64,000 nt of DNA, from the IMG/VR virus record IMGVR_UViG_3300043449_000987, positions 1 through 64,000 of that record. One strand, 5' to 3'. Source of the stretch: a virus. Position numbers and translations under genes: made by a program. Numbering within the stretch: the first letter of the stretch is position 1; each line of letters begins with the position of its first letter. A model generated the notes under the pieces. It was not told the DNA's origin, did not search any database, and saw only the letters and a program-made list of their open reading frames with translations. This document shows, one piece after another, positions 1 to 64,000 of this stretch.

Positions 1-147
1 GTTAATGAGACAAACCGTTATCTTGCAGGGCAAAATAACATGAGTGAAGATCAGATTGAAGAGTATATTGCTCAAAGTCAAGAACAACTTAAGTTTATGA
101 ACGGTATTATCTATGATGCTCTAAAGCAAAATGGTGTTATAGTATAA
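1..147 (+). CDS. 3' end of an unrecognised protein
   Basis: Open reading frame entering from the left edge, 48 codons visible before the TAA. The tail is polar and probably helical (SEDQIEEYIAQSQEQLKFM). It ends two bases before the next gene, so it is probably co-transcribed with it. No family recognised. Confidence 0.55.
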   Translation, partial: VNETNRYLAGQNNMSEDQIEEYIAQSQEQLKFMNGIIYDALKQNGVIV

Positions 148-149
148 AT

Positions 150-1376
150 ATGAAAGCAAATGAGATAAAGCCAACTCTAATCAAAAACATTTTAAGTGAA
201 GATGATTATGAGTATATATATAAAATTATAAATATTGCTTTATCTAAATCAAACAATAAGTACGAAAATTTTATAGTGCATGATAACGGAATGAAGAGAT
301 ATGTTTTTGGAGACAACTCCCCAGTTATTAAAAATTTAATAAAAACAGTAAAAGAGCACACTGGATATGATATTGAATCTGCTGGTGGATTTTTTGCTAG
401 ATACAATAAAGATGAAGGTGGCATTCCAAACCTACCACCACATTTTGACACATCTGGAAGCGGTTATGGATGTTTAACCTTTACAGCACAACTTGATTCA
501 AATATAGAATGGCCTATTTATATTTATGATGAAAAGGTTGAACTACAAAAAAATGAAGCAATAGTGTTTTCTGGTAACTCAAATATTCATTGGAGACCAG
601 ATATAGAGTTTAAAGAAGATTCATTCCTTGATATTTTTGTATGTCATTTCTTTTTGCCACCAACACAAGAAAACAAACTTGATCCAGACCATAATGAAAA
701 AATGCTTAAGCAAAGAATTGAGTATACGGAAAAATATAAAAAAGAATTTAATAAAACACAAAATTCAGACCTTGGTAAATACTATAAAGATTTCAAACCA
801 AGACTAATATCTAATATATTTACGCCAATAGAAATAGAGCAAATATATAAGGCAAGATTTGAAGATGCTATAAATAAAAAGATGCACGATGGCGGTTCAT
901 ATACATTTGCCGACCCATCTTGTGGTTATATAACATCAGTATATCCTTTACCAGAGAATATTAGAAAGAAACTTTTGCAGCACGTTCAAAATATTGCACT
1001 ATTTGTTGCAACAGAGGATGGAATTCATTGCCCTAGATATACTTTAGAATCTGGATCAAATCCACAACTAAAACCACACTATGATGTAGGTCTTAAAACT
1101 GCAGCACTAACGCTGAGTGTACAGTTAAAGCATACAAAGCCATGGAAGTTATATGTAAACGATGATGGATTTGACCTTAATTTTAATGAGGCTGTAATTT
1201 TTTCGGGAACACACCAAATTCATTGGCGACCTGATATAGAGTTCTCTAAAGACGACTATTATGATATTTTAGTATGTCAATACGTACCATTAGAAAGTCC
1301 GCTCCCTTTAACAGATGAGCATAGAGCGCATATGCAAAAGAAAGCGGACGACTATGTTAGAAAGTACTTTAATTAG
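150..1376 (+). CDS. Double-domain Fe(II)/2OG oxygenase
   Basis: 408 aa made of two copies of the same domain, about residues 1-190 and 205-408. Each copy has the 2OG-dioxygenase metal facial triad: HFD at residues 98-100 and a distal IHWRP in copy 1; HYD near residue 309 and a distal IHWRP in copy 2. Each HWRP is preceded by an 'A(I/V)(I/V)FSG' strand. The family uses 2-oxoglutarate and O2 to hydroxylate a substrate, which cannot be told here. Both copies keep the ligands, so both may be active. The closest relatives in the window are the single-domain proteins at 1719-2405, 50664-51470, 51454-52071 and 52093-52740. The ATG at 150 follows the upstream stop by two bases. Confidence 0.9.
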   Translation: MKANEIKPTLIKNILSEDDYEYIYKIINIALSKSNNKYENFIVHDNGMKRYVFGDNSPVIKNLIKTVKEHTGYDIESAGGFFARYNKDEGGIPNLPPHFDTSGSGYGCLTFTAQLDSNIEWPIYIYDEKVELQKNEAIVFSGNSNIHWRPDIEFKEDSFLDIFVCHFFLPPTQENKLDPDHNEKMLKQRIEYTEKYKKEFNKTQNSDLGKYYKDFKPRLISNIFTPIEIEQIYKARFEDAINKKMHDGGSYTFADPSCGYITSVYPLPENIRKKLLQHVQNIALFVATEDGIHCPRYTLESGSNPQLKPHYDVGLKTAALTLSVQLKHTKPWKLYVNDDGFDLNFNEAVIFSGTHQIHWRPDIEFSKDDYYDILVCQYVPLESPLPLTDEHRAHMQKKADDYVRKYFN

Positions 1377-1660
1377 TCTCTAACGACTGGGAACTTAACG
1401 TTTTCCAATGCCTCTACAAGAGGTGGATCAAGTTCAACAAACAACTTTGTAGTTGCTTCTCCAGTATTTGAGTTAATGTGAACGATCTTTGTTTCGAGCA
1501 AATCTGCTGTAGACTCAATTGTTTCAACATTATTTGCTAGTGTTTTTACGATAATAAGATAGTCGCAGAAATCCTTAAAAATAAAGTCCTTTGCCTTCTT
1601 GTTACCTTCTTGTGTTGTATACCAGTTTGTTTCTACAAACTGACCTTGTTCTAGTGCCAT
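1373..1660 (-). CDS. Small protein of unknown function
   Basis: 95 aa, soluble, no recognised family. The start ATG has a good ribosome-binding site (AGGAGAT) and a TATGCTATACT-type -10 upstream. That promoter lies back to back with the promoter of the rightward gene at 1719. The 3' end overlaps the upstream oxygenase gene by four bases in a convergent arrangement. Confidence 0.75.
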   Translation of the reverse strand: MALEQGQFVETNWYTTQEGNKKAKDFIFKDFCDYLIIVKTLANNVETIESTADLLETKIVHINSNTGEATTKLFVELDPPLVEALENVKFPVVRD

Positions 1661-1718
1661 GAGATCTCCTATCTTTAGAACCTATTTAGTATAGCATAAA
1701 GTGTGATAAAATGGCTAT

Positions 1719-2405
1719 ATGAGTTCTCCAACACCAATAACACCATATGCAGAGTCCGATTTTTTCTCGGCGGAAGAGTACGACGCAATATATAAAACCA
1801 TTAATGACACAATGGAACTTGGAATTAAAGATTCTGGCGATAAGTGGCAACACTTTAAGAAAAATACCAATAACGGCTTTTGTGTCGTGTTTTTAAGTGA
1901 GCGCCGACAAGGTCCGCTTCCAGGATTACCTCAAAGTGTTGAAGATAGTATCCGAAATAAGTTCGAAAACGTCGCAGGAGGCCCTGTCGGACATATAGGC
2001 ATACTATGGGCTAGGTACACGCTTGAAAGCGGTGAATTGCCCACTTTAATGCCTCATCAGGACCGTTCTGAAACACATGTGGCATATATGTTTACAACAG
2101 AATTAGATTCAAACATCAAATGGGACTTTTATGTGGAAGATGAGAAGTTTGAGATGGCTAAAAACCAGGGTATTTGGTTTAGTGGTACTCACCAATCACA
2201 TTGGCGTCCAGATTATGATTTTAAAGAGGGGGATTACTATGATATTATCCTATGTCAAACACACCTATTATCAGATCCAAACCCTCTACCAGAAGAACAT
2301 TGGCTAGATGGCGATGATCATTCAAATGACGTATCAGAGAAGTATGCTGATGTATTAATGAATAGTCGTGCTAAGGCTGCTATGTTAAATGGTCCTTGTC
2401 AATAG
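1719..2405 (+). CDS. Fe(II)/2OG oxygenase, HWRP type
   Basis: 228 aa. The metal triad is visible as H113/D115 (PHQD) and H161, followed by R163 (SHWRPD), the candidate 2-oxoglutarate-binding arginine. It has the same architecture as each half of the neighbouring double-domain gene, with the same 'YTLESGELPTL' type of lead-in. A TAAAAT -10 ends six bases before the ATG and no Shine-Dalgarno is present, so the mRNA is predicted to be leaderless. Substrate unknown. Confidence 0.9.
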   Translation: MSSPTPITPYAESDFFSAEEYDAIYKTINDTMELGIKDSGDKWQHFKKNTNNGFCVVFLSERRQGPLPGLPQSVEDSIRNKFENVAGGPVGHIGILWARYTLESGELPTLMPHQDRSETHVAYMFTTELDSNIKWDFYVEDEKFEMAKNQGIWFSGTHQSHWRPDYDFKEGDYYDIILCQTHLLSDPNPLPEEHWLDGDDHSNDVSEKYADVLMNSRAKAAMLNGPCQ

Positions 2406-2591
2406 TTAATCAGAGCAATTACAGCCATTACACTCACAAGATGAGGACATCTTTAGTTCCCCCGAAGTTTCTGGTCTTCCCAAATCCTCCCAAAACTTCT
2501 CTCTACCCATAGCATCTGTTTCTGCTATAGGCTTTGATTCAAATGAGAACTCCTCATCCCATGCATTTTCTAAATTGTCTAGTATTCCCAT
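2406..2591 (-). CDS. Small acidic protein with Cys-rich tail
   Basis: 61 aa. The C-terminus carries a tight cysteine cluster (SSCECNGCNCSD) that could bind metal. The start was taken at the ATG at 2591 because TATAAT lies exactly six bases upstream, giving a predicted leaderless transcript; a longer reading from 2609 would begin inside the promoter. No family recognised. Confidence 0.65.
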   Translation of the reverse strand: MGILDNLENAWDEEFSFESKPIAETDAMGREKFWEDLGRPETSGELKMSSSCECNGCNCSD

Positions 2592-2744
2592 AGATTCATT
2601 ATACCGCAAAATCTGAAAAATTATAAAAATCCAATTTGGACAAAATCTGAATATTTTGTGTTTGTGTATGATACATGATTTGAATAGATCGTACTCAAAA
2701 ATATAGTGAGCACATGTTTTAGGGGACTACTACCTGCTCAGCGT

Positions 2745-2918
2745 TTATGCAACGCCTTGCAGATAACCATCTATTCCTAGCAGGTCGCATGTTATCTTAA
2801 CACGCTGATTTTTTAGTAATGTTGATTTATATAATTCAATAAAATCAAACACTTCCTGCTTATTGTTGAGATTGATATCTCTGGTGTTTCCTTGCATTGA
2901 TGTTATTCTTACTTTCAT
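2745..2918 (-). CDS. Small protein, paralogue of the 5145-5327 gene
   Basis: 57 aa. The C-terminal half aligns with the 60-aa protein at 5145-5327: VKITCDLLGIDGYLQGVA here against VKVSCDALGVRGTLRGVA there, with similar length and N-terminal layout. Conservation of protein sequence between two genes on opposite strands is strong evidence that this short frame is coding. A GGAAA motif precedes the ATG. It overlaps the end of the upstream gene by about 59 bases in another frame. Function unknown. Confidence 0.7.
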   Translation of the reverse strand: MKVRITSMQGNTRDINLNNKQEVFDFIELYKSTLLKNQRVKITCDLLGIDGYLQGVA

Positions 2919-3042
2919 TTTTTTCCTTTTCTAATTTGTCTTTGTACCATTGTGGATAGTGTGAGCGGTCATAGTTTTCTATAGTACCGCCATTGGCTAG
3001 GTGTGCCCTGCGCCTTTCTCTTTCGTTAATCAACGCACTCAC
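2860..3042 (-). CDS. Small charged protein
   Basis: 60 aa, Lys/Arg/Glu-rich, GTG start, no recognised domain. The start overlaps the end of the upstream 36-aa gene, and its own end overlaps the start of the 2745-2918 gene. This tight overlapping arrangement is typical of the small-gene operon here. Confidence 0.5.
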   Translation of the reverse strand: MSALINERERRRAHLANGGTIENYDRSHYPQWYKDKLEKEKNESKNNINARKHQRYQSQQ

Positions 3043-3136
3043 ATGGTTCTATTGAGTAATCATTGTTATCGCCAAAGAATACAACGCCATGACCTAAGCA
3101 TGTATCGCACTCTACTGAATAAACTGAGTTAATCAT
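3026..3136 (-). CDS. 36-aa Cys-rich mini-protein, probable zinc knuckle
   Basis: A short frame from ATG 3136 with a CDTC motif near residue 10 and a CEC motif near the C-terminus, a spacing that suits a small zinc-binding fold. It lies between two other leftward small genes and overlaps the next one by 17 bases. Only context and cysteine spacing support it. Confidence 0.5.
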   Translation of the reverse strand: MINSVYSVECDTCLGHGVVFFGDNNDYSIEPCECVD

Positions 3137-3352
3137 TTATCTATCCTTTCTATTAGCAAAGACCCATTTACTTTCGTTAGGGCTTAGATACTTATGGGAT
3201 AGCAAACCCTTATCTGCTACCATATGGACATATGCCATGCGTGAGATATAGTTCCCATTAGCAAGGCGAAAGATATCGTTAGACTTAGTATTGCTACTAG
3301 CCATAGGGTGAGTAGGTTCTACTACTACTGTTATTTCATTTAGTGAAGTCAT
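3137..3352 (-). CDS. Small protein of unknown function
   Basis: 71 aa, no recognised family. The start has a strong ribosome-binding site (AAAGAAAGGAAG) eight bases upstream. It is probably the first gene of the leftward early operon driven from the promoter at 3507-3535. Confidence 0.7.
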   Translation of the reverse strand: MTSLNEITVVVEPTHPMASSNTKSNDIFRLANGNYISRMAYVHMVADKGLLSHKYLSPNESKWVFANRKDR

Positions 3353-3435
3353 TTTAACTTCCTTTCTTTTTTAACTGATAGGACTATCCTAGCAGAGGGG
3401 GCTGACATTTTGGCTACTTATTTGCTAAGGCTCAC

Positions 3436-3451
3436 TGTGATTTATCTCACA
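3436..3451. promoter_or_regulatory. CRP/GlxR-like palindrome
   Basis: TGTGA-TTTATC-TCACA, a perfect match to the TGTGA-N6-TCACA operator of CRP/GlxR-family regulators. It sits between the leftward promoter at 3507-3535 and the first leftward gene. Confidence 0.6.
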
Positions 3452-3506
3452 TTTATTTGCTTAGGCTCATTAGCCTCTTTGTCCTTTATTTAATTGTTAT
3501 AGTAGA

Positions 3507-3535
3507 ATACTAGCAGATAAATCTCAAAAAGTCAA
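3507..3535 (-). promoter_or_regulatory. Sigma70-like promoter for the leftward early operon
   Basis: On the minus strand: TTGACT, 17-bp spacer, TAGTAT. The repeated CGACACGCCGTG box (3543-3554) lies just upstream of the -35. Confidence 0.65.
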
Positions 3536-3556
3536 GTCCTAGCACGGCGTGTCGCA

Positions 3557-3572
3557 TGTGATATATACCACA
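3557..3572. promoter_or_regulatory. CRP/GlxR-like palindrome
   Basis: TGTGA-TATATA-CCACA, one mismatch to TGTGA-N6-TCACA. It lies upstream of the leftward promoter at 3507-3535, next to the ACGGCGTGTCG box. Confidence 0.5.
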
Positions 3573-3610
3573 GGACATATAGGGCAAATCGGACATTGCC
3601 TCGGGATCTA

Positions 3611-3626
3611 TGTGAGTTGGGTCACA
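3611..3626. promoter_or_regulatory. CRP/GlxR-like palindrome
   Basis: TGTGA-GTTGGG-TCACA, a perfect match. It starts 54 bp from the previous site, just beyond the stop codon of the 38-aa membrane protein. Confidence 0.55.
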
Positions 3627-3631
3627 CACCC

Positions 3632-3748
3632 TTACCCTAAGATAAAGGCGGTGACTACTGCAATAGCGACACCTATAAATGCTCCAATAGGACCTGCTAC
3701 ATCTGCGTACATATCTAGCCAATCAATAAATGCTGTAAATGGGTTCAT
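3632..3748 (-). CDS. 38-aa single-pass membrane peptide
   Basis: ATG at 3748 with a GAAAGGTAACTAAC ribosome-binding region. The C-terminal half (GPIGAFIGVAIAVVTAFILG) is one clear transmembrane helix after an amphipathic start. It is too short to assign. The opposite-strand frames across this stretch are less convincing because they lack initiation signals. Confidence 0.6.
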   Translation of the reverse strand: MNPFTAFIDWLDMYADVAGPIGAFIGVAIAVVTAFILG

Positions 3749-3836
3749 GTTAGTTACCTTTCGTTTAGTAGTTATATCTTAACTATCTAATACTGGAAGT
3801 ATAGCAGGGGCTACTGACAAATGCAAGGCTATTTGA

Positions 3837-3852
3837 TGTGGTGTTGCTCACA
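3837..3852. promoter_or_regulatory. CRP/GlxR-like palindrome
   Basis: TGTGG-TGTTGC-TCACA, one mismatch. It is paired with another site 32 bp away, about three helical turns, in the gap that divides leftward from rightward early genes. Confidence 0.5.
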
Positions 3853-3868
3853 TTTTTCTCGGGCAAAA

Positions 3869-3884
3869 TGTGGTGTATCTCACA
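3869..3884. promoter_or_regulatory. CRP/GlxR-like palindrome
   Basis: TGTGG-TGTATC-TCACA, one mismatch, preceded by the recurrent CTCGGG motif. It lies upstream of the rightward gene at 4004. Confidence 0.5.
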
Positions 3885-4003
3885 ATCCCTTATGTACGGA
3901 ATGTCCGTTTTGTACCCCTGAATTTGTCAGTGGTCTATGTTAGACTTCTAGGTATAGAAGGTTGAGAAAGGTTCTTAACTACTAAAAAGAAAGGTGGTCT
4001 CAA

Positions 4004-4186
4004 ATGACTACACTAACAATTAACGAAGTATGTAAAACACATACACCTAATAAATCTGCTATCTCTATGGTAGGAGATGACCAATTCACATTCTGCGAAG
4101 TTTGTGAAAATAACATTGAGCGTTGGTATGATGATACTGACCCTGAGCGTCTACCTATGTGGACAAATTGGAAGGTGTCTAAATAA
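4004..4186 (+). CDS. Small Cys-containing early protein
   Basis: 60 aa with C-x8-HTP near the N-terminus and a CEVC pair in the middle, possibly zinc-binding. A strong AAAGAAAGGTGGT ribosome-binding site precedes the ATG. First gene of the rightward operon; its stop overlaps the next start (TAATG). Confidence 0.65.
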   Translation: MTTLTINEVCKTHTPNKSAISMVGDDQFTFCEVCENNIERWYDDTDPERLPMWTNWKVSK

Positions 4187-4359
4187 TGACTAATAGAATT
4201 TTTGAGCCTATGGCTACAGTAAATAATTATCCTAAAGGTATGATGAATACCTGCCCTTGTGGTCAGGTGGTCTTAGCACCTGCACAATACCACGAAGGTT
4301 TTCCTTGGTGGGAAAATCCTAATAAGTGTAAAGAATTATTTGAGGAGTTAAATAAATGA
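4186..4359 (+). CDS. Small zinc-ribbon-like protein
   Basis: 57 aa with a CPCG motif near residue 23 and a later cysteine near residue 48. It starts in a TAATG overlap with the previous gene and ends in an ATGA overlap with the next, so the frame is well supported by coupling. Function unknown. Confidence 0.6.
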   Translation: MTNRIFEPMATVNNYPKGMMNTCPCGQVVLAPAQYHEGFPWWENPNKCKELFEELNK

Positions 4360-4445
4360 AAACACTTCAAGAAAAATTAGATGAGGCTGCAAAAGCCTTA
4401 GAACCAATTTTATGGGAAACACTAAAAGAAATTGAGGAAAACTAA
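4356..4445 (+). CDS. 29-aa helical peptide
   Basis: Very short frame starting in an ATGA overlap; Leu/Glu/Lys-rich and probably one helix. Supported only by operon context. Confidence 0.35.
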   Translation: MKTLQEKLDEAAKALEPILWETLKEIEEN

Positions 4446-4446
4446 A

Positions 4447-4548
4447 ATGGAAAAAGATATTTTCGAATTTGAAAAAGCAATAAATTTAGATCATCTTAAT
4501 TTAGAACAACTAAAAGAATTAGAAAAACTTTTAGAAAAAATAAAGTGA
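4447..4548 (+). CDS. 33-aa coiled-coil-like peptide
   Basis: Starts one base after the preceding stop. Heptad-like Leu spacing in LNLEQLKELEKLLEKIK suggests a short coiled coil. Supported by operon context and composition only. Confidence 0.35.
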   Translation: MEKDIFEFEKAINLDHLNLEQLKELEKLLEKIK

Positions 4549-4580
4549 TTTAATTTTCAACTAAAAATGCTCGGGGCGTT

Positions 4581-4596
4581 TGTGGCGTAAATCACA
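4581..4596. promoter_or_regulatory. CRP/GlxR-like palindrome
   Basis: TGTGG-CGTAAA-TCACA, one mismatch. It lies about 65 bp upstream of the predicted transcription start for the gene at 4684, followed by the TTACGGCGTGTCG box at 4603-4615. Confidence 0.55.
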
Positions 4597-4617
4597 TTTA
4601 AGTTACGGCGTGTCGTC

Positions 4618-4646
4618 TTGACTTTTGGAACTTTGTATGCTAGACT
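4618..4646 (+). promoter_or_regulatory. Sigma70-like promoter
   Basis: TTGACT, 17-bp spacer, TAGACT with an extended TGC before the -10. It drives the 40-aa gene at 4684. Confidence 0.65.
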
Positions 4647-4683
4647 TACGGAGTAAGAAAATAAAGAAAGGTGGTATCTAACT

Positions 4684-4806
4684 ATGGGATACATTGAAAT
4701 TTTTAGACTTGACGAGCAGGGTGCTGGTTGGGTTGATTTATCTGAGGCTACCCCTCAAGAATTGCTAGACCTAGAAATAGGCTTGTTTCAAGAGGGTGCG
4801 TTGTGA
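4684..4806 (+). CDS. 40-aa acidic early protein
   Basis: ATG preceded by AAAGAAAGGTGGTATCTAACT, the same ribosome-binding block as the 4004 gene. Acidic and hydrophobic (RLDEQGAGWVDLSEATPQE). Its stop codon lies inside a CRP-like palindrome. No family recognised. Confidence 0.55.
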   Translation: MGYIEIFRLDEQGAGWVDLSEATPQELLDLEIGLFQEGAL

Positions 4807-4817
4807 TTAACCTCACA
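4802..4817. promoter_or_regulatory. CRP/GlxR-like palindrome
   Basis: TGTGA-TTAACC-TCACA, a perfect match. It overlaps the stop codon of the 40-aa gene, upstream of the gene at 4932. Confidence 0.6.
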
Positions 4818-4931
4818 CCCCTTGAGCGTCTCACTTATTGAGATAATCTGGCTAGGATTTGATTTCTAGCCCCCAAAATGCTAAACTAGATACATAAAGA
4901 AAAAAGAAAGTCTCTTGAAAGGAGAACTTAA

Positions 4932-5132
4932 ATGTCAGCAAATGTCTATTCAATAGAAAGCCTACTTGTAGGAAAAACTTATAACTCAAAAACTCTAACA
5001 GGTGAAATTGTTTCAGCAGAGAAACACCCTCACGCAGTTTGGTATCAGGATTGCGAAAGTTATCTTGTAGAAATTCGCAAGCCTTTAGGTGGATACACTT
5101 ATCGCACTATCGCAGTAAAAGTTTCAGAATAA
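4932..5132 (+). CDS. Small beta-rich early protein
   Basis: 66 aa, alternating hydrophobic pattern compatible with a small beta-barrel (GKTYNSKTLTGEIVSAEK). Ribosome-binding site GAAAGGAGAAC. It loosely resembles the small proteins at 7951 and 8224, but homology cannot be shown by eye. Confidence 0.7.
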   Translation: MSANVYSIESLLVGKTYNSKTLTGEIVSAEKHPHAVWYQDCESYLVEIRKPLGGYTYRTIAVKVSE

Positions 5133-5144
5133 GAAAGGAAAACT

Positions 5145-5327
5145 ATGTCATACACAATTCAACTAGAAACTTTTAGTGGAGACACTAAAAAAATTAACCT
5201 ACCTTCAAAAGGTGCGGTTGCTCAATTCATCTCAACTTATCCAACACAACTACCTGTTGGAATTTCTGTAAAAGTATCTTGCGACGCTTTAGGTGTTCGT
5301 GGAACTTTGCGAGGTGTTGCTAAATGA
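5145..5327 (+). CDS. Small early protein, paralogue of 2745-2918
   Basis: 60 aa. It shares its C-terminal VKV(S/T)CD-LG--G-L-GVA pattern with the leftward gene at 2745-2918. The gene follows 4932-5132 closely with an AAGAAAGGAAAAC ribosome-binding site. Function unknown; two copies on opposite strands suggest a useful accessory function. Confidence 0.75.
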   Translation: MSYTIQLETFSGDTKKINLPSKGAVAQFISTYPTQLPVGISVKVSCDALGVRGTLRGVAK

Positions 5328-5488
5328 TGACTCGTAAAGACTATATAGAAGTAGCAAAAATTATTTCTAAACATTCAAAAGGTGAGCACTGCCGTCTTGA
5401 TGTGCTAACTGATGATTTTGCTTTTTGGTTTGCAGAAGATAACCCACGATTTAATATGGAAAAATTTTTGGAGGCTTGTAATGAATAG
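5324..5488 (+). CDS. 54-aa early protein
   Basis: Starts in an ATGATGA overlap with the previous stop and overlaps the next start. Mixed composition with an aromatic cluster (FAFWFAED). No family recognised; support is translational coupling. Confidence 0.55.
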   Translation: MMTRKDYIEVAKIISKHSKGEHCRLDVLTDDFAFWFAEDNPRFNMEKFLEACNE

Positions 5489-5576
5489 ATTTCTAACTTC
5501 ACTAGTGCAATTATTTTTGTGGTTGCCAATTCTTTTTATTATTCGTGAATTAATAAAAGAAAAATTCACTAAATAA
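5481..5576 (+). CDS. 31-aa single-pass membrane peptide
   Basis: One hydrophobic helix (FLTSLVQLFLWLPILFIIRE) followed by a basic tail. It overlaps the preceding gene by eight bases. Supported by coupling and membrane character only. Confidence 0.45.
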   Translation: MNRFLTSLVQLFLWLPILFIIRELIKEKFTK

Positions 5577-5669
5577 AGTGATCACCTAAGCAAGTGAATA
5601 AACTGCTTGAAATTTCAACTAAAAATGGGCCGAGGCGTTTTCCACAGGTTGTGGATAACCTTACGTTAA

Positions 5670-5685
5670 TGTGTTTAAGATCACA
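5670..5685. promoter_or_regulatory. CRP/GlxR-like palindrome
   Basis: TGTGT-TTAAGA-TCACA, one mismatch. It is followed by the ACGGCGTGTCG box (5705-5715) and a promoter. A DnaA-box-like TGTGGATAA lies at 5650-5658. Confidence 0.5.
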
Positions 5686-5716
5686 GAGATTTTTCTACTG
5701 AATTACGGCGTGTCGT

Positions 5717-5745
5717 TTGAGATTGTCAGCCTTATCTGATAGGCT
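5717..5745 (+). promoter_or_regulatory. Sigma70-like promoter
   Basis: TTGAGA, 17-bp spacer, TAGGCT with extended TGA before the -10. Drives the gene at 5772. Confidence 0.5.
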
Positions 5746-5771
5746 TGATTTATCAAGACGAAAGGAAAACT

Positions 5772-5894
5772 ATGAGAGACTACTACGATGAATTCTTTGA
5801 CGACTACTATGCAAGCGTTGAGCGTGTTAGCGTGTCTGATTGCTATTGCAAGATAAATAGTGTATGCTCATATTGTATGAAAGGATATAACTAA
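5772..5894 (+). CDS. 40-aa acidic, Cys-containing protein
   Basis: Asp/Tyr-rich N-terminus (DYYDEFFDDYY) then CYC and CSYC pairs that could bind zinc. Ribosome-binding site GAAAGGAAAAC. It ends in a TAATG overlap with the next gene. Confidence 0.55.
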   Translation: MRDYYDEFFDDYYASVERVSVSDCYCKINSVCSYCMKGYN

Positions 5895-6034
5895 TGGGAA
5901 ACTTTATTGAGGCTCTTTGTATTGACTGCAGAGAAAACTTGGAGATTGACGGCTTCCGTTGCTTTGAGTGTTCACTTGACCACGACTACTCAGATGAGTT
6001 AGACTTAGAACTTACACTAGATTGGACAGAATAA
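5894..6034 (+). CDS. 46-aa zinc-ribbon-like protein
   Basis: Two cysteine pairs (CIDC near residue 9 and CFEC near residue 23) form a treble-clef or ribbon-like spacing, followed by an acidic tail. Coupled by TAATG at both ends. Confidence 0.55.
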   Translation: MGNFIEALCIDCRENLEIDGFRCFECSLDHDYSDELDLELTLDWTE

Positions 6035-6243
6035 TGGAATATAACTACTCACTAACTATCTCCTATGACGGAGAATTGGTATCAACAACACGCACCGCAG
6101 ATATGCTTGAAATTGTATCTGCTTGGAATAAATGTGTAGACTTTGGAGATGCTAAAGAATACGCAACCTATAACTTGTCAGACCCTATTGGCAAAATGTA
6201 TACTAAGACCTTCTATCGCAACGGAAATGTGAGTGTGAAATAA
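6034..6243 (+). CDS. Small early protein
   Basis: 69 aa starting at the ATG in the TAATG overlap; a TTG slightly upstream is less likely. Beta-rich pattern (YNYSLTISYDGELVSTTR). No family recognised. Confidence 0.6.
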   Translation: MEYNYSLTISYDGELVSTTRTADMLEIVSAWNKCVDFGDAKEYATYNLSDPIGKMYTKTFYRNGNVSVK

Positions 6244-6244
6244 T

Positions 6245-6535
6245 ATGGGAAGTGTAACAGCACTAGGAATTAAAGATGCAGTATTAGACCTAGAAACACA
6301 ATTACTTTATCACCTTAAGGGTAATCACTATCCTCCAGTCCCTGCAGAAATGGTAAAACCTTGTATTGAGGCTATTGACGCATACTATGACGAGGACTAT
6401 AATCGTATGATTGATATGCCAATGGTTGGTGACTTTCAGATTACCTATAAAGGAAATAAGCAAGCACCTGCACACGCTATCGTAGAGCAACACCACCTAG
6501 AATGGTTTATTGACCCAGTAGATGGAGAGGAATAA
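6245..6535 (+). CDS. Conserved-looking phage hypothetical protein
   Basis: 96 aa, mostly helical at the N-terminus then two short strands (MVGDFQITYKG) and a His-rich stretch (EQHHLEWF). One base separates it from the upstream gene. Function not recognised. Confidence 0.7.
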   Translation: MGSVTALGIKDAVLDLETQLLYHLKGNHYPPVPAEMVKPCIEAIDAYYDEDYNRMIDMPMVGDFQITYKGNKQAPAHAIVEQHHLEWFIDPVDGEE

Positions 6536-6536
6536 A

Positions 6537-6779
6537 ATGGGTGCTACAATGTTAAACATGGAATTTAAAAAGGTTGATGTACTTAATGTTGATCAATTAG
6601 AAATTGGTGACTATATTTCCATTCAAGATGAAATTGTTGAGGTAACAGGAATTACTCCTTTGCCTAATGGTTATGCAATAATGTTTCTTGACTCATATGA
6701 TGAGGAAGATTTAATTGAAGTTGATGACTATGCAACTTTTAAATGGTATGTCCTAGTTGAGGATAACCTAGAGCCTTAA
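6537..6779 (+). CDS. Small acidic protein, beta-barrel-like
   Basis: 80 aa, acidic. The pattern VDQLEIGDYISIQDEIVEVT followed by short strands resembles small SH3/KOW-like barrels, but no family can be named. The ATG at 6537 was chosen over upstream non-ATG codons because GAGAGGAATAA lies in front of it. Confidence 0.65.
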   Translation: MGATMLNMEFKKVDVLNVDQLEIGDYISIQDEIVEVTGITPLPNGYAIMFLDSYDEEDLIEVDDYATFKWYVLVEDNLEP

Positions 6780-6820
6780 AGGCCCCGAGCAATTTGTCCT
6801 AAATGTCCGTTTTAAGAGAG

Positions 6821-6849
6821 TTGACATTTTTCTTTAAGTCTGCTAGTAT
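6821..6849 (+). promoter_or_regulatory. Sigma70-like promoter of a leaderless gene
   Basis: TTGACA, 17-bp spacer, TAGTAT, then exactly six bases to the ATG at 6856. Confidence 0.75.
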
Positions 6850-6855
6850 TATTAT

Positions 6856-7008
6856 ATGAGACAGCAAAAGACCCCTGAACAATTACGTAAACTAATGGAG
6901 TTACGTAGATCTAATGCTGCTACCCCACTAAAAAATAAGAAAAAATACAATAGACAAAGTGCTAAAAAAATGTTAAAATTAGATATAGTAGAAAGAGACC
7001 CCTCATGA
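6856..7008 (+). CDS. 50-aa basic protein, leaderless
   Basis: Highly basic (Arg/Lys-rich, KNKKKYNRQSAKKMLK), so nucleic-acid binding is possible. No Shine-Dalgarno; the -10 at 6844-6849 ends six bases before the ATG. It ends in an ATGA overlap with the GP88-like gene. Confidence 0.6.
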   Translation: MRQQKTPEQLRKLMELRRSNAATPLKNKKKYNRQSAKKMLKLDIVERDPS

Positions 7009-7724
7009 AACTAAAACGCTCAAATGATAGAAAGGTGGCTAACCTTGTCACAAAAAATGGAAAGCAAGCAGCAATCGCTAACACTTTCGGACTACCTGCT
7101 GGAAAAAATTTCTCGTGCCCTGGTGCCACTAGTGTTTGTGAGAGCGTTTGCTACGCAGGAAAACTTGAAAAGTTATTCAAAGGAGTAAAGGCCAATCTTC
7201 TTCACAATTGGGACCTGCTCAAGGATGAAGATATTCAAGGCATGTACACTTTACTTTCTGAGATGATAGCAGATTTTAAAGCAGACTGTATCAAGAAAGA
7301 CGCCCCTATGCTATTTCGCATTCACTGGGACGGTGACTTCTTTAACGATGACTACGCTAACGCATGGCGTATGGTTATTGAAGAACAACCTGATATTCAA
7401 TTCTGGGTATACACTCGTGTAAAGTCTGCAGCGCTTATCCTAAAAGACATTCCTAACTTGTCACTTTATTTTAGTACTGATAGCGAAAATGTTAAAACAG
7501 GTGTAGAACTAAAAAATAAAAATGGTGTTCGACTTGCATACCTTGCTAAGAATTTTGCTATTGGTCAAGCAGATATGAAAGAATTAATTGGCAAGCCTGG
7601 TGCTAAGTGTCCTGAGAACAATAAACAAATTCCGCTTATCTCTAGCAATGGGTCCGCTTGCGTTTCGTGCTCACTTTGTGTATACTCTAAAAGTGATATT
7701 GTATTTAGCGCTAGTAAAAAATAA
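7005..7724 (+). CDS. GP88-like Cys-rich phage protein
   Basis: 239 aa. The order 'GLPAG...SCPGA...C...CYAGK' (residues about 29-51), then HWDGDFF near 105 and 'WVYTRVKSA' near 130, and a C-terminal CVSCSLC cluster, matches the layout I associate with the phage GP88 family. The biochemical role is not established. The Cys clusters suggest a metal or iron-sulfur centre. It is coupled to the basic leaderless gene upstream. Confidence 0.75.
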   Translation: MKLKRSNDRKVANLVTKNGKQAAIANTFGLPAGKNFSCPGATSVCESVCYAGKLEKLFKGVKANLLHNWDLLKDEDIQGMYTLLSEMIADFKADCIKKDAPMLFRIHWDGDFFNDDYANAWRMVIEEQPDIQFWVYTRVKSAALILKDIPNLSLYFSTDSENVKTGVELKNKNGVRLAYLAKNFAIGQADMKELIGKPGAKCPENNKQIPLISSNGSACVSCSLCVYSKSDIVFSASKK

Positions 7725-7781
7725 ATGAAAACGTTTTTGTTTATTTTACTTTGGTTATTTTATTTATTTTTGTTGCAGTAA
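7725..7781 (+). CDS. 18-aa hydrophobic peptide, doubtful
   Basis: ATG immediately after the GP88-like stop, encoding one hydrophobic helix (FLFILLWLFYLFLLQ). It could be a real mini-membrane peptide or chance; there is no ribosome-binding site. Confidence 0.2.
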   Translation: MKTFLFILLWLFYLFLLQ

Positions 7782-7853
7782 ATCCCCTGCGATCTGCTGA
7801 AAAATCTCGGGGGCAAAATCTTTGCTTTGTCAAGTTACGACACGCTGTTAAGA

Positions 7854-7869
7854 TGTGGGGTTTATCACA
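7854..7869. promoter_or_regulatory. CRP/GlxR-like palindrome
   Basis: TGTGG-GGTTTA-TCACA, one mismatch. It is preceded by the CTCGGGGGC motif and a variant TTACGACACGCTG box (7835-7847). Upstream of the gene at 7951. Confidence 0.5.
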
Positions 7870-7950
7870 CTGGAAAATGTCATTTGGATTGGTATTTTTG
7901 ACATTTTTTCGCTATACTTAATACATACCCAAACGAAAGGAAAGACCCCT

Positions 7951-8121
7951 ATGACACTCCACGGATACACTTACCAAATTGGTGATTTATTCACAACAAG
8001 CAAGACAGGCGTTACAGGTCGTATCGCAGGTTTCACACCAATGTCTAATAAGGTTACCAGAGTTAGTCTAATCTTGGCAAATGGCTCACAACGCCTTGCT
8101 ATGGTAAAGACTTCTAAGTAA
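7951..8121 (+). CDS. Small SH3/KOW-like protein
   Basis: 56 aa. The ATG at 7951 has an excellent ribosome-binding site (GAAAGGAAAG). 'YQIGDLFTTSKTGVTGRIAGFTP' and the following strands parallel the 8224-8391 protein (YKVGDTYTTQKSKITGTILEITP), so the two are tandem duplicates. A small nucleic-acid- or protein-binding barrel is likely. Function unknown. Confidence 0.7.
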   Translation: MTLHGYTYQIGDLFTTSKTGVTGRIAGFTPMSNKVTRVSLILANGSQRLAMVKTSK

Positions 8122-8152
8122 TCTCAAAATGTGAGAAATGTCAGAAATGGAT

Positions 8153-8182
8153 TTGACATTTTTCTCTCAAAAATGTTATACT
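8153..8182 (+). promoter_or_regulatory. Sigma70-like promoter
   Basis: TTGACA, 18-bp spacer, TATACT, upstream of the gene at 8224. Confidence 0.65.
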
Positions 8183-8223
8183 AATAATGTAAGCAAAACC
8201 CCTAACAGAAAAGGAAAAACAAA

Positions 8224-8391
8224 ATGGCAGTAGCAACAGCAACATACAAGGTAGGAGATACCTACACAACACAAAAGTCAAAGATTACAGGAACAATTCT
8301 TGAAATCACACCTAACAAGACAGGCGACAGCGTTCGTGTTAAGTTAGATGTAAATGGCGCAACACGCTACACAACTTGGACAGCCAAGTAA
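8224..8391 (+). CDS. Small SH3/KOW-like protein, tandem duplicate
   Basis: 55 aa, paralogue of 7951-8121 by pattern (YKVGDTYTT...ITGTI). Each copy has its own promoter. The AGAAAAGGAAAAACAAA ribosome-binding region precedes the ATG. Confidence 0.7.
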   Translation: MAVATATYKVGDTYTTQKSKITGTILEITPNKTGDSVRVKLDVNGATRYTTWTAK

Positions 8392-8392
8392 A

Positions 8393-8422
8393 TTGACAAA
8401 AATCTCCTGAGTATGAGATACT
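8393..8422 (+). promoter_or_regulatory. Sigma70-like promoter
   Basis: TTGACA, 18-bp spacer, GATACT; the -10 lies inside the dispersed hairpin repeat at 8408-8433. Drives the gene at 8469. Confidence 0.55.
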
Positions 8423-8433
8423 TAAACTGCTCA
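8408..8433. repeat. Dispersed hairpin repeat, copy 1
   Basis: TGAGTA ... TGCTCA arms around a 14-base loop. Similar elements occur at 8909-8931, 9050-9072 and 10794-10816, all after 'CC' or 'TC' and ending in CTCA. Confidence 0.5.
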
Positions 8434-8468
8434 CTCACCCCCAACTAATAGAAAAGGAAACAGACCCA

Positions 8469-8891
8469 ATGGCAAGAGGAAAAGCAATTAGCGTTAAAAT
8501 CGCTACACCTAAAGTAATCAAGGCACTAGAAACTCGTCTAGCACAACTAGAAAAAGACTATGCTACACAAGGCGAGAACGAAGCAAAGTATCAGAAGTCA
8601 GTAGAAAAGTGGCGTAAGGAAATTGGCAAGTGGGCTATTGACCACTTCTCAAAGGCTGAGAACCTTCGCACAAACTATCGTTCTTGGAACAAAACTCTCA
8701 ATGTAGATTTTGACATCATAGTCAATGAAAAGGATTTTCCAGCAGAGCCTGAAAAAGACTTTGAGACAATTCATCAGCACACCTACAATGAGATGAAAGA
8801 GGAAATGACGAACGCAATTCGTATCCTCAAGATGACAGATGAGGAAGTTGTAAATACTTCCACATACAATGCGGTGGCTCGTTATCTATAA
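8469..8891 (+). CDS. Helical, coiled-coil-like early protein
   Basis: 140 aa, mostly alpha-helical. A likely coiled coil spans about residues 15-60 (LETRLAQLEKDY...). Ribosome-binding site AGAAAAGGAAAC. Highest-charge region in the middle. Family not recognised. Confidence 0.75.
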   Translation: MARGKAISVKIATPKVIKALETRLAQLEKDYATQGENEAKYQKSVEKWRKEIGKWAIDHFSKAENLRTNYRSWNKTLNVDFDIIVNEKDFPAEPEKDFETIHQHTYNEMKEEMTNAIRILKMTDEEVVNTSTYNAVARYL

Positions 8892-8908
8892 TTAGATAAT
8901 AAACGACC

Positions 8909-8931
8909 TGAGTATGTCGCTAAACTACTCA
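8909..8931. repeat. Dispersed hairpin repeat, copy 2
   Basis: TGAGTA-N11-TACTCA perfect six-base-pair stem, at the start of the non-coding stretch 8892-9147. Confidence 0.5.
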
Positions 8932-8959
8932 ACACGACCACAGAAATGCGTGTATAAAT

Positions 8960-9085
8960 AAATAGAGTGGAAAATTCGCCAGGCTGATTAGGGCGATGAT
9001 AGAAATACTATAGAGCAAGGGTACTGCAGCCCTAAAGAAGCAGACATCCTGAGCACGATCCAAAAAGGCTCACCCTACGGGGTCC
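8960..9085 (+). other. Non-coding stretch with several hairpins, possible structured RNA or leader
   Basis: No plausible gene between 8892 and 9147. The stretch holds CGCC...GGCG near 8978, AGGG...CCCT near 9018 and the TGAGC...GCTCA repeat at 9050-9072. They lie just upstream of the promoter at 9086. This could be a small RNA or terminator array; I cannot assign it to a known family. Confidence 0.3.
9050..9072. repeat. Dispersed hairpin repeat, copy 3
   Basis: TGAGC-N13-GCTCA, the shortest of the four copies, 14 bp upstream of a -35. Confidence 0.45.
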
Positions 9086-9115
9086 TTGACAAATGTCACT
9101 GGGCACCTGTACAAT
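9086..9115 (+). promoter_or_regulatory. Sigma70-like promoter
   Basis: TTGACA, 18-bp spacer, TACAAT, upstream of the gene at 9148. Confidence 0.6.
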
Positions 9116-9147
9116 TAAATAAAACAAACTAACAGAAAGAGGCCCCC

Positions 9148-9555
9148 ATGGACCAAGTAATAAATGCAACACAGGAATTTTTAACAACACAGATTGCACA
9201 AAAGGATGAACGCATTCAGCAATTAGAAGAGCACATTCAAAAAGTAACACAGCGCTCATATGCAGATTCTGCAGATAAGAATCGTATGGTTGAAGCAATG
9301 CAAGAGTGGACCTTGGAGCAATTGGACGAGGGGTCTCTTACAGAATCGCAGGCTGAAGAGATTGCAGAAATCATGGGCTTTGAATTAACAAAAGAATTCG
9401 AAGTTGAAGCGACCGTCATGTATTCAATTACAGTCAATGCACGTAATGAAGAAGAAGCAATTAATGCAATTCATGATATCGATTTCGACACTGTCTCTTA
9501 TAACTCTGATAATATTTCTTGGTTATCAAGTTCTGTTGACAGAGTAGATATTTAG
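9148..9555 (+). CDS. Acidic coiled-coil early protein
   Basis: 135 aa. Residues about 15-35 (AQKDERIQQLEEHIQKV) look like a short coiled coil, followed by an acidic helical part and a C-terminal beta-like region (ATVMYSITVNARNEEEAINAIHD). Ribosome-binding site AGAAAGAGG. No family recognised. Confidence 0.7.
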   Translation: MDQVINATQEFLTTQIAQKDERIQQLEEHIQKVTQRSYADSADKNRMVEAMQEWTLEQLDEGSLTESQAEEIAEIMGFELTKEFEVEATVMYSITVNARNEEEAINAIHDIDFDTVSYNSDNISWLSSSVDRVDI

Positions 9556-9631
9556 TAGGGGGCTACTAATACAGACCTGGGCATGTCTTTAAACGGCCCC
9601 TCTTACATTCCCTCAAAAAAATCTCGGGGGG

Positions 9632-9647
9632 CGTGACCTAAATCACA
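9632..9647. promoter_or_regulatory. CRP/GlxR-like palindrome
   Basis: CGTGA-CCTAAA-TCACA, one mismatch, in direct tandem with the site at 9648-9663, after the CTCGGGGGG motif. Confidence 0.5.
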
Positions 9648-9663
9648 TGTGTTTAAGATCACC
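9648..9663. promoter_or_regulatory. CRP/GlxR-like palindrome
   Basis: TGTGT-TTAAGA-TCACC, two mismatches, abutting the previous site with no gap. The pair lies about 84-100 bp upstream of the predicted start of the DUF932 transcript. Confidence 0.4.
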
Positions 9664-9704
9664 TTAAGAAAATGTCCGAATTGCCCCATGATTACGTACC
9701 CTAT

Positions 9705-9733
9705 TTGACTTTGTCAGACCCAACTGCTAAAAT
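9705..9733 (+). promoter_or_regulatory. Sigma70-like promoter of the DUF932 gene
   Basis: TTGACT, 17-bp spacer, TAAAAT with extended TGC in front of the -10. Confidence 0.7.
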
Positions 9734-9766
9734 TATATAAACAAACAACAAAAAGGAGAAAAACTC

Positions 9767-10783
9767 ATGGCACATGACCTAGAAGAACAAAACGGAAAGA
9801 CCTCATTTGCATCTTTTCGTGAGCCTGCATGGCATGGATTGGGTACCGTATTCACTGAAGAAAAAACAACTGCAGAAATGTTAGAGGCTGCAAACCTTAA
9901 CAACTGGAATGTTCGTTTAGAAGATATGGAAATCCCAACACATCTAACAAGCGACAAGGCATATCAATATGTTTTGCGTACTAACCCTACTGATAACTCT
10001 CAAACTGATGTTTTGGGTGTTGTTGGTGAGCGTTATGTTCCCCTACAAAATGAAGATTTATTTTCATTTGGTGACAATATCCTAGACGGCGGTGGTCGTT
10101 GGGAGACTGCTGGCTCAATTAAAGGTGGGCGTGTAGTATTTGGCTCTCTTGCTCTTGAGCGTGAGACTGTTCTAGACCCTAATGGTGTTGCAGATAAGGT
10201 AAAAACTTATTTGCTCATTAACACATCACATGATGGCTCAATCGCTATTCAAGCAAGCATAACACCTGTTCGTGTTGTGTGCGCTAATACTCTTAACCTT
10301 GCTCTTGGTAGCAAGAAAAAGAAGAATGGCATCAAGCAATCATTCAAAATTCGCCACACACAAACTGCTCAAGGTAAAGTGCAGATTGCTCGTGAGACTC
10401 TTGGTCTTGCTAATGCGTACATGGATGAATTCGATATCATGGCTAAGGCAATGATTGAAAAAACTGTTGATGCTAAAGCATTTAACGATATCATTCTTGC
10501 TGCATATCCAAAACCTGAAAAGGATGCTAAGGGTTCTCTCAAGAAGTGGGAAAACAAAATTGATATCATTAACGATATCTACACTGGCGAATTTAATGGT
10601 ATGATTGCTGGTAACGCATGGGGCGCATTTAACGCTCTTACTGAACGCCTTGATTGGTATCGCTCTGCTCGTGGTGGTAACAATGAAAGCATTCTTGCAT
10701 CTGCATCTGGTTTTGACCCTGCAATTAACGCAGAAAAAAATCGTTTGCTAAAAGTTGTACAAAATGTAATGCAACTCGCATAA
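9767..10783 (+). CDS. DUF932 phage/plasmid-like protein
   Basis: 338 aa, full length for the family. The N-terminus 'FASFREPAWHGLGTVF' and the core with 'DVLGVVGERYVPLQNEDLFSF' are typical of DUF932 (TIGR03299-type) proteins, common on phages and plasmids and of unknown biochemical role. Ribosome-binding site AAAAGGAGAAAAA. It has its own CRP-like sites and promoter and is the longest gene in the early region, so it is probably highly expressed early. Confidence 0.9.
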   Translation: MAHDLEEQNGKTSFASFREPAWHGLGTVFTEEKTTAEMLEAANLNNWNVRLEDMEIPTHLTSDKAYQYVLRTNPTDNSQTDVLGVVGERYVPLQNEDLFSFGDNILDGGGRWETAGSIKGGRVVFGSLALERETVLDPNGVADKVKTYLLINTSHDGSIAIQASITPVRVVCANTLNLALGSKKKKNGIKQSFKIRHTQTAQGKVQIARETLGLANAYMDEFDIMAKAMIEKTVDAKAFNDIILAAYPKPEKDAKGSLKKWENKIDIINDIYTGEFNGMIAGNAWGAFNALTERLDWYRSARGGNNESILASASGFDPAINAEKNRLLKVVQNVMQLA

Positions 10784-10793
10784 CAAAAAATCC

Positions 10794-10816
10794 TGAGCAT
10801 GATTTAAAACTGCTCA
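10794..10816. repeat. Dispersed hairpin repeat, copy 4
   Basis: TGAGCA-N11-TGCTCA perfect stem between the DUF932 stop and the tRNA; may act as an RNA processing or termination signal. Confidence 0.5.
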
Positions 10817-10822
10817 CCATTT

Positions 10823-10896
10823 GGTCCGTTAGAATAGTTGGTTAGTTCGCTACCCTGTCACGGTAGAGGTCACGGGTTCAAGTCCCGTACGGATCG
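10823..10896 (+). tRNA. tRNA-Asp (GTC)
   Basis: Cloverleaf with acceptor GGTCCGT/ACGGATC, anticodon loop CTGTCAC and T-loop TTCAAGT. 74 nt with discriminator G; CCA is not encoded. Confidence 0.9.
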
Positions 10897-10928
10897 CAAA
10901 AAGGGGCCGAGTGAGATTTTCTCGGGTT

Positions 10929-10944
10929 TGTGATTAAGATCACA
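10929..10944. promoter_or_regulatory. CRP/GlxR-like palindrome
   Basis: TGTGA-TTAAGA-TCACA, a perfect match, centred about 73 bp upstream of the predicted leaderless start at 11010. Preceded by CTCGGG. Confidence 0.65.
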
Positions 10945-10974
10945 TGACATTTTTCCCCAAACTACATTACGTAC

Positions 10975-11003
10975 TTGACATTATTTTCCTGGGGTTGTAA
11001 AAT
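10975..11003 (+). promoter_or_regulatory. Sigma70-like promoter of a leaderless gene
   Basis: TTGACA, 17-bp spacer, TAAAAT, six bases, ATG at 11010. Confidence 0.75.
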
Positions 11004-11009
11004 TAATAC

Positions 11010-11171
11010 ATGACCCAAAACTTCAAACCTTATACCGTACTTGAACTAGTTAATGAAATCTATGAGGATAACTATTCTCATTTGGAATTTGAGGAGAACA
11101 TGGGTGGAGACCCTTGTGACTGCCACATCTGCAACACCCTTAACACTATTGTAAAGTATTGGGGAGAATAA
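11010..11171 (+). CDS. 53-aa Cys-containing early protein, leaderless
   Basis: Mostly helical N-terminus then a CDCHIC cluster near residues 36-41 that could hold zinc. No Shine-Dalgarno; the -10 ends six bases before the ATG. Stop overlaps the next start (TAATG). Confidence 0.6.
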   Translation: MTQNFKPYTVLELVNEIYEDNYSHLEFEENMGGDPCDCHICNTLNTIVKYWGE

Positions 11172-11338
11172 TGCTAGGATATACACAAAGAGATTTAGCA
11201 GATATGACCTATGGTGTTGGTCAAGCAGATTTATTAATCAACGCTGATGAAAACCCTGCAATCCATAATTATCTAGTTATGGCAGAAGACTTCTTAAGAG
11301 GTTTATGGGCAGAGGGGTATTTTGACAATGTGGAATAA
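11171..11338 (+). CDS. 55-aa early protein
   Basis: Coupled by TAATG to the previous gene. Helical, acidic C-terminus (AEDFLRGLWAEGYFD). No family recognised; its end overlaps the next gene's start. Confidence 0.55.
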   Translation: MLGYTQRDLADMTYGVGQADLLINADENPAIHNYLVMAEDFLRGLWAEGYFDNVE

Positions 11339-11603
11339 GTATACCTTTACATGTGATCCTGAAGAGTGTGATGCTCTTGTTGAGTTTACCGCCAGGGATG
11401 GCTTTGGCTTTCCTAATGGTATAGTTGAAATGACCTGTCCCTGCGGTAGGAAGTTAAATTATATTAGTTGTGAAGAAATCTCAGAGTCTGAGACTTTCCT
11501 GTGTTCCCGTTGTAATGAAACATTAGATAGAGAGTCAGAGCATTGTGACCACTACCTAACTGTCTGTAATTACTGTTGTAATTGTGGTTGCTCACAGATC
11601 TAA
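11328..11603 (+). CDS. Multi-zinc-ribbon protein
   Basis: 91 aa with about 14 cysteines in pairs (CPCG, CSRC, CNYCCNCGC), consistent with two or three small zinc-binding modules. The ATG at 11328 overlaps the previous gene by 11 bases; a TTG six bases upstream is the alternative. The function could be nucleic-acid or protein binding. Confidence 0.7.
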   Translation: MWNKYTFTCDPEECDALVEFTARDGFGFPNGIVEMTCPCGRKLNYISCEEISESETFLCSRCNETLDRESEHCDHYLTVCNYCCNCGCSQI

Positions 11604-11619
11604 TGTGATGCAACTCACA
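11604..11619. promoter_or_regulatory. CRP/GlxR-like palindrome
   Basis: TGTGA-TGCAAC-TCACA, a perfect match, immediately after the zinc-ribbon gene and centred about 53 bp upstream of the predicted leaderless start at 11665. Confidence 0.65.
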
Positions 11620-11629
11620 CCGCCCCTAC

Positions 11630-11658
11630 TTGATATTTAAAAGACAAAAAGATACAAT
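11630..11658 (+). promoter_or_regulatory. Sigma70-like promoter of a leaderless gene
   Basis: TTGATA, 17-bp spacer, TACAAT, six bases, ATG at 11665. Confidence 0.75.
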
Positions 11659-11664
11659 TAATAC

Positions 11665-11817
11665 ATGGACCTAAATACATTCAAAGAATATATAAGACTA
11701 CACGCCATATCCCTTGAACAGGATTTGGAAAACGAGGACGGTGCTGATAGCATTGTTCCTTACCTTGAAGGCGCTATTGATGTATCCAAGCACTATTTGG
11801 AGGTACTCAATGGATAG
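11665..11817 (+). CDS. 50-aa early protein, leaderless
   Basis: Helical acidic protein. Start chosen by the -10/ATG spacing; no Shine-Dalgarno. It overlaps the next gene by eight bases. Confidence 0.6.
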   Translation: MDLNTFKEYIRLHAISLEQDLENEDGADSIVPYLEGAIDVSKHYLEVLNG

Positions 11818-12100
11818 CATGACACTTGACCCATATCTAATGAAGCAAGTAGAAATGGGTATGGACGGAGCAGACATTCTGCATGGTCACCTTAAAACAC
11901 TTATGTATGAGGCTGAGCAAATTCTCAACGAGTGCATTAGAGTAGAAGAGGAAAATGACTACTCAGACGCAATGGAATCTATGGAGCGTACAGAAGCAAC
12001 AGGATATTTAGACGCCCTCTGCCATGTATATGCATTAACCTATGCTATTAGTTTTGCTAAGGAAGATATCAAAAATCGTAAGGAGGTCTTTGGTGAATAA
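11810..12100 (+). CDS. Helical early protein
   Basis: 96 aa, all-alpha by pattern. The ATG at 11810, overlapping the previous stop, is preferred over in-frame upstream codons that would overlap far more. 'YEAEQILNECIRVEEEND' suggests an amphipathic helix. Function unknown. Confidence 0.65.
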   Translation: MDSMTLDPYLMKQVEMGMDGADILHGHLKTLMYEAEQILNECIRVEEENDYSDAMESMERTEATGYLDALCHVYALTYAISFAKEDIKNRKEVFGE

Positions 12101-12548
12101 CTTTATTGAAATGGATTTTGATGAATGGTGTGAGACATATAAGCCAATCATAAACAATCTAGTTGAAAATGCCTCATTCCAAGATGAATCAGGTCAAGGC
12201 ATTATGTTTGAGACCTATGGGGATGAGGTAGACTTTGTAAAGGAGCAAGACCCTGCCTGTATTTGGACATACGGAGATGGTGATGATGGCGGTTCTTATA
12301 TCTGGAATGGCTGGCATTTTGTAAATAGACTAGGATACTTTATCACTGAGGTTCCGTGCCCTGCTGATACTACTATTCAGATTCAAGTTTCTGTACCTTG
12401 GTTCTATTGTGAAAACTGTGATGCTGAGTTTGAGGACCCTGATAATACTATTAGAGATGCTTTTGACGAACATGATTTGGAAAAATGTCCTAATTGTGCT
12501 ACACTTGAAGAGATGACCCTAGTAGGATTGGAGACCAAAAATGACTAA
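12093..12548 (+). CDS. Zinc-ribbon-containing early protein
   Basis: 151 aa. GTG start with a very strong AAGGAGGTCTTT ribosome-binding site. Acidic N-terminal domain with a 'DGDDGGSYIWNGWHFVNR' segment, then a C-terminal zinc ribbon (CENCDAEF ... CPNC, residues about 108-140). Coupled to both neighbours. Function unknown. Confidence 0.75.
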   Translation: MNNFIEMDFDEWCETYKPIINNLVENASFQDESGQGIMFETYGDEVDFVKEQDPACIWTYGDGDDGGSYIWNGWHFVNRLGYFITEVPCPADTTIQIQVSVPWFYCENCDAEFEDPDNTIRDAFDEHDLEKCPNCATLEEMTLVGLETKND

Positions 12549-12723
12549 GTATGTAATTATAGCCAAACGAGAAACTATGTATGAGTTTCAAGTTGAGGCA
12601 GATAGTGAAAATGACGCTATCTCACAGGTAGAGCAAATTGAACTAACAGAGGACATAGAAAACTATGCCTATGATTGGTTCCCACTAGAAATTGAAGATG
12701 TTGAGGAAGAGGAAGAAGAATAA
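12541..12723 (+). CDS. Small acidic protein with Glu tail
   Basis: 60 aa: a beta-alpha pattern (KYVIIAKRETMYEFQVEADSEN) and a run of C-terminal glutamates. Overlaps the preceding gene by eight bases and the next by one. Confidence 0.65.
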   Translation: MTKYVIIAKRETMYEFQVEADSENDAISQVEQIELTEDIENYAYDWFPLEIEDVEEEEEE

Positions 12724-13100
12724 TGGGAGCACGTATTAATTTTGTATTCAAGGATTCAGAGTCAGGCCCTAGTGTTGTTTTGTACAGCCATTGGGGCCAG
12801 ACTGAATGGCAGACTGACATTGCAGGCGCCCTGCAGCATGCCAAACCACGTTGGGGTGACTCATCGTATGGCACGAGGATGATGATTAGTTATCTTATTC
12901 AGAGTGACGTCCTTGGTGAAACTGGCTATGGTATTTATGCTATTGACAATGACTCATATGACCTAGGTGAGCAGACCGTCGTTATCGACTTTGTTAACAA
13001 GACTGTAACAGATAATGTGTCTGTAGCATGGGATAAATTTGTGGCAGCCTATGGTATGCCACTGATCAGCGAGGACACTGGGTCTCTCCTCGCTAACTAA
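12723..13100 (+). CDS. Conserved-looking early protein
   Basis: 125 aa, mixed alpha/beta with 'PSVVLYSHWGQTEWQTD' near the N-terminus and 'GYGIYAIDNDSYDLGEQTVVIDF' in the middle. Start in a TAATGG overlap. Last gene before a strong terminator. Function unknown. Confidence 0.7.
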   Translation: MGARINFVFKDSESGPSVVLYSHWGQTEWQTDIAGALQHAKPRWGDSSYGTRMMISYLIQSDVLGETGYGIYAIDNDSYDLGEQTVVIDFVNKTVTDNVSVAWDKFVAAYGMPLISEDTGSLLAN

Positions 13101-13147
13101 AGAGAAGGGGCAGGTCAATTGGGTAGGCTTGCCCCTCTCTGCTTTTT
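13101..13147 (+). terminator. Rho-independent terminator
   Basis: Stem AGAGAAGGGGCA against TGCCCCTCTCT with a T-rich tail (CTTTTTC) directly after the 12723-13100 stop. Confidence 0.8.
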
Positions 13148-13179
13148 CTGATACAATGAACTAAGGACTGGAGAATAAA

Positions 13180-13389
13180 ATGAAATTTCGTATGACTGAT
13201 GAGGAAAAGGTTGCACTTAAATTGTCTGCACTTATTTCTGATTTGCGACTTGACATTGAAAAGGTTGGCGTGTATGTAGCAAGAGTTGGCGGTAATACAG
13301 TTAATCACAGACTAAATCTACTTACAGAAGTAGCACAACAAGAGCGAGAGGGCTATGACATCAGACAACACCAATACACCTTATTCTAA
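13180..13389 (+). CDS. Small helical protein
   Basis: 69 aa. A TACAAT -10 sits about 20 bases upstream and a GGAG motif precedes the ATG, so a new transcript probably starts here after the terminator. Helical pattern; no family recognised. Confidence 0.65.
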   Translation: MKFRMTDEEKVALKLSALISDLRLDIEKVGVYVARVGGNTVNHRLNLLTEVAQQEREGYDIRQHQYTLF

Positions 13390-13645
13390 GAGAGTAGCAA
13401 TACTCTCAGAGTTTTGGTTAAACTATAGAGATGAAGATGGGTTTGAAGATTTTGTAGAATACAACGATATTGGTTTGCCACTATCTTTCATGATAGCAGA
13501 AGATATTGTTGCATCTACACCTGTTGCTGAGGCGTACATTAATGAATGTTGGGATTTGTTATGTGCAGCCTTAAAGATAGAATCTAAACAAAACTATGAT
13601 TCATTGGCTGATATGTTTTTAGATGCTGGAGTTCAGGAAGAGTAA
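13355..13645 (+). CDS. Acidic helical protein
   Basis: 96 aa, overlapping the previous gene by 35 bases in another frame. AGAGGG upstream may serve as ribosome-binding site. No recognised family. Confidence 0.6.
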   Translation: MTSDNTNTPYSKRVAILSEFWLNYRDEDGFEDFVEYNDIGLPLSFMIAEDIVASTPVAEAYINECWDLLCAALKIESKQNYDSLADMFLDAGVQEE

Positions 13646-13746
13646 TTATCCTGGGCTACGGCCCGAGAGCCAAACAATTATACCAAACCTTATTACGAAA
13701 GTCAAGTAAATTTCCTGGAACTTTCAAACAATGGTATAATTCTTTT

Positions 13747-13929
13747 ATGGCCAGAGATCATTTTGCACAATATAAAAAACAAGATCCAAAAGACTATAAT
13801 ATGTTTTCAGATAATATGTGGAATGGTTTTGTATCTATTACTAAGGCTATTCCTATTATGGGAAGGTTTTTCTCTTTTACCCCCGACTACAGCAAGAATG
13901 ATAATACTATTACGAATGACGGGGAATAA
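13747..13929 (+). CDS. 60-aa leaderless protein upstream of an oxygenase
   Basis: An extended -10 (TGGTATAAT) ends six bases before the ATG. Basic/aromatic composition with 'AIPIMGRFFSF' in the middle. It overlaps the oxygenase start by one base, so the two are co-translated. Function unknown. Confidence 0.7.
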   Translation: MARDHFAQYKKQDPKDYNMFSDNMWNGFVSITKAIPIMGRFFSFTPDYSKNDNTITNDGE

Positions 13930-14540
13930 TGCCAGACATTAAGATCTTCCCAAACTATGTATCAGAAGAAGATATCCAAACCTTAAAATCCTGGATAGAA
14001 GATAATTATCAAAATGAGGAATTGTTTAGACCTCAATTAGGTGCAGCACATGGATATGGATATGCATATAGATCTGTAGTTCCATTAGAAAAAGATGAAG
14101 AACTATATCCTTCAAACATCCTAGATATTATGTTTGGATATGGCAAGGGATTTTTGGAGGAAGTTAGAAAACACTTCAAACATGATGGTGAACTATATCT
14201 AGAAGGCTTCTCTTTTACTAGATTAGAAGAAGGAATTCAATTACGATTGCATGTTGACAAACATGGTATGAGTCCTACTAAGTATTCAGGTATGTTATAT
14301 TTGAATGATGACTTTGAAGATGGAGAAATAGTGTTTGTAGATGAACATACTCCTGTAACTGACTTTGATCTATACGTTGATGGCAATCCTGGTATTGTTC
14401 ATTCCCCCTCCCCTGGCGAAATGGTGATCTTCCGCTCCAGGCAGTGGCATGCCAGCCGAAAAGTTCGGGGGAATCCAAGATACGCCATAGTTATATGGGC
14501 TACTGATAGTAAGAGATTCGCCTTTAGATATACTCTTTGA
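13929..14540 (+). CDS. Prolyl-4-hydroxylase-like Fe(II)/2OG oxygenase
   Basis: 203 aa. Metal ligands H108/D110 (LHVD) and H174 (QWHAS), with R184 as the likely 2-oxoglutarate salt-bridge residue. The 'GMLYLNDDFEDGEIVF' strand pair is typical of the prolyl hydroxylase-like branch. Coupled to the leaderless 60-aa gene. The substrate could be a peptide, nucleobase or small metabolite; nothing in the sequence decides. Confidence 0.9.
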   Translation: MPDIKIFPNYVSEEDIQTLKSWIEDNYQNEELFRPQLGAAHGYGYAYRSVVPLEKDEELYPSNILDIMFGYGKGFLEEVRKHFKHDGELYLEGFSFTRLEEGIQLRLHVDKHGMSPTKYSGMLYLNDDFEDGEIVFVDEHTPVTDFDLYVDGNPGIVHSPSPGEMVIFRSRQWHASRKVRGNPRYAIVIWATDSKRFAFRYTL

Positions 14541-14959
14541 TTTTAAAACATTTTAAAACTTTTTCAAACAATTTTATTTATTTTTCTCTGATATTCGTAC
14601 AAATTCTGTCATTTTCAAACAAATTTATATTGGAAATATATATGTTTGGTAGTTGACAAACACTAATGTTTGGTATATAATGCATGGCCCATATGTTGGA
14701 TATGAAGGTTTGACAATTGTTTGGATATGTGGTATAAGGTTTGGGATTACGAAGGCGCTACGATAAAGATGCGCTATACTCCACTATCCTCCACTTCACT
14801 CCACTTCTAGACTATCTAAATAAATAAACAGTAAGATTTATATGTGGATAAACCTGTGGATAACTATCAAATCCAAGGTATTACAACACCTTAGCAAACA
14901 TAATTTTAAGGTGCTATAACCACTTAGTCTGTGGATAACTTATGTAGTATACTTAACCT
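14541..14959. other. AT-rich non-coding region, candidate replication origin
   Basis: 419 bases without a credible gene. It begins with an A/T-rich stretch (14541-14660) carrying repeated CAAACA/TTTGG motifs, then three CTCCACT repeats at an exact 10-bp period (14779, 14789, 14799). Three TGTGGATAA DnaA-box matches follow at 14843, 14855 and 14930, with a fourth at 15154 inside the next gene. An imperfect inverted repeat surrounds TAAGGTG/CACCTTA at about 14876-14925. This combination of unwinding element, iteron-like repeats and DnaA boxes fits an origin, though no function is shown. Confidence 0.5.
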
Positions 14960-15550
14960 ATGTCAGAATATTCTATAAACAACATGGCTGTAGGAAAGAA
15001 TCCTTCATCATTTAAAAGAAGCCAAACCTATCTAGATAACTTTGACAAATTAGGCAATGATAAAAATAACATTAAGGTAATAAACAACTTTATCTCAGAC
15101 CAAGAGTGCGATGACATATTAAATCAAATAAAGGATATAGAACCTATCAACTCTGTGGATAACTTGTGGACTAAGAAAAGGGTATTTCGATCTAGCCAAG
15201 TTCCATCAATACTCAAATATAGTTCAATAATTAAAGACAAGATAGAAGAACTATACTCAATAAATGTTGAACCAAATGGATCACCAACTGTAACTCAGTG
15301 GTTTGAGTCATGTAAAATGTCAACCCATGTAGATGATTTAGGGGTAGGTTCATTTCATATTGCATCTATCATATATCTTAACGATGACTACGTTGGTGGA
15401 CAAATATCTTTTCCAACTCACAATGTGTCTATAAAACCACAAAAGGCAGACCTATTGATATTTCCAGGAAACCTACACTATGCTCATGAGGTAGAAGAAG
15501 TTCTAAAAGGAAATAGATTTACGATACCTACTTGGTATAGTTTTGTATAA
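14960..15550 (+). CDS. Prolyl-hydroxylase-like Fe(II)/2OG oxygenase, leaderless
   Basis: 196 aa. H123/D125 (THVD) and H176 with R186 form the expected metal and 2OG sites; 'IIYLNDDYVGGQISFP' is the family strand. TATACT ends six bases before the ATG and no Shine-Dalgarno exists. A TGTGGATAA match lies within the coding region at 15154. Confidence 0.9.
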   Translation: MSEYSINNMAVGKNPSSFKRSQTYLDNFDKLGNDKNNIKVINNFISDQECDDILNQIKDIEPINSVDNLWTKKRVFRSSQVPSILKYSSIIKDKIEELYSINVEPNGSPTVTQWFESCKMSTHVDDLGVGSFHIASIIYLNDDYVGGQISFPTHNVSIKPQKADLLIFPGNLHYAHEVEEVLKGNRFTIPTWYSFV

Positions 15551-15568
15551 ATATGCTATACTCAGAAA

Positions 15569-15664
15569 ATGAAGCGGTACCAACCAGAAGATTTCTATGC
15601 AGTTGGAGCAGCATTGGCTCTACTAGCCTTTGTTGGCCTAATGGCTATTTTTATCATTTACTGA
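15569..15664 (+). CDS. 31-aa single-pass membrane peptide, leaderless
   Basis: TGCTATACT, six bases, ATG. One strong transmembrane helix (AALALLAFVGLMAIFIIY). The 3' end overlaps the convergent GIY-YIG-like gene by 27 bases. Confidence 0.6.
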   Translation: MKRYQPEDFYAVGAALALLAFVGLMAIFIIY

Positions 15665-15973
15665 CTTAATTGCCTTATTGACCATACGTATCAAACCTCT
15701 CTTCGATACTTTCCTACTATCAAATGTCTCTGTGTATCCGTGTTGAGGCATATCCTCTTTAGACAGAAAAGATCCATGTTTATCTCTTAGTGTTTGTAGT
15801 ACTAGGGATTCTACGGCTTTTGCCTTATCCCGTTCGAAAAAGTGCCAATAGGATACAAGTAGCCAACCCTTCTGCCTATGGGCTGCAAACCTCTTACCTG
15901 ATATATCTGATATGCCTATTTTGACAGATTTGTACAATGGACTGTAGATTATGTACAAAATAGCCTCATTCAT
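15638..15973 (-). CDS. T5orf172/GIY-YIG-like nuclease-fold protein
   Basis: 111 aa from the leaderless ATG at 15973 (TATAAT six bases upstream). 'LYIIYSPLYKSVKIGIS' and 'KRFAAHRQKGW' match the start of the T5orf172 branch of the GIY-YIG superfamily. Such small proteins are common in phages; nuclease activity is not certain because the catalytic Arg/Glu set cannot be fully verified by eye. Confidence 0.65.
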   Translation of the reverse strand: MNEAILYIIYSPLYKSVKIGISDISGKRFAAHRQKGWLLVSYWHFFERDKAKAVESLVLQTLRDKHGSFLSKEDMPQHGYTETFDSRKVSKRGLIRMVNKAIKSVNDKNSH

Positions 15974-16002
15974 GTATTTATTATATATGATATAATGCAA
16001 GT

Positions 16003-16140
16003 ATGATTGAATCAAGAAACCCAGAAAAGTGTTATTACTGTGAATCAGAAGCAGAGTATAACCAATTAGTTGGCAAAGACCCAGATTGGTTTATGGGCGT
16101 TGTTTGTAAGAAACATCTTAAGATTGATTTTGTGTCCTAA
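16003..16140 (+). CDS. 45-aa Cys-containing protein, leaderless
   Basis: Extended -10 (TGATATAAT), six bases, ATG; divergent from the GIY-YIG-like gene with only 29 bases between the two ATGs. A CYYC pair and a later CKKH could bind zinc. Coupled to the next gene by TAATG. Confidence 0.65.
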   Translation: MIESRNPEKCYYCESEAEYNQLVGKDPDWFMGVVCKKHLKIDFVS

Positions 16141-16649
16141 TGAACCTTAATCTAATCGCTACCCCTGGCCCTGCCAAAACTATCCTGAATGCTAATATTG
16201 AACAACGCATTCAAATTAAGCATGTTCCTTTGAAGTTCAATAGTGAGACTGAGGATGTATCTATCATCTCTGTGATTGAAGATCCTATTACAGCCATCTC
16301 TCAAGTATCAGTTGATGGTTCAGACCTAGAATCATTAATAAAAGATTACGAAGCGACTTTAGAAAGTCTGGACAATGCCATTGCTATCTATAAGTCTAAA
16401 GATGTAGTTGAGGATTTAGAAAAGGTTATTGCCCATCTATTTCAAACATTGGCTTTAGATGATGATAACTATAGAACAAAGACTGGTGAGCCATCTCTAT
16501 GGGAAACTACTCTAAAGATTAAGGCACAGTATGAGGAGTTTGCCAAGTCTTCCAATATCGACTCAAACAAGGAAAAGTTAAGAGAAGTTAATCTAGAAAA
16601 GGCTTGGGAACTATACAATAAGGCGTTAGAGAAGGCTGTTAACCTATAG
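16140..16649 (+). CDS. Unrecognised acidic helical protein
   Basis: 169 aa. The N-terminal 60 residues are beta-like, the rest strongly helical (DYEATLESLDNAIAIYK, EKLREVNLEKAWELYNKALEKA). Coupled by TAATG to the zinc-type gene upstream. Function unknown. Confidence 0.7.
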   Translation: MNLNLIATPGPAKTILNANIEQRIQIKHVPLKFNSETEDVSIISVIEDPITAISQVSVDGSDLESLIKDYEATLESLDNAIAIYKSKDVVEDLEKVIAHLFQTLALDDDNYRTKTGEPSLWETTLKIKAQYEEFAKSSNIDSNKEKLREVNLEKAWELYNKALEKAVNL

Positions 16650-16702
16650 TGCTACGGTAGTAGCATATGTTGGTTTATTACCCCTCTATTTTCCGCCGAA
16701 CT

Positions 16703-17341
16703 TTAAAACTCAATTTTTCTTATATAAAGATCAGCGTACATTCTCTCATCCAACGCAAAGCCAATTACTTCCCAATCTTTATTGGCATGTAAGAACTTAT
16801 TCGCTGCCTCAACAACCCCGTATCGCTCCCCATGCTCGTCGGAAAAGACATAATCGTTAAAAGCAATTATGCCACTTGGCTTAAGCAATTTAACTGATGA
16901 ATCTAAATCATCGCAGACGTCGACAAACTTATGGCTTGCATCCAAATAGATCATATCAAATTTTCCTGGCATTTCTTCGGACAACTCTAAAAGATATTTT
17001 TGACTATTTGCCTTAACAACTTTTACTTCTGGATTATTTCTAAACCTATTAATCACATAGTCGTAGTTTTCACCTTCAACATATCTTCTTGGTTGTCCAG
17101 GTCGTGCAAGCATTGGATCTCCTTGGTCATAAACATCAACTAAGTATAAGTTATTTGGGTGTATGCTATTAATCATATGTGATGAAAAATCTCCAGATGC
17201 TACCCCAACCTCAATAATGTTTAAGTGGTTTGGCAGTGTCTTAATCCATTCCCAACGATTTGTATATATCTTAGCATTAATTAATTGATCTGGAGATATT
17301 GTCAAATTTTCTATATTAACATCTCTATAACTATTAAACAT
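16703..17341 (-). CDS. Class I SAM-dependent methyltransferase
   Basis: 212 aa. Motif I 'IIEVGVASGDFSSHM' and the post-I acidic residue in 'LYLVDVYD' define the SAM-binding Rossmann fold; 'MIYLDASHKF' and 'GIIAFNDYVF' are typical of the Methyltransf_24-like branch acting on small molecules or sugars. The ATG at 17341 is chosen because TGCTATACT lies six bases upstream. The paralogue at 20222-20917 shares the layout. Substrate unknown. Confidence 0.85.
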   Translation of the reverse strand: MFNSYRDVNIENLTISPDQLINAKIYTNRWEWIKTLPNHLNIIEVGVASGDFSSHMINSIHPNNLYLVDVYDQGDPMLARPGQPRRYVEGENYDYVINRFRNNPEVKVVKANSQKYLLELSEEMPGKFDMIYLDASHKFVDVCDDLDSSVKLLKPSGIIAFNDYVFSDEHGERYGVVEAANKFLHANKDWEVIGFALDERMYADLYIRKIEF

Positions 17342-17374
17342 CCTTTTAGTATAGCATATGGTATGATTGTTGAT

Positions 17375-17800
17375 ATGAACTTCCAATCTGAATCTAAAAA
17401 ATCTGGTGATGACTTTGAGGCTATTGTTTTGGCTGACCTAAAGTCCCGTGGATTTACAGAAATTGAAAAGAATGTTCACATGCTTGGAACTGGGTGTGAG
17501 GTTGATTTTTTAGCAAGGGGACCACGTTGTGAATATGTTGAATGCAAAGGTGGACGTGAAGGGGATAAGAAGCGTCCTGGCGCTAAAAGAACAGACAATG
17601 TAAAAAAGGCTATTGCTAATGGATCTTTAATTAAAAAGATATATGAGACAGCATATTATGTTGTTTATTTTTCAGACACTCCTGAACCAGGCTCATACTC
17701 AGACGAAATGATACATTTAGCATTAAAGTATAAAATTATTGATGAGGTTAGATACCTTAAACAAACAGACATATATGCCACACAGTTGACTTTTGAATAG
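17375..17800 (+). CDS. PD-(D/E)XK nuclease-like protein
   Basis: 141 aa. 'GCEVDFLARGPRCEYVECKGG' style spacing (E-V-D, then E-C-K) is the core of the restriction-endonuclease fold. A TATGAT -10 lies seven bases upstream of the ATG. The gene is divergent from the methyltransferase with 33 bases between start codons, so both promoters overlap. A role in DNA repair, recombination or host DNA attack is possible. Confidence 0.6.
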   Translation: MNFQSESKKSGDDFEAIVLADLKSRGFTEIEKNVHMLGTGCEVDFLARGPRCEYVECKGGREGDKKRPGAKRTDNVKKAIANGSLIKKIYETAYYVVYFSDTPEPGSYSDEMIHLALKYKIIDEVRYLKQTDIYATQLTFE

Positions 17801-17814
17801 TCAAGTAGTACAAT
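17786..17814 (+). promoter_or_regulatory. Sigma70-like promoter of a leaderless gene
   Basis: TTGACT, 17-bp spacer, TACAAT, six bases, ATG at 17821; the -35 lies in a TTGACT...AGTCAA inverted repeat that overlaps the end of the upstream gene. Confidence 0.75.
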
Positions 17815-17820
17815 AGATAT

Positions 17821-18027
17821 ATGAACATGGAAATACCTGATCCCTTTACTCAGTTTCGCATGGACAAATATGCCAAACAAAAAGGTTCATTACGATATGA
17901 CTTCTTTAGCGGTGAATGGGATATGGAATGTGCTTGTTGTGGTGAGCCTTTAAATGCCCCAACTAAAAAGATTATGACAAAGATTCGTTTATATCATACA
18001 AGAAATGAGTGCCTAGGTGGATATTAA
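17821..18027 (+). CDS. 68-aa zinc-knuckle-like protein, leaderless
   Basis: A CACCGEPLN motif near residues 38-46 and a late cysteine could form a zinc site; the rest is polar. First gene of a run of seven tiny genes leading into the tRNA cluster. Confidence 0.65.
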   Translation: MNMEIPDPFTQFRMDKYAKQKGSLRYDFFSGEWDMECACCGEPLNAPTKKIMTKIRLYHTRNECLGGY

Positions 18028-18181
18028 TTGCTGCACTGTTTCAAAAGATGATGATGCATTCTGGCATACACATCAGACTATGTCAGATGGCACTATTTGG
18101 TGTGTTACAAAGTCTATTGTAGATAGGGCTAAAGCACAAGTTAAAAGTCGTTATGGAAACAAAAGGAGACATAGGCAGTGA
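18017..18181 (+). CDS. 54-aa small protein
   Basis: GTG start overlapping the previous gene; 'TMSDGTIWCVTKSIVDRAKAQVKSRY' and a basic C-terminus. Supported by coupling on both sides. Confidence 0.5.
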   Translation: MDINCCTVSKDDDAFWHTHQTMSDGTIWCVTKSIVDRAKAQVKSRYGNKRRHRQ

Positions 18182-18285
18182 AAGAGCCAAAGATTGCTAA
18201 AATGGATTGGCGTAGCCTAGGCTATTGGCCTGTATACAAAGATGGAAAACTATCATGGGTTCCACAAAAAGAAAAGGATAAGTAA
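18178..18285 (+). CDS. 35-aa small protein
   Basis: GTG start in a GTGA overlap with a good AAAAGGAGAC ribosome-binding site. Aromatic-rich middle (WRSLGYWPVYKDGKLSW). No family recognised. Confidence 0.5.
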   Translation: MKEPKIAKMDWRSLGYWPVYKDGKLSWVPQKEKDK

Positions 18286-18286
18286 T

Positions 18287-18409
18287 ATGTTACATGCACT
18301 ATGGATGATTCCAGCATTTTTAACTGGATGGGTTGTTTGCTATATTCAAATGACTTACGGAGTTGATCAAAATGGTAGGTGGGTTGCAGATGAGGACGAC
18401 AGTGAATAA
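18287..18409 (+). CDS. 40-aa membrane peptide
   Basis: One hydrophobic helix (ALWMIPAFLTGWVVCYIQM) and an acidic tail. One base separates it from the preceding stop. Confidence 0.5.
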   Translation: MLHALWMIPAFLTGWVVCYIQMTYGVDQNGRWVADEDDSE

Positions 18410-18539
18410 AGAATATACTATTAAAGGTAAATGGGTTCATGTTGGCTATAACTGGAAAGGCTTTGGATTGGGCTTTCGTATTGATCGCTATCAATTCAAT
18501 ATAGACTTTCTTTGGTTTTGGTTTAGTATTGAATACTAA
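18390..18539 (+). CDS. 49-aa aromatic-rich small protein
   Basis: ATG at 18390 (GTG at 18402 is the alternative). Trp/Phe-rich (WVHVGYNWKGFGLGF, FLWFWFSIEY), possibly membrane-interfacial. Coupled by TAATG to the next gene. Confidence 0.5.
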   Translation: MRTTVNKEYTIKGKWVHVGYNWKGFGLGFRIDRYQFNIDFLWFWFSIEY

Positions 18540-18643
18540 TGGCAAAAATAGTTATCTGCCCTGAATGCAAAAAAGAAATTGAAGTCAGATCTGATTTTGC
18601 ACATATGACTTTAAACAGACATTTAAAAGAACATAAAAAATAA
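18539..18643 (+). CDS. 34-aa C2H2 zinc-finger-like peptide
   Basis: CPEC near residues 7-10 and H-x3-H in 'LNRHLKEH' give a single classical zinc-finger spacing. Ends six bases before the first tRNA of the cluster. Confidence 0.55.
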   Translation: MAKIVICPECKKEIEVRSDFAHMTLNRHLKEHKK

Positions 18644-18649
18644 TAACAA

Positions 18650-18723
18650 ACACCAGTAGCCAAGTTGGTTAAGGCCCCGAACTCATAATTCGGTTATCGT
18701 AGGTTCAAGTCCTACCTGGTGTA
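18650..18723 (+). tRNA. tRNA-Met (CAT), possibly tRNA-Ile2
   Basis: Perfect seven-base-pair acceptor ACACCAG/CTGGTGT, anticodon loop CTCATAA, T-loop TTCAAGT. The first acceptor pair is A-T and there is no initiator G-C run, so it is elongator Met or, if C34 is modified, Ile. No encoded CCA. Confidence 0.85.
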
Positions 18724-18736
18724 CAATTAAATAATT

Positions 18737-18807
18737 GCGGATGTTGCATATTGGTAGTGCCTCTGCCTTCCAAGCAGAAGGGGTGAGTTCGATTCTCATC
18801 ATCCGCT
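18737..18807 (+). tRNA. tRNA-Gly (TCC)
   Basis: Acceptor GCGGATG/CATCCGC, anticodon loop CTTCCAA, T-loop TTCGATT. Reads GGA. No encoded CCA. Confidence 0.9.
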
Positions 18808-18811
18808 CAAT

Positions 18812-18883
18812 GGCTCCATCGTCTATCGGTTAGGACTCCAGATTTTCAATCTGGCAAGACGGGTTCGACTCCCGTTGGGGCTA
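18812..18883 (+). tRNA. tRNA-Glu (TTC)
   Basis: Anticodon stem CCAGA/TCTGG with loop TTTTCAA, acceptor GGCTCCA/TGGGGCT with wobble pairs, T-loop TTCGACT. Confidence 0.85.
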
Positions 18884-18884
18884 C

Positions 18885-18955
18885 TCTCTCATGGTGTAAT
18901 GGCAGCACAGAGGCCTTTGAAGCCTTTAGTTTTAGTTCGAGTCTAGATGAGAGAA
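18885..18955 (+). tRNA. tRNA-Gln (TTG)
   Basis: Acceptor TCTCTCA/TGAGAGA, anticodon loop CTTTGAA, T-loop TTCGAGT. Only one base separates it from tRNA-Glu. Confidence 0.85.
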
Positions 18956-18958
18956 CAT

Positions 18959-19031
18959 ACCTCTGTAGTTCAGTGGACAGAACGATGGACTTCTAAGCCA
19001 TGCGTCGCAGGTTCGATTCCTGCCAGGGGTA
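18959..19031 (+). tRNA. tRNA-Arg (TCT)
   Basis: Acceptor ACCTCTG/CAGGGGT, anticodon loop CTTCTAA, T-loop TTCGATT. One A-G mismatch closes the anticodon stem. Reads AGA, rare in most actinobacteria. Confidence 0.85.
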
Positions 19032-19058
19032 CAAAAATGTTTTGGTATAATGATTAGT

Positions 19059-19814
19059 ATGACAGCACAATATCAAGATACCAGAAAAGGTACACCAAAA
19101 TTAAATGCATTATTTAAAAGCATCAATGTTCCAGTACCATATTTTTTTGAAAATGAACAGGATATTAAAACAGAAGATAATTTTACAAAGGTGTTTGGAA
19201 CTGGATTTAACAATATAAAGTATTGCGAAGACTTTCTGACCCAAGAAGAAGTTGATGAGTACATGTCATTTGTAAAAAAGTATCCAGAAATTGAGGGCAG
19301 AGAGCACTGCTATCCATTGCACCTTGCAGATCATTCTATAAATAATGATCCAGGCTACCTTGGGTTTTGTAAGCGTATGGGTACCAAGATGATTGAAAAA
19401 GCAAAACAAGAATGGCAAACGCCTATGTCAAACCTAGATAATCAGCATTGCATGGCAGTAGTGCATCCAACTGGAACATATCTTAATCCACATACAGATA
19501 TTTTAGATATTCATTACGAAAACAATGATCCAGACCATGATGATGGAATGTCATACGAAGATCAAAGAAAAACTTTTCCAAATCTTTGGAGCGGTCATCT
19601 TGCAATCCTTGCATATCCTAACGATGATTTTGAAGGCGGATACTTTTATTTCCCAGACTTTGACTATTACTTTAAACCAAAAGCAAGATCAATTCTGATG
19701 TTTCCTGGTGGATTACACTACATCCATGGGGTAACACCAATTACTAAAGGCACAAGATATACACTATCTCAATGGTGCTTATTTGATATATATAAAAATC
19801 CAGATGCTGTATAA
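19059..19814 (+). CDS. Fe(II)/2OG oxygenase
   Basis: 251 aa. Ligands H145/D147 (PHTD) and H223 (YIHG) with R233. 'ILAYPNDDFEGGYFYFP' marks the prolyl-hydroxylase-like branch. The ATG at 19059 is preferred to 19050 because TATAAT (19046-19051) overlaps the earlier ATG and lies seven bases before the later one. Directly follows the tRNA cluster but has its own promoter. Confidence 0.9.
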   Translation: MTAQYQDTRKGTPKLNALFKSINVPVPYFFENEQDIKTEDNFTKVFGTGFNNIKYCEDFLTQEEVDEYMSFVKKYPEIEGREHCYPLHLADHSINNDPGYLGFCKRMGTKMIEKAKQEWQTPMSNLDNQHCMAVVHPTGTYLNPHTDILDIHYENNDPDHDDGMSYEDQRKTFPNLWSGHLAILAYPNDDFEGGYFYFPDFDYYFKPKARSILMFPGGLHYIHGVTPITKGTRYTLSQWCLFDIYKNPDAV

Positions 19815-19838
19815 TAGAAGTTAACGAAAGGCTATAAA

Positions 19839-20057
19839 ATGAAAATTGGCAATTTGGTTATGATTATTGACCACGCAGAACTAGAAGGAAAAGCAGCAGA
19901 AATTGTTGCTGTTAATGAATCAAACTATACAGTTAAACTACTTAAAACTGGAGAAACTGTTGAACTATTAGAGTCAAACATGAAACGAAAAAAGTTATGT
20001 GTTTGTGGAGAATCTCAGAGTCATCCATTTTGTGATGGATCACATGCTAAAGGATAG
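19839..20057 (+). CDS. CDGSH-type iron-sulfur protein with N-terminal KOW/SH3-like part
   Basis: 72 aa. Residues 1-50 look like a small barrel (GNLVMIIDHAELEGKAAEIV). Residues 54-69 match the CDGSH signature C-x-C-x2-(S/T)-x3-P-x-C-D-G-(S/A/T)-H exactly: C54, C56, S59, P63, C65, H69. In known CDGSH proteins three Cys and one His bind a redox-active 2Fe-2S cluster. GAAAGG precedes the ATG. A role as electron carrier for neighbouring oxygenases is speculation. Confidence 0.75.
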   Translation: MKIGNLVMIIDHAELEGKAAEIVAVNESNYTVKLLKTGETVELLESNMKRKKLCVCGESQSHPFCDGSHAKG

Positions 20058-20060
20058 TCA

Positions 20061-20222
20061 ATGACTTTGGAAAAAGGCATTAAAGATATCTTATTTAAAA
20101 TTGGACAAGATGTCAAATTGCATAAAATTGATGCTGAAAATATTATTTTAGAAATAGATTATGATCAATATACTGCAGAAATTATGTCACTATTTAAAGA
20201 CTATTTAGAAAATAGGTCCTAA
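20061..20222 (+). CDS. 53-aa small protein
   Basis: ATG three bases after the CDGSH stop and TAATG overlap with the methyltransferase, so it is in the same operon. Mixed alpha/beta; no family recognised. Confidence 0.55.
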   Translation: MTLEKGIKDILFKIGQDVKLHKIDAENIILEIDYDQYTAEIMSLFKDYLENRS

Positions 20223-20917
20223 TGCCAAAAAAACCAGTTCCAGGATTACAAAACGATCAAGTTAAACCCTTTGCAGATGATGAAATAGAAGACTCTCCAA
20301 AAATATCACAACAACAACTTAATGGTGCACGATTGTATTCATCTAGAGAAGAGTATGCTAAAAGCCTCAAACAAGGCATTAGATACCTTGAGGTAGGTGT
20401 TGCATGGGGATACTCAGCAGAACTCTTTGCAGGGGCCTCTAAAGCCTCTTCTGTGACCCTTTTGGACTGGTATAACCAAGACCTTAAGTGTTGGTCATGG
20501 AGGAAATTTGGTTCTTGCCAATGTCAAGGTTTTAAGCATGAACTTTTGTATACCCCAGAAACACACGAACAATATATTAAAGATAAGTTTAGCAATTATA
20601 ATTTAACAACAGTTAAAGGTGAGGCATCTGCAATGCTTCCAACAATTAATGGTGAGTATGATTTTATTTATATTGATATTAGCAATGATAGATACATCAC
20701 TCGCAAAGTTTTAAATCTAGCACAAAGATTAATACCAGTTGGTGGGATTATTGGATTAAATGATTATTTAATATATGATGGCATTATAGAAGATCAGCCA
20801 TATGGCACATTTCAAACAGTAAATCAATTCCTTGATGAAAATAAAAATTGGGTAGTAGATGGCTTGGCATTACACAATCTAGGCTTTTATGATATCTATA
20901 TAAGGAGAGAAAACTAA
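20222..20917 (+). CDS. SAM-dependent methyltransferase-like protein
   Basis: 231 aa, paralogue of 16703-17341. Motif I 'YLEVGVAWGYSAELF' (about residues 57-71) and 'VTLLDWYN' form the SAM site, with 'FIYIDISNDRY' and 'GIIGLNDYLIY' later. A CWSWRKFGSCQCQGF insertion adds three cysteines not found in the paralogue. Operon with CDGSH and SGNH genes. Substrate unknown. Confidence 0.75.
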   Translation: MPKKPVPGLQNDQVKPFADDEIEDSPKISQQQLNGARLYSSREEYAKSLKQGIRYLEVGVAWGYSAELFAGASKASSVTLLDWYNQDLKCWSWRKFGSCQCQGFKHELLYTPETHEQYIKDKFSNYNLTTVKGEASAMLPTINGEYDFIYIDISNDRYITRKVLNLAQRLIPVGGIIGLNDYLIYDGIIEDQPYGTFQTVNQFLDENKNWVVDGLALHNLGFYDIYIRREN

Positions 20918-21924
20918 TGGCTTTTAATTTAAGAGGTGGAAAGATTGAGGCTCAGTCACAGGGATGGACAATTGATAGCAATGTTATTAAAGGTTTAGAA
21001 ATAGACAAGTTTGATCTAACATGGGCATATTCACCACCAGATGCAACACCAATCTCAGATAGAATGGATAAAGCAGATAGTCGTACACCAGTTGAAAATG
21101 GCTCACATATGAGAATTGATGAATTTTCTAAATATAACCATAGACTAATAGATGATTACCACATAGTAGACGTAGTTCCAGTTGACATAATTAGAGCAGA
21201 GTGCAAAGACTGGAAGGTAGAATATAAATATAATAGAGATTGGTTTAGATCTGATCATTTTAAAAAAGAGCACGATGGATTGCATATTGTTTTTTCTGGT
21301 TGCTCAAATACTGAGGGCATTGGTGCTGATATAGAAAATACTTGGTCTCATATGCTTTATACAGAAATATCCAAATCAGTAAAAACTTCTGGTTACTTTA
21401 ATCTTGCTAGGGCAGGTTCTGGATGGCACAGAATTATACAAAACTTTCATGCTTATGTCAATAACTATTCTGCACCAGACTACTTATTTATATTAATGCC
21501 AAACATATTGCGTAACTTTAAATGGTATTCTGGTGGTTGGCAGTATCAACAGTTTAATCCGTGGGCAGAGCCTGAAAAAAGACAAGAATATATTGATATG
21601 CATAGAAAAGAATTTCCAGTCTGGGCTTTGATGTGGAATGCTTTTCTTGATTATTGTACTGCTGTTGGCACAAAGGTTGTTTGGACAACATGGGATGAAT
21701 GGGAATTATCAAACATAGAAGCGATTGATCAATTTAAAGATACCTTCTTTACAATTGACCCACTTACTGAATCTGAAATTGCACAAAAATATTTACACCT
21801 ATTGGATAGAAAAGATGCTGCAAGAGTAAGAGATGGACATGATGGGTATATACAGCAAACACAATGGTTTGAAGGTTTTAAAGAACAAGTAAAAATAAGG
21901 GGTGTGCTAAATGAAACTAATTAA
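20917..21924 (+). CDS. SGNH/GDSL-hydrolase-like protein
   Basis: 335 aa. 'VFSGCSNTEGIG' (residues 125-136) resembles SGNH block I, 'LARAGSGWHR' may be block II/III and a C-terminal D-G-H (RDGHDGYIQQTQWF) resembles block V with the catalytic Asp-x-x-His. Such hydrolases deacylate glycans or lipids. Starts in a TAATG overlap. The assignment rests on motif order, so it is moderate. Confidence 0.6.
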   Translation: MAFNLRGGKIEAQSQGWTIDSNVIKGLEIDKFDLTWAYSPPDATPISDRMDKADSRTPVENGSHMRIDEFSKYNHRLIDDYHIVDVVPVDIIRAECKDWKVEYKYNRDWFRSDHFKKEHDGLHIVFSGCSNTEGIGADIENTWSHMLYTEISKSVKTSGYFNLARAGSGWHRIIQNFHAYVNNYSAPDYLFILMPNILRNFKWYSGGWQYQQFNPWAEPEKRQEYIDMHRKEFPVWALMWNAFLDYCTAVGTKVVWTTWDEWELSNIEAIDQFKDTFFTIDPLTESEIAQKYLHLLDRKDAARVRDGHDGYIQQTQWFEGFKEQVKIRGVLNETN

Positions 21925-21997
21925 ACAACTAATTAAAAAGTATAAAATAAGAAGAATAGTTAAAAAGATAAATAAGCCCAGAAAGTATATCTATTAA
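21911..21997 (+). CDS. 28-aa highly basic peptide
   Basis: Lys/Arg/Ile-rich peptide between the SGNH-like and RsmI-like genes, overlapping both. Coupling supports translation; it may only serve to couple the next gene. Confidence 0.35.
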   Translation: MKLIKQLIKKYKIRRIVKKINKPRKYIY

Positions 21998-22773
21998 TGC
22001 AGCCTGGAAAATTGTTTTTAGTGGGATTGCCTGTTGGCAACTGGGAAGATATGTCTGTTAGAGCATATAAATATATAAAAAATGCTAAGAATATTGTTAT
22101 TGAAAGAGAAGAAGCCTTTGAGAATATTTGGCCAGCACTTGGTATGGAAAAACCAAATGTAAACATTGTATCAATTGAGATGGATTCTAATGGCGGTGAA
22201 CCTGGAGTAGCATACGAATTAAAAAATATGCCTGTAATCATAGAGTTATTAAAGTCAGGGGAAGATGTGTACTTAATTTCAGATGATGGGATGCCTGGCG
22301 TTGCCGATCCTGGCGCACTGATTGTTAGCGAAGCAATTAAAGAAGGTATTGAGATTACCTCTACCCCTGGACCATCTGTTGCCATTGCTGCTGTTGCAGT
22401 AACTGGAACTATGCATAATTTTTCATTTGAATCCTTCCTGCCTTTTACTAAAACAGACAGAATAAAATTTTTAACTGAAAGAAAACATATGCTTTCTCCA
22501 ATGGTACTAGTATTACGAAATGTAAAAAGAAATGAAATTGATGGTTTGCCACCAGTTTTTCATGAAGAGATTCCAGATTTTTTATCTGAAGCAGTTGAAA
22601 TTTTTGGAGAACATAGACACGCTGCCCTTTGTTATAATCTTACAATGCCAACTGAAAAAATTGTTCGTGGTACATTAAGATATCTTAAAGAGTATTTTGA
22701 TATAACAGAAAGAAGTACACAAGATTTAATATCTATTATTATAGATAAGCCTCACGGCAATATGGCTATTTAG
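21997..22773 (+). CDS. RsmI-like tetrapyrrole-methylase family protein
   Basis: 258 aa. Order of motifs follows RsmI, the 16S rRNA C1402 2'-O-methyltransferase: LVGLPVGN at 8-15, SDDGMPGVADPG at 95-106, TPGPS at 123-127, FLPF at 147-150. The EDTR-type motif is altered to EREEA, and the C-terminal part is shorter or divergent. A phage enzyme of this family could modify host ribosomes or a small molecule. Coupled by TAATG. Confidence 0.8.
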   Translation: MQPGKLFLVGLPVGNWEDMSVRAYKYIKNAKNIVIEREEAFENIWPALGMEKPNVNIVSIEMDSNGGEPGVAYELKNMPVIIELLKSGEDVYLISDDGMPGVADPGALIVSEAIKEGIEITSTPGPSVAIAAVAVTGTMHNFSFESFLPFTKTDRIKFLTERKHMLSPMVLVLRNVKRNEIDGLPPVFHEEIPDFLSEAVEIFGEHRHAALCYNLTMPTEKIVRGTLRYLKEYFDITERSTQDLISIIIDKPHGNMAI

Positions 22774-22900
22774 CCTTTTGTACTTTTGGTCTTGGGTATG
22801 GTTCTATTTTTGCTTTAATAGTTCCATCTTTGCGAAGTTTAACAACCCAACCATCTTTAATTTGAGTGTCGTTGAATGCCCATCGCTTCTTCTTTGGCAT
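22766..22900 (-). CDS. 44-aa basic protein
   Basis: Starts with MPKKKRW and is Lys/Trp-rich (KDGWVVKLRKDGTIKAKIEPYP); actinobacteria carry similar tiny basic proteins. It follows the 22901 gene directly and overlaps the RsmI-like end by eight bases. Confidence 0.6.
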   Translation of the reverse strand: MPKKKRWAFNDTQIKDGWVVKLRKDGTIKAKIEPYPRPKVQKAK

Positions 22901-23563
22901 TTATTCACCTAGTCTAACTATATTTCTTGTTGGCTTTGTATTTCTAAAATTAAAAAATGATTCACTAGTATCCTGTGATTTTTCTACTGGAACACAGTTA
23001 GGAACTGGTTTGCCGTCTTTACCTGGTTTCATTCCACGTTGTACATATCCATCCCAACATGGACTTGCTTTGCCAATTGATGAATCATACATTGCCATTT
23101 GAACCTCTGAATCAGATGAACTAAATTGCTCTTCAACAACATCTCTTTCAACCATAAGTGATTCAATTTTAATTAACATAGATTGTTTATGTCCAGAAAG
23201 AATCATTTCTTCTTCCCAAATGCCGTCTTCTTCTTCAAAATGTCTAACAAGAATTGCTGGATCATCTACTGATGCTTCAATTGCGTATTCAGATCCAGAC
23301 ATACCAAATGTTCCTTCTGTCATTACATATTCAACACGTCCAACCAGTGGTTCATCTTCGTATCCTTCTGGACACATCACAAAATCGCCTTCTAGTAATT
23401 TAGTCATTGATTTACCTATTTTACCTTCACTAATGTTAATTGCATATATTTGTGCTGCTGCTTCCGCTCTTGTTTTGTGGCAACCCATTACTTCTCCACC
23501 CTCTTTTACAGCAGGGTATCCTGAGCAACCGTAACTTCCTTTAGCACCGACTTTATATGGCAT
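22901..23563 (-). CDS. Phage protein with CxGYPAV and prohead-type C-terminal motifs
   Basis: 220 aa. N-terminal 'CSGYPAVKEGGEVMGCHKTR' and C-terminal 'CWDGYVQRGMKPGKDGKPVP' segments resemble short motifs found in actinophage capsid-maturation or portal-region proteins. No protease domain is obvious between them. Leaderless: TGGTATAAT, six bases, ATG. Confidence 0.6.
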   Translation of the reverse strand: MPYKVGAKGSYGCSGYPAVKEGGEVMGCHKTRAEAAAQIYAINISEGKIGKSMTKLLEGDFVMCPEGYEDEPLVGRVEYVMTEGTFGMSGSEYAIEASVDDPAILVRHFEEEDGIWEEEMILSGHKQSMLIKIESLMVERDVVEEQFSSSDSEVQMAMYDSSIGKASPCWDGYVQRGMKPGKDGKPVPNCVPVEKSQDTSESFFNFRNTKPTRNIVRLGE

Positions 23564-23570
23564 GCAATAA

Positions 23571-24173
23571 TTATACCACTATACTCAGAGCCTTTTGTCG
23601 CTTAGATACTGCGACAAGCAGGTCCTGATACATTTCTTCAATCACAGATAATATTTCTGGATCCTGAGCCTCATATTCTTCTTTAACCTTATCATAATTG
23701 GGGCTTAGTTTTGATGACTGCCTAATGCTTACTGGGGCACTTAGACCATCCTTCATTAGGTTATATTTAAAATCACGCATTTCTTTTTCGTCAGCATGTC
23801 CATAACTAAAAATCCTAGCAATCTCAAGCAAACAGGATATTGGATCTGATGATACCTGATCAAAAGTGAAAGGATACAAGTTTTTAATATTTACCAAAAC
23901 ATATTCATGCCATTCTAACCAGTTATCTATAGCATATGCCATAGTATCACCAGATTCTCCCTCAACTTCTTTTTTTAAAATTGCAAAAGATGGAATTGTG
24001 TCTTTAGGATCTCGAATGATAACAATTTGATTTGGCGTTGGCTTTTGAATCATTACAAAATCATGCATGGTGTCTGAGTTATATACCTGATTATCAACAT
24101 GCAAAAATCTGTTCAGGAAATTTAAAAGGTATCTGTTGCCAGTTCTTGGAAATGAGTTAATAAATAAAGACAT
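23571..24173 (-). CDS. Sulfotransferase-like protein
   Basis: 200 aa. 'SFPRTGNRYL' near residue 7 is the 5'-phosphosulfate-binding loop of PAPS-dependent sulfotransferases and 'IVIIRDPKDTIPSF' (residues 50-63) is the 3'-phosphate-binding motif. A sulfate would be moved from PAPS to an unknown acceptor. TATAAT lies seven bases before the ATG. A possible PAPS supply is the APS-kinase-like gene at 27610-28371. Confidence 0.8.
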   Translation of the reverse strand: MSLFINSFPRTGNRYLLNFLNRFLHVDNQVYNSDTMHDFVMIQKPTPNQIVIIRDPKDTIPSFAILKKEVEGESGDTMAYAIDNWLEWHEYVLVNIKNLYPFTFDQVSSDPISCLLEIARIFSYGHADEKEMRDFKYNLMKDGLSAPVSIRQSSKLSPNYDKVKEEYEAQDPEILSVIEEMYQDLLVAVSKRQKALSIVV

Positions 24174-24191
24174 GTTATTGATTATACCAGA

Positions 24192-24467
24192 CTATATCTC
24201 TTTTGCTATTAAACGATTGTGAGTCCTTACTCTGTGACAATTTGCACAAACAACCTCACATTTTTCAATTTCTTTTTTAATTGCTTTCCATGAAAATCCA
24301 TCATGAATCATTCTTGATACATTATATTTTTTGTCCCTTATGTGATCAAAATCTAACATTATATGGTTTGTAATCCCACAATCAACGCAGCCAGATGCTT
24401 CTTTTATTTCAGCAAGTTTTTGTTTAAACTGCTGCTTATTATAATGGGCCAACTCTTTGTCAGTCAT
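24192..24467 (-). CDS. HNH endonuclease
   Basis: 91 aa. Two zinc CxxC pairs (C27/C30 and C74/C77) surround the DFDH motif (39-42) and the late CHRVRTHN, the classical ββα-metal HNH core. The ATG at 24467 has TATAAT seven bases upstream; an earlier in-frame start would overlap the promoter. Free-standing HNH genes are often homing endonucleases. Confidence 0.85.
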   Translation of the reverse strand: MTDKELAHYNKQQFKQKLAEIKEASGCVDCGITNHIMLDFDHIRDKKYNVSRMIHDGFSWKAIKKEIEKCEVVCANCHRVRTHNRLIAKEI

Positions 24468-24496
24468 TAATATTATTATACCGCTAAATATTAAGA

Positions 24497-24579
24497 GCCT
24501 CACGTAGGCGATTCAAGCACTATGGCCCAGGTCGTATATAGAATAGGTAACTAATCCATCCCAAGGTCCTACGTGAGGC
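24497..24579. other. Long-stem inverted repeat, possible structured RNA
   Basis: Perfect 12-bp arms GCCTCACGTAGG (24497-24508) and CCTACGTGAGGC (24568-24579) around a 59-base interior with no reading frame. Lies between the HNH and Hsp20 genes in a non-coding gap (24468-24625). A structured RNA or a recombination/binding site; no known family recognised. Confidence 0.5.
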
Positions 24580-24625
24580 ATGCCAGGTATTTAGTGTCGC
24601 TGTCTCCCCCGACAATTATATTGTA

Positions 24626-25039
24626 CTACCGAATTTCGATAGTTTTTGGCTTCTTATCTTCAGGAACAATGCGATCAATGCTGATATGTAGCATTCCATC
24701 CTTAAGATCTGCACCAGTTACTTCCATGTATTCACCAAGAGCAAAAGATCTTACAAACTTTCTGCTTGCAATTCCCTTGTGAACAACTTCAGCGTCTGTT
24801 ACTTCTACAATTTCACCCTTAATTACAAGTGTTCCATTGTCTACTGAGATATCAATATTATCTTTTGTAAACCCTGCAACTGCAAGTGAAAGTCTATATG
24901 TATCTTCATCTAATTTAAGAAGATCATATGGTGGGTATGATTGTGAGTTGATTTTATGTGCATTATTTAAACGGCCTAACTCTCTGTTAAAGCCAATAAA
25001 AAATGGATCATTAAATAGATCCAATAGTTGTGTTGTCAT
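24626..25039 (-). CDS. Small heat shock protein, Hsp20/alpha-crystallin
   Basis: 137 aa with the alpha-crystallin fold: 'YRLSLAVAGFTKDNIDISVDNGTLVIKGE' region in the middle and the A-x-x-x-(D/N)-G-x-L motif as 'ADLKDGMLHISI' near residue 113. Ribosome-binding site GAAAGGGG. These ATP-independent chaperones hold unfolding proteins and are known from cyanophages, where they may aid virion assembly. Confidence 0.9.
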   Translation of the reverse strand: MTTQLLDLFNDPFFIGFNRELGRLNNAHKINSQSYPPYDLLKLDEDTYRLSLAVAGFTKDNIDISVDNGTLVIKGEIVEVTDAEVVHKGIASRKFVRSFALGEYMEVTGADLKDGMLHISIDRIVPEDKKPKTIEIR

Positions 25040-25141
25040 TTTATTCCCCTTTCAAGCGAATAAGTTAATTTACCCCCCTATTGGGCAGGCAATTTAATTA
25101 TACCATATTCTGGTATAATGATATAGAAAGATGGAGGCATA

Positions 25142-25846
25142 ATGGATCAGCAAAGACTGAACAACGCAGCACAAGGCTTTACAGAAAATGATAAGGGTGA
25201 GAGGTTTTATTTTGAATCACCAGTTCCTGGACTACATATTTATAATGATGTTTGGCCTGAATCAATGGACTTTTTCAATAGCCTATTAAAAAAAGAATTT
25301 TGGGAAGAAAACAAGGATAAGCCTGGATATAAGAAGTGGGTACGTGAAGACTTCTTTGATGACTTAGAATTTACAAAAGAAAATGGCAAGCAAGCAGATA
25401 CATGTTGGGTTTATTCATATCCAGATGCAAACAAAGCGTTTGCTGGACCTATTGATTCATACCTGTATCACTGGAACCTTGATCCAAAATCAAGAGAAAG
25501 TTTAAGAATTACAAGATACTCTAGTGGTGAGTTTTTTGGTTCGCACTCTGATGATACTTTTGCAACACCAAGAACAGTGTCTCTAGTTTATTATCCTAAT
25601 GATGATTATGTTGGTGGAGAATTAGAGTTTGTTCACTTTGGTGTTACGGTTAAGCCAAAAGCAAAACAACTTTTTGTTTTCCCATCTGCATACTCATATG
25701 AGCACAAGATTCATGAAATAGGTGAAGGAAATCCAAGATGGACAGTCGTATCCTTCTTATTTTTTGGAACTGATCAAGAAACTAAGATACGAAGAGACGG
25801 TTTAGAATTTCCATATAAACCAAAATTTGAATCATTATTTAAATAA
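25142..25846 (+). CDS. Fe(II)/2OG oxygenase
   Basis: 234 aa. H135/D137 (SHSD), H188 and R199 form the active site; 'LVYYPNDDYVGGELEF' is the family strand. The promoter has an extended -10 (TGGTATAAT) and, unlike several relatives here, a leader with a GATGGAGG ribosome-binding site. Followed by a strong terminator. Confidence 0.9.
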   Translation: MDQQRLNNAAQGFTENDKGERFYFESPVPGLHIYNDVWPESMDFFNSLLKKEFWEENKDKPGYKKWVREDFFDDLEFTKENGKQADTCWVYSYPDANKAFAGPIDSYLYHWNLDPKSRESLRITRYSSGEFFGSHSDDTFATPRTVSLVYYPNDDYVGGELEFVHFGVTVKPKAKQLFVFPSAYSYEHKIHEIGEGNPRWTVVSFLFFGTDQETKIRRDGLEFPYKPKFESLFK

Positions 25847-25854
25847 TATAAAAT

Positions 25855-25893
25855 AAAAAAGGGGAGTCAAATTAATGGCTCCCCTTTTCTTTA
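25855..25893. terminator. Bidirectional Rho-independent terminator
   Basis: AAAAGGGGAG ... CTCCCCTTTT stem between convergent genes, with A-tract and T-tract on either side. Confidence 0.85.
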
Positions 25894-25900
25894 TACAGTT

Positions 25901-26167
25901 TTACTTCTTCTTTGCTGCAACCTTCTTAGCAGGAGCCTTCTTTGCAGGCGCCTTCTTGATTGCTTCTTCAACAACAGAAACTTCTGGCATCTTGCCAAAA
26001 GCAGTGTCGTTTGGATTAACAGCACGAAGTGCTACTGGAATTACAGCAGCAAGCAGTGAGTATGCAAGATCCTTTGGATCTGTTACTCCTGTCATATAAA
26101 GTGTTGCTGCACCTGCAAGGACTGATCGTCCATAAGATGCAAGCATTGCCTTAGTCTTATTATTCAT
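25901..26167 (-). CDS. Small membrane protein with Lys/Ala tail, holin-like
   Basis: 88 aa. Two likely membrane segments (about 12-28 and 34-50) then a low-complexity tail of KKAPAKK repeats. Layout resembles actinophage holins or membrane accessory proteins, but it is far from the endolysin (33 kb). Ribosome-binding site TAGGAGGAA. Confidence 0.6.
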   Translation of the reverse strand: MNNKTKAMLASYGRSVLAGAATLYMTGVTDPKDLAYSLLAAVIPVALRAVNPNDTAFGKMPEVSVVEEAIKKAPAKKAPAKKVAAKKK

Positions 26168-26177
26168 ATTATTCCTC

Positions 26178-26336
26178 CTAGGATATAATCCGTATTAGTA
26201 TATCATAGCCTAGCCACAGACCAATAATACCTGCAACTCCTGCAAATACTGGTGGTGCTGGAACTGGCAATTTGAATGCAGCAAATACGATGCCACATCC
26301 AAAACCTGTTAGTGTTGACAATATCATGTCTTTCAT
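26178..26336 (-). CDS. XapX-domain membrane protein
   Basis: 52 aa. 'GFGCGIVFAAFKLPVPAPPVF' followed by a second hydrophobic stretch with 'GIIGLWLG' fits the XapX family of two-helix membrane peptides with a central PAPP motif. Role unknown. Starts in an ATGA overlap with the upstream gene. Confidence 0.7.
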   Translation of the reverse strand: MKDMILSTLTGFGCGIVFAAFKLPVPAPPVFAGVAGIIGLWLGYDILIRIIS

Positions 26337-26497
26337 AAAAATCTCTCTTTCGTTGCTTCTTCGTAGTGCTTATCACATAAATCTATCACACTTGTTTCTT
26401 TATCTGCCCAGATTTTTGTGCTTTCATCTTGGCAATCTGCTTCCCAACAAACGAAGTAAGCAGAATAATCTCTGTAGTCTTTTGGTTTAAACCTCAT
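26333..26497 (-). CDS. 54-aa small protein with two cysteines
   Basis: Acidic/aromatic protein (YFVCWEADCQDESTKIW) with a second DLCDKHYEE segment. The pattern suggests a small zinc fold. Overlaps the neighbouring genes at both ends. Confidence 0.6.
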   Translation of the reverse strand: MRFKPKDYRDYSAYFVCWEADCQDESTKIWADKETSVIDLCDKHYEEATKERFL

Positions 26498-26900
26498 CTT
26501 TTATATGATCCTCTGGCAAAACCTTTATTAATTCTTCATAAGCAACAACAATTTTAGCAAAAAGATCATGCAGTGGTGTCCACATAACATCACTATAATT
26601 TTTATAATAATCTATGGATGGACCTGCATCATCTTTAAATTTTTTAATCGCTTCTTGAACATCTTCAATATATTTAAATGCCCATTCACGAGACTGACCT
26701 AAAAATTTTACAAATGCTTCTTCATGCGATGTCTCAGATAAACTGACAGTGCTAAGTTTATCAGACAAAGCCTTTTTGTCAATTTCAGATTGAACAATCA
26801 TTAATTTAAGTTTGTTATTTTCTATCTTTAATTTAGTTTTTGATACTAACAAATAAACAAACCCTATTATAAACATTGTAGACAAAATATAATCAAACAT
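26487..26900 (-). CDS. Membrane-anchored coiled-coil protein
   Basis: 137 aa. One N-terminal transmembrane helix (ILSTMFIIGFVYLLV) then a long helical region (KLKIENNKLKLMIVQSEIDKK). The start is ATG 26900 with a GAAGGAGGGG ribosome-binding site. The shape is reminiscent of spanin-like proteins but no lipobox is present. Confidence 0.6.
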   Translation of the reverse strand: MFDYILSTMFIIGFVYLLVSKTKLKIENNKLKLMIVQSEIDKKALSDKLSTVSLSETSHEEAFVKFLGQSREWAFKYIEDVQEAIKKFKDDAGPSIDYYKNYSDVMWTPLHDLFAKIVVAYEELIKVLPEDHIKDEV

Positions 26901-27129
26901 CTGCCCCTCCTTCACGAACCAACAGAACAATTGCACCGTTATCTTCTAGTGCTTTTTTTACTCTGATCATATACTCAACAGCAATGATTTTTTCTTCTGA
27001 GTTTAATCTCATAAAGTCTTTTTCGCTTGCTTTTACAGTAAGAAAGTGCTCATTATCAATTAAAGAAACACGAAAATTTTTTGGTGCTCTAATTGAATGA
27101 AATGCCCTTCTCATCTGCTCAGTATACAT
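26893..27129 (-). CDS. Small alpha/beta protein
   Basis: 78 aa starting at the TAATG overlap with the DUF2061 gene. 'KNFRVSLIDNEHFLTVKAS' then a helix and a final strand 'AIVLLVREGG'. No family recognised. Confidence 0.6.
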   Translation of the reverse strand: MYTEQMRRAFHSIRAPKNFRVSLIDNEHFLTVKASEKDFMRLNSEEKIIAVEYMIRVKKALEDNGAIVLLVREGGADV

Positions 27130-27335
27130 TATAGTTTTCTTCCCCAACTAATCATATTCCAACCACGCTCATGTGCATAGTAAATAAAAATTTTAACTAC
27201 CGTCTCCCAAAATGCAATAGCGCCTGATAAGGTGGCGTTTCCTGTTAAAATATACGCAACAATAAATGAAGAAAGTGTCCCCCAAATACGATAACTCATT
27301 GCTTTGACAAAAGATCTAGCCCTTGTTACTGTCAT
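27129..27335 (-). CDS. DUF2061 membrane protein, copy 1
   Basis: 68 aa. 'RSFVKAMSYRIWGTLSSFIVAYILTGN' and the terminal 'YYAHERGW' are the DUF2061 signature. Two membrane helices. Overlaps the upstream paralogue (ATGA). Function of the family is unknown. Confidence 0.8.
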   Translation of the reverse strand: MTVTRARSFVKAMSYRIWGTLSSFIVAYILTGNATLSGAIAFWETVVKIFIYYAHERGWNMISWGRKL

Positions 27336-27538
27336 TCTTTGCCCCAACCAACTGAGTTCCAAACTCTTTCATGATAATAATAAGCAACAAAATTAACTGC
27401 ATTTGTTATAACTGTTGCCATGGTAGCCATATTAATATCTTTACTTAAAGCATAAAGAGTCGCAAAGGTTGTTAGTAAAGCAATAACTCGCCATGTCATT
27501 GACTTCACAAATGATCTTTTTTTAGAGACCTTCATCAT
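27332..27538 (-). CDS. DUF2061 membrane protein, copy 2
   Basis: 68 aa paralogue: 'RSFVKSMTWRVIALLTTFATLY' and 'AYYYHERVWNSVGWG'. Good AGAGGAGAT ribosome-binding site. A third copy lies at 32807-33007. Confidence 0.8.
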   Translation of the reverse strand: MMKVSKKRSFVKSMTWRVIALLTTFATLYALSKDINMATMATVITNAVNFVAYYYHERVWNSVGWGKE

Positions 27539-27602
27539 CTATCTCCTCTTGAAACCAATCTGAGTACAGTCGTGCTTCTGCATCTGCAATCTTATTATTC
27601 AT
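27522..27602 (-). CDS. 26-aa acidic peptide
   Basis: Short frame between the kinase and DUF2061 genes, overlapping the latter by 17 bases. Acidic C-terminus (WFQEEIDDEGL). No ribosome-binding site; weak. Confidence 0.35.
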   Translation of the reverse strand: MNNKIADAEARLYSDWFQEEIDDEGL

Positions 27603-27609
27603 AAATAAA

Positions 27610-28371
27610 TCAAAGACCCATTTGCTTACGTTTTTCAGTAGCGCTAATAGCATGAATTTCTGCCCCCAAATCTACTTGTTCAATCTTATACCCAACATCA
27701 CGACCATAGACAATGTTTGTAATGTTAGGAAGTCTTAGTACTAATGCCCCATCCATAAACTCATCTTTAGCGATATAACCTTTAACTTCATCAAAAGTAA
27801 GTGGGTCCTTTTCGCTTGTATTGTATGTATTACGGACTCCTAGTAGTACTTGGTCTGTTCTCTTTCCTGCCTCTTTATAAAGGGCATGGTGGCCCTCATG
27901 CCATGGCTGGTACCTACCTAGCATAAGCGTCGTGGGCGCAGACCAATCATGAAGTTCAAATGTTTGAATAATCATGCTAGATTTTTCATCTGGATTTAAA
28001 TCATGATTTGAAAATTTAAAGTCATAACTATCTGGCTTTTCAAACATCTTATTAGTATCTTCAAATCTTCCTTCTTGAATTGTATCCATCCAAATAAGAA
28101 TGTCTGGCTTACCAAAGGCTGCACGAGTTAGATCAGTTGGACATACAAAATCAACAACTACTGGGGCAACGCCCTGCTTTGCAATAAGTCTGGCCATTTC
28201 TCCCATGCGTCGTGCTTGCTCAAGTCTATCTTCAGGGGTGAACCCAAGATCAGAATTTACTGTTGCACGAACCTCATCCGCATTAAGATGAATAGCGTTA
28301 ATGCGTTCTTTTAATGCCTTTGCTAATTCTGTTTTACCACTTCCTGGTAAACCAATAATTTGAATAATCAT
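27610..28371 (-). CDS. APS-kinase-like domain fused to a nucleotidyltransferase domain
   Basis: 253 aa. N-terminal P-loop kinase: Walker A GLPGSGKT (7-14) and 'LNADEVR' (29-35), the layout of adenylylsulfate kinases and related small-molecule kinases. C-terminal domain from about 147: 'LGRYQPWHEGHHAL', an HxGH nucleotidylyltransferase motif (H158, H161), with a late 'ISATEKR' in place of the ISSTxxR motif. Start at the ATG with GGAGGAAAG. The product could be PAPS or another activated nucleotide. Confidence 0.8.
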   Translation of the reverse strand: MIIQIIGLPGSGKTELAKALKERINAIHLNADEVRATVNSDLGFTPEDRLEQARRMGEMARLIAKQGVAPVVVDFVCPTDLTRAAFGKPDILIWMDTIQEGRFEDTNKMFEKPDSYDFKFSNHDLNPDEKSSMIIQTFELHDWSAPTTLMLGRYQPWHEGHHALYKEAGKRTDQVLLGVRNTYNTSEKDPLTFDEVKGYIAKDEFMDGALVLRLPNITNIVYGRDVGYKIEQVDLGAEIHAISATEKRKQMGL

Positions 28372-28589
28372 GATTCTTTCCTCCAATGTAAAAATGATTT
28401 AATATATACTGCTGCATATGCTAAAGCCATTGCTATAAAACCGTATTGGTTTGTTGCCAATGCGTATCCAATCCATAAACATTCATTAATACATAGGATT
28501 AACCAGCCCCAAATGGTTTTGCGACCAACTAAAAAAATTCCTGATACACCTATTGCTGCTAAAAGCCAAGACCAATATTGTTCATTCAT
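28368..28589 (-). CDS. Small integral membrane protein
   Basis: 73 aa with three hydrophobic segments and 'WGWLILCINECLWIGYAL' in the middle, a pattern seen in PnuC-like transporters and short phage membrane proteins. Overlaps the kinase gene start (ATGA). Function not assigned. Confidence 0.7.
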   Translation of the reverse strand: MNEQYWSWLLAAIGVSGIFLVGRKTIWGWLILCINECLWIGYALATNQYGFIAMALAYAAVYIKSFLHWRKES

Positions 28590-28876
28590 TATTCATTGTC
28601 CGTTGTTAAGTATTGCCATGTTTGACCCCATTTTGTTTTGTCTTTATGCTTGTTGAATTCTCTTGAAATCTCTCCACCTTCAAGGTAAATCCCACCCCAT
28701 ACTCCCCATTCTTTTCCAGTTACACCAATTGCAAAACAGTTTTTGCTAATTGGACACTGAGAGCATAGTTCATCAATTGCTGGCCTGAGCAACTCATCTT
28801 CTTCATATTTTTCAAAGAACAAGTTTGTGTCATAATCTAGGCAGGCAGCCTCGTCTTTCCAAAGATGCTTTGCCAT
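28589..28876 (-). CDS. WhiB-family iron-sulfur transcription regulator
   Basis: 95 aa. C12, C38, C41 and C47 form the C-x(n)-C-x2-C-x5-C cluster-binding pattern, followed by the G(V/I)WGG turn (GVWGG 58-62). Wbl proteins bind a redox-sensitive 4Fe-4S cluster and the primary sigma factor; they occur only in Actinobacteria and their phages, so this is the main host indicator. It could reprogram host transcription. Confidence 0.92.
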   Translation of the reverse strand: MAKHLWKDEAACLDYDTNLFFEKYEEDELLRPAIDELCSQCPISKNCFAIGVTGKEWGVWGGIYLEGGEISREFNKHKDKTKWGQTWQYLTTDNE

Positions 28877-28877
28877 A

Positions 28878-29087
28878 TCACTCTACAAACTTATTCGGAA
28901 TATCCCAACCTTGTCTAGACGGAATATAAACTTTTTGCATAACCCATCCACGATCAGTAAATGCACCGAACTTAGATGTTCTTGCTTTATCGGAAGGATA
29001 AGAATGAACCACATTCCATCCGTTCCAAGACAAAGACTTATTAGACTTTACAATTTTTTCCATATGTTCAAGCGTATTAATTATCAT
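28878..29087 (-). CDS. Small protein of unknown function
   Basis: 69 aa from ATG 29087, with GAGGTAAT in front. Trp-rich (SLSWNGWNVVHSY, FTDRGWVMQKVY). No family recognised. Confidence 0.65.
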   Translation of the reverse strand: MIINTLEHMEKIVKSNKSLSWNGWNVVHSYPSDKARTSKFGAFTDRGWVMQKVYIPSRQGWDIPNKFVE

Positions 29088-29094
29088 TATTACC

Positions 29095-29445
29095 TCAGTA
29101 TCTATAAATACCAACATCAATATTTTTGAGTTGGGCGGAACTTACTAACTTTGATACTGATTCTTTTGGTTTAGAAAAGTATGCAAAGTAGTTAATGCTT
29201 TCTAAATTTTCCTCAATCCAACTTGGAGGAACCTTGTAAGACTTTATTCTTTTACCACGAGACTTAAAGCCACGCTCTGATAAATTTGTAAATTCTGAAA
29301 GCATTGAGTTTATTCTTGCAGGTCCAGCACTGTAGATGTATAGACTTGTATCGTCTTCTGACATGCTGGACATAGCGACTCCCATCGCTCTTAGGAAAAC
29401 ATTGTAGTCATCAAAACTACTTGTTCCCTGAATCCCCACTATCAT
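29095..29445 (-). CDS. Rossmann/SLOG-like phage protein
   Basis: 116 aa. 'MIVGIQGTSSFDDYNVFLRAM' and 'LYIYSAGPARINSM' resemble the nucleotide-binding SLOG/DprA-like fold with glycine loops after the first strands. A family role in binding nucleotide-derived ligands or DNA is possible but unproven. Confidence 0.6.
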   Translation of the reverse strand: MIVGIQGTSSFDDYNVFLRAMGVAMSSMSEDDTSLYIYSAGPARINSMLSEFTNLSERGFKSRGKRIKSYKVPPSWIEENLESINYFAYFSKPKESVSKLVSSAQLKNIDVGIYRY

Positions 29446-29839
29446 CTTTTTTACCTTCCCTTAATTGATCAACTATAAAAAGCACTTTATCTAATTGTAC
29501 CTTATCCATAGACATTGTGTCAACTACAGATGCTGTCTCTTTGTCTACACCGTTTGGTGTTATTTTCCCAGTATATAAAACATTATCCTTGATCCAATAA
29601 GCATCATCATCTACAATAATAACACGAAGATTGGTCTTTTCAAAATGCTTGATTGCCTGAGTTCTAATCCTTTTTTTGATTTTAGAGGTTGGTGGTAATA
29701 GCGGATGTACTAAATGATGTATATGGCTTTGACTATATCTATACATATTTTTTTCATTTTTAGGAACATTTCTAAAAATAATCTTAGAGGCAATAAACAT
29801 TGCTACAAGTGTCATCAAAGAACCAGCGATATATTTCAA
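29417..29839 (-). CDS. Membrane-anchored protein of unknown function
   Basis: 140 aa with one N-terminal transmembrane segment (IAGSLMTLVAMFIASKIIF), a basic stretch (SKIKKRIRTQAIKHF) and a beta-rich domain (LRVIIVDDDAYWIKDNVLY). Overlaps the next gene by 29 bases. Confidence 0.7.
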   Translation of the reverse strand: MKYIAGSLMTLVAMFIASKIIFRNVPKNEKNMYRYSQSHIHHLVHPLLPPTSKIKKRIRTQAIKHFEKTNLRVIIVDDDAYWIKDNVLYTGKITPNGVDKETASVVDTMSMDKVQLDKVLFIVDQLREGKKDDSGDSGNK

Positions 29840-29863
29840 TTGAAGCCTCCAAATATAAGTATA

Positions 29864-30193
29864 TCAGAGTTCTTCATTCAGTATTCTGATAATTTCCTTC
29901 AAGGTAGACTTTTGCTGTTTATCTAATGCACCTACATCCTCTAAATTTAATGCTTTATCAGTTAAAGTTACAACAGGATCGTCGCTACTAAGGTCAACAT
30001 CTACAAAGCCATGTTCCCATAATGTCATAACATCTGTATAAAAATATGTGAACATATCCTTATGAAGTTCTGGTGCTATATCCTTTAATTTATCTGTAAA
30101 TTTATACAATGGCTCATTATTATCCATATCAATTGCTGCAACTTCAAGTGCACCACTCAAGATTAAATGTTCCATAAACTCATCTTCATTCAA
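29864..30193 (-). CDS. Acidic helical protein, tandem duplicate
   Basis: 109 aa. N-terminal half matches the next upstream gene: 'EHLILSGALEVAAIDMDN...YKFTDKL' versus 'EHLLLQGAIQVSGFDNKT...YDITDKL'. Function unknown; probably a virion or regulatory accessory. Confidence 0.7.
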   Translation of the reverse strand: MNEDEFMEHLILSGALEVAAIDMDNNEPLYKFTDKLKDIAPELHKDMFTYFYTDVMTLWEHGFVDVDLSSDDPVVTLTDKALNLEDVGALDKQQKSTLKEIIRILNEEL

Positions 30194-30413
30194 GATTAAT
30201 TCTCCATGTCATTATTTTAGGACCTTTATCGATCATCTTATACATATTTTCTCTAAAGGTTTTATTGATATCCTCATACATATCTGGAGCAACTTCCTGA
30301 AGTTTGTCTGTAATATCATACAACGTTTCTCCAGTTTTATTATCAAACCCAGATACCTGTATTGCACCCTGCAAAAGTAGATGCTCTAAAAGTGCTTGTG
30401 TTCTTAGGCTCAT
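30186..30413 (-). CDS. Shortened paralogue of 29864-30193
   Basis: 75 aa. Aligns with the first 65 residues of its neighbour and then diverges into 'GPKIMTWRINLE', lacking the C-terminal third. Looks like a tandem duplicate that lost its end. Confidence 0.65.
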   Translation of the reverse strand: MSLRTQALLEHLLLQGAIQVSGFDNKTGETLYDITDKLQEVAPDMYEDINKTFRENMYKMIDKGPKIMTWRINLE

Positions 30414-30661
30414 TAGTCACCCAAAAAATCAATCAATTCTGCTTTTGTTTTTGCACCGTTCATTCTATTAATTTCAGTCTTATCTTCAATTAAAATAAAT
30501 GTAGGTATGCTTTTAATGCCAAAAGCCTTTACCATTTCTACCTGAGAGTCTGCATCGATAATATTGAAATGATACCCTTCAGATATTAACTCTTGAACAT
30601 ATGGCATAGTTCTTTGACATGGATTACACCATTCTGCAGAAAAATAAAGAACATGTCTCAT
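30413..30661 (-). CDS. Thioredoxin-like protein
   Basis: 82 aa. WCNPC active site (residues 11-15) and the cis-proline motif 'SIPTF' (51-55) define a short thioredoxin/glutaredoxin fold. It would reduce disulfides, perhaps for nucleotide reduction or redox upkeep. Overlaps its neighbours. Confidence 0.9.
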   Translation of the reverse strand: MRHVLYFSAEWCNPCQRTMPYVQELISEGYHFNIIDADSQVEMVKAFGIKSIPTFILIEDKTEINRMNGAKTKAELIDFLGD

Positions 30662-31065
30662 TTGCCAGACTTCTTTCTTGCTTTAGCCAATGCATCAAAA
30701 TCCTTGATCTTTGTTTCTCCCATATAACCCCAAGCATATCCATCATTAATCATCTTATCATTCACAGATACCGTATCTCCATCTATATATACCCATCCAA
30801 GAATTCTGCCATATTTTTCTGTAGAGTCTGGAAGTTCTGTTTTAATTACAATACTTTTAGCATCAGAAATGCTATGCTTTAGATATTCTTTAGCCTCAAG
30901 GCCAAGGGCCTTCTCCATCTTGTCTGCAGTACGACTTTCAGGGGTATCAATACCTGCCAAACGGACTCTTTTGGTTAAAGAGATGTCAAACCCTAGATCA
31001 ATATCGACATCTATTGTATCTCCGTCTACAACCTTTAAAACCTTTTTTACATTATAATCGTACAT
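30658..31065 (-). CDS. Thermonuclease (SNase-like)
   Basis: 135 aa. 'VVDGDTIDVDI', 'RVRLAGIDTPES', 'GLEAKEYL' and 'YGRILGWVYIDG' follow the Staphylococcal nuclease fold; the catalytic Arg, Glu and Arg can be placed in these motifs. No signal peptide, so it likely acts in the cytoplasm on host DNA or RNA. Confidence 0.9.
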   Translation of the reverse strand: MYDYNVKKVLKVVDGDTIDVDIDLGFDISLTKRVRLAGIDTPESRTADKMEKALGLEAKEYLKHSISDAKSIVIKTELPDSTEKYGRILGWVYIDGDTVSVNDKMINDGYAWGYMGETKIKDFDALAKARKKSGK

Positions 31066-31611
31066 TTACTGCCTCCAGTTGTTATCTTCTTTATATAAAA
31101 CCTTATGGGTTTTAAGTTTATCTATATAGGCATCGTACATTTGCTTTACTCTGCCCTCTATAGAGTCTTGTGTACTATCACCAGTAATACCAATTCTGAT
31201 ATCGTAGTCATTAACTTCTGGCTCTTCCCAATAGTCTAGTCGCTGCATCTCATCTTTGCTATGGTCATCTACATTGTGTACAACTCTTTCAAGATACCCA
31301 GGAATTTTATCAAACTGATCGTGTGGAATTGTATCAACATATACAGAAAAATCTGGAACAACTCTACCAGGCTCAATCCTATACTGCTCCCTTGATTCTG
31401 CTGTAGCAAAATATCCACTTGTCACAATATGACCACGATTATTTCTATCATATGCTTTAGCAATTACACGTAGCCACCTTGCCTGTTGTGGTTGTAGGTG
31501 ACCCATTGGAAGATCTCTACTATCTAAATACCAAGCATCGATCTTGTTTGCAAATGCACGACCAATTTTTTCTCTTGTGTCTACATCCATTCCCATCATC
31601 TGTATAATCAT
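31066..31611 (-). CDS. Degenerate kinase-like paralogue lacking Walker A
   Basis: 181 aa. The start 'MIIQMMGMDVDTREKIGRAF' aligns with 'MIIQIIGLPGSGKTELAKAL' of the kinase fusion, and 'DAWYLDSRDL' with 'NAIHLNADEV', but the GxxGxGK(T/S) loop is gone. It probably cannot bind ATP in the usual way and may be regulatory or structural. The nucleotidyltransferase domain is absent. Confidence 0.65.
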   Translation of the reverse strand: MIIQMMGMDVDTREKIGRAFANKIDAWYLDSRDLPMGHLQPQQARWLRVIAKAYDRNNRGHIVTSGYFATAESREQYRIEPGRVVPDFSVYVDTIPHDQFDKIPGYLERVVHNVDDHSKDEMQRLDYWEEPEVNDYDIRIGITGDSTQDSIEGRVKQMYDAYIDKLKTHKVLYKEDNNWRQ

Positions 31612-32192
31612 TTATTTTCTCCTTTTGTTAAAAACTCATTTGGAATTATATCAATTACTAAATGAATTCGTTCAAGATTGCTATTGTTTTTAACAGAGTG
31701 TGTTCTTGAATTATTAATTTCCCAACACTCACCCTGCTTCATATTTATTGTGCTTGCATCAACAGTAAAAAATACATTTGGATTTGTGACCAATGGTATA
31801 TGGCATCGTCTTGCTGTAATTAAATATTCACCACGATCTTCATGTGGCGGTATTAAACCATCGTCTTTTAGTTTTAAAACAATTGCTCTGCCCACTCTGC
31901 CGTCATGTTTTTGCTCTAAATCTTTTATGATAGGGTTAAGCACATCTAAAACTCTTTGATCTGTTGTTTTATATTCTGCAACATATCCCTGAGATGCTGT
32001 CCAGTTTAATGGAAAATCAACATAAATATATGATTGTGTATATTTATGAGTTGGGATTGTTTCTTGTCTACTTGTATCAATTAGCCATTCGTTATCATAG
32101 GACAGCACAATATCTTTTAGTTTTGATACATCGTATTCTCCCCAAAACTTAAAGTTAAACTCTTCTTTAGTTTTTACTGTCCAATTTCTCAT
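31608..32192 (-). CDS. Aspartyl/asparaginyl beta-hydroxylase-like oxygenase
   Basis: 194 aa. 'PPHEDRG' (H117, D119), 'RRCHIPLVTN', 'GECWEINNSRTHSVKN' (H165) and 'RIHLVID' match the Asp/Arg_hydrox family, a cupin-type Fe(II)/2OG branch different from the others in the window. It would hydroxylate Asp, Asn or Arg side chains or a small molecule. Coupled to the degenerate kinase by ATGA. Confidence 0.9.
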   Translation of the reverse strand: MRNWTVKTKEEFNFKFWGEYDVSKLKDIVLSYDNEWLIDTSRQETIPTHKYTQSYIYVDFPLNWTASQGYVAEYKTTDQRVLDVLNPIIKDLEQKHDGRVGRAIVLKLKDDGLIPPHEDRGEYLITARRCHIPLVTNPNVFFTVDASTINMKQGECWEINNSRTHSVKNNSNLERIHLVIDIIPNEFLTKGENK

Positions 32193-32435
32193 TTAATCTT
32201 CCTCGTAAACTTCAGGCTGTGGCAATAACTTATCTCTTTCATCTAAAATAGTTATTGCAAACTTCATCATTTTATCATATCCTACCGCATTGTCCATCAC
32301 ATTATTGTAATGATGCCCACAAAACATAAGTTCTCCAGATAACCCAGTTACTCTAACTAAAGCCTCTGCGCTGCATCTATCGCATCTATCTTGAGCCGTT
32401 AAAATCCATTGTGCAGCAGGCTTAGTTTCTATCAT
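32193..32435 (-). CDS. DUF7455-like Cys/His protein
   Basis: 80 aa. 'DRCDRCSAEALVRV' and 'ELMFCGHHYN' form the C-x2-C...C-x-H-H pattern of a small actinobacterial zinc protein. The start is uncertain: TATAAT directly precedes an ATG at 32444, and the next ATG at 32435 fits a short leader better. Confidence 0.7.
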   Translation of the reverse strand: MIETKPAAQWILTAQDRCDRCSAEALVRVTGLSGELMFCGHHYNNVMDNAVGYDKMMKFAITILDERDKLLPQPEVYEED

Positions 32436-32514
32436 AGTACTCATATTATACCCTCTTCTAATAAAATACGGATGACCATCAGCCGTAGGGTGTGCATTTT
32501 TATTTTTAAGTGTG

Positions 32515-32700
32515 TTATTTTTTTCTATTATCTGTAGAATAAAATCCACTGCCATTAAATAATGCACCTACATTAGAGTATACACGATTTAGTGGTACAT
32601 TGCAAGTGTCACACATGTAGCCAGGATCATTTTCAGTTATTGATCTGACCTTAACAAAATCTTCCTTGCATTCAGGACAATTATATTCGTATACTGCCAC
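32515..32700 (-). CDS. FmdB-family zinc ribbon protein
   Basis: 61 aa, GTG start. 'YEYNCPECKEDF' and 'YMCDTCNVPLNRV' provide four zinc cysteines, and 'NGSGFYSTDNR' is the family C-terminus. Cellular role unclear; often annotated as regulatory. Confidence 0.85.
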   Translation of the reverse strand: MAVYEYNCPECKEDFVKVRSITENDPGYMCDTCNVPLNRVYSNVGALFNGSGFYSTDNRKK

Positions 32701-32807
32701 TACTTCTTTTTCTTTTCTTTAACATACCAAACAGGTAGTTTCAGTTCATCCCCAGACCATTCATACCCAAGTGCCTTAACAACAAACTTAATAATCTTGA
32801 TTCTCAT
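32700..32807 (-). CDS. 35-aa basic peptide
   Basis: MRIKIIKFVVKALGYEW start and a KEKKKK tail; overlaps by one base at both ends with FmdB and DUF2061 genes, indicating coupling. Confidence 0.55.
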   Translation of the reverse strand: MRIKIIKFVVKALGYEWSGDELKLPVWYVKEKKKK

Positions 32808-33007
32808 TATTTAATACCCTTTCCAAACTTAGCCCAAACTCTTTCATGTAGAAAATATCCAAGGGCTTCCCAAGCAATATACAGAAGAGCACCAAGACTT
32901 GCATACTCCCATTCGCCAGTAAATAAATAAATTACACCAGCAACACCAACTAGGTGGAATGTTTCCCAACTAAATGTTTTAAGTAATGTTCTTCTTGTTG
33001 ATTCCAT
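32807..33007 (-). CDS. DUF2061 membrane protein, copy 3
   Basis: 66 aa. 'RTLLKTFSWETFHLVGVAGVIYLFTGEW' and 'GYFLHERVW' mark the family; more diverged than copies 1 and 2. Immediately downstream of the endolysin, a place where holins often lie. Confidence 0.8.
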   Translation of the reverse strand: MESTRRTLLKTFSWETFHLVGVAGVIYLFTGEWEYASLGALLYIAWEALGYFLHERVWAKFGKGIK

Positions 33008-33795
33008 TATGCACCCAACACTTTCTTGTATGTTGTAATATCTACCACACCATTAACTGGTAACTTGTTTTTCTTTTGAAAATCTTTAACAGCCTTATCT
33101 GTTGCTGGACCAAATTCTCCATCTGCTGCTAATCCTAATGCCTCTTGGATCTTCTTTACCGATGATCCCTTAGCACCAATCTTAAATGGCTTAAACTCTT
33201 TCTTTGCTGCAGGTGCAGCAGGAGCAGGCTTTGCTGGTGCATCAGATGATCCAACCTTAGACAATAGTGGAACATTTTCTTCACCAACATAAACTGGACG
33301 ACCCCAACCAACAATTGCATTCATCAACTTTGGCTTATTATTCTTTACATATGCACGAGTTTTCTCTACACACATGCCACCATTGCGCTGGTCTCCCTTT
33401 GCAGTTCCTGAAGTATTTCCTTCAATAACTTGAATTGTTCCGTCTCCATTATTCTTAATGCAAAGACCAACATGTGAAATTCTATTGACACCATCATCTG
33501 GAAAATCAAAATAGATCCAGTCTCCAGGAGTTGGATCATCATTACGAGCATCTGCCCAACGATCATTCTTCTTAAACCAGTCAGAGGCTGCTATTGTTGC
33601 TGCGCTCTTTGGATACTTCTTTGGATCTAGCCCTGCAGTAAATGCACACCATGAAACAAACGACTGGCACCATGGAAGAAAGTTTGCTCCTGTCCACTTA
33701 CCATACTTTGTCTCGTTATCTTTTGGACCTTCAATAGTTCCAACTTCTTTCTTTGCAACCTCAATGATTGCTTCTACCGAACCTTTTATTGCCAC
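33007..33795 (-). CDS. Endolysin: CHAP-like amidase/peptidase plus peptidoglycan-binding domain
   Basis: 262 aa. Catalytic domain about 1-170 with 'WCQSFVSWC' (nucleophile Cys), 'RISHVGL' (His) and a GNTSG turn; then an Ala/Pro/Lys linker (about 178-200) and a C-terminal PG_binding_1 domain (about 205-262, 'GAKGSSVKKIQEALGLAADG'). Cleaves cell-wall peptidoglycan at the end of infection. GTG start with AGGAGGATAAC. Confidence 0.9.
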   Translation of the reverse strand: MAIKGSVEAIIEVAKKEVGTIEGPKDNETKYGKWTGANFLPWCQSFVSWCAFTAGLDPKKYPKSAATIAASDWFKKNDRWADARNDDPTPGDWIYFDFPDDGVNRISHVGLCIKNNGDGTIQVIEGNTSGTAKGDQRNGGMCVEKTRAYVKNNKPKLMNAIVGWGRPVYVGEENVPLLSKVGSSDAPAKPAPAAPAAKKEFKPFKIGAKGSSVKKIQEALGLAADGEFGPATDKAVKDFQKKNKLPVNGVVDITTYKKVLGA

Positions 33796-33831
33796 GTTAT
33801 CCTCCTATGGATTTATATATATTATACCACT

Positions 33832-35265
33832 TTAACGTATAATTGTAAAGTTATATGTTTTTTCCCACTCTACAATGTCATTTTCGTCATTTAGCAGTGG
33901 CTGCCCTTTAATATTTAAACTGGTATTCAATAGGACTGGAACTCCAGTTTCTAAATAGAACTTATTTAATACCCTCCATAAGCCACGATGTTGATCTCTA
34001 TTGACTGTCTGTACTCTTGATGTGCCATCAGCATGGACGACAGATGGAATTTTATCTGGCTGCAAACATTTAACCGTGTATTGCATATATGGTGAAGCAA
34101 AGTTCATGTCAAACCACTTTGATGCATGCTCCTCCATGACTACTGGAGCAAATGGCCTAAACAATTCTCTCTTTTTAATTAGATTTACTTTATCCTTAAT
34201 GTTTGGATCTCTTGGATCTGCTAAAATACTTCTATTGCCCAATGCTCTTGGACCATATTCTGCCCTACCTGTTGCTACTGCTACCACTTTATCTTTGTTA
34301 ATTCCTTCAATGATTTTGTCTACTGGGTATTCTCCACCAAGGTCGTATCCAAGATATGGGGTTTCCCATTTTATATGTTGACCATAAAGTGCTGCTGCTG
34401 CCCCTAAAGAACTTCCAGCGTCTCCAGGATTTGGCATAATCCATACATCTTTAAATAATTTCCAGAGCATTGTGTTTGCAGATGAGTTTAATGCACATCC
34501 ACCCATAAACACTAGATTTCTTTTTCCTGTTAGTGTTTTTGCTGAGTTCATAAATTCTGCCAAACGCAGTTCATAGACAAACTGTACTGCAGCAGCAATA
34601 TCAAAACGTGATTGTTCATCTAGGACTTCATCCCAGTCATGAATACCTCTATGAAAGTTATATTTTTGTTTAGTTATATTTGGAAAATAATCATTTACTT
34701 TTCTATAGTATCTATCTTTATCTCCATATGCAGCCATACCCATCATAATATATTCTTCTTGGTTTGGCATAAGACCAATTAGTTGTGTGAAAGCAGAATA
34801 AAACAGTCCGAAACTAAACGGATAGTTTTGTTTTTGAATAAGTTTAATATTATTATCTACGCCTGTCCAAATTGTTGAAGTATTAAATTCACCTATGGCA
34901 TCAAGAACAACAATAACTGCGTTATCAAACGGGCTTGTATAGTACCCTGCTGCTGCATGAGAATAATGATGTCCAAAGTTTGTTCTTGGAATGCGATCTA
35001 AATCTGTACTTTCAAACCATGGCCTATCACCACCAAAACCACCCCTTGTTTTTACTCTTAACCTTTTTAATAATGGTTTTTCGTAATAAGCAATTTTATC
35101 TGGAGTGCCGTACTGTAATGCATCTTTAATTAATTCGTGATTAGTAAACCAGTCATTCTTTTCTTTGCTATATCTTTCAGCATGTCCAGCAAAAAGAATT
35201 CGACCATTCTCAATTAACGATACGGACGCATCGTGTGTTGTTTCGTTAATTCCGAGTATTCTCAT
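33832..35265 (-). CDS. Carbamoyltransferase, NodU/CmcH/TobZ family
   Basis: 477 aa. N-terminal Kae1/YrdC-like ASKHA domain: 'ILGINETTHDASVSLIENG', the metal-binding HHYSHA motif, 'GGCALNS' and 'GAAAALYG'. C-terminal domain: 'GRAEYGPRALGNRSILADPR' and 'FRPFAPVV'. The family transfers a carbamoyl group from carbamoyl phosphate to sugar or antibiotic hydroxyls. It ends about 90-100 residues before the usual length, so the C-terminus is shortened. Related enzymes occur in cyanophages. Confidence 0.9.
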   Translation of the reverse strand: MRILGINETTHDASVSLIENGRILFAGHAERYSKEKNDWFTNHELIKDALQYGTPDKIAYYEKPLLKRLRVKTRGGFGGDRPWFESTDLDRIPRTNFGHHYSHAAAGYYTSPFDNAVIVVLDAIGEFNTSTIWTGVDNNIKLIQKQNYPFSFGLFYSAFTQLIGLMPNQEEYIMMGMAAYGDKDRYYRKVNDYFPNITKQKYNFHRGIHDWDEVLDEQSRFDIAAAVQFVYELRLAEFMNSAKTLTGKRNLVFMGGCALNSSANTMLWKLFKDVWIMPNPGDAGSSLGAAAALYGQHIKWETPYLGYDLGGEYPVDKIIEGINKDKVVAVATGRAEYGPRALGNRSILADPRDPNIKDKVNLIKKRELFRPFAPVVMEEHASKWFDMNFASPYMQYTVKCLQPDKIPSVVHADGTSRVQTVNRDQHRGLWRVLNKFYLETGVPVLLNTSLNIKGQPLLNDENDIVEWEKTYNFTIIR

Positions 35266-35268
35266 TGC

Positions 35269-35931
35269 TTACTCTTCGCCCGTTGAATTTCTCATATCTT
35301 GTAATGGAATATTGTGATACCAGTTTGGCAAAGCATATCTTGGTCCCTTTGTAACTGGAGCAACTTCATGCACATATAAAAAGTTTGATGGGAAAAACAA
35401 TACGCTTCCTGGTTCTGGCTTTAAGGTAATGTTTGATTGTCTAAAAGTAATTTCTCCACCCTCATAATCATCATTGAGGTATAGCAATACAGATAAAACA
35501 CGACTACTAACACCCTGATCTTGATGTGCTGGCAAATATCCAGCCTTATCATATCGAAGAAGATGCATGGTGTGTTCTCTTGATTTAATATTATTTTCCG
35601 CAAAAGGATACAATTCTTTAGTGTAGTGACTTAATGTTAGGTCTAATGCACCAAACAATTCAGAAGAAATAAACCGTTGCTCATTATAGTAGATATCATG
35701 GTTACTTATATGTTTTACCTGTGGAATAAACTTTTGTAAGCAGAACAATTCTTTATTTCCGCTTTCATTTTTCCACTCAATCCATGGCTTTACACTTGTT
35801 TGCCATTCTGCTGGCTTATCTAGTTGATATCTATCTTCTAAATCTTCAATAGCCTTAATTAATTTATCTGGTTCTTGAACAATATTTTTATAATAAACAA
35901 GTCCCAGATCTAATATTTCATAATTAATCAC
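35269..35931 (-). CDS. Fe(II)/2OG oxygenase, prolyl-hydroxylase-like
   Basis: 220 aa. H136/D138 (AHQD), H188 (YVHEV) and R198; 'VLLYLNDDYEGGEITF' strand pair. Adjacent to a second oxygenase and to carbamoyltransferase and glycosyltransferase genes, so a shared pathway is plausible. Confidence 0.92.
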   Translation of the reverse strand: MINYEILDLGLVYYKNIVQEPDKLIKAIEDLEDRYQLDKPAEWQTSVKPWIEWKNESGNKELFCLQKFIPQVKHISNHDIYYNEQRFISSELFGALDLTLSHYTKELYPFAENNIKSREHTMHLLRYDKAGYLPAHQDQGVSSRVLSVLLYLNDDYEGGEITFRQSNITLKPEPGSVLFFPSNFLYVHEVAPVTKGPRYALPNWYHNIPLQDMRNSTGEE

Positions 35932-36517
35932 GATTTAAGTAATAGTCCTTTGCTTTCCACTTATTAAGACCAGGGTGAAAATCTGGATCTGCATGTTGTG
36001 GAATACTTGTATGCATAAACAATCCAGTATACCTATCACCACGAGTAACTCTTGTTATTCCATGTATATATTCTGTACCTGCGCCAGGGAAAAATACAGC
36101 AGAGTATTGCTTTGGTTGATATTCAAATTCTTGATTTGGGAAAAAGATTTTACCACCATCATATTCTGATTCATGGTTGAGATACATAATTGTGCTAAAC
36201 TCAATCCACGGCTCTGGTCCTTGTGCGTCAATGTGTAGGTCTCCCTTTGTGCCCGTTGCCCAATGAGACCCAAATGCTTTAAAGACATATATATCATTTT
36301 TAAAACCGTTTAATGCACGATGCATCTCATTAGACTTATGACCGTATCTATTTAAAATTTCTAAAACTCTTTTATTATATGGTAAAGATGTTCCACCATA
36401 TCTGTCTTTATAGTATGATGGATATGGGTTTACTTCGGATGGGTTGTGTTGCTCATCTATGAGAATTGCTGCATCTTCTGGTGTTATAAAGTTTTCTACT
36501 ACTGTTATTCTGTGCAT
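35924..36517 (-). CDS. Fe(II)/2OG oxygenase, prolyl-hydroxylase-like
   Basis: 197 aa. H95/D97 (LHID), H152 (YIHG) and R162; 'IMYLNHESEYDGGKIFF'. Overlaps the next oxygenase by eight bases; AAGGAGGAAA ribosome-binding site. Confidence 0.92.
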   Translation of the reverse strand: MHRITVVENFITPEDAAILIDEQHNPSEVNPYPSYYKDRYGGTSLPYNKRVLEILNRYGHKSNEMHRALNGFKNDIYVFKAFGSHWATGTKGDLHIDAQGPEPWIEFSTIMYLNHESEYDGGKIFFPNQEFEYQPKQYSAVFFPGAGTEYIHGITRVTRGDRYTGLFMHTSIPQHADPDFHPGLNKWKAKDYYLNRD

Positions 36518-36541
36518 ATTTCCTCCTTATTAATTATACCA

Positions 36542-37411
36542 CTAACTAATTTCTCGTGTTCTATCGATAAATCTACGTGCATCAATTTTGTTCATTTTTA
36601 GACTTTCTGGATCGTAAAGAACATCATTAGAAGGATAAGGCAACTTCTTTAATTGTTTCAGATTTATATTGTGAAAAGCAATGAAGTCTTCAAGGGTTCT
36701 GGCCTGCTCTAATGCAGAAAAATATCTATTTTTACCATACTCTAATAAATCAACAACCTCATTATAGTTATGATTTTTAGAAAATGGAACATATAGGGTT
36801 TTAATACTATTTTCACCAACAACTCTATATGATCCAGTTGGCATACCATATATGTCAATACCCCTGACAAACCAACTTAAAGAAAGGTGTTCTTCTTCTC
36901 CATTGTATTTTAAATATACTGGATATTTTACAATTTTTAAATGATCTCTTTTAGCAAAAATAAGTGCTCTATCAACATAATTGTTTAATGTAAACGTATC
37001 AGAGTCAGAATAAACCTTTTTTAAATAAAAAATATTTTCAAACTCTAATGATATTTTACCCTGTCCAGATACAACACAATTATTTTTTTCAACAAAATCT
37101 ACTAGTGTAATGTCCCAGTTTTTTTCTAACAAAACGTTATCTTCAAGAAACAGTATGTAATCTGATTTTGACCTGTTTAAAAATGAATATTTTTGTTGAC
37201 ATTGATTTGTTAGCCAATCCCAAAATACATGCTGATAGTAAACATTTGGCATATTACGAAAAGTCTCAGACCTATCTAATGGATGCTGATCAATTACTGC
37301 TATATTAATATAACTGCTTTGGCTCTTATTAATAATTAAATTTTCAACAGTTTCTTTTAGATTTTTACCCTTGTACGAATAAATTAAAACATCAATCTTG
37401 TTCATCGTCAT
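36542..37411 (-). CDS. Glycosyltransferase-like protein
   Basis: 289 aa. 'IDVLIYSYKGKNLKETVENL' start, 'IAVIDQHPLDRSETF' and 'SDYILFLEDNVLLEKNWD' follow the GT-A family 2 layout, with EDN in place of the DxD metal motif. 'EEHLSLSWFVRGIDIY' near 190 resembles the acceptor loop of GlcNAc-type transferases. Donor and acceptor unknown; its neighbours hint at decoration of a glycan or protein. Confidence 0.75.
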   Translation of the reverse strand: MTMNKIDVLIYSYKGKNLKETVENLIINKSQSSYINIAVIDQHPLDRSETFRNMPNVYYQHVFWDWLTNQCQQKYSFLNRSKSDYILFLEDNVLLEKNWDITLVDFVEKNNCVVSGQGKISLEFENIFYLKKVYSDSDTFTLNNYVDRALIFAKRDHLKIVKYPVYLKYNGEEEHLSLSWFVRGIDIYGMPTGSYRVVGENSIKTLYVPFSKNHNYNEVVDLLEYGKNRYFSALEQARTLEDFIAFHNINLKQLKKLPYPSNDVLYDPESLKMNKIDARRFIDRTREIS

Positions 37412-38168
37412 GGTTTACCTGTCTAATATCTTTATTCTTTACACCAAAAATTTTTCTTCTCCATGCAGTTTGTTTGTAATACCCATACAGCCTAGATCTT
37501 CTATTCTCTGCCATCAATTCATGCCTATCTAATGCCTCATCGGTTTCTTCAACTTCTAGTTGCCACTCATCTCTTTTAAAAGGAATTATTTGAAAAATTG
37601 GAGTACCTTTGGGGATAATCCCCTGAAAATCTTTTTGCAGAAAAAACGCTGTAAAAACTGGTAAACCCCAAATATCAGACTCAACTATTCCAGACATAGT
37701 ATAAAAAGGAAGATCGTACCTATTCATTGGGTGTGTAATTAAAACAGAATAACCAGGTGGTGTTTCATAATACCAGTTCATTCTCCACCCGTAATGAATT
37801 GGGTGACAGTTATTTGGTACTGGCAACTCAATTGTTGGTCTCTTGTCAACAAGCATTACATCACCACCCCATGATAATTTTGGCTTACCAAACTCATCTA
37901 ATTCAACCAATATGTCTTCTTCAAGTACATAATGGTATCCCCCAGTAAGGGCATCAAAAAATGGCATGCACATTTTGGTTGCTACCATTGCGCCATCTGC
38001 TCCTAGATTATTTTTTACACCCAGAGTAATATCATCATTTGATTTGTCAAATCTTGCAAGACTCCTATACCATTCTGGTACCGTTGAAACGGCAGGAACT
38101 GGTGGTGTTAATCTACCATCATGTCCAACAAATCCTGGTGTAAATTTTATATCTAATGGTTTACTCAC
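37392..38168 (-). CDS. DUF6065-like phage protein, copy 1
   Basis: 258 aa. 'VPEWYRSL', 'KMCMPFFDALTGGY', 'PPGYSVLITHPMNR' and 'GTPIFQIIPFKRDEW' recur in the next two genes, so these are three paralogues. The pattern resembles DUF6065-type beta-rich proteins of unknown role, frequent near sugar-modifying genes in phages. Confidence 0.75.
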   Translation of the reverse strand: MSKPLDIKFTPGFVGHDGRLTPPVPAVSTVPEWYRSLARFDKSNDDITLGVKNNLGADGAMVATKMCMPFFDALTGGYHYVLEEDILVELDEFGKPKLSWGGDVMLVDKRPTIELPVPNNCHPIHYGWRMNWYYETPPGYSVLITHPMNRYDLPFYTMSGIVESDIWGLPVFTAFFLQKDFQGIIPKGTPIFQIIPFKRDEWQLEVEETDEALDRHELMAENRRSRLYGYYKQTAWRRKIFGVKNKDIRQVNHDDEQD

Positions 38169-38887
38169 TTATATTCTTTCTTTGATCTGGATTTAATCTT
38201 GTATCCATTTACAAAGGTGCTTCGTACATTAAGTCTTTGTTTGGTAAACCGTTTAGATGCAATTTCGTTTGGAACAATTTCCATCTTCCAGTCTTCTCTT
38301 TTAATAGGAACTACCTGAACTAATGGTGTGCCCTGTTTAACAACACCCTTAAAACCTTTTTCAACCCAAAAGGATAGGTGACCATCTGAAATAAACTTAT
38401 CAGTGTCAACAAAAGCACTTACAGCCTGAAACGGTGTAGGGTCTTTGTGTACTGGATTCATAAATAGTGTGCTATATCCCTCTGGTGTTTCAACTGCCCA
38501 AAAAGGCATGATTCTAAATAAATCTTTGTGAAACTTATCTTTATCATATGGCATTTCACTATATTGTTCACGTCCATGCTTTGCAAACATGTCACCCTCA
38601 AATTGTTTTAGTGGCATGGGTATAGAGAATGTAATTTTTTCTGGATCAGTAGAATCTATATAAATATCGCAAGGGCTTAGAATTAAATATCCACTAGTCA
38701 TAAGATCAAAGAATGGCATACAGCGCTTTACGGTTGAAGTAGCAAATCCCTGTTTAATTGTTTGCTCATCATCAATTGATCCTGGCTGTCTTTTATACCA
38801 CTCTGGAACCATTTTAGATGCTGGAACTGGTTCTGGTGTAAAACTTTGTGTTTTTTCACTAAACGGGTAAAACTTAATGTTGTTCAT
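38165..38887 (-). CDS. DUF6065-like phage protein, copy 2
   Basis: 240 aa. Same motif order: 'VPEWYKRQP', 'KRCMPFFDLMTSGY', 'TPEGYSTLFMNPVHK', 'GTPLVQVVPIKREDW'. ATGA overlap with copy 1. Confidence 0.75.
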   Translation of the reverse strand: MNNIKFYPFSEKTQSFTPEPVPASKMVPEWYKRQPGSIDDEQTIKQGFATSTVKRCMPFFDLMTSGYLILSPCDIYIDSTDPEKITFSIPMPLKQFEGDMFAKHGREQYSEMPYDKDKFHKDLFRIMPFWAVETPEGYSTLFMNPVHKDPTPFQAVSAFVDTDKFISDGHLSFWVEKGFKGVVKQGTPLVQVVPIKREDWKMEIVPNEIASKRFTKQRLNVRSTFVNGYKIKSRSKKEYK

Positions 38888-39524
38888 AAAAGTCCTTTAC
38901 TCTTTCTACTATTGTACCACTTCCTTCAAAAACAATATCAAACAGTGGGGTATTTAGTTTTATTTTACCAAATTTATCACTCACCATGTGAGGGCCAACC
39001 CTTTTAAATTTAAAAGACACAAAATCTGGTTCTAAAATAGACTGATCTATCATCATCTTTTCTCTTTGCACACTTGTTTCATATATAAAAAACGGAGAAT
39101 CTTCTTGTGGCTGCTCTATTGATATTTTAACATTTTCATCAATAACCCATGGTGTATAAAACTTATAGGTCGGATCAAAGCATCCGTCAACCTTTTCTGG
39201 ATGCTCTTTAGTTTGATAGTATTGTCGCATCCAAGGTCTATCTAAATTAAAAAATTGATTGTGTCTTTTTTCTAAAAGAAAAAATTCTGCGTGATTATAC
39301 TGTCTAAGTCTAATAATATTATCTGATATATCTATTAATTTTGGTTTTGGATATAAAACTTCAACATACCTATTAATTGGCTTTATGATTGTAGTCTTAT
39401 AAACTAAACTTTTGTTTTCCTCAAAAGAATACCATTTAATGGGTATGCGTGAATTCCTAGATATCTCAGAAAAAACTGGATCGTAGGTTTCATACCATAG
39501 ATTAAAATTATAATTTTCAGACAT
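38874..39524 (-). CDS. Diverged DUF6065-like paralogue, copy 3
   Basis: 216 aa. Shares the general plan (early 'WYSF', 'TPWVIDENVKISIEQP', late 'NTPLFDIVFEGSG') but has lost the CMPFFD and GYS motifs. Overlaps copy 2 by 14 bases. Homology is judged from layout and position only. Confidence 0.6.
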   Translation of the reverse strand: MSENYNFNLWYETYDPVFSEISRNSRIPIKWYSFEENKSLVYKTTIIKPINRYVEVLYPKPKLIDISDNIIRLRQYNHAEFFLLEKRHNQFFNLDRPWMRQYYQTKEHPEKVDGCFDPTYKFYTPWVIDENVKISIEQPQEDSPFFIYETSVQREKMMIDQSILEPDFVSFKFKRVGPHMVSDKFGKIKLNTPLFDIVFEGSGTIVERVKDFYEQH

Positions 39525-39533
39525 AATATTTTG

Positions 39534-39607
39534 CTGGCCTGGTAGGACTCGAACCTACAACCTGTCGATTAACAGTCGACTGCAACTGCCAGTTGTGCTA
39601 CAGGCCA
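39534..39607 (-). tRNA. tRNA-Asn (GTT)
   Basis: Cloverleaf on the minus strand: acceptor TGGCCTG/CAGGCCA, anticodon stem GTCGA/TCGAC with loop CTGTTAA, T-loop TTCGAGT; no encoded CCA. Confidence 0.92.
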
Positions 39608-39610
39608 ATG

Positions 39611-41071
39611 CTACTTCCTTTCTACCTTAATAACATCTCCAAAGGCACCAGCCTCTATAACAGTTATCTTAATATTATTATATACTATATAGTCATTTAG
39701 TTTTAGCACTGAGTTTGATCCCTCAAATAGTGTGCTTCTTGTAGACCTATTTGATGGATTAAGCAACATCATTCCATCATTGTGGTCTGTTACAGTTTCG
39801 TCAATTAAATAAACTAAGGCGCCATGTGCTTCTTTCCCTAGTTTAAAGTTAAACCCATATGGCCTAATTGATTCAATACCAATTGCTTTATTATTGCCTA
39901 GCGGTATCATAACAAGTTTAGTCTTACTTGATTTAACTGTTGACGGAACAACCCAACTAACCGATGTTGATGTTGGCGATTGACACTTAATTTGATCATT
40001 TGCATAAAATCCAAGTAACCATTTGTGCCAACCAAGCAAATCAGTCGTTGATCTCCCCATAATACCCCAATGCCCCATCGTTTGTGTTGGACCATCTGCT
40101 GTATCTGCAAGACCTAACCCAGTATGCCACATCTCATGTAGCCACCATGCTGGGTGTTTTAAACCATAAAACATGTATCTTTTATTCTCAAAATTTGGAG
40201 CAGCCATAGCATCAACAATAATATTTCCTTCATTAGTATTAACTCTATCAAGACCTGACTGCTCAAATATTGACTCAGGTGTTCCAGAAGGTACTAAGAC
40301 AAGCGCCATATTAGCGCCAGCAAAATTAATAGAATTATCTACCTGAGAAATTAAAGCAGAAAGAAAGGTTGCTGCCTGCTCATTTGTTCTTAGGTGAGTT
40401 ACATTATAATTTGACAATTTACCATTAAACTTAATATAGTTATCTGGAACCCTAAACTCTACGCTTGATGGCACATCTGAGTTATATTCAAGATATTTTT
40501 TAACATAGTTAAAATATGCTGAGTAATCTTGCACAGGTGTATTGCCAGTTAATGGGGCATCTTCAGAGTAGATTGGAATAATTTGAAAAACTGTTTTTGG
40601 TGATGGATGTCTACTAGCAAAAAACCAATTGTCAGATCCGAAACCATTTGTACCTAGGTGTGATCTACTATCTTGAATCATGCAACTATCTATAGGCATT
40701 AAGGCATCACTAGTGATTGTTGTTGGTGTTTCAGAGACTAAAGATGATTCAACAATGCGATATGGACTACTGCATCCACCCAAACTTCTATACCAAGAAT
40801 CAAATGCAAGCCACTCTTTTGGAGTTAATGGATCGACGTCGCATACACCAATTTCTGGTTTAGAAATTTCAGTCTTGGGAACTTCTTGAGTTTTGGTTGT
40901 AGCAGGCTTTGGTAATTCTGTCCATCTATAAACATATCCTATTTTTTTACAAATTAACCCATTTTTAATTTTATCTACTTGTTTATATGAACAAACCTTG
41001 GTTGTTGCTGCTTCTGCTGAAAATGTTGGAAATACTAGCGCTAAACTAATTAATACAACAAGTTTCTTCAT
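39611..41071 (-). CDS. Secreted HExxH metalloprotease-like protein
   Basis: 486 aa. Signal peptide MKKLVVLISLALVFPTFSAEA with an Ala-x-Ala cleavage site. Around residue 313 'HEMWHTGLGLAD' gives HExxHxxGxxD with an Asp third ligand, and 'GHWGIMGR' supplies a Met-turn, as in M6-like or metzincin-related proteases. A Thr/Pro-rich linker follows the first ~55 residues. Likely exported; possible roles are attack on surface proteins or virion release. Confidence 0.75.
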   Translation of the reverse strand: MKKLVVLISLALVFPTFSAEAATTKVCSYKQVDKIKNGLICKKIGYVYRWTELPKPATTKTQEVPKTEISKPEIGVCDVDPLTPKEWLAFDSWYRSLGGCSSPYRIVESSLVSETPTTITSDALMPIDSCMIQDSRSHLGTNGFGSDNWFFASRHPSPKTVFQIIPIYSEDAPLTGNTPVQDYSAYFNYVKKYLEYNSDVPSSVEFRVPDNYIKFNGKLSNYNVTHLRTNEQAATFLSALISQVDNSINFAGANMALVLVPSGTPESIFEQSGLDRVNTNEGNIIVDAMAAPNFENKRYMFYGLKHPAWWLHEMWHTGLGLADTADGPTQTMGHWGIMGRSTTDLLGWHKWLLGFYANDQIKCQSPTSTSVSWVVPSTVKSSKTKLVMIPLGNNKAIGIESIRPYGFNFKLGKEAHGALVYLIDETVTDHNDGMMLLNPSNRSTRSTLFEGSNSVLKLNDYIVYNNIKITVIEAGAFGDVIKVERK

Positions 41072-41274
41072 TAAATCATAATCCTAACTACATGACAACA
41101 TGGGTCGCCTCCTGCTTCCCATTCTTCTAATTCTTCTTCCCCCATAAACTCATATCCACCATCATGAGTGTTACAGTATGGATCGGATACCCAGCCACGT
41201 TCAATACCGTTTGAAAGCCAAATACCAAATTCTTGTTCTTCTTGTGATAAGTCTTCACTATGTGTATGATTCAT
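41071..41274 (-). CDS. Small acidic protein, leaderless
   Basis: 67 aa, Glu-rich with 'GDPCCHVVRIMI' at the end. TATACT lies exactly six bases before the ATG. Its stop overlaps the protease start by one base. Confidence 0.65.
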   Translation of the reverse strand: MNHTHSEDLSQEEQEFGIWLSNGIERGWVSDPYCNTHDGGYEFMGEEELEEWEAGGDPCCHVVRIMI

Positions 41275-41289
41275 ATAATAAGTATACCG

Positions 41290-41814
41290 CTAAACACTTA
41301 CTACGTCAACTGGACCCATGCATGATGGACTAAACTTAATTGCTGCATTAACAGCAGATACTACACGATTTCTTGCATTTTTTTGTTTGTCGGTTGCATA
41401 TAAAACACCATAGGCATATTCTGCGCCAGAACCCATTGCAAGATATGGAAGTGTGTATTTAGATAAAGACATATCTGCAGAACTGTGCTCATAGATTTCT
41501 CCACGAACACAAATAATTAATCCAAGATCTCCATCTTTAGATGTATCAACCCAAAACTCATTATAAAATTCTTTAAGTTCTTTAATAAATTTAGTTTGCA
41601 TAAACTTATCTGTATCTTTTATATTTGGTGCACTTGGTTTAAAGTTGTATCGAATTCTTTCACCATCCATTGCACCTGCATAGCCAATTAGATATGGACC
41701 AATCTTCCAAACTTTTGGTGCATCGAGTGCTAAAATTGTTCCATCATCAGATGCACCACGATCACCAGCCATATAAACTTTATCGTCTTGTTTTACTACA
41801 GCAATACAGGTCAT
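41290..41814 (-). CDS. Proteasome/HslV-like Ntn hydrolase
   Basis: 174 aa. After Met removal the N-terminus is Thr (MTCIAV), the usual Ntn nucleophile, followed by 'KVYMAGDRGAS' and 'IGYAGAMDGERI' and 'MGSGAEYAYGVLYA', the beta-subunit fold order. A stand-alone phage proteasome-like protease. The ribosome-binding site GAAGGGG lies in the arm of an inverted repeat around the -10. Confidence 0.8.
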   Translation of the reverse strand: MTCIAVVKQDDKVYMAGDRGASDDGTILALDAPKVWKIGPYLIGYAGAMDGERIRYNFKPSAPNIKDTDKFMQTKFIKELKEFYNEFWVDTSKDGDLGLIICVRGEIYEHSSADMSLSKYTLPYLAMGSGAEYAYGVLYATDKQKNARNRVVSAVNAAIKFSPSCMGPVDVVSV

Positions 41815-41820
41815 GACAAA

Positions 41821-41866
41821 CCCCTTCTAACAGTTAGAGTTATAAGTATACCATCTGTTGAAGGGG
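41821..41866. repeat. Inverted repeat around the Ntn-hydrolase promoter
   Basis: CCCCTTCTAACAG (41821-41833) against CTGTTGAAGGGG (41855-41866), with a TATACT -10 in the interior on the minus strand and the ribosome-binding site in one arm. Confidence 0.5.
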
Positions 41867-41889
41867 TGGGTCAAGCAAGCAAAATATGA

Positions 41890-42174
41890 TTAATTAGCCT
41901 TTTTATCTACAGTTTTAAACGCATCATTGATTTCTGTCAATGTGAGTTTTCCATCGTCCAAAAAAGCCCTTGCAAGCCTTTCAACGACCGTTGCTACGCC
42001 TAGTAAACCTGCAAGCATTACTGCCTGTATTGTATCAATTCCTACTACCGCTCCAGCACCAAGTACTGATAAACCAGAAGCAGCAAACACTGCTACAATA
42101 CGCATTAATATATTTGTCAAAGCCTTTTGTGGGTGTTCTTTTTTAGTAGCCTCTACTATTTTTTTAGTTGCCAT
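41890..42174 (-). CDS. Holin-like membrane protein
   Basis: 94 aa from ATG 42174 (AGGAGGACT upstream). Two membrane helices (ILMRIVAVFAASGLSVLGAG and IQAVMLAGLLGVATVVE), charged termini and a helical tail: the layout of actinophage holins. Confidence 0.65.
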   Translation of the reverse strand: MATKKIVEATKKEHPQKALTNILMRIVAVFAASGLSVLGAGAVVGIDTIQAVMLAGLLGVATVVERLARAFLDDGKLTLTEINDAFKTVDKKAN

Positions 42175-42175
42175 T

Positions 42176-42403
42176 TTAGTCCTCCTTATCCTTATTATTT
42201 GCCTTTGCTCCAAAGTATCCACCAATAATACCAATGAGACCTCCAAGAGCAGTTTGTACTAATGTCATTACTTCTGCAGATACTTCTACTGGTTCCCCAG
42301 TTTTTTGTGTTTCAAGTGCTGCCGTTACGTAATCGCCAACAATTGCTGTAATGATTGCTAAACCAACCATTATTGATAATGTATAAATTACTTTATCTTT
42401 CAT
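42176..42403 (-). CDS. Small two-helix membrane protein
   Basis: 75 aa. Helix 1 'YTLSIMVGLAIITAIVGDYV', helix 2 'ALGGLIGIIGGYFGAKAN'. GGAAG upstream of the ATG. Adjacent to the holin-like gene; may be a holin partner. Confidence 0.65.
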   Translation of the reverse strand: MKDKVIYTLSIMVGLAIITAIVGDYVTAALETQKTGEPVEVSAEVMTLVQTALGGLIGIIGGYFGAKANNKDKED

Positions 42404-42609
42404 TAGTCTTCCTTTCTTAACGGAATTGTGATTAGCCAAATTATTGTTGTTGCAACTACAGCAATACCAACAATGTCTCTTGCTGATCCCGTCAAAGTTA
42501 GCCATGCGATGAAGAAGCCAAGGAGAGTAAAGGCCTGTGCAATTACTTCCACCCCTGCATCTTTAAGCCATGTGAAGAATCCTTTCACAACTTTTTTGAT
42601 TATTTTCAT
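42403..42609 (-). CDS. Small two-helix membrane protein
   Basis: 68 aa with two hydrophobic segments and basic ends (MKIIKKVVKG ... IPLRKED). Good GGAGGTAAT ribosome-binding site. Same cluster as the two genes above. Confidence 0.65.
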   Translation of the reverse strand: MKIIKKVVKGFFTWLKDAGVEVIAQAFTLLGFFIAWLTLTGSARDIVGIAVVATTIIWLITIPLRKED

Positions 42610-42610
42610 A

Positions 42611-44620
42611 TTACCTCCTCATCCCAATTATTGTGCTTGCTATTTGTGAAACAATTACAACTGGTATAACTACCTCTTGGGCCTTTTCCCTCTGATCGTC
42701 TGTCATATCGCTACCCAACTCAGAGAAATTAGATAGTAATTCTAGTGGGTCCACATTAAATAATGCTCCAAGTGGATCTGCCAAGAATGCTTCTGTTTGT
42801 ACCTCTGTTACTGCATCTGCTAATGTAAATGGCATTGGGGTATCTCCTGCATCCTTTGCTCTTTCTGAGAACTCAACAAATGCTGATGCAAGTGTTGGAT
42901 TAGACTTCATCTGGTCTGCAATCTTTGCAACTTCTCCTGCAGAAATACCAAGATTTCCAGCAATTTCTGCCTTTGCTTCTTGTGTTAAAGCCTTAAGTGT
43001 TTGACTAACTGCAGCAACTTGTTCTGGTGATAGTTTAACTAATTTGTTATCTTTGCTTGTAAGGTTAGCAATAACTCCAGATAAATCTTCTGTTGTTCCT
43101 GTTCCCTTTTCAGGAATTAATGCTGCCAATTCTTTATCTTGTATGATAGGATTATCTTGTGGTTCTTCAGAAGGTTCGGCAGGAGTTGGCTCTGGTTCAG
43201 GAGTTGGCTCTTGATCTATATCCGTTGACTGAGGTGAAGGCTCTGGTTCTGGCTCTTGAGAGGTCTCAGGCTCAGGGGTTGGCTCTGGAGTCGCCTCATG
43301 TGTGGTTTCAGGGGTTGGCTCTGGAGTGGGATCGACTTGTTGTGTTTGCTCAGGAGATGGTTCAATAGTAGGCTGATTTGCTGCAGCGTTTGCTGCTGCC
43401 TGTGCTATTGCAATTTGAATTTCTCTTTCTTTTTGTTCTTTATAATAGTCCCATGCATCATCAATAGAGTTGTTTAGGTTTACTAAAGACTGCTCATATG
43501 CTAATTCTGCAGCATTCTTGGCTGATAGAGAAGTTGTTAGATTTGTTTGAGCAGTTGTTAGGTTTTGTTCTGCAGTTGTTAGGTTTGTTTGTGCTGTTGT
43601 TAGGTTTTGAACTTCTTGATTGTATATAGATAGTTTGTCATTATAAACTTCTTGTGCTGATTGTTGTGCTGCAACTGCATTATTATATGCAGAAATTTGT
43701 GTTGCTGTTGGTCCAGATCCAGAAGAAAATGTATTTAAATTACAACTAAACCCTACTCCCCACCCACCAGTATAATCACAACCAGCACCAGTCCATCCGC
43801 CAGGGATTGCCCATCCAAGATGATAAGATCCTGGACCTCCACCGTTATACCACCATATTTCTACATCTAAAGTTTTATCTTGACTAACATCATATACTGG
43901 AGAATATGCACTCCATCTAACTCCTTGCTCTACCCAGTTGTTAATAGCAAGTTGTCCATTAACGTACATTTTAAAACCATCATCTGTATAGCCTGCAAAA
44001 TAAGTTGATGTCCAATGTGAAGGAACTGTAATAGTTCCAGTAAACTTTACAACAATATTTTCATATCTGTTTCCACAAACTGGCAATTGCATTGAATTTG
44101 AATTCCAAGTTCCAGAACAAATAACAGAATCTGGTGTTGCTATACTTGGCCATGTTCTTACTAAATTATAAACAGTATAAGAAAGTCCTTGTCCACTGGC
44201 TGATTGCATGTTTGCCTGTGTTGTTTGAACATTTAGGTTTGCAATATCTAACGCATCCTGAGCATTATTTTTATTAGTTAGGGCTGTGGCTACCGTAATA
44301 GTTTGTCCATCTACTGTTGATTGTGCTAAGGTCTTTGCTTCAACTGCCGTGGCTTCTGCCTCAACTGCATTATTATAGGCTGCTGTAGCACTATCTTGTG
44401 CTATTTTTGCTGAGTAAGCAATATCATATTTATCCTCTGCGACCTCAATTAGCCCATTAAACTCATCCTTATAGTTAAGGTCATCAGCACTGTCTTTAAG
44501 GTCTTGTATTTCTTGGGCAGCAACTGCTAGTGGATCATCAGAATGTGCGTCTGTAGGGGCTATTAGGAGCCACCCAAAGGCTAATATAGTGGCTGTTGCT
44601 ATGCGGAATAATCGCTTTAT
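42611..44620 (-). CDS. Large secreted PA14/coiled-coil surface protein with no standard start codon
   Basis: The frame is open for 669 codons back to 44620. It begins with an N-terminal signal-peptide-like segment (KRLFRIATATILAFGWLLIA...TDAHS), then a coiled coil, a PA14-like carbohydrate-binding region (about residues 140-300, 'FAGYTDDGFKMYVNGQ'), a second coiled coil with TTAQTNL repeats, a Pro/Glu/Thr linker and a helical C-terminal domain. There is no ATG, GTG or TTG before Met 138. An ATA codon at 44620 sits seven bases after a perfect AGGAGG. Either AUA initiates or the start is mutated. Probably a cell-surface or virion adhesin. Confidence 0.7.
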   Translation of the reverse strand: MKRLFRIATATILAFGWLLIAPTDAHSDDPLAVAAQEIQDLKDSADDLNYKDEFNGLIEVAEDKYDIAYSAKIAQDSATAAYNNAVEAEATAVEAKTLAQSTVDGQTITVATALTNKNNAQDALDIANLNVQTTQANMQSASGQGLSYTVYNLVRTWPSIATPDSVICSGTWNSNSMQLPVCGNRYENIVVKFTGTITVPSHWTSTYFAGYTDDGFKMYVNGQLAINNWVEQGVRWSAYSPVYDVSQDKTLDVEIWWYNGGGPGSYHLGWAIPGGWTGAGCDYTGGWGVGFSCNLNTFSSGSGPTATQISAYNNAVAAQQSAQEVYNDKLSIYNQEVQNLTTAQTNLTTAEQNLTTAQTNLTTSLSAKNAAELAYEQSLVNLNNSIDDAWDYYKEQKEREIQIAIAQAAANAAANQPTIEPSPEQTQQVDPTPEPTPETTHEATPEPTPEPETSQEPEPEPSPQSTDIDQEPTPEPEPTPAEPSEEPQDNPIIQDKELAALIPEKGTGTTEDLSGVIANLTSKDNKLVKLSPEQVAAVSQTLKALTQEAKAEIAGNLGISAGEVAKIADQMKSNPTLASAFVEFSERAKDAGDTPMPFTLADAVTEVQTEAFLADPLGALFNVDPLELLSNFSELGSDMTDDQREKAQEVVIPVVIVSQIASTIIGMRR

Positions 44621-44678
44621 TTGCCTTCCTCCTCGCAGACTAGATGTCTGATAGGATGATTATACCATTTTATTGCAT

Positions 44679-44711
44679 AAAAAAGAGGGCCAGTGTATAA
44701 CTGACCCTCTA
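44679..44711 (-). terminator. Rho-independent terminator
   Basis: Stem AGAGGGTCAG/CTGGCCCTCT with one wobble pair and a T6 tail on the minus strand, after the 44725-45807 gene. Confidence 0.85.
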
Positions 44712-44724
44712 ATTTATAAGTTAA

Positions 44725-45807
44725 TTACTTAACTAGTGTAACCTTTGACTTTGGATTAGCCTTGTTCCACTTTGTAGCAAGTGCATTGAATGCTTTCTTA
44801 ATTGCAGCAAGTGCAGCAGCATTATCTGCCTTTAACTTTGCAATTTCTGCATCCTTAGCAGCGATTGTTGCTGTTGCAGAGTCTGTTGCAGACTTTAGAT
44901 CTGCTGCAGCCTTAGTTGCTGCTGCTGCTGCGTTAGCATTTGCGGTTGCAAGAGCAGCATCTGCTACAGCCTTGGCAGCAACTGCTGCATCTGCAATAGC
45001 CTTTTGTGCTGCAAGTTCAGAAAGAAGATCACGAACTGTGATTGTCTTTACTACGCTTGAGGTTACTGTGTTGAATCCTGCTACTGCAGTTGCAACATCA
45101 GATGCGTTGGTAACAGAAACAACAAGTGTTGAAGAACCTGTTGCTGGAAGTGTTACCTTAAATTCTGCTTGACCAAAATTGGTTAGAGTTGAACCAGTTG
45201 TAGCAGTAGTTGTATCAAGGGTTCCGCCAACAACAAGTGCTGTTAGGCCCTTACCTGATACCTTATTTCCAAATACGTCTGTTGCTGTTACTGTTGCAGT
45301 TACAACGCTTGAAGTTGTTCCGCCATCGGCAGCAGAAACTGATACGGTATTAATCTTACCTGCAGTTCCTTGTACGTAATATGTAAGTGTTGTTCCGCCA
45401 TTTGTAATTGCAACTGTTCCAATTGCGGTTGTCTTTGTATAGACATAAAATGTTGCGGTTGTTCCTGTACCAGTTGCAATTGTCAAGGATGATGATCCTG
45501 ATGATGCAGATACTGGTGCAGCAGATGTGTGTAGTGCAGACACGATTGTTGCATTAGTAGTTACTACAGAAACATTTGTTCCTGTATCAACTGTTGCGAC
45601 GAACTTTAGTGCGTCAGCAGCATCAACTGTATTGTCTGCAGGGACTGGCAATGCAGCAGGAGTAGCAATTGCGGAAGCGGTTGTATTAGCCGTTCCGTCA
45701 AGAGATACAGCGACTGTCATTACAGCAGCACTTGCAGGTGATGCCACGATTGTTGCGGTAGTCATGGCTGCAACCACGGCTAGAGCGATTTTCTTAAATG
45801 ACTTCAT
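44725..45807 (-). CDS. Secreted Ala/Thr-rich surface protein
   Basis: 360 aa. Classical signal peptide (MKSFKKIALAVVAAM...SPASA), a long Thr/Ser/Ala/Val beta-rich region resembling bacterial Ig-like domains ('TATVTATDVFGNKVSGKGLT' is typical), then an alanine-rich coiled coil (about 265-335) and a short basic end. Ribosome-binding site AAAAGGAA. Directly downstream of terminase and closed by its own terminator, so expression may be high. Could be a decoration or host-surface-masking protein. Confidence 0.75.
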   Translation of the reverse strand: MKSFKKIALAVVAAMTTATIVASPASAAVMTVAVSLDGTANTTASAIATPAALPVPADNTVDAADALKFVATVDTGTNVSVVTTNATIVSALHTSAAPVSASSGSSSLTIATGTGTTATFYVYTKTTAIGTVAITNGGTTLTYYVQGTAGKINTVSVSAADGGTTSSVVTATVTATDVFGNKVSGKGLTALVVGGTLDTTTATTGSTLTNFGQAEFKVTLPATGSSTLVVSVTNASDVATAVAGFNTVTSSVVKTITVRDLLSELAAQKAIADAAVAAKAVADAALATANANAAAAATKAAADLKSATDSATATIAAKDAEIAKLKADNAAALAAIKKAFNALATKWNKANPKSKVTLVK

Positions 45808-45825
45808 TTAATTTATTCCTTTTCT

Positions 45826-47601
45826 TTATATTAGATTGAACCTATCCAGATAATCTTTTACATCATCAGGCATAGGTTTATATTGTATCACGTTCTCTGG
45901 TAGTGGGTCAAGTTTCTGCCTAGATCTATCTCTAAATGTGTGAATCTCGACCTCCTCATCCGTATTTTTTGGCGTATTTGCTATAGCACCAAAAATTGCA
46001 CCACACACGGCATCTGCTAAGTCTTTAGAAGATTTACGTGGATGGTCAACTCTATTATTTTTCATTATTTTTAACTCTGTTAATTCTTCGAACAAAAGTT
46101 CGATTGCTGGCATCACTAGTCTTTCTTCATAAACAAGCATAGCCATATCTTCATAATGCTTTTTAGCAACAGAAACAGTATCAGTTCTCATTCCAACCTG
46201 CTTTAATTCATTTTGAATATCAAATGATTGCCAACGGTCAAATGTGACAAGGCCAATATCAAAACCGTATCTTCTTAGATTTTGAATCCACAACTTGACT
46301 TCTGATAAATTAACTGGACCTTCTATTTTTGGTTCCCAATATACTACTGCATCTACCACTACAACTGGTGCAACTTGTTGATAATCTTTAATTACCTGAA
46401 TATTTACCCACTTTTCTACGTGAGCAATTGCAACGGCGCACTTGTCATGTTTTTGTGCAAGGTCAGCATGCACATAATATTTTTTATTTGGATCAGGCTT
46501 AAATGTTTCATCAAATCGTTTATGGGCGTCAATCGGATTTCGTATTGTCATACAAGCACGTACTTTATCAACCTGCTTAAAAAATGCATCTGTTGAGTAT
46601 GTTGGCACACATGCAAAACGTTGCATAGCATCACCTAGGTCTGTCATAAATGCAATTTTAAAGTCATTAATTTTTCTTGTTGGATTTACTTCCCATGTTG
46701 GTCTTTTTAATGCAAACACACCAGGATATTTATATGAAACAATTGTATCTTCATCCCATTCAATATCGAAAGAATTTCCTTCCATATCTGCAGGAAGTTC
46801 TTCATTAATAATAAAAGTATGTTTTTTGTGTACAACTTCTTTTTCTAAAATTACTTTATCATATTGAGTTGAAATAAAGTCTCCTGGATAACGAGGAAAT
46901 GAAAGCAGTGCTACCTTGCCAAGATCTGGAAAACGAGAATCTACCGAAGCACGAAAGGCTTTGTATATGTTGTCAGCAGTTTTACCTTGATCATTACCAG
47001 TACCAACCTCACTTGCAAAGCCAGAAATCTCGTCGAGTACTGCAAGCAATAAGTTCAAACCCTCATGCGACTCTCTTTCTGAGTGACCAGAATAAACTGT
47101 GATTGATTTATTAAACTCAATGCTTTCTGCTTTGGCATAAAACTTTCCTGCAAACCAAGGAGATTTTTCAATCTTGGTTTTAAAACCTTTAAAGAAAACG
47201 TTTTTGGCTTGTTGAGCGTTAATAGCAACGTTAATAATATCTATGGCATCTCCACTGGGCTTACCAAAATATCTTGCTGGGTCCTTAAGGCATAGTAACT
47301 TATACACAATGTAAGCACAAGCAACAGTAGAAGTAAAATCTTTTCCACTACCCTTGCCAAGTTGGAGGATAATTTCATTTTTAGTATATTTCTTATAATA
47401 TCTTGCACCTTCTTCTTCACCCATAAGATCTACAAGATCTTCTTTTTTATAAATTTGGCTCATTGCTTCAATAATGTCATACTGGGTTTGTGATAGTGGT
47501 GGTTGGGCCAAATACTCTTCACCCTCAACAAACGTACGGGCATCTACTGGAGTTTCCTCAAAGTTGTTATTTTTTAAAGCCTCTAAAAATTCATCAAACA
47601 T
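45826..47601 (-). CDS. terL: Terminase large subunit
   Basis: 591 aa. ATPase: Walker A GKGSGKD (residues 82-88) and Walker B 'LLLAVLDEI' (D190/E191). Nuclease: acidic residues in 'YYVHADLAQKHD', 'VTFDRWQSFD' and 'DLADAVCGA', as in RNase-H-like terminase nucleases. Packages DNA into the prohead. Overlaps the small subunit by eight bases. Confidence 0.92.
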   Translation of the reverse strand: MFDEFLEALKNNNFEETPVDARTFVEGEEYLAQPPLSQTQYDIIEAMSQIYKKEDLVDLMGEEEGARYYKKYTKNEIILQLGKGSGKDFTSTVACAYIVYKLLCLKDPARYFGKPSGDAIDIINVAINAQQAKNVFFKGFKTKIEKSPWFAGKFYAKAESIEFNKSITVYSGHSERESHEGLNLLLAVLDEISGFASEVGTGNDQGKTADNIYKAFRASVDSRFPDLGKVALLSFPRYPGDFISTQYDKVILEKEVVHKKHTFIINEELPADMEGNSFDIEWDEDTIVSYKYPGVFALKRPTWEVNPTRKINDFKIAFMTDLGDAMQRFACVPTYSTDAFFKQVDKVRACMTIRNPIDAHKRFDETFKPDPNKKYYVHADLAQKHDKCAVAIAHVEKWVNIQVIKDYQQVAPVVVVDAVVYWEPKIEGPVNLSEVKLWIQNLRRYGFDIGLVTFDRWQSFDIQNELKQVGMRTDTVSVAKKHYEDMAMLVYEERLVMPAIELLFEELTELKIMKNNRVDHPRKSSKDLADAVCGAIFGAIANTPKNTDEEVEIHTFRDRSRQKLDPLPENVIQYKPMPDDVKDYLDRFNLI

Positions 47602-48127
47602 CGTGGACTACCGTAATTACTTCATCCTTTTTTGAAATTGCAGAAAGTCTTTTCATAATTTCATCACGCACTTGTGGGTATTCAGAGGCAATGTCTCTTA
47701 GAATACTCATAAGCACTTGCTGTCTATTTTCAATTTCAACCATTTCTTCTGCTAACTCTTTATTTTCTAGTAAGCCAGCCTTTTGAAGCATGTCAATTCT
47801 TTTTGATTCAATGTCCATTACAAGTTTAATTGCAGCAGTTTTTGCACTAAGATTATTAGTCATGGATGCCTCATCAATGACCTCGTAAGATCTAGATATT
47901 AGTTTGCCGTAATGAGCATCTGCTGCAGCAAGCGCTTCTTTTGCACGAGCACGAATAGCATCATTGGCAGAAGCCATTACCTTCCATTCGTTAATTAACT
48001 GTACAACACGAGTTCTTGGAATGCTTAATTCTTTGGAAATAACTGTTGGGTCATTACCCTTTAGGTATTCTTCTACAACGTTATTAACTTCATCTAAATG
48101 CTTTACAAGATCATCTTCAGTTGACAT
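47594..48127 (-). CDS. Terminase small subunit-like protein
   Basis: 177 aa. N-terminal helix-turn-helix (PTVISKELSIPRTRVVQLINEW, about 28-49) and a long helical oligomerisation region. Its position directly before terL supports the call. Confidence 0.7.
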   Translation of the reverse strand: MSTEDDLVKHLDEVNNVVEEYLKGNDPTVISKELSIPRTRVVQLINEWKVMASANDAIRARAKEALAAADAHYGKLISRSYEVIDEASMTNNLSAKTAAIKLVMDIESKRIDMLQKAGLLENKELAEEMVEIENRQQVLMSILRDIASEYPQVRDEIMKRLSAISKKDEVITVVHDV

Positions 48128-48389
48128 TATTTAGTTCCCTTGCAATTTTTAATAAAATTAAATAACCAATCAAATCATCAATGTCATTATCGCCAATAAA
48201 TGACCCACCTCTAGTAATTCTAGATAGTTTGTCATCAATTCTTACATGTAGTTGCTCAACATTATCTGCTGTTGCAAAAATTCTAACTGGATTTAGTGCT
48301 GAATCACCATAAGATTTATTTTTTGCAATTAGCATTGCCTTAATTTCGTCACAGACTTGTGCAATAGTAAACTGTGTCTCTTCACTCAT
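48117..48389 (-). CDS. Nucleotide-modification-associated protein (PF07659-like)
   Basis: 90 aa from ATG 48389. 'AMLIAKNKSYGDSALNP' and 'LHVRIDDKLSRI' and 'DDLIGYLILLKIA' fit the helical DUF1599 family, thought to relate to nucleotide metabolism (all-alpha NTPase-like). Overlaps the terminase small subunit. Confidence 0.75.
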   Translation of the reverse strand: MSEETQFTIAQVCDEIKAMLIAKNKSYGDSALNPVRIFATADNVEQLHVRIDDKLSRITRGGSFIGDNDIDDLIGYLILLKIARELNNVN

Positions 48390-48516
48390 CGTTTTCATCC
48401 TCATCCATGTCCCATTCAAAAGCGTCAGGAAGACCACGCAATGTGAAGAGCGCATAACTTATGCCTACTGCACCAACAATGGTTGCAACAAGCAAAGACT
48501 TTTTTATTTTATTCAT
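48382..48516 (-). CDS. 44-aa membrane peptide
   Basis: One transmembrane helix (LLVATIVGAVGISYALF) with a basic start and an acidic tail (DEDENDE). Overlaps the neighbours by four to eight bases. Confidence 0.6.
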   Translation of the reverse strand: MNKIKKSLLVATIVGAVGISYALFTLRGLPDAFEWDMDEDENDE

Positions 48517-48668
48517 CGTTTTGACTTCCTAAGATTAAATTTTGCAAGGTAAACGTATATAGTTTCAACACTAGTTCCGCACTCCTTTGCAATTTCTTGT
48601 GGAGTCTTTTTATCCATAACAAAACGTTTACGAAGCCAAGACTCACTAGTATATAGTTTAGCACCCAT
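48513..48668 (-). CDS. Small helix-turn-helix protein
   Basis: 51 aa from ATG 48668. 'KTPQEIAKECGTSVETIYVYLAKFNL' is a clear HTH; basic end. Could be a transcription regulator or DNA-binding accessory. ATGA overlap with the membrane peptide. Confidence 0.7.
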   Translation of the reverse strand: MGAKLYTSESWLRKRFVMDKKTPQEIAKECGTSVETIYVYLAKFNLRKSKR

Positions 48669-48672
48669 CAGA

Positions 48673-49239
48673 CTATTTGTCAACTCCAATCGCCTTACCC
48701 CAATTATTGATAGCCCAATGACCAATACCACAGGCATCTGCAACATCGTGATCCGTTATATTTCTATCATAATAAACATTTATTAGTTTTATTGTTCTTT
48801 CTTTTCTAAAGTTACGCTCAAATGTTTTATACCAGGAATCTGTTTTGCCAGGATTACTAAATCTGATAGCAAGTTGTTCATCTTTATTTAATTTTTTATT
48901 TCCAATGTAATTTTGCCATGTTATTGGAGCCACCTTTCCAATAATTTTTGTTCCAGATTGGCCAGCAGCACCCAAAATTGCACCTTGAACTAAAGCAAGA
49001 TCTGCAGCAGTTTTGGGACTATTCATAAATACTGTATGCTCAATCACTATAGCCTCAAATCCACCATAATACTCAAAGAAGGCCCTTACCTTTTTACCAG
49101 CATCCATAACCTTCTCGTAAGTATCATTACCAGAAAAATTAATCTTTCCAACAGTGCCCAACGCTTTTTGTTGGGTATCAAACAAAGCAAAAGCAAGGCT
49201 GTTAGTACTGGCATCAATAGAACATATTGTAGATGGCAT
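48673..49239 (-). CDS. RuvC-like Holliday junction resolvase
   Basis: 188 aa from ATG 49239. 'CSIDASTNSLAFAL' (D9), 'IVIEHTVF' (E67) and the late 'DHDVADACGIGHWAI' give the RNase-H-fold carboxylates of RuvC. Resolves recombination junctions before packaging. Confidence 0.88.
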   Translation of the reverse strand: MPSTICSIDASTNSLAFALFDTQQKALGTVGKINFSGNDTYEKVMDAGKKVRAFFEYYGGFEAIVIEHTVFMNSPKTAADLALVQGAILGAAGQSGTKIIGKVAPITWQNYIGNKKLNKDEQLAIRFSNPGKTDSWYKTFERNFRKERTIKLINVYYDRNITDHDVADACGIGHWAINNWGKAIGVDK

Positions 49240-49255
49240 GGCCTCTAAACCCCAT

Positions 49256-49540
49256 TTATTTTTTACCATTTGACAAACCCTTAATCTGCTTTAACACTTT
49301 TTTAACATCCACTGGATTTATACTACACTGATTGCACAGTGGATCATCATTATATATAGATAAATCTTCTCCACAGGACTTGCACTTTCGCACCTTGTTT
49401 TTTCTTTTTTGTCTTCTTGTTATTAAATAACGTGCTGCAATTTTTTCTTTTGTAGCAGAGTCTCTACACTCTACTGAACAGTAGATCTGATAACTTACTT
49501 CTGTAGTAAATTCGGCATCACACCATCGACAGTGTTTCAT
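49256..49540 (-). CDS. Double zinc-finger protein
   Basis: 94 aa. 'CRWCDAEFTTEVSYQIYCSVEC' and 'CKSCGEDLSIYNDDPLCNQC' are two C4 zinc-binding units separated by a basic helix. DNA binding is likely. Overlaps the Cas4-like gene end. Confidence 0.75.
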   Translation of the reverse strand: MKHCRWCDAEFTTEVSYQIYCSVECRDSATKEKIAARYLITRRQKRKNKVRKCKSCGEDLSIYNDDPLCNQCSINPVDVKKVLKQIKGLSNGKK

Positions 49541-50321
49541 CAATTGGCTCCAGAGATTTCAACTTTATTGTTCCATCTCCAGCAGCAGCACAAGCCTTTT
49601 GAACTGGACAAGTTTTGCATATTTTAGAGTTGGATCTATAGTTTTTACTAGGCAAAGTTCTATCAACCCATGCCTTACGAACTTCTCTCATCCAATCAAA
49701 TGCTTGGTCTACCCACCGAACATAATAATCATTTACTTCTACAGGAAGAATTAATAACTCGTGATTATTTTTATTTTCATAAATAAACACTGCATTCTTC
49801 TTCTTAAGAATTTTCATATAAATAAGCAACTGAATTAAATGCCCAGTCTTTGGCTTACCAGATGCTTTTCTATATTCAAAAGCCTCACTCATCATTGTTT
49901 TAATTTCACCAAGTAATGGCTCTCCCTGCCAATTTAACATTACATCCCCATAACCAAAAATTGGTGGATCGACGTATGTTATTTTAAATTCATCTTCAAT
50001 TAATATTCCAGCATCACGCATTGCCTTTTGAATTCTTCCATGAGACAGTGTTCCAGATGTCATATTAGCAACACCGTATGCATCAGAATTATCTTCAAAA
50101 TCTGCACCATCAAATGCTATATACCAATATCTTGCACATTCTCCATGCGAGTATGCAAGTGTAGAAGGAGCAAAAGTTTTCTTTGTAGTAAACTTAGTTC
50201 CTCTTTCTGCAATATACCCGTGCTGAATTGCCTTAACTAGCCCATCTGGGTCAATTGCGTTTTCCTTTTTATCTTTAGGTACACCCTTAAGCATAACCTG
50301 TTGTAATAAACTTTTTGTCAT
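49518..50321 (-). CDS. Cas4/RecB-like PD-(D/E)XK exonuclease
   Basis: 267 aa. 'GYGDVML' and 'LLGEIKTMM' are the D and E-x-K catalytic elements, 'LIQLLIYM' is motif QxxxY-like, and 'CKTCPVQKAC' is the C-terminal iron-sulfur Cys cluster. A phage recombination exonuclease; no cas1/cas2 or array is nearby, so no CRISPR link. Confidence 0.85.
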   Translation of the reverse strand: MTKSLLQQVMLKGVPKDKKENAIDPDGLVKAIQHGYIAERGTKFTTKKTFAPSTLAYSHGECARYWYIAFDGADFEDNSDAYGVANMTSGTLSHGRIQKAMRDAGILIEDEFKITYVDPPIFGYGDVMLNWQGEPLLGEIKTMMSEAFEYRKASGKPKTGHLIQLLIYMKILKKKNAVFIYENKNNHELLILPVEVNDYYVRWVDQAFDWMREVRKAWVDRTLPSKNYRSNSKICKTCPVQKACAAAGDGTIKLKSLEPIDETLSMV

Positions 50322-50355
50322 TTTAACTCTTCTCTATTCATATAAGTATAGCAGA

Positions 50356-50661
50356 TTACCTTGTAATATACTTTAGTGCCGAAACCAAATTATTAATTGA
50401 TTCGGCTGCTGTGTAGTAAAGATTCTTTTTAGCACGATCACCCTTATCAACATTTGCCATCCAAGTTGCCTTTAAAGACATTTTGGCTGCGATTGCCTGA
50501 AGCCTGACTATCTCAATTGTAACAACATTAAGAGGCACATCAGGTTTTAAAATTACCTTTGCAATGAAGGTAAGTGCTGTATTCAGTTCTTCATCTTGCA
50601 TGTAGTCAGCAATTTCTGATAAACCACTGATCATATCTATTGTTGGTTGTGTTTGTTCCAT
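50356..50661 (-). CDS. Small all-helical protein
   Basis: 101 aa, strongly helical, no recognised family; sits between the exonuclease and the oxygenase trio. A similar small gene often neighbours Cas4-like exonucleases in actinophages, but this is from memory of layouts only. Confidence 0.65.
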   Translation of the reverse strand: MEQTQPTIDMISGLSEIADYMQDEELNTALTFIAKVILKPDVPLNVVTIEIVRLQAIAAKMSLKATWMANVDKGDRAKKNLYYTAAESINNLVSALKYITR

Positions 50662-50663
50662 TA

Positions 50664-51470
50664 TTATCCCATCGACCTTATATCAATACCATCTTTAACC
50701 CCGTCGTCATTCCACAACTTAAAGGCAGCCATCATATCATCTCTAGACTGTAGTTCGTCCAAATACTGTTTTCTTCTCTCTGGAAAATGTTCTGGATCTA
50801 TTGGATTTAATTCTCCAGTAAACCTATAACTATTGGTTCTACAATAGTCCATACTAATAATCTCGCAAAACTCGCCCTCTGCAAATTTACGTTTTGGTCT
50901 CCAATGTATTTGATTTACAGCACTAAACACAATTGTCTGACCTGCTCCAAGAGAATACTTTGTAAAATTTTTAGTATCATTCCAATTACTTACATACAAA
51001 TCCCATTCAATATTTGTATCTAAACAATAATTTATTGTAACTAAATTTTCATCAGCATCCAGATGAGGTGGGAGGGCAGGAGAATTATCTCCATAGCCAT
51101 GCTTGATATTATAATCAATGTAGTTCCAATGACATAGTGCTATATCATCATTGTATAGTGGCTTTGCTATTGCATCTAATTTATCTTCAAGGTGTTTTGG
51201 CATGTCGAACTCAATTAAAGTACGAGACATGTTCTTTGCAATTTTAGGCTGATACCTACTACGAAACTCTGAGTTACGAATATAGCCATCCTCAACTCTG
51301 TCGCCAATAATAAAAGGCTCAATAAGTCTATTTGTTTCGATGATTTCTCTTAATTGATTTCTATCTTCTTCTGAAAATAAATTGTCAATATAAAAAGGCA
51401 AGGGCCTAGAGTAATTATCAAATCCAGTTAAGTATTTGTGCAGCCCAGGGATGTTAGTCTGATGCGTCAT
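50664..51470 (-). CDS. Fe(II)/2OG oxygenase, HWRP type
   Basis: 268 aa. H136/D138 (PHLD) and H189/R191 (IHWRP). The ATG at 51470 is preferred because GGGGGA lies seven bases upstream. Longer than its two neighbours with an extra C-terminal helical part. Third gene of the tandem oxygenase trio. Confidence 0.9.
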   Translation of the reverse strand: MTHQTNIPGLHKYLTGFDNYSRPLPFYIDNLFSEEDRNQLREIIETNRLIEPFIIGDRVEDGYIRNSEFRSRYQPKIAKNMSRTLIEFDMPKHLEDKLDAIAKPLYNDDIALCHWNYIDYNIKHGYGDNSPALPPHLDADENLVTINYCLDTNIEWDLYVSNWNDTKNFTKYSLGAGQTIVFSAVNQIHWRPKRKFAEGEFCEIISMDYCRTNSYRFTGELNPIDPEHFPERRKQYLDELQSRDDMMAAFKLWNDDGVKDGIDIRSMG

Positions 51471-52071
51471 TCGTAAATCCCCCATTAGCAAAAAATACCT
51501 TCTTGTATTCACTTGCCTTTGCGTTCATTATTGAATTTACTTCTTCACCCTTTGGTGCAGCACCTGGTTCTGAAAAATGGAAAAACACCATTTCTACAAA
51601 CTGGTCGTCTGCAAAATCTTGTGGCTTTCTCCAATGTATTTGATGTGTGCCACTAAATGTAACAGCCTCATTATTTTTTAGTGTAAATTCTTTATCTGGT
51701 TCAACAATTAATGGCCAATCAATATTGCCATTGATCTGGTAATCAAAAGTAAATCTTGGCTCTTTAAATGTTTCATCATAATGAGGAAACAGTGAAGGCT
51801 TGTAGTGATATTTTCCACAATTGCTTGTGACGTTATTATATCTAGCATGACAATATTCTGTGACTTCAATCTTGTCATTACCGCTTAACTCTCTGGCAAT
51901 TTTAGTTACCTTATCAATAATGTTTTGTGGCAACGAAATAAAGGTGTTTGCTTGTGCGTGAACCTTAACAAAGTCTCCACCAGAATTATTTTGTACAGCC
52001 TTATAGATTTCATTAATCTCATCTCTTGTAAATACATCTTTAACAATTGTATTTATTTCATCGTATTTCAT
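51454..52071 (-). CDS. Fe(II)/2OG oxygenase, HWRP type
   Basis: 205 aa. H97/D99 (PHYD), H146/R148 (IHWRK). AAGGAG ribosome-binding site. Overlaps the next oxygenase by 17 bases. Confidence 0.92.
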   Translation of the reverse strand: MKYDEINTIVKDVFTRDEINEIYKAVQNNSGGDFVKVHAQANTFISLPQNIIDKVTKIARELSGNDKIEVTEYCHARYNNVTSNCGKYHYKPSLFPHYDETFKEPRFTFDYQINGNIDWPLIVEPDKEFTLKNNEAVTFSGTHQIHWRKPQDFADDQFVEMVFFHFSEPGAAPKGEEVNSIMNAKASEYKKVFFANGGFTNDASD

Positions 52072-52092
52072 AGTATTACTCCTTTATATATA

Positions 52093-52740
52093 TTATACAC
52101 TATACTTCTGAACACCATTATTAATGCCTGTGTGATCCATTAAAAACCTTGAACGCTCTTCCAAAACCTCTTTTTGGCCTGGGTCAAGTGGGGTTGGATC
52201 GACATACTGTAAATGACAAAAAATCATATCGATCTTTGTATTTGGTTGTAGTTTTTTATTTTCTCTCCAATGTATTTGCTGTGTTCCAGCAAAAATTAAT
52301 GCTTCATTATTATTTAAATAATATGTATTATTTTCGACAACAATACCCCATGGTTCATCTGCATTTAATTGAATATCAAAGGTTATGCGTTGGGTTTCTC
52401 TAGTATCATAATGTGGAAATAACTTACACTCAAATCCATACTCTGGGGTGTATCTTGCAAAAGAATAATCACCGTCTAATTTAATATGATTGCCAAGTAT
52501 TGATTGTGCAGACCTGGTTATTGCATCCTCAATCTCTTTAGAAAATTTGATGTCCCATGCTCTATGACCTGCCCACTCTTGAAGTCTTGTACTATCAAGA
52601 CTAGTGCTATTTACTTTTTCATAAATTTCATCAATTTGCGCTTTTGTAAAAATATTAGTAGCCCTTTTTACTTCAAAATCTTGATTGCTTATTGGTTGTT
52701 GGGTAGCCCTTAAAGAGTTGTAATCATTAATATAGTTCAT
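52093..52740 (-). CDS. Fe(II)/2OG oxygenase, HWRP type, leaderless
   Basis: 215 aa. H110/D112 (PHYD), H157/R159 (IHWRE). TATAAT lies six bases before the ATG at 52740. First of the trio; an internal promoter thus separates the trio from the upstream recombination genes. Confidence 0.92.
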   Translation of the reverse strand: MNYINDYNSLRATQQPISNQDFEVKRATNIFTKAQIDEIYEKVNSTSLDSTRLQEWAGHRAWDIKFSKEIEDAITRSAQSILGNHIKLDGDYSFARYTPEYGFECKLFPHYDTRETQRITFDIQLNADEPWGIVVENNTYYLNNNEALIFAGTQQIHWRENKKLQPNTKIDMIFCHLQYVDPTPLDPGQKEVLEERSRFLMDHTGINNGVQKYSV

Positions 52741-52747
52741 GGTTTTA

Positions 52748-53032
52748 TTATACACCATCTACCAATTGCTCTAATATCGACATTTCAATAATTGCAAGGC
52801 GAACCTTTGTGTTTCCATCGCCAATTACAACAATAATTGCTGGATCATTTCCATTTCTAATGGCATCAGTTGTGGCCTTGGCCCAAACCTCTTTGTTTAA
52901 TGTAAAAGATTTACCAACCTCTTTAAAGTCTACCGTAAAGTTTTCCCACGAAGCATCTCCTTTGTGTGTTCCTCTGCCAGAATTTTTATGCTGTTTAGCA
53001 CCTATTCTCTTTGATTCACTCGTTTCCGTCAA
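52748..53032 (-). CDS. Putative PD-(D/E)XK (Hjc-like) nuclease
   Basis: 94 aa, TTG start. 'KQHKNSGRGTHKGDASW' and 'FTVDFKEV' with 'LNKEVWAKA' resemble the short archaeal-type resolvase or phage endonuclease core, with D-F-K in place of E-x-K. Between recA and the oxygenases. Moderate call. Confidence 0.6.
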   Translation of the reverse strand: MTETSESKRIGAKQHKNSGRGTHKGDASWENFTVDFKEVGKSFTLNKEVWAKATTDAIRNGNDPAIIVVIGDGNTKVRLAIIEMSILEQLVDGV

Positions 53033-53192
53033 AATCCTTCTTCTTTCTTTTGCCTAAATATACAGTAGTCAAATGTTTTTCTTTACACATCCAAGTAAGC
53101 ATTTTTGTTTCCGCATAACATCTCAATGTTGGAACAATTGCCTTACAAGTATGGCAAACCCACTGACCACTATAAACAGTATAACTAGCCAT
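53016..53192 (-). CDS. 58-aa Cys-rich basic protein
   Basis: 'WVCHTCKAIVPTLRCY' and a later Cys form a possible zinc site, followed by KRKKK. Overlaps the recA end and the nuclease start. Confidence 0.6.
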   Translation of the reverse strand: MASYTVYSGQWVCHTCKAIVPTLRCYAETKMLTWMCKEKHLTTVYLGKRKKKDFDGNE

Positions 53193-54192
53193 TTAATTGC
53201 GACTTGATAGATTCTTGCAAGTCAAGATCCTCTCTGACACGATTAACAAATGCTTCTTTACCCTGAACCTTTGTGCCATCTGGAAGAATATACCATGCCC
53301 CAGTTCTTTCTACAATACCATTAAGTTCTGCTGTAGTTACAAGGTCACCAATTACATCGAGACCAACTTCATCGCCTCTAAAATAAAAATCATATTCGCC
53401 AGATTGAAACCCTGGAGATGTTTTTGAAAATTGCAATTCCCATCTTACGGTTCTTCCAACTTTTTCTTCAATTAACTTATCTCCAACTTTAATCTTGCCT
53501 TTAATTGCCTGATTATCTGATTCAGAACTAAAAAGTTTAATTACACATGAAGAATAAAACTTAGTAGCCTGCCCACCAGAAGGTTGCTGACTGGTATACA
53601 TGGCATTAATATTGTTGCGAGACTGACTAATAAGAACAAGTAGCGTAGGCTTAACCTTATTGTTAGCATAGTTAAGCATTTTCCATGCATTACTAAAATC
53701 TCTAGACTCTGCACCAATCTGCTTTGTATTTTCCAAAGCCTTCATTTCATCAGTGTCCTTTTCAAAATAAATTGCAGGAAGCATTGATGTAATAGAATCC
53801 ACCACAATTAAATCTACGCCAGCGTTCATCAGTGCAACGCCAACGTCAACCATGTCGCTAATTGTCCTTGCTTGTGAGTAAATTAGTTTTGTTGGATCTA
53901 CTCCAAGTTGTCTTGCCCAATCTTCAGAATAGGACATTTCTGAGTCTATCCATGCACAAACCTTGCCCTCTTTTTGTGCCATACCAATCATTTGTAAACA
54001 CATAGAAGACTTTGCTGATGACTTACTGCCCCAAATCAATACCTGTCGACCATAGGGTAGTCCACCACCTAGTGCACGATTTAAACCAAAACTAGGTGTG
54101 GGTTGATACTCAAAAGTCACACCTTCGCCAGTTCCTAACTTTTTACGCAACTTGGGGTCAAGTTGTGCCATTACCTCTTCTACGCTAAGCAT
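53185..54192 (-). CDS. RecA-like recombinase
   Basis: 335 aa. Walker A GSKSSAKS (residues 55-62), 'VDLIVVDSITSMLP' Walker B and 'LVLISQSRNN' sensor region. Shorter N- and C-terminal parts than cellular RecA. Catalyses strand exchange. Overlaps the polymerase gene. Confidence 0.9.
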   Translation of the reverse strand: MLSVEEVMAQLDPKLRKKLGTGEGVTFEYQPTPSFGLNRALGGGLPYGRQVLIWGSKSSAKSSMCLQMIGMAQKEGKVCAWIDSEMSYSEDWARQLGVDPTKLIYSQARTISDMVDVGVALMNAGVDLIVVDSITSMLPAIYFEKDTDEMKALENTKQIGAESRDFSNAWKMLNYANNKVKPTLLVLISQSRNNINAMYTSQQPSGGQATKFYSSCVIKLFSSESDNQAIKGKIKVGDKLIEEKVGRTVRWELQFSKTSPGFQSGEYDFYFRGDEVGLDVIGDLVTTAELNGIVERTGAWYILPDGTKVQGKEAFVNRVREDLDLQESIKSQLNG

Positions 54193-57100
54193 TTATATCC
54201 TCCAATATAACTGTTCCATCTTTTGTTTTACCAAGTTCAAATTTATATGCATGACCCTCTTCAATTTTCATATATGCCTTTGCAAATGCTGTTGGGAATA
54301 CAGTAATTGAGTGAAGATCTCTAGCCGTATCTGCAACAGTTAATGATGCCATCTTTTTACCAGCCTTTGTAATTCTTGGCTTAAATGAAACAACAAACAT
54401 TTCATCATCTTTATATGGCAACTGTTTATAATTTAAAAATTTCACAACACCTGCACTAGATGTTTTGATTGAATCTACAGGCACAGCAGAAAGAATCCGA
54501 TTATCATTAGCAAGAATGATATACGATACGCCTGCTTCAATAGTTGTTTGTTCGTCATCAAAAATACCTACACTTCCTGTTTTATCTAGCACTTCTACTC
54601 TTGACCAACCTTTTGCTCTCTTAATAGATTTTACCATACCCATTAAAATAAAGGAACCCTTTTCTTCATAATCTTCAATTGGACTTATAAAGGCATGATA
54701 GTGTGATGGTACGGTAATATTAAATTCTGGAAGATTTAAATATTCATATAAATTTTCTTTAATTTCTTGTTCATTTCTTGGATTGTCTGCAAAAGTTGCT
54801 GCACCAATAACTCTCAATGCTTGAAGTGCACGAGAATTTACTCCGTTTCCTTTTGTAAAGGTGAACTCTTCAAGTTCTTTATACGAATTGAACGGTCTAG
54901 CAGATATGTATCTTTCACCAACTTTGTCAGATATGAACTTGATAGCACTGAGTCCAAACCGAATGCCCTTACCCTCAATCTTAAAATCAATATCCGAATC
55001 GTTAATGTGAGGTAGTTTAATGCTAATCCCCATTCTTTTTGCTTCAATAAGATATTCAGTTCTTGCATCTTTGTCCTTTTCATTTTTTAATAGTGAATAC
55101 ATAAACTCAAGTGGGTAATGATACTTTAGCCATGCCGTCCAATACGAGAGCGTAGAGTAAGCAACCGCATGAGACTTGTTGAACGAGTAGCCTGCATGCG
55201 CCTCAAAGTCATGCCAAAGATCACGAGCCGTATTGGGACTAATATAGGCAGAAGCACCTTTAATGAATTGTTCTTGGTATACGTCAAACTCTTTAGCATC
55301 TTTTTTCTTACCAATGATTTTTCTAACTTTATCTGCTTCCGACATGGACATACCTCCAAGGTATACGCATGCTTGCATAACTTGTTCCTGGTAAAGAATG
55401 CAGCCATATGTGTCCTCCGTAAATTCTTTTAGTATTTGATGAGTATACCCAATATTTTGACGACCATGCTTACGTTCAATATAATCTTTACCAATTGTAT
55501 TCATTGCGCCTGGGCGAACTAGAGCATTTGAAGCAGCCAGTTCAGATAAATTCTTTACACCCATTTTAACAAGAAGGTTGGTATACGGTGCTGCTTCACA
55601 CTGAAACACTCCCTTTGTATAGCCATCAGACAGCATCTGATAAACATTTGCATCGTCCATTGGAATGCTAAGTGGATCAATAGTTTTACCATCTCGTTCT
55701 TTAATAATATCTAATGCATCTTTAACAACACTTAGTGTTTTAAGTCCAAGTGCGTCGATCTTGATAAGACCAATCTTTTCAGCCTCTTCCATGTCCACCG
55801 CAACAACAGGAATACGCTCATCACTGCCAGTAGCAGAACGTGTCTCCATTGGTGCGTACCTAAAAATAGGATCTTTACTAGTGACAACACCAGCAGCATG
55901 AATGCCAGTACCTCTAATACGACCACGTAATTGTTCGCCATAAATTTCTACCTCTGGATATTTCTCACGGAATTCCCGTGTTGTCTTAGATGTGCAAAAC
56001 TCATCCCACGTATCCACAAGTTTAAGCACCTTGTTTACATCTGTGAGTGGAATATTTAATACTCGTGCAACATCTCTTACTACGCCCTTATCTTTAAAAG
56101 AAAGGAATGTAGCAATAGATGCAACATGTCTATATTGTCTAACAAGATAATCTTTAACTTCTTCACGACGAGAGTCTTGAATATCTGTATCAATATCAGG
56201 AAAGTCATTGCGCTCTGGATTAATAAATCTAAAGAAAAGCAGTTTATGCTTAATCGGATCAATGTCTGTGATTTTTAGTGCATAACATAATAAAGATCCA
56301 GCAGCAGAACCACGACCTGGACCTACCATGATTCCTTCTTTTTTTGCCCATGTGATCATATTACGCACAACAAGAAAGTATGGACCAAACTTTTTATCTT
56401 TAATTACTTTAAGTTCTTCATCAAGTCTGTCTAAGTATTCTTGATTATCTGCAAGGCCTCGCTCCTTTAATCCCTCAAGTGCGAGTTCCTTAAGTTCTTT
56501 ATCTGGATGCTTATATTGTACTGGCAGTAAATCAAGACCTTCTTGAATTCCATAGTCCATAACTTTTTCAGCAATGGAAAGAGTATTGGAATAAATGTCT
56601 GGTCTATCAATACCCTGTGCTTCCATTGCAGACTTCATCTCTTCGTATGAAAGAAGATGAATGTCAAACTCATTAAATGTAATTTGGCGATCATGTCCGT
56701 ATAGGTAATCCAAGCGATCCATCATATTGTCAAACTTCTTTGACTTTTCAAATGTATGCTCTTTGTCTATTTTGACATGTGTATTTAACAGAAGTTTAAA
56801 CTCTTGGATTTCTTTCTGATCAACAGAACTATGGTGGCAGTCAGGGGTAACAACAACCTGAACTCCAAACTCGTCTGCCAATTGAATTAACTGCTTATTA
56901 ATTTCTGCCTGATTGTGTGGCATCACCTCAATATAGTAGTCATCATTAAATACTCGCTTAAACCATTCAATGTGCTTCTTTGCTACTGCAAATTCATTAT
57001 TCTCAAGAGCCTTTACAAGTACGCTACTTGGGCATGCAGAAGTAACAATAATACCCTCTGAATATTTCTCAAGAATCTCAAAGTCAAACCTTGGCTTCTT

Positions 57101-57457
57101 GAAGTAACCTTCTGTCCATGCAATCTCATTAATTTTGTTAAGGTTCTCTAGACCAATTTGGTTCTTGGCGAGAAGAACTATATGGTTGTAGACTAGATCT
57201 AGATCTCCATCTCTTTCAGACTTATCTCTAGTATCAAATCTATCTTGACACATATAGCCTTCTACACCAAGTATAGGCTTAATACCCTTCGCTTTTGCAA
57301 TACGGTGCAGTTCCCTATGCCCAGATAAAGTACCGTGGTCAGTGATGGCAATTGCTGGCATCCCCAACGCAACTGCACGGTCGATGTATTCTTCTGGAGT
57401 AGCGATCCCGTCAAACAGGGAATAGTGGGTATGTACGTGTAAGCCTACGTAAGACAT
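54185..57457 (-). CDS. dnaE: DNA polymerase III alpha subunit, DnaE-type
   Basis: 1090 aa, near full length. PHP domain with 'HVHTHYSLFDG', 'AITDHGTLSG' and 'DCHHS'; palm with 'FPDIDTDIQDSRR' and 'IKIDALGLK'; fingers with 'EDTYGCILYQEQVMQ'; (HhH)2 and OB-fold at the C-terminus. Family C replicative polymerase; probably the phage replicase. Confidence 0.95.
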   Translation of the reverse strand: MSYVGLHVHTHYSLFDGIATPEEYIDRAVALGMPAIAITDHGTLSGHRELHRIAKAKGIKPILGVEGYMCQDRFDTRDKSERDGDLDLVYNHIVLLAKNQIGLENLNKINEIAWTEGYFKKPRFDFEILEKYSEGIIVTSACPSSVLVKALENNEFAVAKKHIEWFKRVFNDDYYIEVMPHNQAEINKQLIQLADEFGVQVVVTPDCHHSSVDQKEIQEFKLLLNTHVKIDKEHTFEKSKKFDNMMDRLDYLYGHDRQITFNEFDIHLLSYEEMKSAMEAQGIDRPDIYSNTLSIAEKVMDYGIQEGLDLLPVQYKHPDKELKELALEGLKERGLADNQEYLDRLDEELKVIKDKKFGPYFLVVRNMITWAKKEGIMVGPGRGSAAGSLLCYALKITDIDPIKHKLLFFRFINPERNDFPDIDTDIQDSRREEVKDYLVRQYRHVASIATFLSFKDKGVVRDVARVLNIPLTDVNKVLKLVDTWDEFCTSKTTREFREKYPEVEIYGEQLRGRIRGTGIHAAGVVTSKDPIFRYAPMETRSATGSDERIPVVAVDMEEAEKIGLIKIDALGLKTLSVVKDALDIIKERDGKTIDPLSIPMDDANVYQMLSDGYTKGVFQCEAAPYTNLLVKMGVKNLSELAASNALVRPGAMNTIGKDYIERKHGRQNIGYTHQILKEFTEDTYGCILYQEQVMQACVYLGGMSMSEADKVRKIIGKKKDAKEFDVYQEQFIKGASAYISPNTARDLWHDFEAHAGYSFNKSHAVAYSTLSYWTAWLKYHYPLEFMYSLLKNEKDKDARTEYLIEAKRMGISIKLPHINDSDIDFKIEGKGIRFGLSAIKFISDKVGERYISARPFNSYKELEEFTFTKGNGVNSRALQALRVIGAATFADNPRNEQEIKENLYEYLNLPEFNITVPSHYHAFISPIEDYEEKGSFILMGMVKSIKRAKGWSRVEVLDKTGSVGIFDDEQTTIEAGVSYIILANDNRILSAVPVDSIKTSSAGVVKFLNYKQLPYKDDEMFVVSFKPRITKAGKKMASLTVADTARDLHSITVFPTAFAKAYMKIEEGHAYKFELGKTKDGTVILEDINA

Positions 57458-57460
57458 CTA

Positions 57461-58114
57461 TTACCAGTCAATATTTGTGCTGGTAACAGAAGGTGTGTCA
57501 AATCCAAAGTAGAATGCTTCTTGCTCTGGATATGGAACCTCACGAACAACCTTTTCTAGGTTGAATGATTCAAATCCATCCCACTTAAATGGTTCTGAAT
57601 CTGGCTTTGATGGCAGAAGTGTGTAATTAGTTTCAGTTCCCTGACCATTACGCTTTAACTTCCACTCAAGATTTGAGATGCTACCTGTATCAAGTGCATA
57701 CTCACGGATATTATTAAATGCTGATTGCTTGCTGATGCCTTGTGACCAAACAGCAATGTATGGATCTTCTAGTCCATCATCAACAAGAACGTTGCAATAG
57801 AAACGAAGTCTTGCTCTCCAACCAGACTTTGGCTCCTTACGTGCCATCTCACAACCAAAACAGCGTCCTTCTGATTCCATTGTGCAAGCAGCCTTGCGCT
57901 TATAATCTTTTGGATTTGTGTGTTCTGATACTACAACAGATAGTCCACGACTTTCTGCATAGTTTGCTGAGTCAGAATCTAGTTCTTCAACAAAACGAAC
58001 CTTTGCTGACTGACCATCCGCTAGTTTGACCCAGCGAACCTTTTGTCCTGTACTTTCATATTTTGGCTTTTCGAGTAGGGCGTTTATATCTTTTAATCCC
58101 TTAATTACACTCAT
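57461..58114 (-). CDS. Single-strand DNA-binding protein-like, zinc-containing
   Basis: 217 aa. 'CTMESEGRCFGCEMARK' forms a zinc-binding insertion similar to gp32-type SSBs; the rest is OB-fold-like. Between polymerase and primase genes. Good GGAG ribosome-binding site. Confidence 0.75.
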   Translation of the reverse strand: MSVIKGLKDINALLEKPKYESTGQKVRWVKLADGQSAKVRFVEELDSDSANYAESRGLSVVVSEHTNPKDYKRKAACTMESEGRCFGCEMARKEPKSGWRARLRFYCNVLVDDGLEDPYIAVWSQGISKQSAFNNIREYALDTGSISNLEWKLKRNGQGTETNYTLLPSKPDSEPFKWDGFESFNLEKVVREVPYPEQEAFYFGFDTPSVTSTNIDW

Positions 58115-58138
58115 TGTTTCTCCTTTATGTTGTTTATA

Positions 58139-59083
58139 TTATTTTAGCATAGACTGTATTGATTTGTCAAATTGGAATTCAAGTGCTTTGATAGACTCGT
58201 CATCCATATCTCCAATGTCTTTATATTGCTTATTCAATTGTATCACAGAGACACGAGAGCCAAGTTTTTCAATTATCTTATCTTTCATGTTTCCGCCTGC
58301 CTCATCATTATCGGCAATAACAATTATGTTATTGAAATATTTTTGAAGCAATTCTATTTGTGTATTAGATACATTAGATCCAAGTGTTGCAACTGCTGGA
58401 AAACCAACCTGATCCAGTCTAATTGCATCAAATGACGATTCCACTACATACACCCTATCTGCTGTTTTTACTCTATTTAAATTAAACAGTGTTTTGGCTT
58501 TTGGAAGCCCTGGAGTATTCTTGAACTCTTTTCCTTCTACAGATCTTCCTACAAATCCAACTGGCATTCCATCTGGACTATGAACTGGAACAGTAACCAT
58601 ATCTTGTTTTTCAGAATACCCTAAAGAAAATTTTGCCCATGAAAGAGTATTAATCTTTCTATAATTAAAATAATTTTTTGCACGTTCTGATATAAGTAAA
58701 TTATTATATAAACGCTTTAATATTAATTCGTCAAACTGGACAAACTCTGGCTTTTGTACTAACTTCTGATTAATGTCACGCTCTAGGTCCTGCTCTGTTT
58801 CTTTGCTTTTAATAAATCTAATTGATTCAAAATATGTTCTGCCAGTCATATGCATTACAAACTCGATAAGATCAGCAATTTTGTGACAAGCAAAACAAAA
58901 AAATGTTCCATTTGTTTTATCAATTTCGCCTGCTGGCGTTCTGTTATTATTGTGAAATGGACAAAAGATTATATAGTCGGAGTCTACCTCAGACTCAACT
59001 GTTACACCTGCTCCTGAGAGTACTCTTTTGATTTGCTCTTTTGTATATAGATTGGCTTGTTTACGTCTATCCCTAAGATCCAT
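58139..59083 (-). CDS. DnaG-type primase
   Basis: 314 aa. CHC2 zinc finger with C41, H44, C63, C66; TOPRIM with 'VYVVESSFDAI' and 'IVIADNDEAGG'. Shorter than cellular DnaG, lacking the helicase-binding domain. Its start overlaps the upstream gene by 82 bases. Confidence 0.9.
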   Translation of the reverse strand: MDLRDRRKQANLYTKEQIKRVLSGAGVTVESEVDSDYIIFCPFHNNNRTPAGEIDKTNGTFFCFACHKIADLIEFVMHMTGRTYFESIRFIKSKETEQDLERDINQKLVQKPEFVQFDELILKRLYNNLLISERAKNYFNYRKINTLSWAKFSLGYSEKQDMVTVPVHSPDGMPVGFVGRSVEGKEFKNTPGLPKAKTLFNLNRVKTADRVYVVESSFDAIRLDQVGFPAVATLGSNVSNTQIELLQKYFNNIIVIADNDEAGGNMKDKIIEKLGSRVSVIQLNKQYKDIGDMDDESIKALEFQFDKSIQSMLK

Positions 59084-59328
59084 TCACTTTTCCTCTTCCC
59101 TGCGTATACTCCATGTACTGATATTTCAAACTCAAAATACTGCTTCTTTTCATTATAGTCTATCGTAAAATCTGGGTCAATGTCAATTCTTGGCACATAT
59201 CCACAATTCCGCATTTCTGAAATGAGTAGGCGTGTATACTCATTTTTGAGTCTACCAAGCGCAGATTCATCATGTATTACCCCGTCCAAACGGAATATCT
59301 TAATGGGCTTGTGGTGAAAATTTTCCAT
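59002..59328 (-). CDS. Small protein overlapping the primase start
   Basis: 108 aa, charged, alpha/beta. It shares 82 bases with the primase in another frame; the primase N-terminus is needed there because the zinc finger begins soon after. Function unknown. Confidence 0.65.
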   Translation of the reverse strand: MENFHHKPIKIFRLDGVIHDESALGRLKNEYTRLLISEMRNCGYVPRIDIDPDFTIDYNEKKQYFEFEISVHGVYAGKRKSEWILGIDVNKPIYIQKSKSKEYSQEQV

Positions 59329-59340
59329 GCCATATTATAA

Positions 59341-60561
59341 CTACTTATCTTCAAAGTCTTTATAACGGTAATAACCCTTGTCAAAATCAACCTGAACTAA
59401 AAAATCACCCATAAACCCGTTACGGTTTTTTCTAAAAGCACACTCAATAACATCACTATTCTGGCTTCGTCCAAGAGCAATAACCCAGTCTGCATCGTAG
59501 GCAATTTGTCTAGACCAAGCAGTTTGCCCTAATGTTGGAACAGTAGACAGATCATTAACATCATCAGGTGTTGCAGATGAAATTGCAATAATTGGCACTT
59601 CTTCACCAATAGCCATAAGTTTAAGTTCTCGTGAAAGGTTCTTCATTCGTACCGTTTCATTATCTGACTTTTGATTAGGAGCCATTAACTGCAAGTAGTC
59701 AACGATTACAAAGTCTGGCTTATATTGGTCAATCTTTCCACGAAGAACTGATGGGTTAATTTCTCCACCCTGATCATTAGATATAATATGAAACTCTGGT
59801 TTTCCTGCAAGATGCTTGGCATGCCACATTTTCAAAGTATCTAATTCAACTTCACCATTAGATAATTTTCTATGTGACCATAGACCCTCACCCATAATTG
59901 TAAAGACACGATTTCTAACTTCTGTTTCAGACATTTCTAATGAAATAATTAATGGCGACTTTCCCTGCTTCCATGCTTGAACAGCAAAATAAAGCGCCAT
60001 CCAAGACTTACCAATTCCAGGATATGCAAGGAAGACTCCAAGTTGTCCTGGCATAATTCCTGCTGGTAAGTAATTATCAAACCCTGGTAGGTTTGTTTTA
60101 ATTCCAACTTTGCCAAGTGCCTGTTGTTCTTTTACTGACTCAAAGTAGGCAACTGCAGACTCTAAGTCTGTTACATCAATATCCCTGATTGCAGAAGTAT
60201 TCTTTTTTAATTCAGATGTTTGTGTGATTAAAACTTCTAGCGCTTGGTTTCCATTGCCCTGTTGTACTTCTGTAGCAGCAGATCTAAGAATATCCTTTAA
60301 ACTGTCTGTTAAATATTCTGTCTGCAATTCTTCTAGATGGTGCTTTGTTGCTCCAATACCATCAATAGGCTGAAAGTCTCTAAACTTTTCAACAACCAAT
60401 GATGTTGGTGGAACTGAACTATTGTGCTCAAAATAATTTCTAATAAATTGCCACACGTCATTATGGGTTCTTAATAAATTATCGACGTTAGCCTGAAGAA
60501 GTACATGAACCTGCTTGTCTGTTAGTACGGCAGAAATTAGTTTTGCTTCTGTGTTATTCAC
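59341..60561 (-). CDS. DnaB-type replicative helicase
   Basis: 406 aa. Walker A 'AYPGIGKSW' (about 179-187), Walker B 'DFVIVDYLQLM' and 'FRKNRNGFMGDF' near the end. Unwinds the fork ahead of the phage polymerase. Confidence 0.93.
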   Translation of the reverse strand: MNNTEAKLISAVLTDKQVHVLLQANVDNLLRTHNDVWQFIRNYFEHNSSVPPTSLVVEKFRDFQPIDGIGATKHHLEELQTEYLTDSLKDILRSAATEVQQGNGNQALEVLITQTSELKKNTSAIRDIDVTDLESAVAYFESVKEQQALGKVGIKTNLPGFDNYLPAGIMPGQLGVFLAYPGIGKSWMALYFAVQAWKQGKSPLIISLEMSETEVRNRVFTIMGEGLWSHRKLSNGEVELDTLKMWHAKHLAGKPEFHIISNDQGGEINPSVLRGKIDQYKPDFVIVDYLQLMAPNQKSDNETVRMKNLSRELKLMAIGEEVPIIAISSATPDDVNDLSTVPTLGQTAWSRQIAYDADWVIALGRSQNSDVIECAFRKNRNGFMGDFLVQVDFDKGYYRYKDFEDK

Positions 60562-60862
60562 TTAGCCACTTCCTTGCCATTTTTCTTCTTTCTGCTCTTT
60601 CAGAGTCGTCTTTTTCTTTTTCTAATTTTGCTTGTAATATTTTTTCTGTATTGTACGCAAAGTAATTCCAACTAGGAGACTGAGCGACATTAAAATAATA
60701 ACTAAGTAGATCATAGCAAACTCCTATTCCATACGATTCAATGAGTGCATCTGCTGCCCATTGTTCTACGTTTAAGTTTAAAGATGGCTTAATCTCATAC
60801 TTACTAGTATGGTGCTTGCTATAACGACTGAGCAAAGCCATTCGGTCTTTGCGTTCTGCCAT
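60554..60862 (-). CDS. Small helical protein next to dnaB
   Basis: 102 aa. 'EQWAADALIESYGIGVCYDLLSYYF' then a basic helix. Overlapping the helicase gene by eight bases suggests a helicase-associated role such as loading, but this is context only. Confidence 0.65.
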   Translation of the reverse strand: MAERKDRMALLSRYSKHHTSKYEIKPSLNLNVEQWAADALIESYGIGVCYDLLSYYFNVAQSPSWNYFAYNTEKILQAKLEKEKDDSERAERRKMARKWLSE

Positions 60863-61071
60863 TATCCTTCTGCAGCCTCCGCTTGAGCCTCTTTAATCTT
60901 TTCCGTTAGTTTATCTTCAACAAACTTATAAACACGCTCAAAAGCCTGGTCAGTGTTTTCGCCATCTCTCTTGTTGTCTACAACACCAAGGTCTAGTCTA
61001 AGAGATTGGAAATTTCCAAGATTAAGCGTATAGCCTAAAGTAACAGATACTTTAGTTTCTTCCATGTTCAT
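60862..61071 (-). CDS. Small protein of unknown function
   Basis: 69 aa, beta then helix (VEDKLTEKIKEAQAEAAEG). AAAGGGG ribosome-binding site. One-base overlap with the next gene. Confidence 0.65.
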   Translation of the reverse strand: MNMEETKVSVTLGYTLNLGNFQSLRLDLGVVDNKRDGENTDQAFERVYKFVEDKLTEKIKEAQAEAAEG

Positions 61072-61080
61072 ACCCCTTTG

Positions 61081-61623
61081 TTATATAGATTCGTTCCAAA
61101 TTGGAACAAACCGTCCATCTTCTGTCTTCGTATATGTAAGTATACCATCACCCATACGACGTGTCAACTCAGCCTTTGTGGGTGTAATATCATTTGTTAT
61201 TAAATTATCTTTTCTTGGTCTACCAATATGGTATGTAGCAAGTATATCACGAATCTCTCTTACTTGCGACTCAGAGTAGTATGATCTTACTTGAAAACCT
61301 CTAGCCCCACCCTTTTGCGATCCTGTGGGAAATGGAATGACTCCTCGTTTCATTAATGATGGCATATACTTTTTATGTCTATTCACTAATTCCGCAGTTT
61401 CTCCAACAGTGTATGCACGTTCTCTTTTATTTTTAAAATCACTAATTAAACAACTTTCAATTCTATCTTGAGTAATATTATAAACAGACATTATGCCATT
61501 TGATTTATTAAAGTGATGAACTCTAACTAAATCATTATTCAAAAACCAAACCTTTTTATTTCCAGGAATTACAGGTTTGAGATTGTAGCCTTCGCTCTCT
61601 GTTGTTCCTTTTTTAGTAGCCAT
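61081..61623 (-). CDS. MerR-like DNA-binding protein
   Basis: 180 aa from ATG 61623. Basic N-terminus, then 'YTVGETAELVNRHKKYMPSLMKRGVIPFP' and 'RSYYSESQVREIRDIL', a winged-helix layout as in MerR-type proteins. May regulate the replication operon. Confidence 0.65.
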   Translation of the reverse strand: MATKKGTTESEGYNLKPVIPGNKKVWFLNNDLVRVHHFNKSNGIMSVYNITQDRIESCLISDFKNKRERAYTVGETAELVNRHKKYMPSLMKRGVIPFPTGSQKGGARGFQVRSYYSESQVREIRDILATYHIGRPRKDNLITNDITPTKAELTRRMGDGILTYTKTEDGRFVPIWNESI

Positions 61624-61763
61624 AGTCCCTCTTGTGAGTCTTGCGGTGGATGAAAGAATCTTCTTGATCCACAATAAAGGCAATATGCCTCAAGATGATC
61701 TGGTTTTGTATATTGCCGATCAACAAACATTCTTCGTGTACATTTTAAACAATTTATTGTCAA
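61569..61763 (-). CDS. 64-aa zinc-finger protein
   Basis: TTG start. 'CLKCTRRM' and 'YCLYCGSRR' give a four-cysteine zinc unit. Overlaps both neighbours; the first gene of the replication operon after the tail genes. Confidence 0.55.
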   Translation of the reverse strand: MTINCLKCTRRMFVDRQYTKPDHLEAYCLYCGSRRFFHPPQDSQEGLWLLKKEQQRAKATISNL

Positions 61764-62203
61764 TTAGGTATTCCAATTACGATTATGTTAACTGCTACAG
61801 AAAGATCTCCAGTAGAATTAAATCTTACAACTCCTTCAACTTTTGAAGTAGTAACAGTTTTTAAAATAACAGAAACATTTTTACCTGCGTCTGTACCACC
61901 AACGTTAATAGGTGTAACTGTTGCAATTGGGGCATACTTAAAATCTGTTGGAAAGTCATAAGAGAAAGACACTTCATTGCCAGCACTCTTAGTTGCACTA
62001 TTTACTACATCAATATATCCGCCAAGAATTCTGGCTTCAGATGCCTTAACACTTTGCTTTCCTGTATTTGGCGTATCAATAGTAACATATTTATAGTTTG
62101 ATGGTGAAACTTGCGACGCAAGGTCATTTAAAGCCTTTGCTAGTTGAGAAATATAGGACACATCTAGGGGTTGTCCTCTGTCGGGTAGTGGTACTTTAGC
62201 CAT
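61760..62203 (-). CDS. Tail or virion protein, leaderless
   Basis: 147 aa. 'PLPDRGQPLDVSYISQLAKALND' is a common start for phage tail/fibre accessory proteins; the rest is beta-rich. TGGTATAAT, six bases, ATG. Confidence 0.65.
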   Translation of the reverse strand: MAKVPLPDRGQPLDVSYISQLAKALNDLASQVSPSNYKYVTIDTPNTGKQSVKASEARILGGYIDVVNSATKSAGNEVSFSYDFPTDFKYAPIATVTPINVGGTDAGKNVSVILKTVTTSKVEGVVRFNSTGDLSVAVNIIVIGIPN

Positions 62204-62218
62204 ATATCAATTATACCA

Positions 62219-62647
62219 TTAAACGTTCGTAAGTGGGATCTCAAATAAGGTGGCGCCAGCAAATCTCTGTTTAGGAAATGTTGGTACCTGAACGGCAACT
62301 TGAATATGGTCATGTCCAGTTGTTAACGCTGCATATGATGTAGTTGCAACCGTTGTTATATAATTCCATGCTGCATTATCCCATTTGACATAAATATCAT
62401 ATTCTGTAACATCTTTAACATTTTCCCATACAACTGTTGCAGTGTGATGAGGATTATCAACATTGATTGAATAGTTAATTGGTGCTTGAGATGCAGCAGA
62501 AAGTTTGTATTGTGGTGACCAGTGAGATGTTCTATTTTTATCTTCTGACACAATTCTATATCTGACAATATATTTTTGTTCTGTACCAAAATATGATGGC
62601 AAAGATGCTTTTGGTATAATTACCTTTTGAATTCCAGCATCTGCCAT
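62219..62647 (-). CDS. Fibronectin-III-like tail protein
   Basis: 142 aa. 'YIVRYRIVSEDKNRTSHWSP' and 'TATVVWENVKDVTEYDIYVKW' have the strand pattern of Fn3 domains often found in tail proteins. Coupled by TAATG to the upstream gene. Confidence 0.7.
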   Translation of the reverse strand: MADAGIQKVIIPKASLPSYFGTEQKYIVRYRIVSEDKNRTSHWSPQYKLSAASQAPINYSINVDNPHHTATVVWENVKDVTEYDIYVKWDNAAWNYITTVATTSYAALTTGHDHIQVAVQVPTFPKQRFAGATLFEIPLTNV

Positions 62648-63768
62648 TACTGCACATCCATAGCAAATCTAAATTCAATATAGTTTGTTGTGTTTGCTGG
62701 CTTAACAATTGTTTCAGCATTATGACTTTTAATTACCGAATACCCAGTCATTCCATACAAAGGACTTGATGTTCCTTTATTTTCAAATCTGATTGCATCT
62801 AAACAAACATAAAAATCTTCTGAAGGAACTCCATTATTAATAACAGACGCATAAATTTTAACAACGTCAATACTCTTCCAAGTAAATCCACTACTTTTAA
62901 TTAATTCTTGAAGTTGTTTTGTTTCAACAAAATATCGATTTGTAGAAAAATTATAATCTTCTGCATTTAAGATAACCTCAAATTTTGCATACTCTCCAGT
63001 ATTAACAAGATCAGTAGAGGCAAACTCAAGAAGAATTCTTACCTCGTCTGGAGTTGCGCTAGACCCACCATCTTTGTTGGCAATGGAAAATGCAAACTTT
63101 AACTCATCTATTGCAGAATTTTTATTAAAATCTAGGGTGGCTCCAGTTAAATGTATATGCTCTGAATTCGCACCAACCTCTAAATGATTTGATCCATCTA
63201 GAGTTAAGTTAGCAGAATTGCCAGCAAGCATAACGGTATTGTTAAAAAACCTACATCTTTCATATCTGACAAGTCTGTTTGTATTAGTAAAAATTCTATT
63301 ATCAGCATTTGTTTGAAAAACAGAATATGGCTGATCTATCACATTGTCATCGAGTTCGCTGTCAAGCGGTGTATATATGATTGGAATTGCAGTAGCAACT
63401 GTTGATGTGTGGTGTTCCCAATTTTCATCTTGTGTAAAAGCATACAGTGTTTTGCTGTCATACGCCCCTGCTGCTGGATTTGATCCTGCTGAATAAATAC
63501 CAATTTCTGAAATCTCGTACCGCTCTTCTGATGGCAATTCTGCTGTCAAAACAATTTTTGAAACATTGTTTTCCTTAACATACCCACGAGAAGTAATTGG
63601 TACACGAAACATCTCAAAATCCAAACTATCCTTCAGAGAATAATCTCCAAGCACAGAGTCAGTATTTACTGGCTTTGCACCGCAACCAACGGCAATATAT
63701 GACGCATAGGCTGGTGCTTGACCAATTAAATATTTTGCAAGTATATTTTTTCCATCATTAGTTATCAT
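62647..63768 (-). CDS. Tail/baseplate protein
   Basis: 373 aa. 'MITNDGKNILAKYLIGQAP' and 'YIAVGCGAKP' are typical N-terminal motifs of phage tail or baseplate proteins; the remainder is beta-rich. GGTGGAAAA ribosome-binding site. Confidence 0.75.
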   Translation of the reverse strand: MITNDGKNILAKYLIGQAPAYASYIAVGCGAKPVNTDSVLGDYSLKDSLDFEMFRVPITSRGYVKENNVSKIVLTAELPSEERYEISEIGIYSAGSNPAAGAYDSKTLYAFTQDENWEHHTSTVATAIPIIYTPLDSELDDNVIDQPYSVFQTNADNRIFTNTNRLVRYERCRFFNNTVMLAGNSANLTLDGSNHLEVGANSEHIHLTGATLDFNKNSAIDELKFAFSIANKDGGSSATPDEVRILLEFASTDLVNTGEYAKFEVILNAEDYNFSTNRYFVETKQLQELIKSSGFTWKSIDVVKIYASVINNGVPSEDFYVCLDAIRFENKGTSSPLYGMTGYSVIKSHNAETIVKPANTTNYIEFRFAMDVQ

Positions 63769-64000
63769 TAATTTTCCACCTCATATATTGTATCATTAAA
63801 AATAGATCCACCATTAAGAATTTCTACTTCAACTTGCTCATCATCAGCAAGATTAATAACATTAATAATGATATTTCCAGTATCAGTATCTATATAAACA
63901 ATCTCACCAAATGGTCCAGTTCCCTCAGTTGGGATTTTATCCTCCAACTTTATAGGAAACTTTTTAAAATATTCATTTGATGTATTCTGTAGTCCTAAAA
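63768..64000 (-). CDS. 3' part of a tail protein, cut by the window edge
   Basis: 77 codons visible, ending in a TAATG overlap with the next gene. 'GPFGEIVYIDTDTGN' and 'VINLADDEQVEVEILNGG' are beta-rich. Belongs to the tail operon continuing beyond the window. Confidence 0.65.
   Translation of the reverse strand, partial: LGLQNTSNEYFKKFPIKLEDKIPTEGTGPFGEIVYIDTDTGNIIINVINLADDEQVEVEILNGGSIFNDTIYEVEN

Follow-up and report, generated by a model that had tools for sequence, protein, structure and literature searches.

The 16S rRNA (cytidine1402-2′-O)-methyltransferase RsmI is conserved almost throughout the bacteria and requires the assembled 30S subunit (PMC5053481). In EcRsmI, D100 is required for AdoMet binding, with F144 contributing, and a docking model places the conserved Arg174 in contact with the phosphate of C1402 (PMC5053481). 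Here we analyzed a relative of this enzyme encoded in a stretch of viral DNA of 64,000 nucleotides (positions 1 to 64,000 of IMG/VR record IMGVR_UViG_3300043449_000987; hereafter, the window). In all likelihood, the viral protein is a methyltransferase related to RsmI whose substrate side has changed. As a whole, the data are best explained, with moderate confidence, by a phage-only clade that would have been derived from RsmI and had its acceptor retargeted away from C1402, likely to a component of the operon in which the gene resides.

The methyltransferase is encoded by a genuine open reading frame with an ATG start (Table 1), present as a single copy in the whole virus record (100,367 bases). 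The motifs on which the original prediction was built, namely, LVGLPVGN, SDDGMPGVADPG, TPGPS, and FLPF, are all found in the RsmI order. The protein matches the Pfam family TP_methylase (PF00590) with E = 1.1e-25, and a profile search against the PDB returned RsmI (5hw4) as the top match (E = 1.3e-21). The NCBIfam RsmI model TIGR00096 is also matched (E = 4e-17), although the score of 62.5 bits is far under the equivalog cut-off of 167.9 bits, whereas an Arthrobacter RsmI scores 190.2 bits against the same library. No PHROGs family was found for the methyltransferase. Judging from sequence and predicted fold, the product is a class III (TP_methylase/COG0313) SAM methyltransferase, the nearest solved relatives of which are RsmI proteins.

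The check by structure prediction led to the same family. The deeper of two models, built from a 58-row alignment (pLDDT 91, pTM 0.85), superimposes on RsmI from 9pzg, its complex with the small ribosomal subunit, with Z 25.9 and 1.9 Å over 225 residues, a score that is biased upwards because 31 of the rows were RsmI sequences, which pulled the model towards RsmI. Next in the ranking were the 1wyz protein (Z 18.6) and corrin methylases (Z ≤ 17.6). With phage rows only, RsmI still ranked first (Z 16.4), the two domains of that model being mis-oriented (rmsd ~14 Å). A corrin or porphyrin methylase (CobA, CbiF, and others) or a diphthine synthase would share the PF00590 fold family, and weak matches to the Dph5 and Cbi models were recorded; however, these do not exceed 20 bits against cut-offs of at least 92 (20 versus 114.3 for dph5; at most 16 for the corrin models), corrin methylases fall well behind RsmI in the fold ranking, and a long branch separates the phage clade in the tree described below. 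Furthermore, the sampled Planktophila and Aquiluna genomes contain one TP_methylase each, which is their own RsmI. On model scores, fold ranking, and tree together, we reject such an identity, which we consider extremely improbable.

For phylogenetic analysis, the window protein and 26 further distinct sequences from scans of viral contigs (n = 27) were placed in one tree with corrin-type methylases and 32 RsmIs of cellular origin. The viral sequences all fall into a single clade (99* support) adjoining cellular RsmI and outside every host lineage, with a stem of ~1.3 changes per column and a poorly resolved base of RsmI; the pattern is retained when divergent paralogs are included. An AU test of the phage clade plus CobA against RsmI gave p 0.56, and placement of the phage clade as sister to RsmI yields the identical split. 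Grouping with corrin or porphyrin methylases did not occur in the tree or the fold ranking, and the proposed relatedness to RsmI stands. Given that the window carries a gene for a WhiB-family regulator, we infer an actinobacterial host (via PMC10611076). Recent gain from such a host was rejected, as the phage clade is not joined to actinobacterial RsmI in the trees. The best cellular RsmI matches reach 36% identity, and a limited peptide-pattern scan detected no close relatives in cellular genomes. Matches obtained by tblastn in the phage collection (at most ~32% identical) were rejected as isolate-phage members: judged by identity and not by tree, they resemble the RsmI of bacteria and come from gut-contig or unannotated records. 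The SGNH-like neighbor, the micropeptide (see below), and the window DNA were all not found in isolate phages.

Within the viral set, ten further orthologs of the window type are 52–71% identical to the window protein, and some related phages carry a second paralog type (B, ~36% identical). Related phage records encode up to three paralogs, with three copies in four records, which suggests diversified substrates. Divergent second or third RsmI-like paralogs were observed in L012 (4377-5138, minus strand), L211, L212, L213, L214, L215, L216, and L217, and the DPG motif is absent from some of the most divergent ones.

Comparison of the 27 viral sequences with 80 cellular RsmIs showed that the AdoMet motifs SD-G-MP, DPG, and PGPS are kept in all viral sequences. 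D104 and F147, equivalent by alignment to D100 and F144 of EcRsmI, are invariant in the viral alignment. RsmI residue A124, the mutation of which to leucine (A124L) abolishes AdoMet binding, corresponds to V128 in most viral members, and cofactor affinity may therefore also differ. The substrate side presents a different picture. EDTR (EDSR allowed) is present in 80 of 80 cellular RsmIs and in none of the viral proteins, the window protein displaying EREEAF, which bears out the original prediction of an altered EDTR-type motif. Similarly, ELTK of the RELTK motif is found in 78 of the cellular sequences versus none of the viral ones, and ES-PHR in 69 versus none, the latter stretch adjoining a variable insertion where the alignment register is uncertain. 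The column of Arg174 (by count, the R of ESTHR) holds mainly E or D in the phage proteins, with the register again uncertain next to that insertion. Basic columns conserved in RsmI are replaced in the viral proteins (R39 by E/D/N, R191 by E/D, R213 by Y/I, and K217 by T/M), and over the matched region net charge averages −8.9 in viral proteins versus −2.8 in RsmI. Relative to RsmI, the phage enzyme carries ~9 extra residues near residue 65 and a second insertion, of variable length, near 176–188. Since defining RsmI features were absent in this direct test, the enzyme is filed as RsmI-related and not as RsmI, and the loss of hallmark substrate-side residues makes an acceptor other than C1402 probable. 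Of the phage-encoded RsmI-like methyltransferase proposed originally, the RsmI ancestry and fold hold, whereas the role at C1402 is not supported, given the replaced EDTR, ES-PHR, and RELTK and the lost basic residues. Automatic annotation would label this protein RsmI and suggest ribosome tuning, a reading against which the motif evidence warns.

A protein that binds AdoMet or the ribosome without methylating, either as a decoy or inhibitor of host RsmI or as a heterodimer subunit with a paralog, would be compatible with the homodimeric state of RsmI (PMC5053481), with the two or three paralogs in some phages, and with the disappearance, at columns 213 and 217, of basic residues that RsmI conserves. 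Nevertheless, conservation of AdoMet-site residues across 27 diverged sequences argues for retained cofactor use, and the window's own record has a single copy, so this option appears very unlikely.

The original prediction further held that the gene lies beside leaderless genes, and promoter analysis agrees: an exact TATAAT ends 6 nt before an ATG nine times in the window, whereas other gaps average 1.8 occurrences (Poisson p ~1e-4, not corrected for the gaps examined). In the 2OG oxygenase gene, the motif also precedes an in-frame ATG at 19059 by 7 nt (leaderless type). Leaderless-type expression is thus likely in this phage. Of ten near relatives, eight have TATAAT or TATACT at the 6-nt spacing before the methyltransferase gene itself; the window copy has no leaderless-type promoter and is coupled to the upstream open reading frame. 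Extended −10 boxes (TGGTATAAT) lie ~6 nt before starts, for example, at 13747, 19050, 22901-23563 (−), 23571-24173 (−), and 61760-62203 (−), the layout expected for leaderless transcripts.

These promoters, together with RsmI being the best match in sequence searches and the close superposition on ribosome-bound RsmI, could be taken to indicate a functional RsmI that would 2′-O-methylate C1402 and tune start-codon selection to suit leaderless phage mRNAs. However, the superposition comes from the model with RsmI rows in its alignment, EDTR, ES-PHR, and ELTK are missing throughout the viral set, the TIGR00096 score is well short of its cut-off, phage records carry up to three divergent paralogs, and freshwater actinobacterial genomes possibly resembling the host, Planktophila and Aquiluna among those sampled, already have an ordinary RsmI. 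A functional RsmI is accordingly improbable in our view, and the same body of evidence lends no support to either the methylation of C1402 or the tuning of start-codon fidelity that had been put forward, with the leaderless promoters showing no link to such tuning.

The methyltransferase is the last gene of a tight operon, in which several stop codons overlap the following start (Table 1). Homologs in relatives sit among the same gene families as in the window, and in several of them a carbamoyltransferase homolog lies directly 3′ of the methyltransferase. The SGNH-like protein has no Pfam match, and the 3′ end of its gene overlaps the start of a micropeptide, the TAA of which in turn overlaps the methyltransferase ATG (TAATG); a Shine-Dalgarno-like GGGG is located upstream of the micropeptide at 21899-21902. 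2OG-Fe(II) oxygenase-like genes were observed in this one phage genome at 14960, 19050, and 25142 (Pfam-checked) and at 35269, 35924, 50664, 51454, and 52093 (by eye), adjoining methyltransferase, sulfotransferase-like, and carbamoyltransferase genes.

Table 1. Coordinates of the methyltransferase gene, its operon, and other features in the window
Feature	Coordinates	Strand	Remarks
tRNA cluster (n = 5: Met, Gly, Glu, Gln, Arg)	18650-19032	+	just 5′ of the operon
2OG-Fe(II) oxygenase	19050..19814	+	Pfam; likely first operon gene
CDGSH iron-sulfur (zf-CDGSH) protein	19839..20057	+	
53-aa ORF	20061..20222	+	overlaps next gene
Methyltransf_24 class I methyltransferase	20222..20917	+	overlaps next gene
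SGNH-hydrolase-like protein	20917..21924	+	motif reading alone: GCSNTEG ... DGH
Conserved basic micropeptide MKLIKQLIKKYKIRRIVKKINKPRKYIY	21911..21997	+	28 aa, net +12
RsmI-like class III SAM-dependent methyltransferase	21997..22773	+	258 aa; Pfam, TIGR00096, PDB profile search, tree, fold model
WhiB-family regulator	28589..28876	-	
Carbamoyltransferase	33832..35265	-	
Secreted-looking protein	39611-41071	-	486 aa; HEMWH zinc-protease-like motif (by eye)

What is new here is the conserved micropeptide directly before the methyltransferase. Members of this family are 26–31 aa long, carry a net charge of ~+10, and end in KPRKYIY or a variant thereof (aromatic-Ile/Val-Tyr). Besides the window, 21 of 22 related records yielded a member, all but L022, a 34.6-kb fragment; a few of these matches have weak E-values and were assigned by position and the common ending. 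Pairs allowing both estimates nearly all have dN well below dS, and in eight phages only the micropeptide frame is free of stops, its amino-acid identity being higher (0.51 versus 0.33); the micropeptide is under purifying selection. It has no match in Pfam or PHROGs, and a PDB search yielded solely a chance-level match of 11 residues to ribosomal protein L25 (E 0.22). In nine phages, the micropeptide is directly 5′ of the methyltransferase (window, L155, L156, L157/L166, L158, L159, L163, L169, and L222); elsewhere, it is found 3′ of the SGNH-like gene with no methyltransferase next to it, or alone. Its association with the upstream SGNH-like gene is stricter than that with the methyltransferase, and in several phages another gene follows. 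The micropeptide was additionally observed in L009, L013, L012, L014, L017, and L021. What connects it with the methyltransferase is position alone.

Under the preferred reading of a retargeted enzyme, AdoMet would sit, as it does in RsmI, in the interdomain cleft, and the methyl group would be passed to some acceptor that is not C1402 of 16S helix 44. This acceptor would most likely be part of the tailoring operon, which comprises the 2OG oxygenase, the CDGSH protein, Methyltransf_24, the SGNH-like protein, and the basic micropeptide, the co-translated micropeptide being the first candidate, as substrate or binding partner. That the acceptor is something other than RNA is, in our judgment, evenly poised. 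Because RsmI needs the assembled 30S subunit, the phage enzyme could nevertheless act on the ribosome via different contacts or a basic helper peptide. RNA methylation, of rRNA or another RNA, at a site or through contacts unlike those of RsmI, for instance guided by the micropeptide, might then retune host translation during infection. Descent is consistent with this possibility, the nearest relatives being RsmI, as are the strong positive charge of the micropeptide and the overlap of its gene with the enzyme gene in the window's subclade; a precedent is a 16S rRNA methyltransferase of phage origin, the rRNA specificity of which depends on a second protein (PMC10810198). On the other hand, basic residues that RsmI conserves have disappeared, the acidity of the matched region has increased, and the micropeptide does not adjoin the methyltransferase in other phages of the group, so that we entertain RNA methylation only as a tentative alternative to retargeting within the operon. 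One specific version of the latter, which we regard as rather unlikely, is a peptide-modification system in which the RsmI-derived methyltransferase, the 2OG oxygenase, and other tailoring enzymes would modify the co-translated cationic micropeptide of 26–31 aa, which would then act on the host. Such a system would be neither RsmI nor borosin.

Several described systems invite comparison. The borosin α-N-methyltransferases (SonM/SonA, OphMA) share the class III fold (Z ~16), and split borosins pair the methyltransferase with a separate precursor peptide. Borosin identity was nevertheless rejected: the catalytic pattern Y58/R67/Y71 of SonM is absent from all viral sequences with both strict and relaxed spacing, and the neighboring peptide (28 aa in the window) is too small for the five-helix borosin binding domain. 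The prophage enzyme M.EcoPA8orf6770P is likewise a phage-encoded methyltransferase, directed to 16S rRNA by its partner protein, but it is a predicted DNA adenine methyltransferase of another enzyme family (PMC10810198). The only other viral protein with the fold found in BFVD, A0A6J5P470 (“COG0313 predicted methyltransferases” of an uncultured Caudovirales phage), is 19% identical to the phage enzyme. The Bacteroidetes “putative SAM methyltransferase” of the 1wyz type has the same fold (Z 18.6), and its relative in L182 has an NIT loop instead of ELTK, resembling the NLT of the phage proteins; however, this type is cellular and less similar in sequence and fold than RsmI, and the L182 protein retains ED-x-R and ETPYR, both of which are absent from the phage family. 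With RsmI itself (PDB 5hw4, 9pzg, 3kwp), the phage enzyme shares the fold and domain order, the AdoMet motifs GN-xx-D, SD-G-MP-xxx-DPG, PGPS, and FLP, and the invariant Asp (D100) and Phe (F144), whereas it is only 24–34% identical, far below the equivalog cut-off, lacks EDTR, ES-PHR, and ELTK, contains two insertions, is acidic, and belongs to a phage clade of its own. A viral clade that keeps the cofactor site, replaces the substrate side, and occurs in as many as three copies per phage would illustrate how an rRNA enzyme with a housekeeping role, such as RsmI, can be retargeted.
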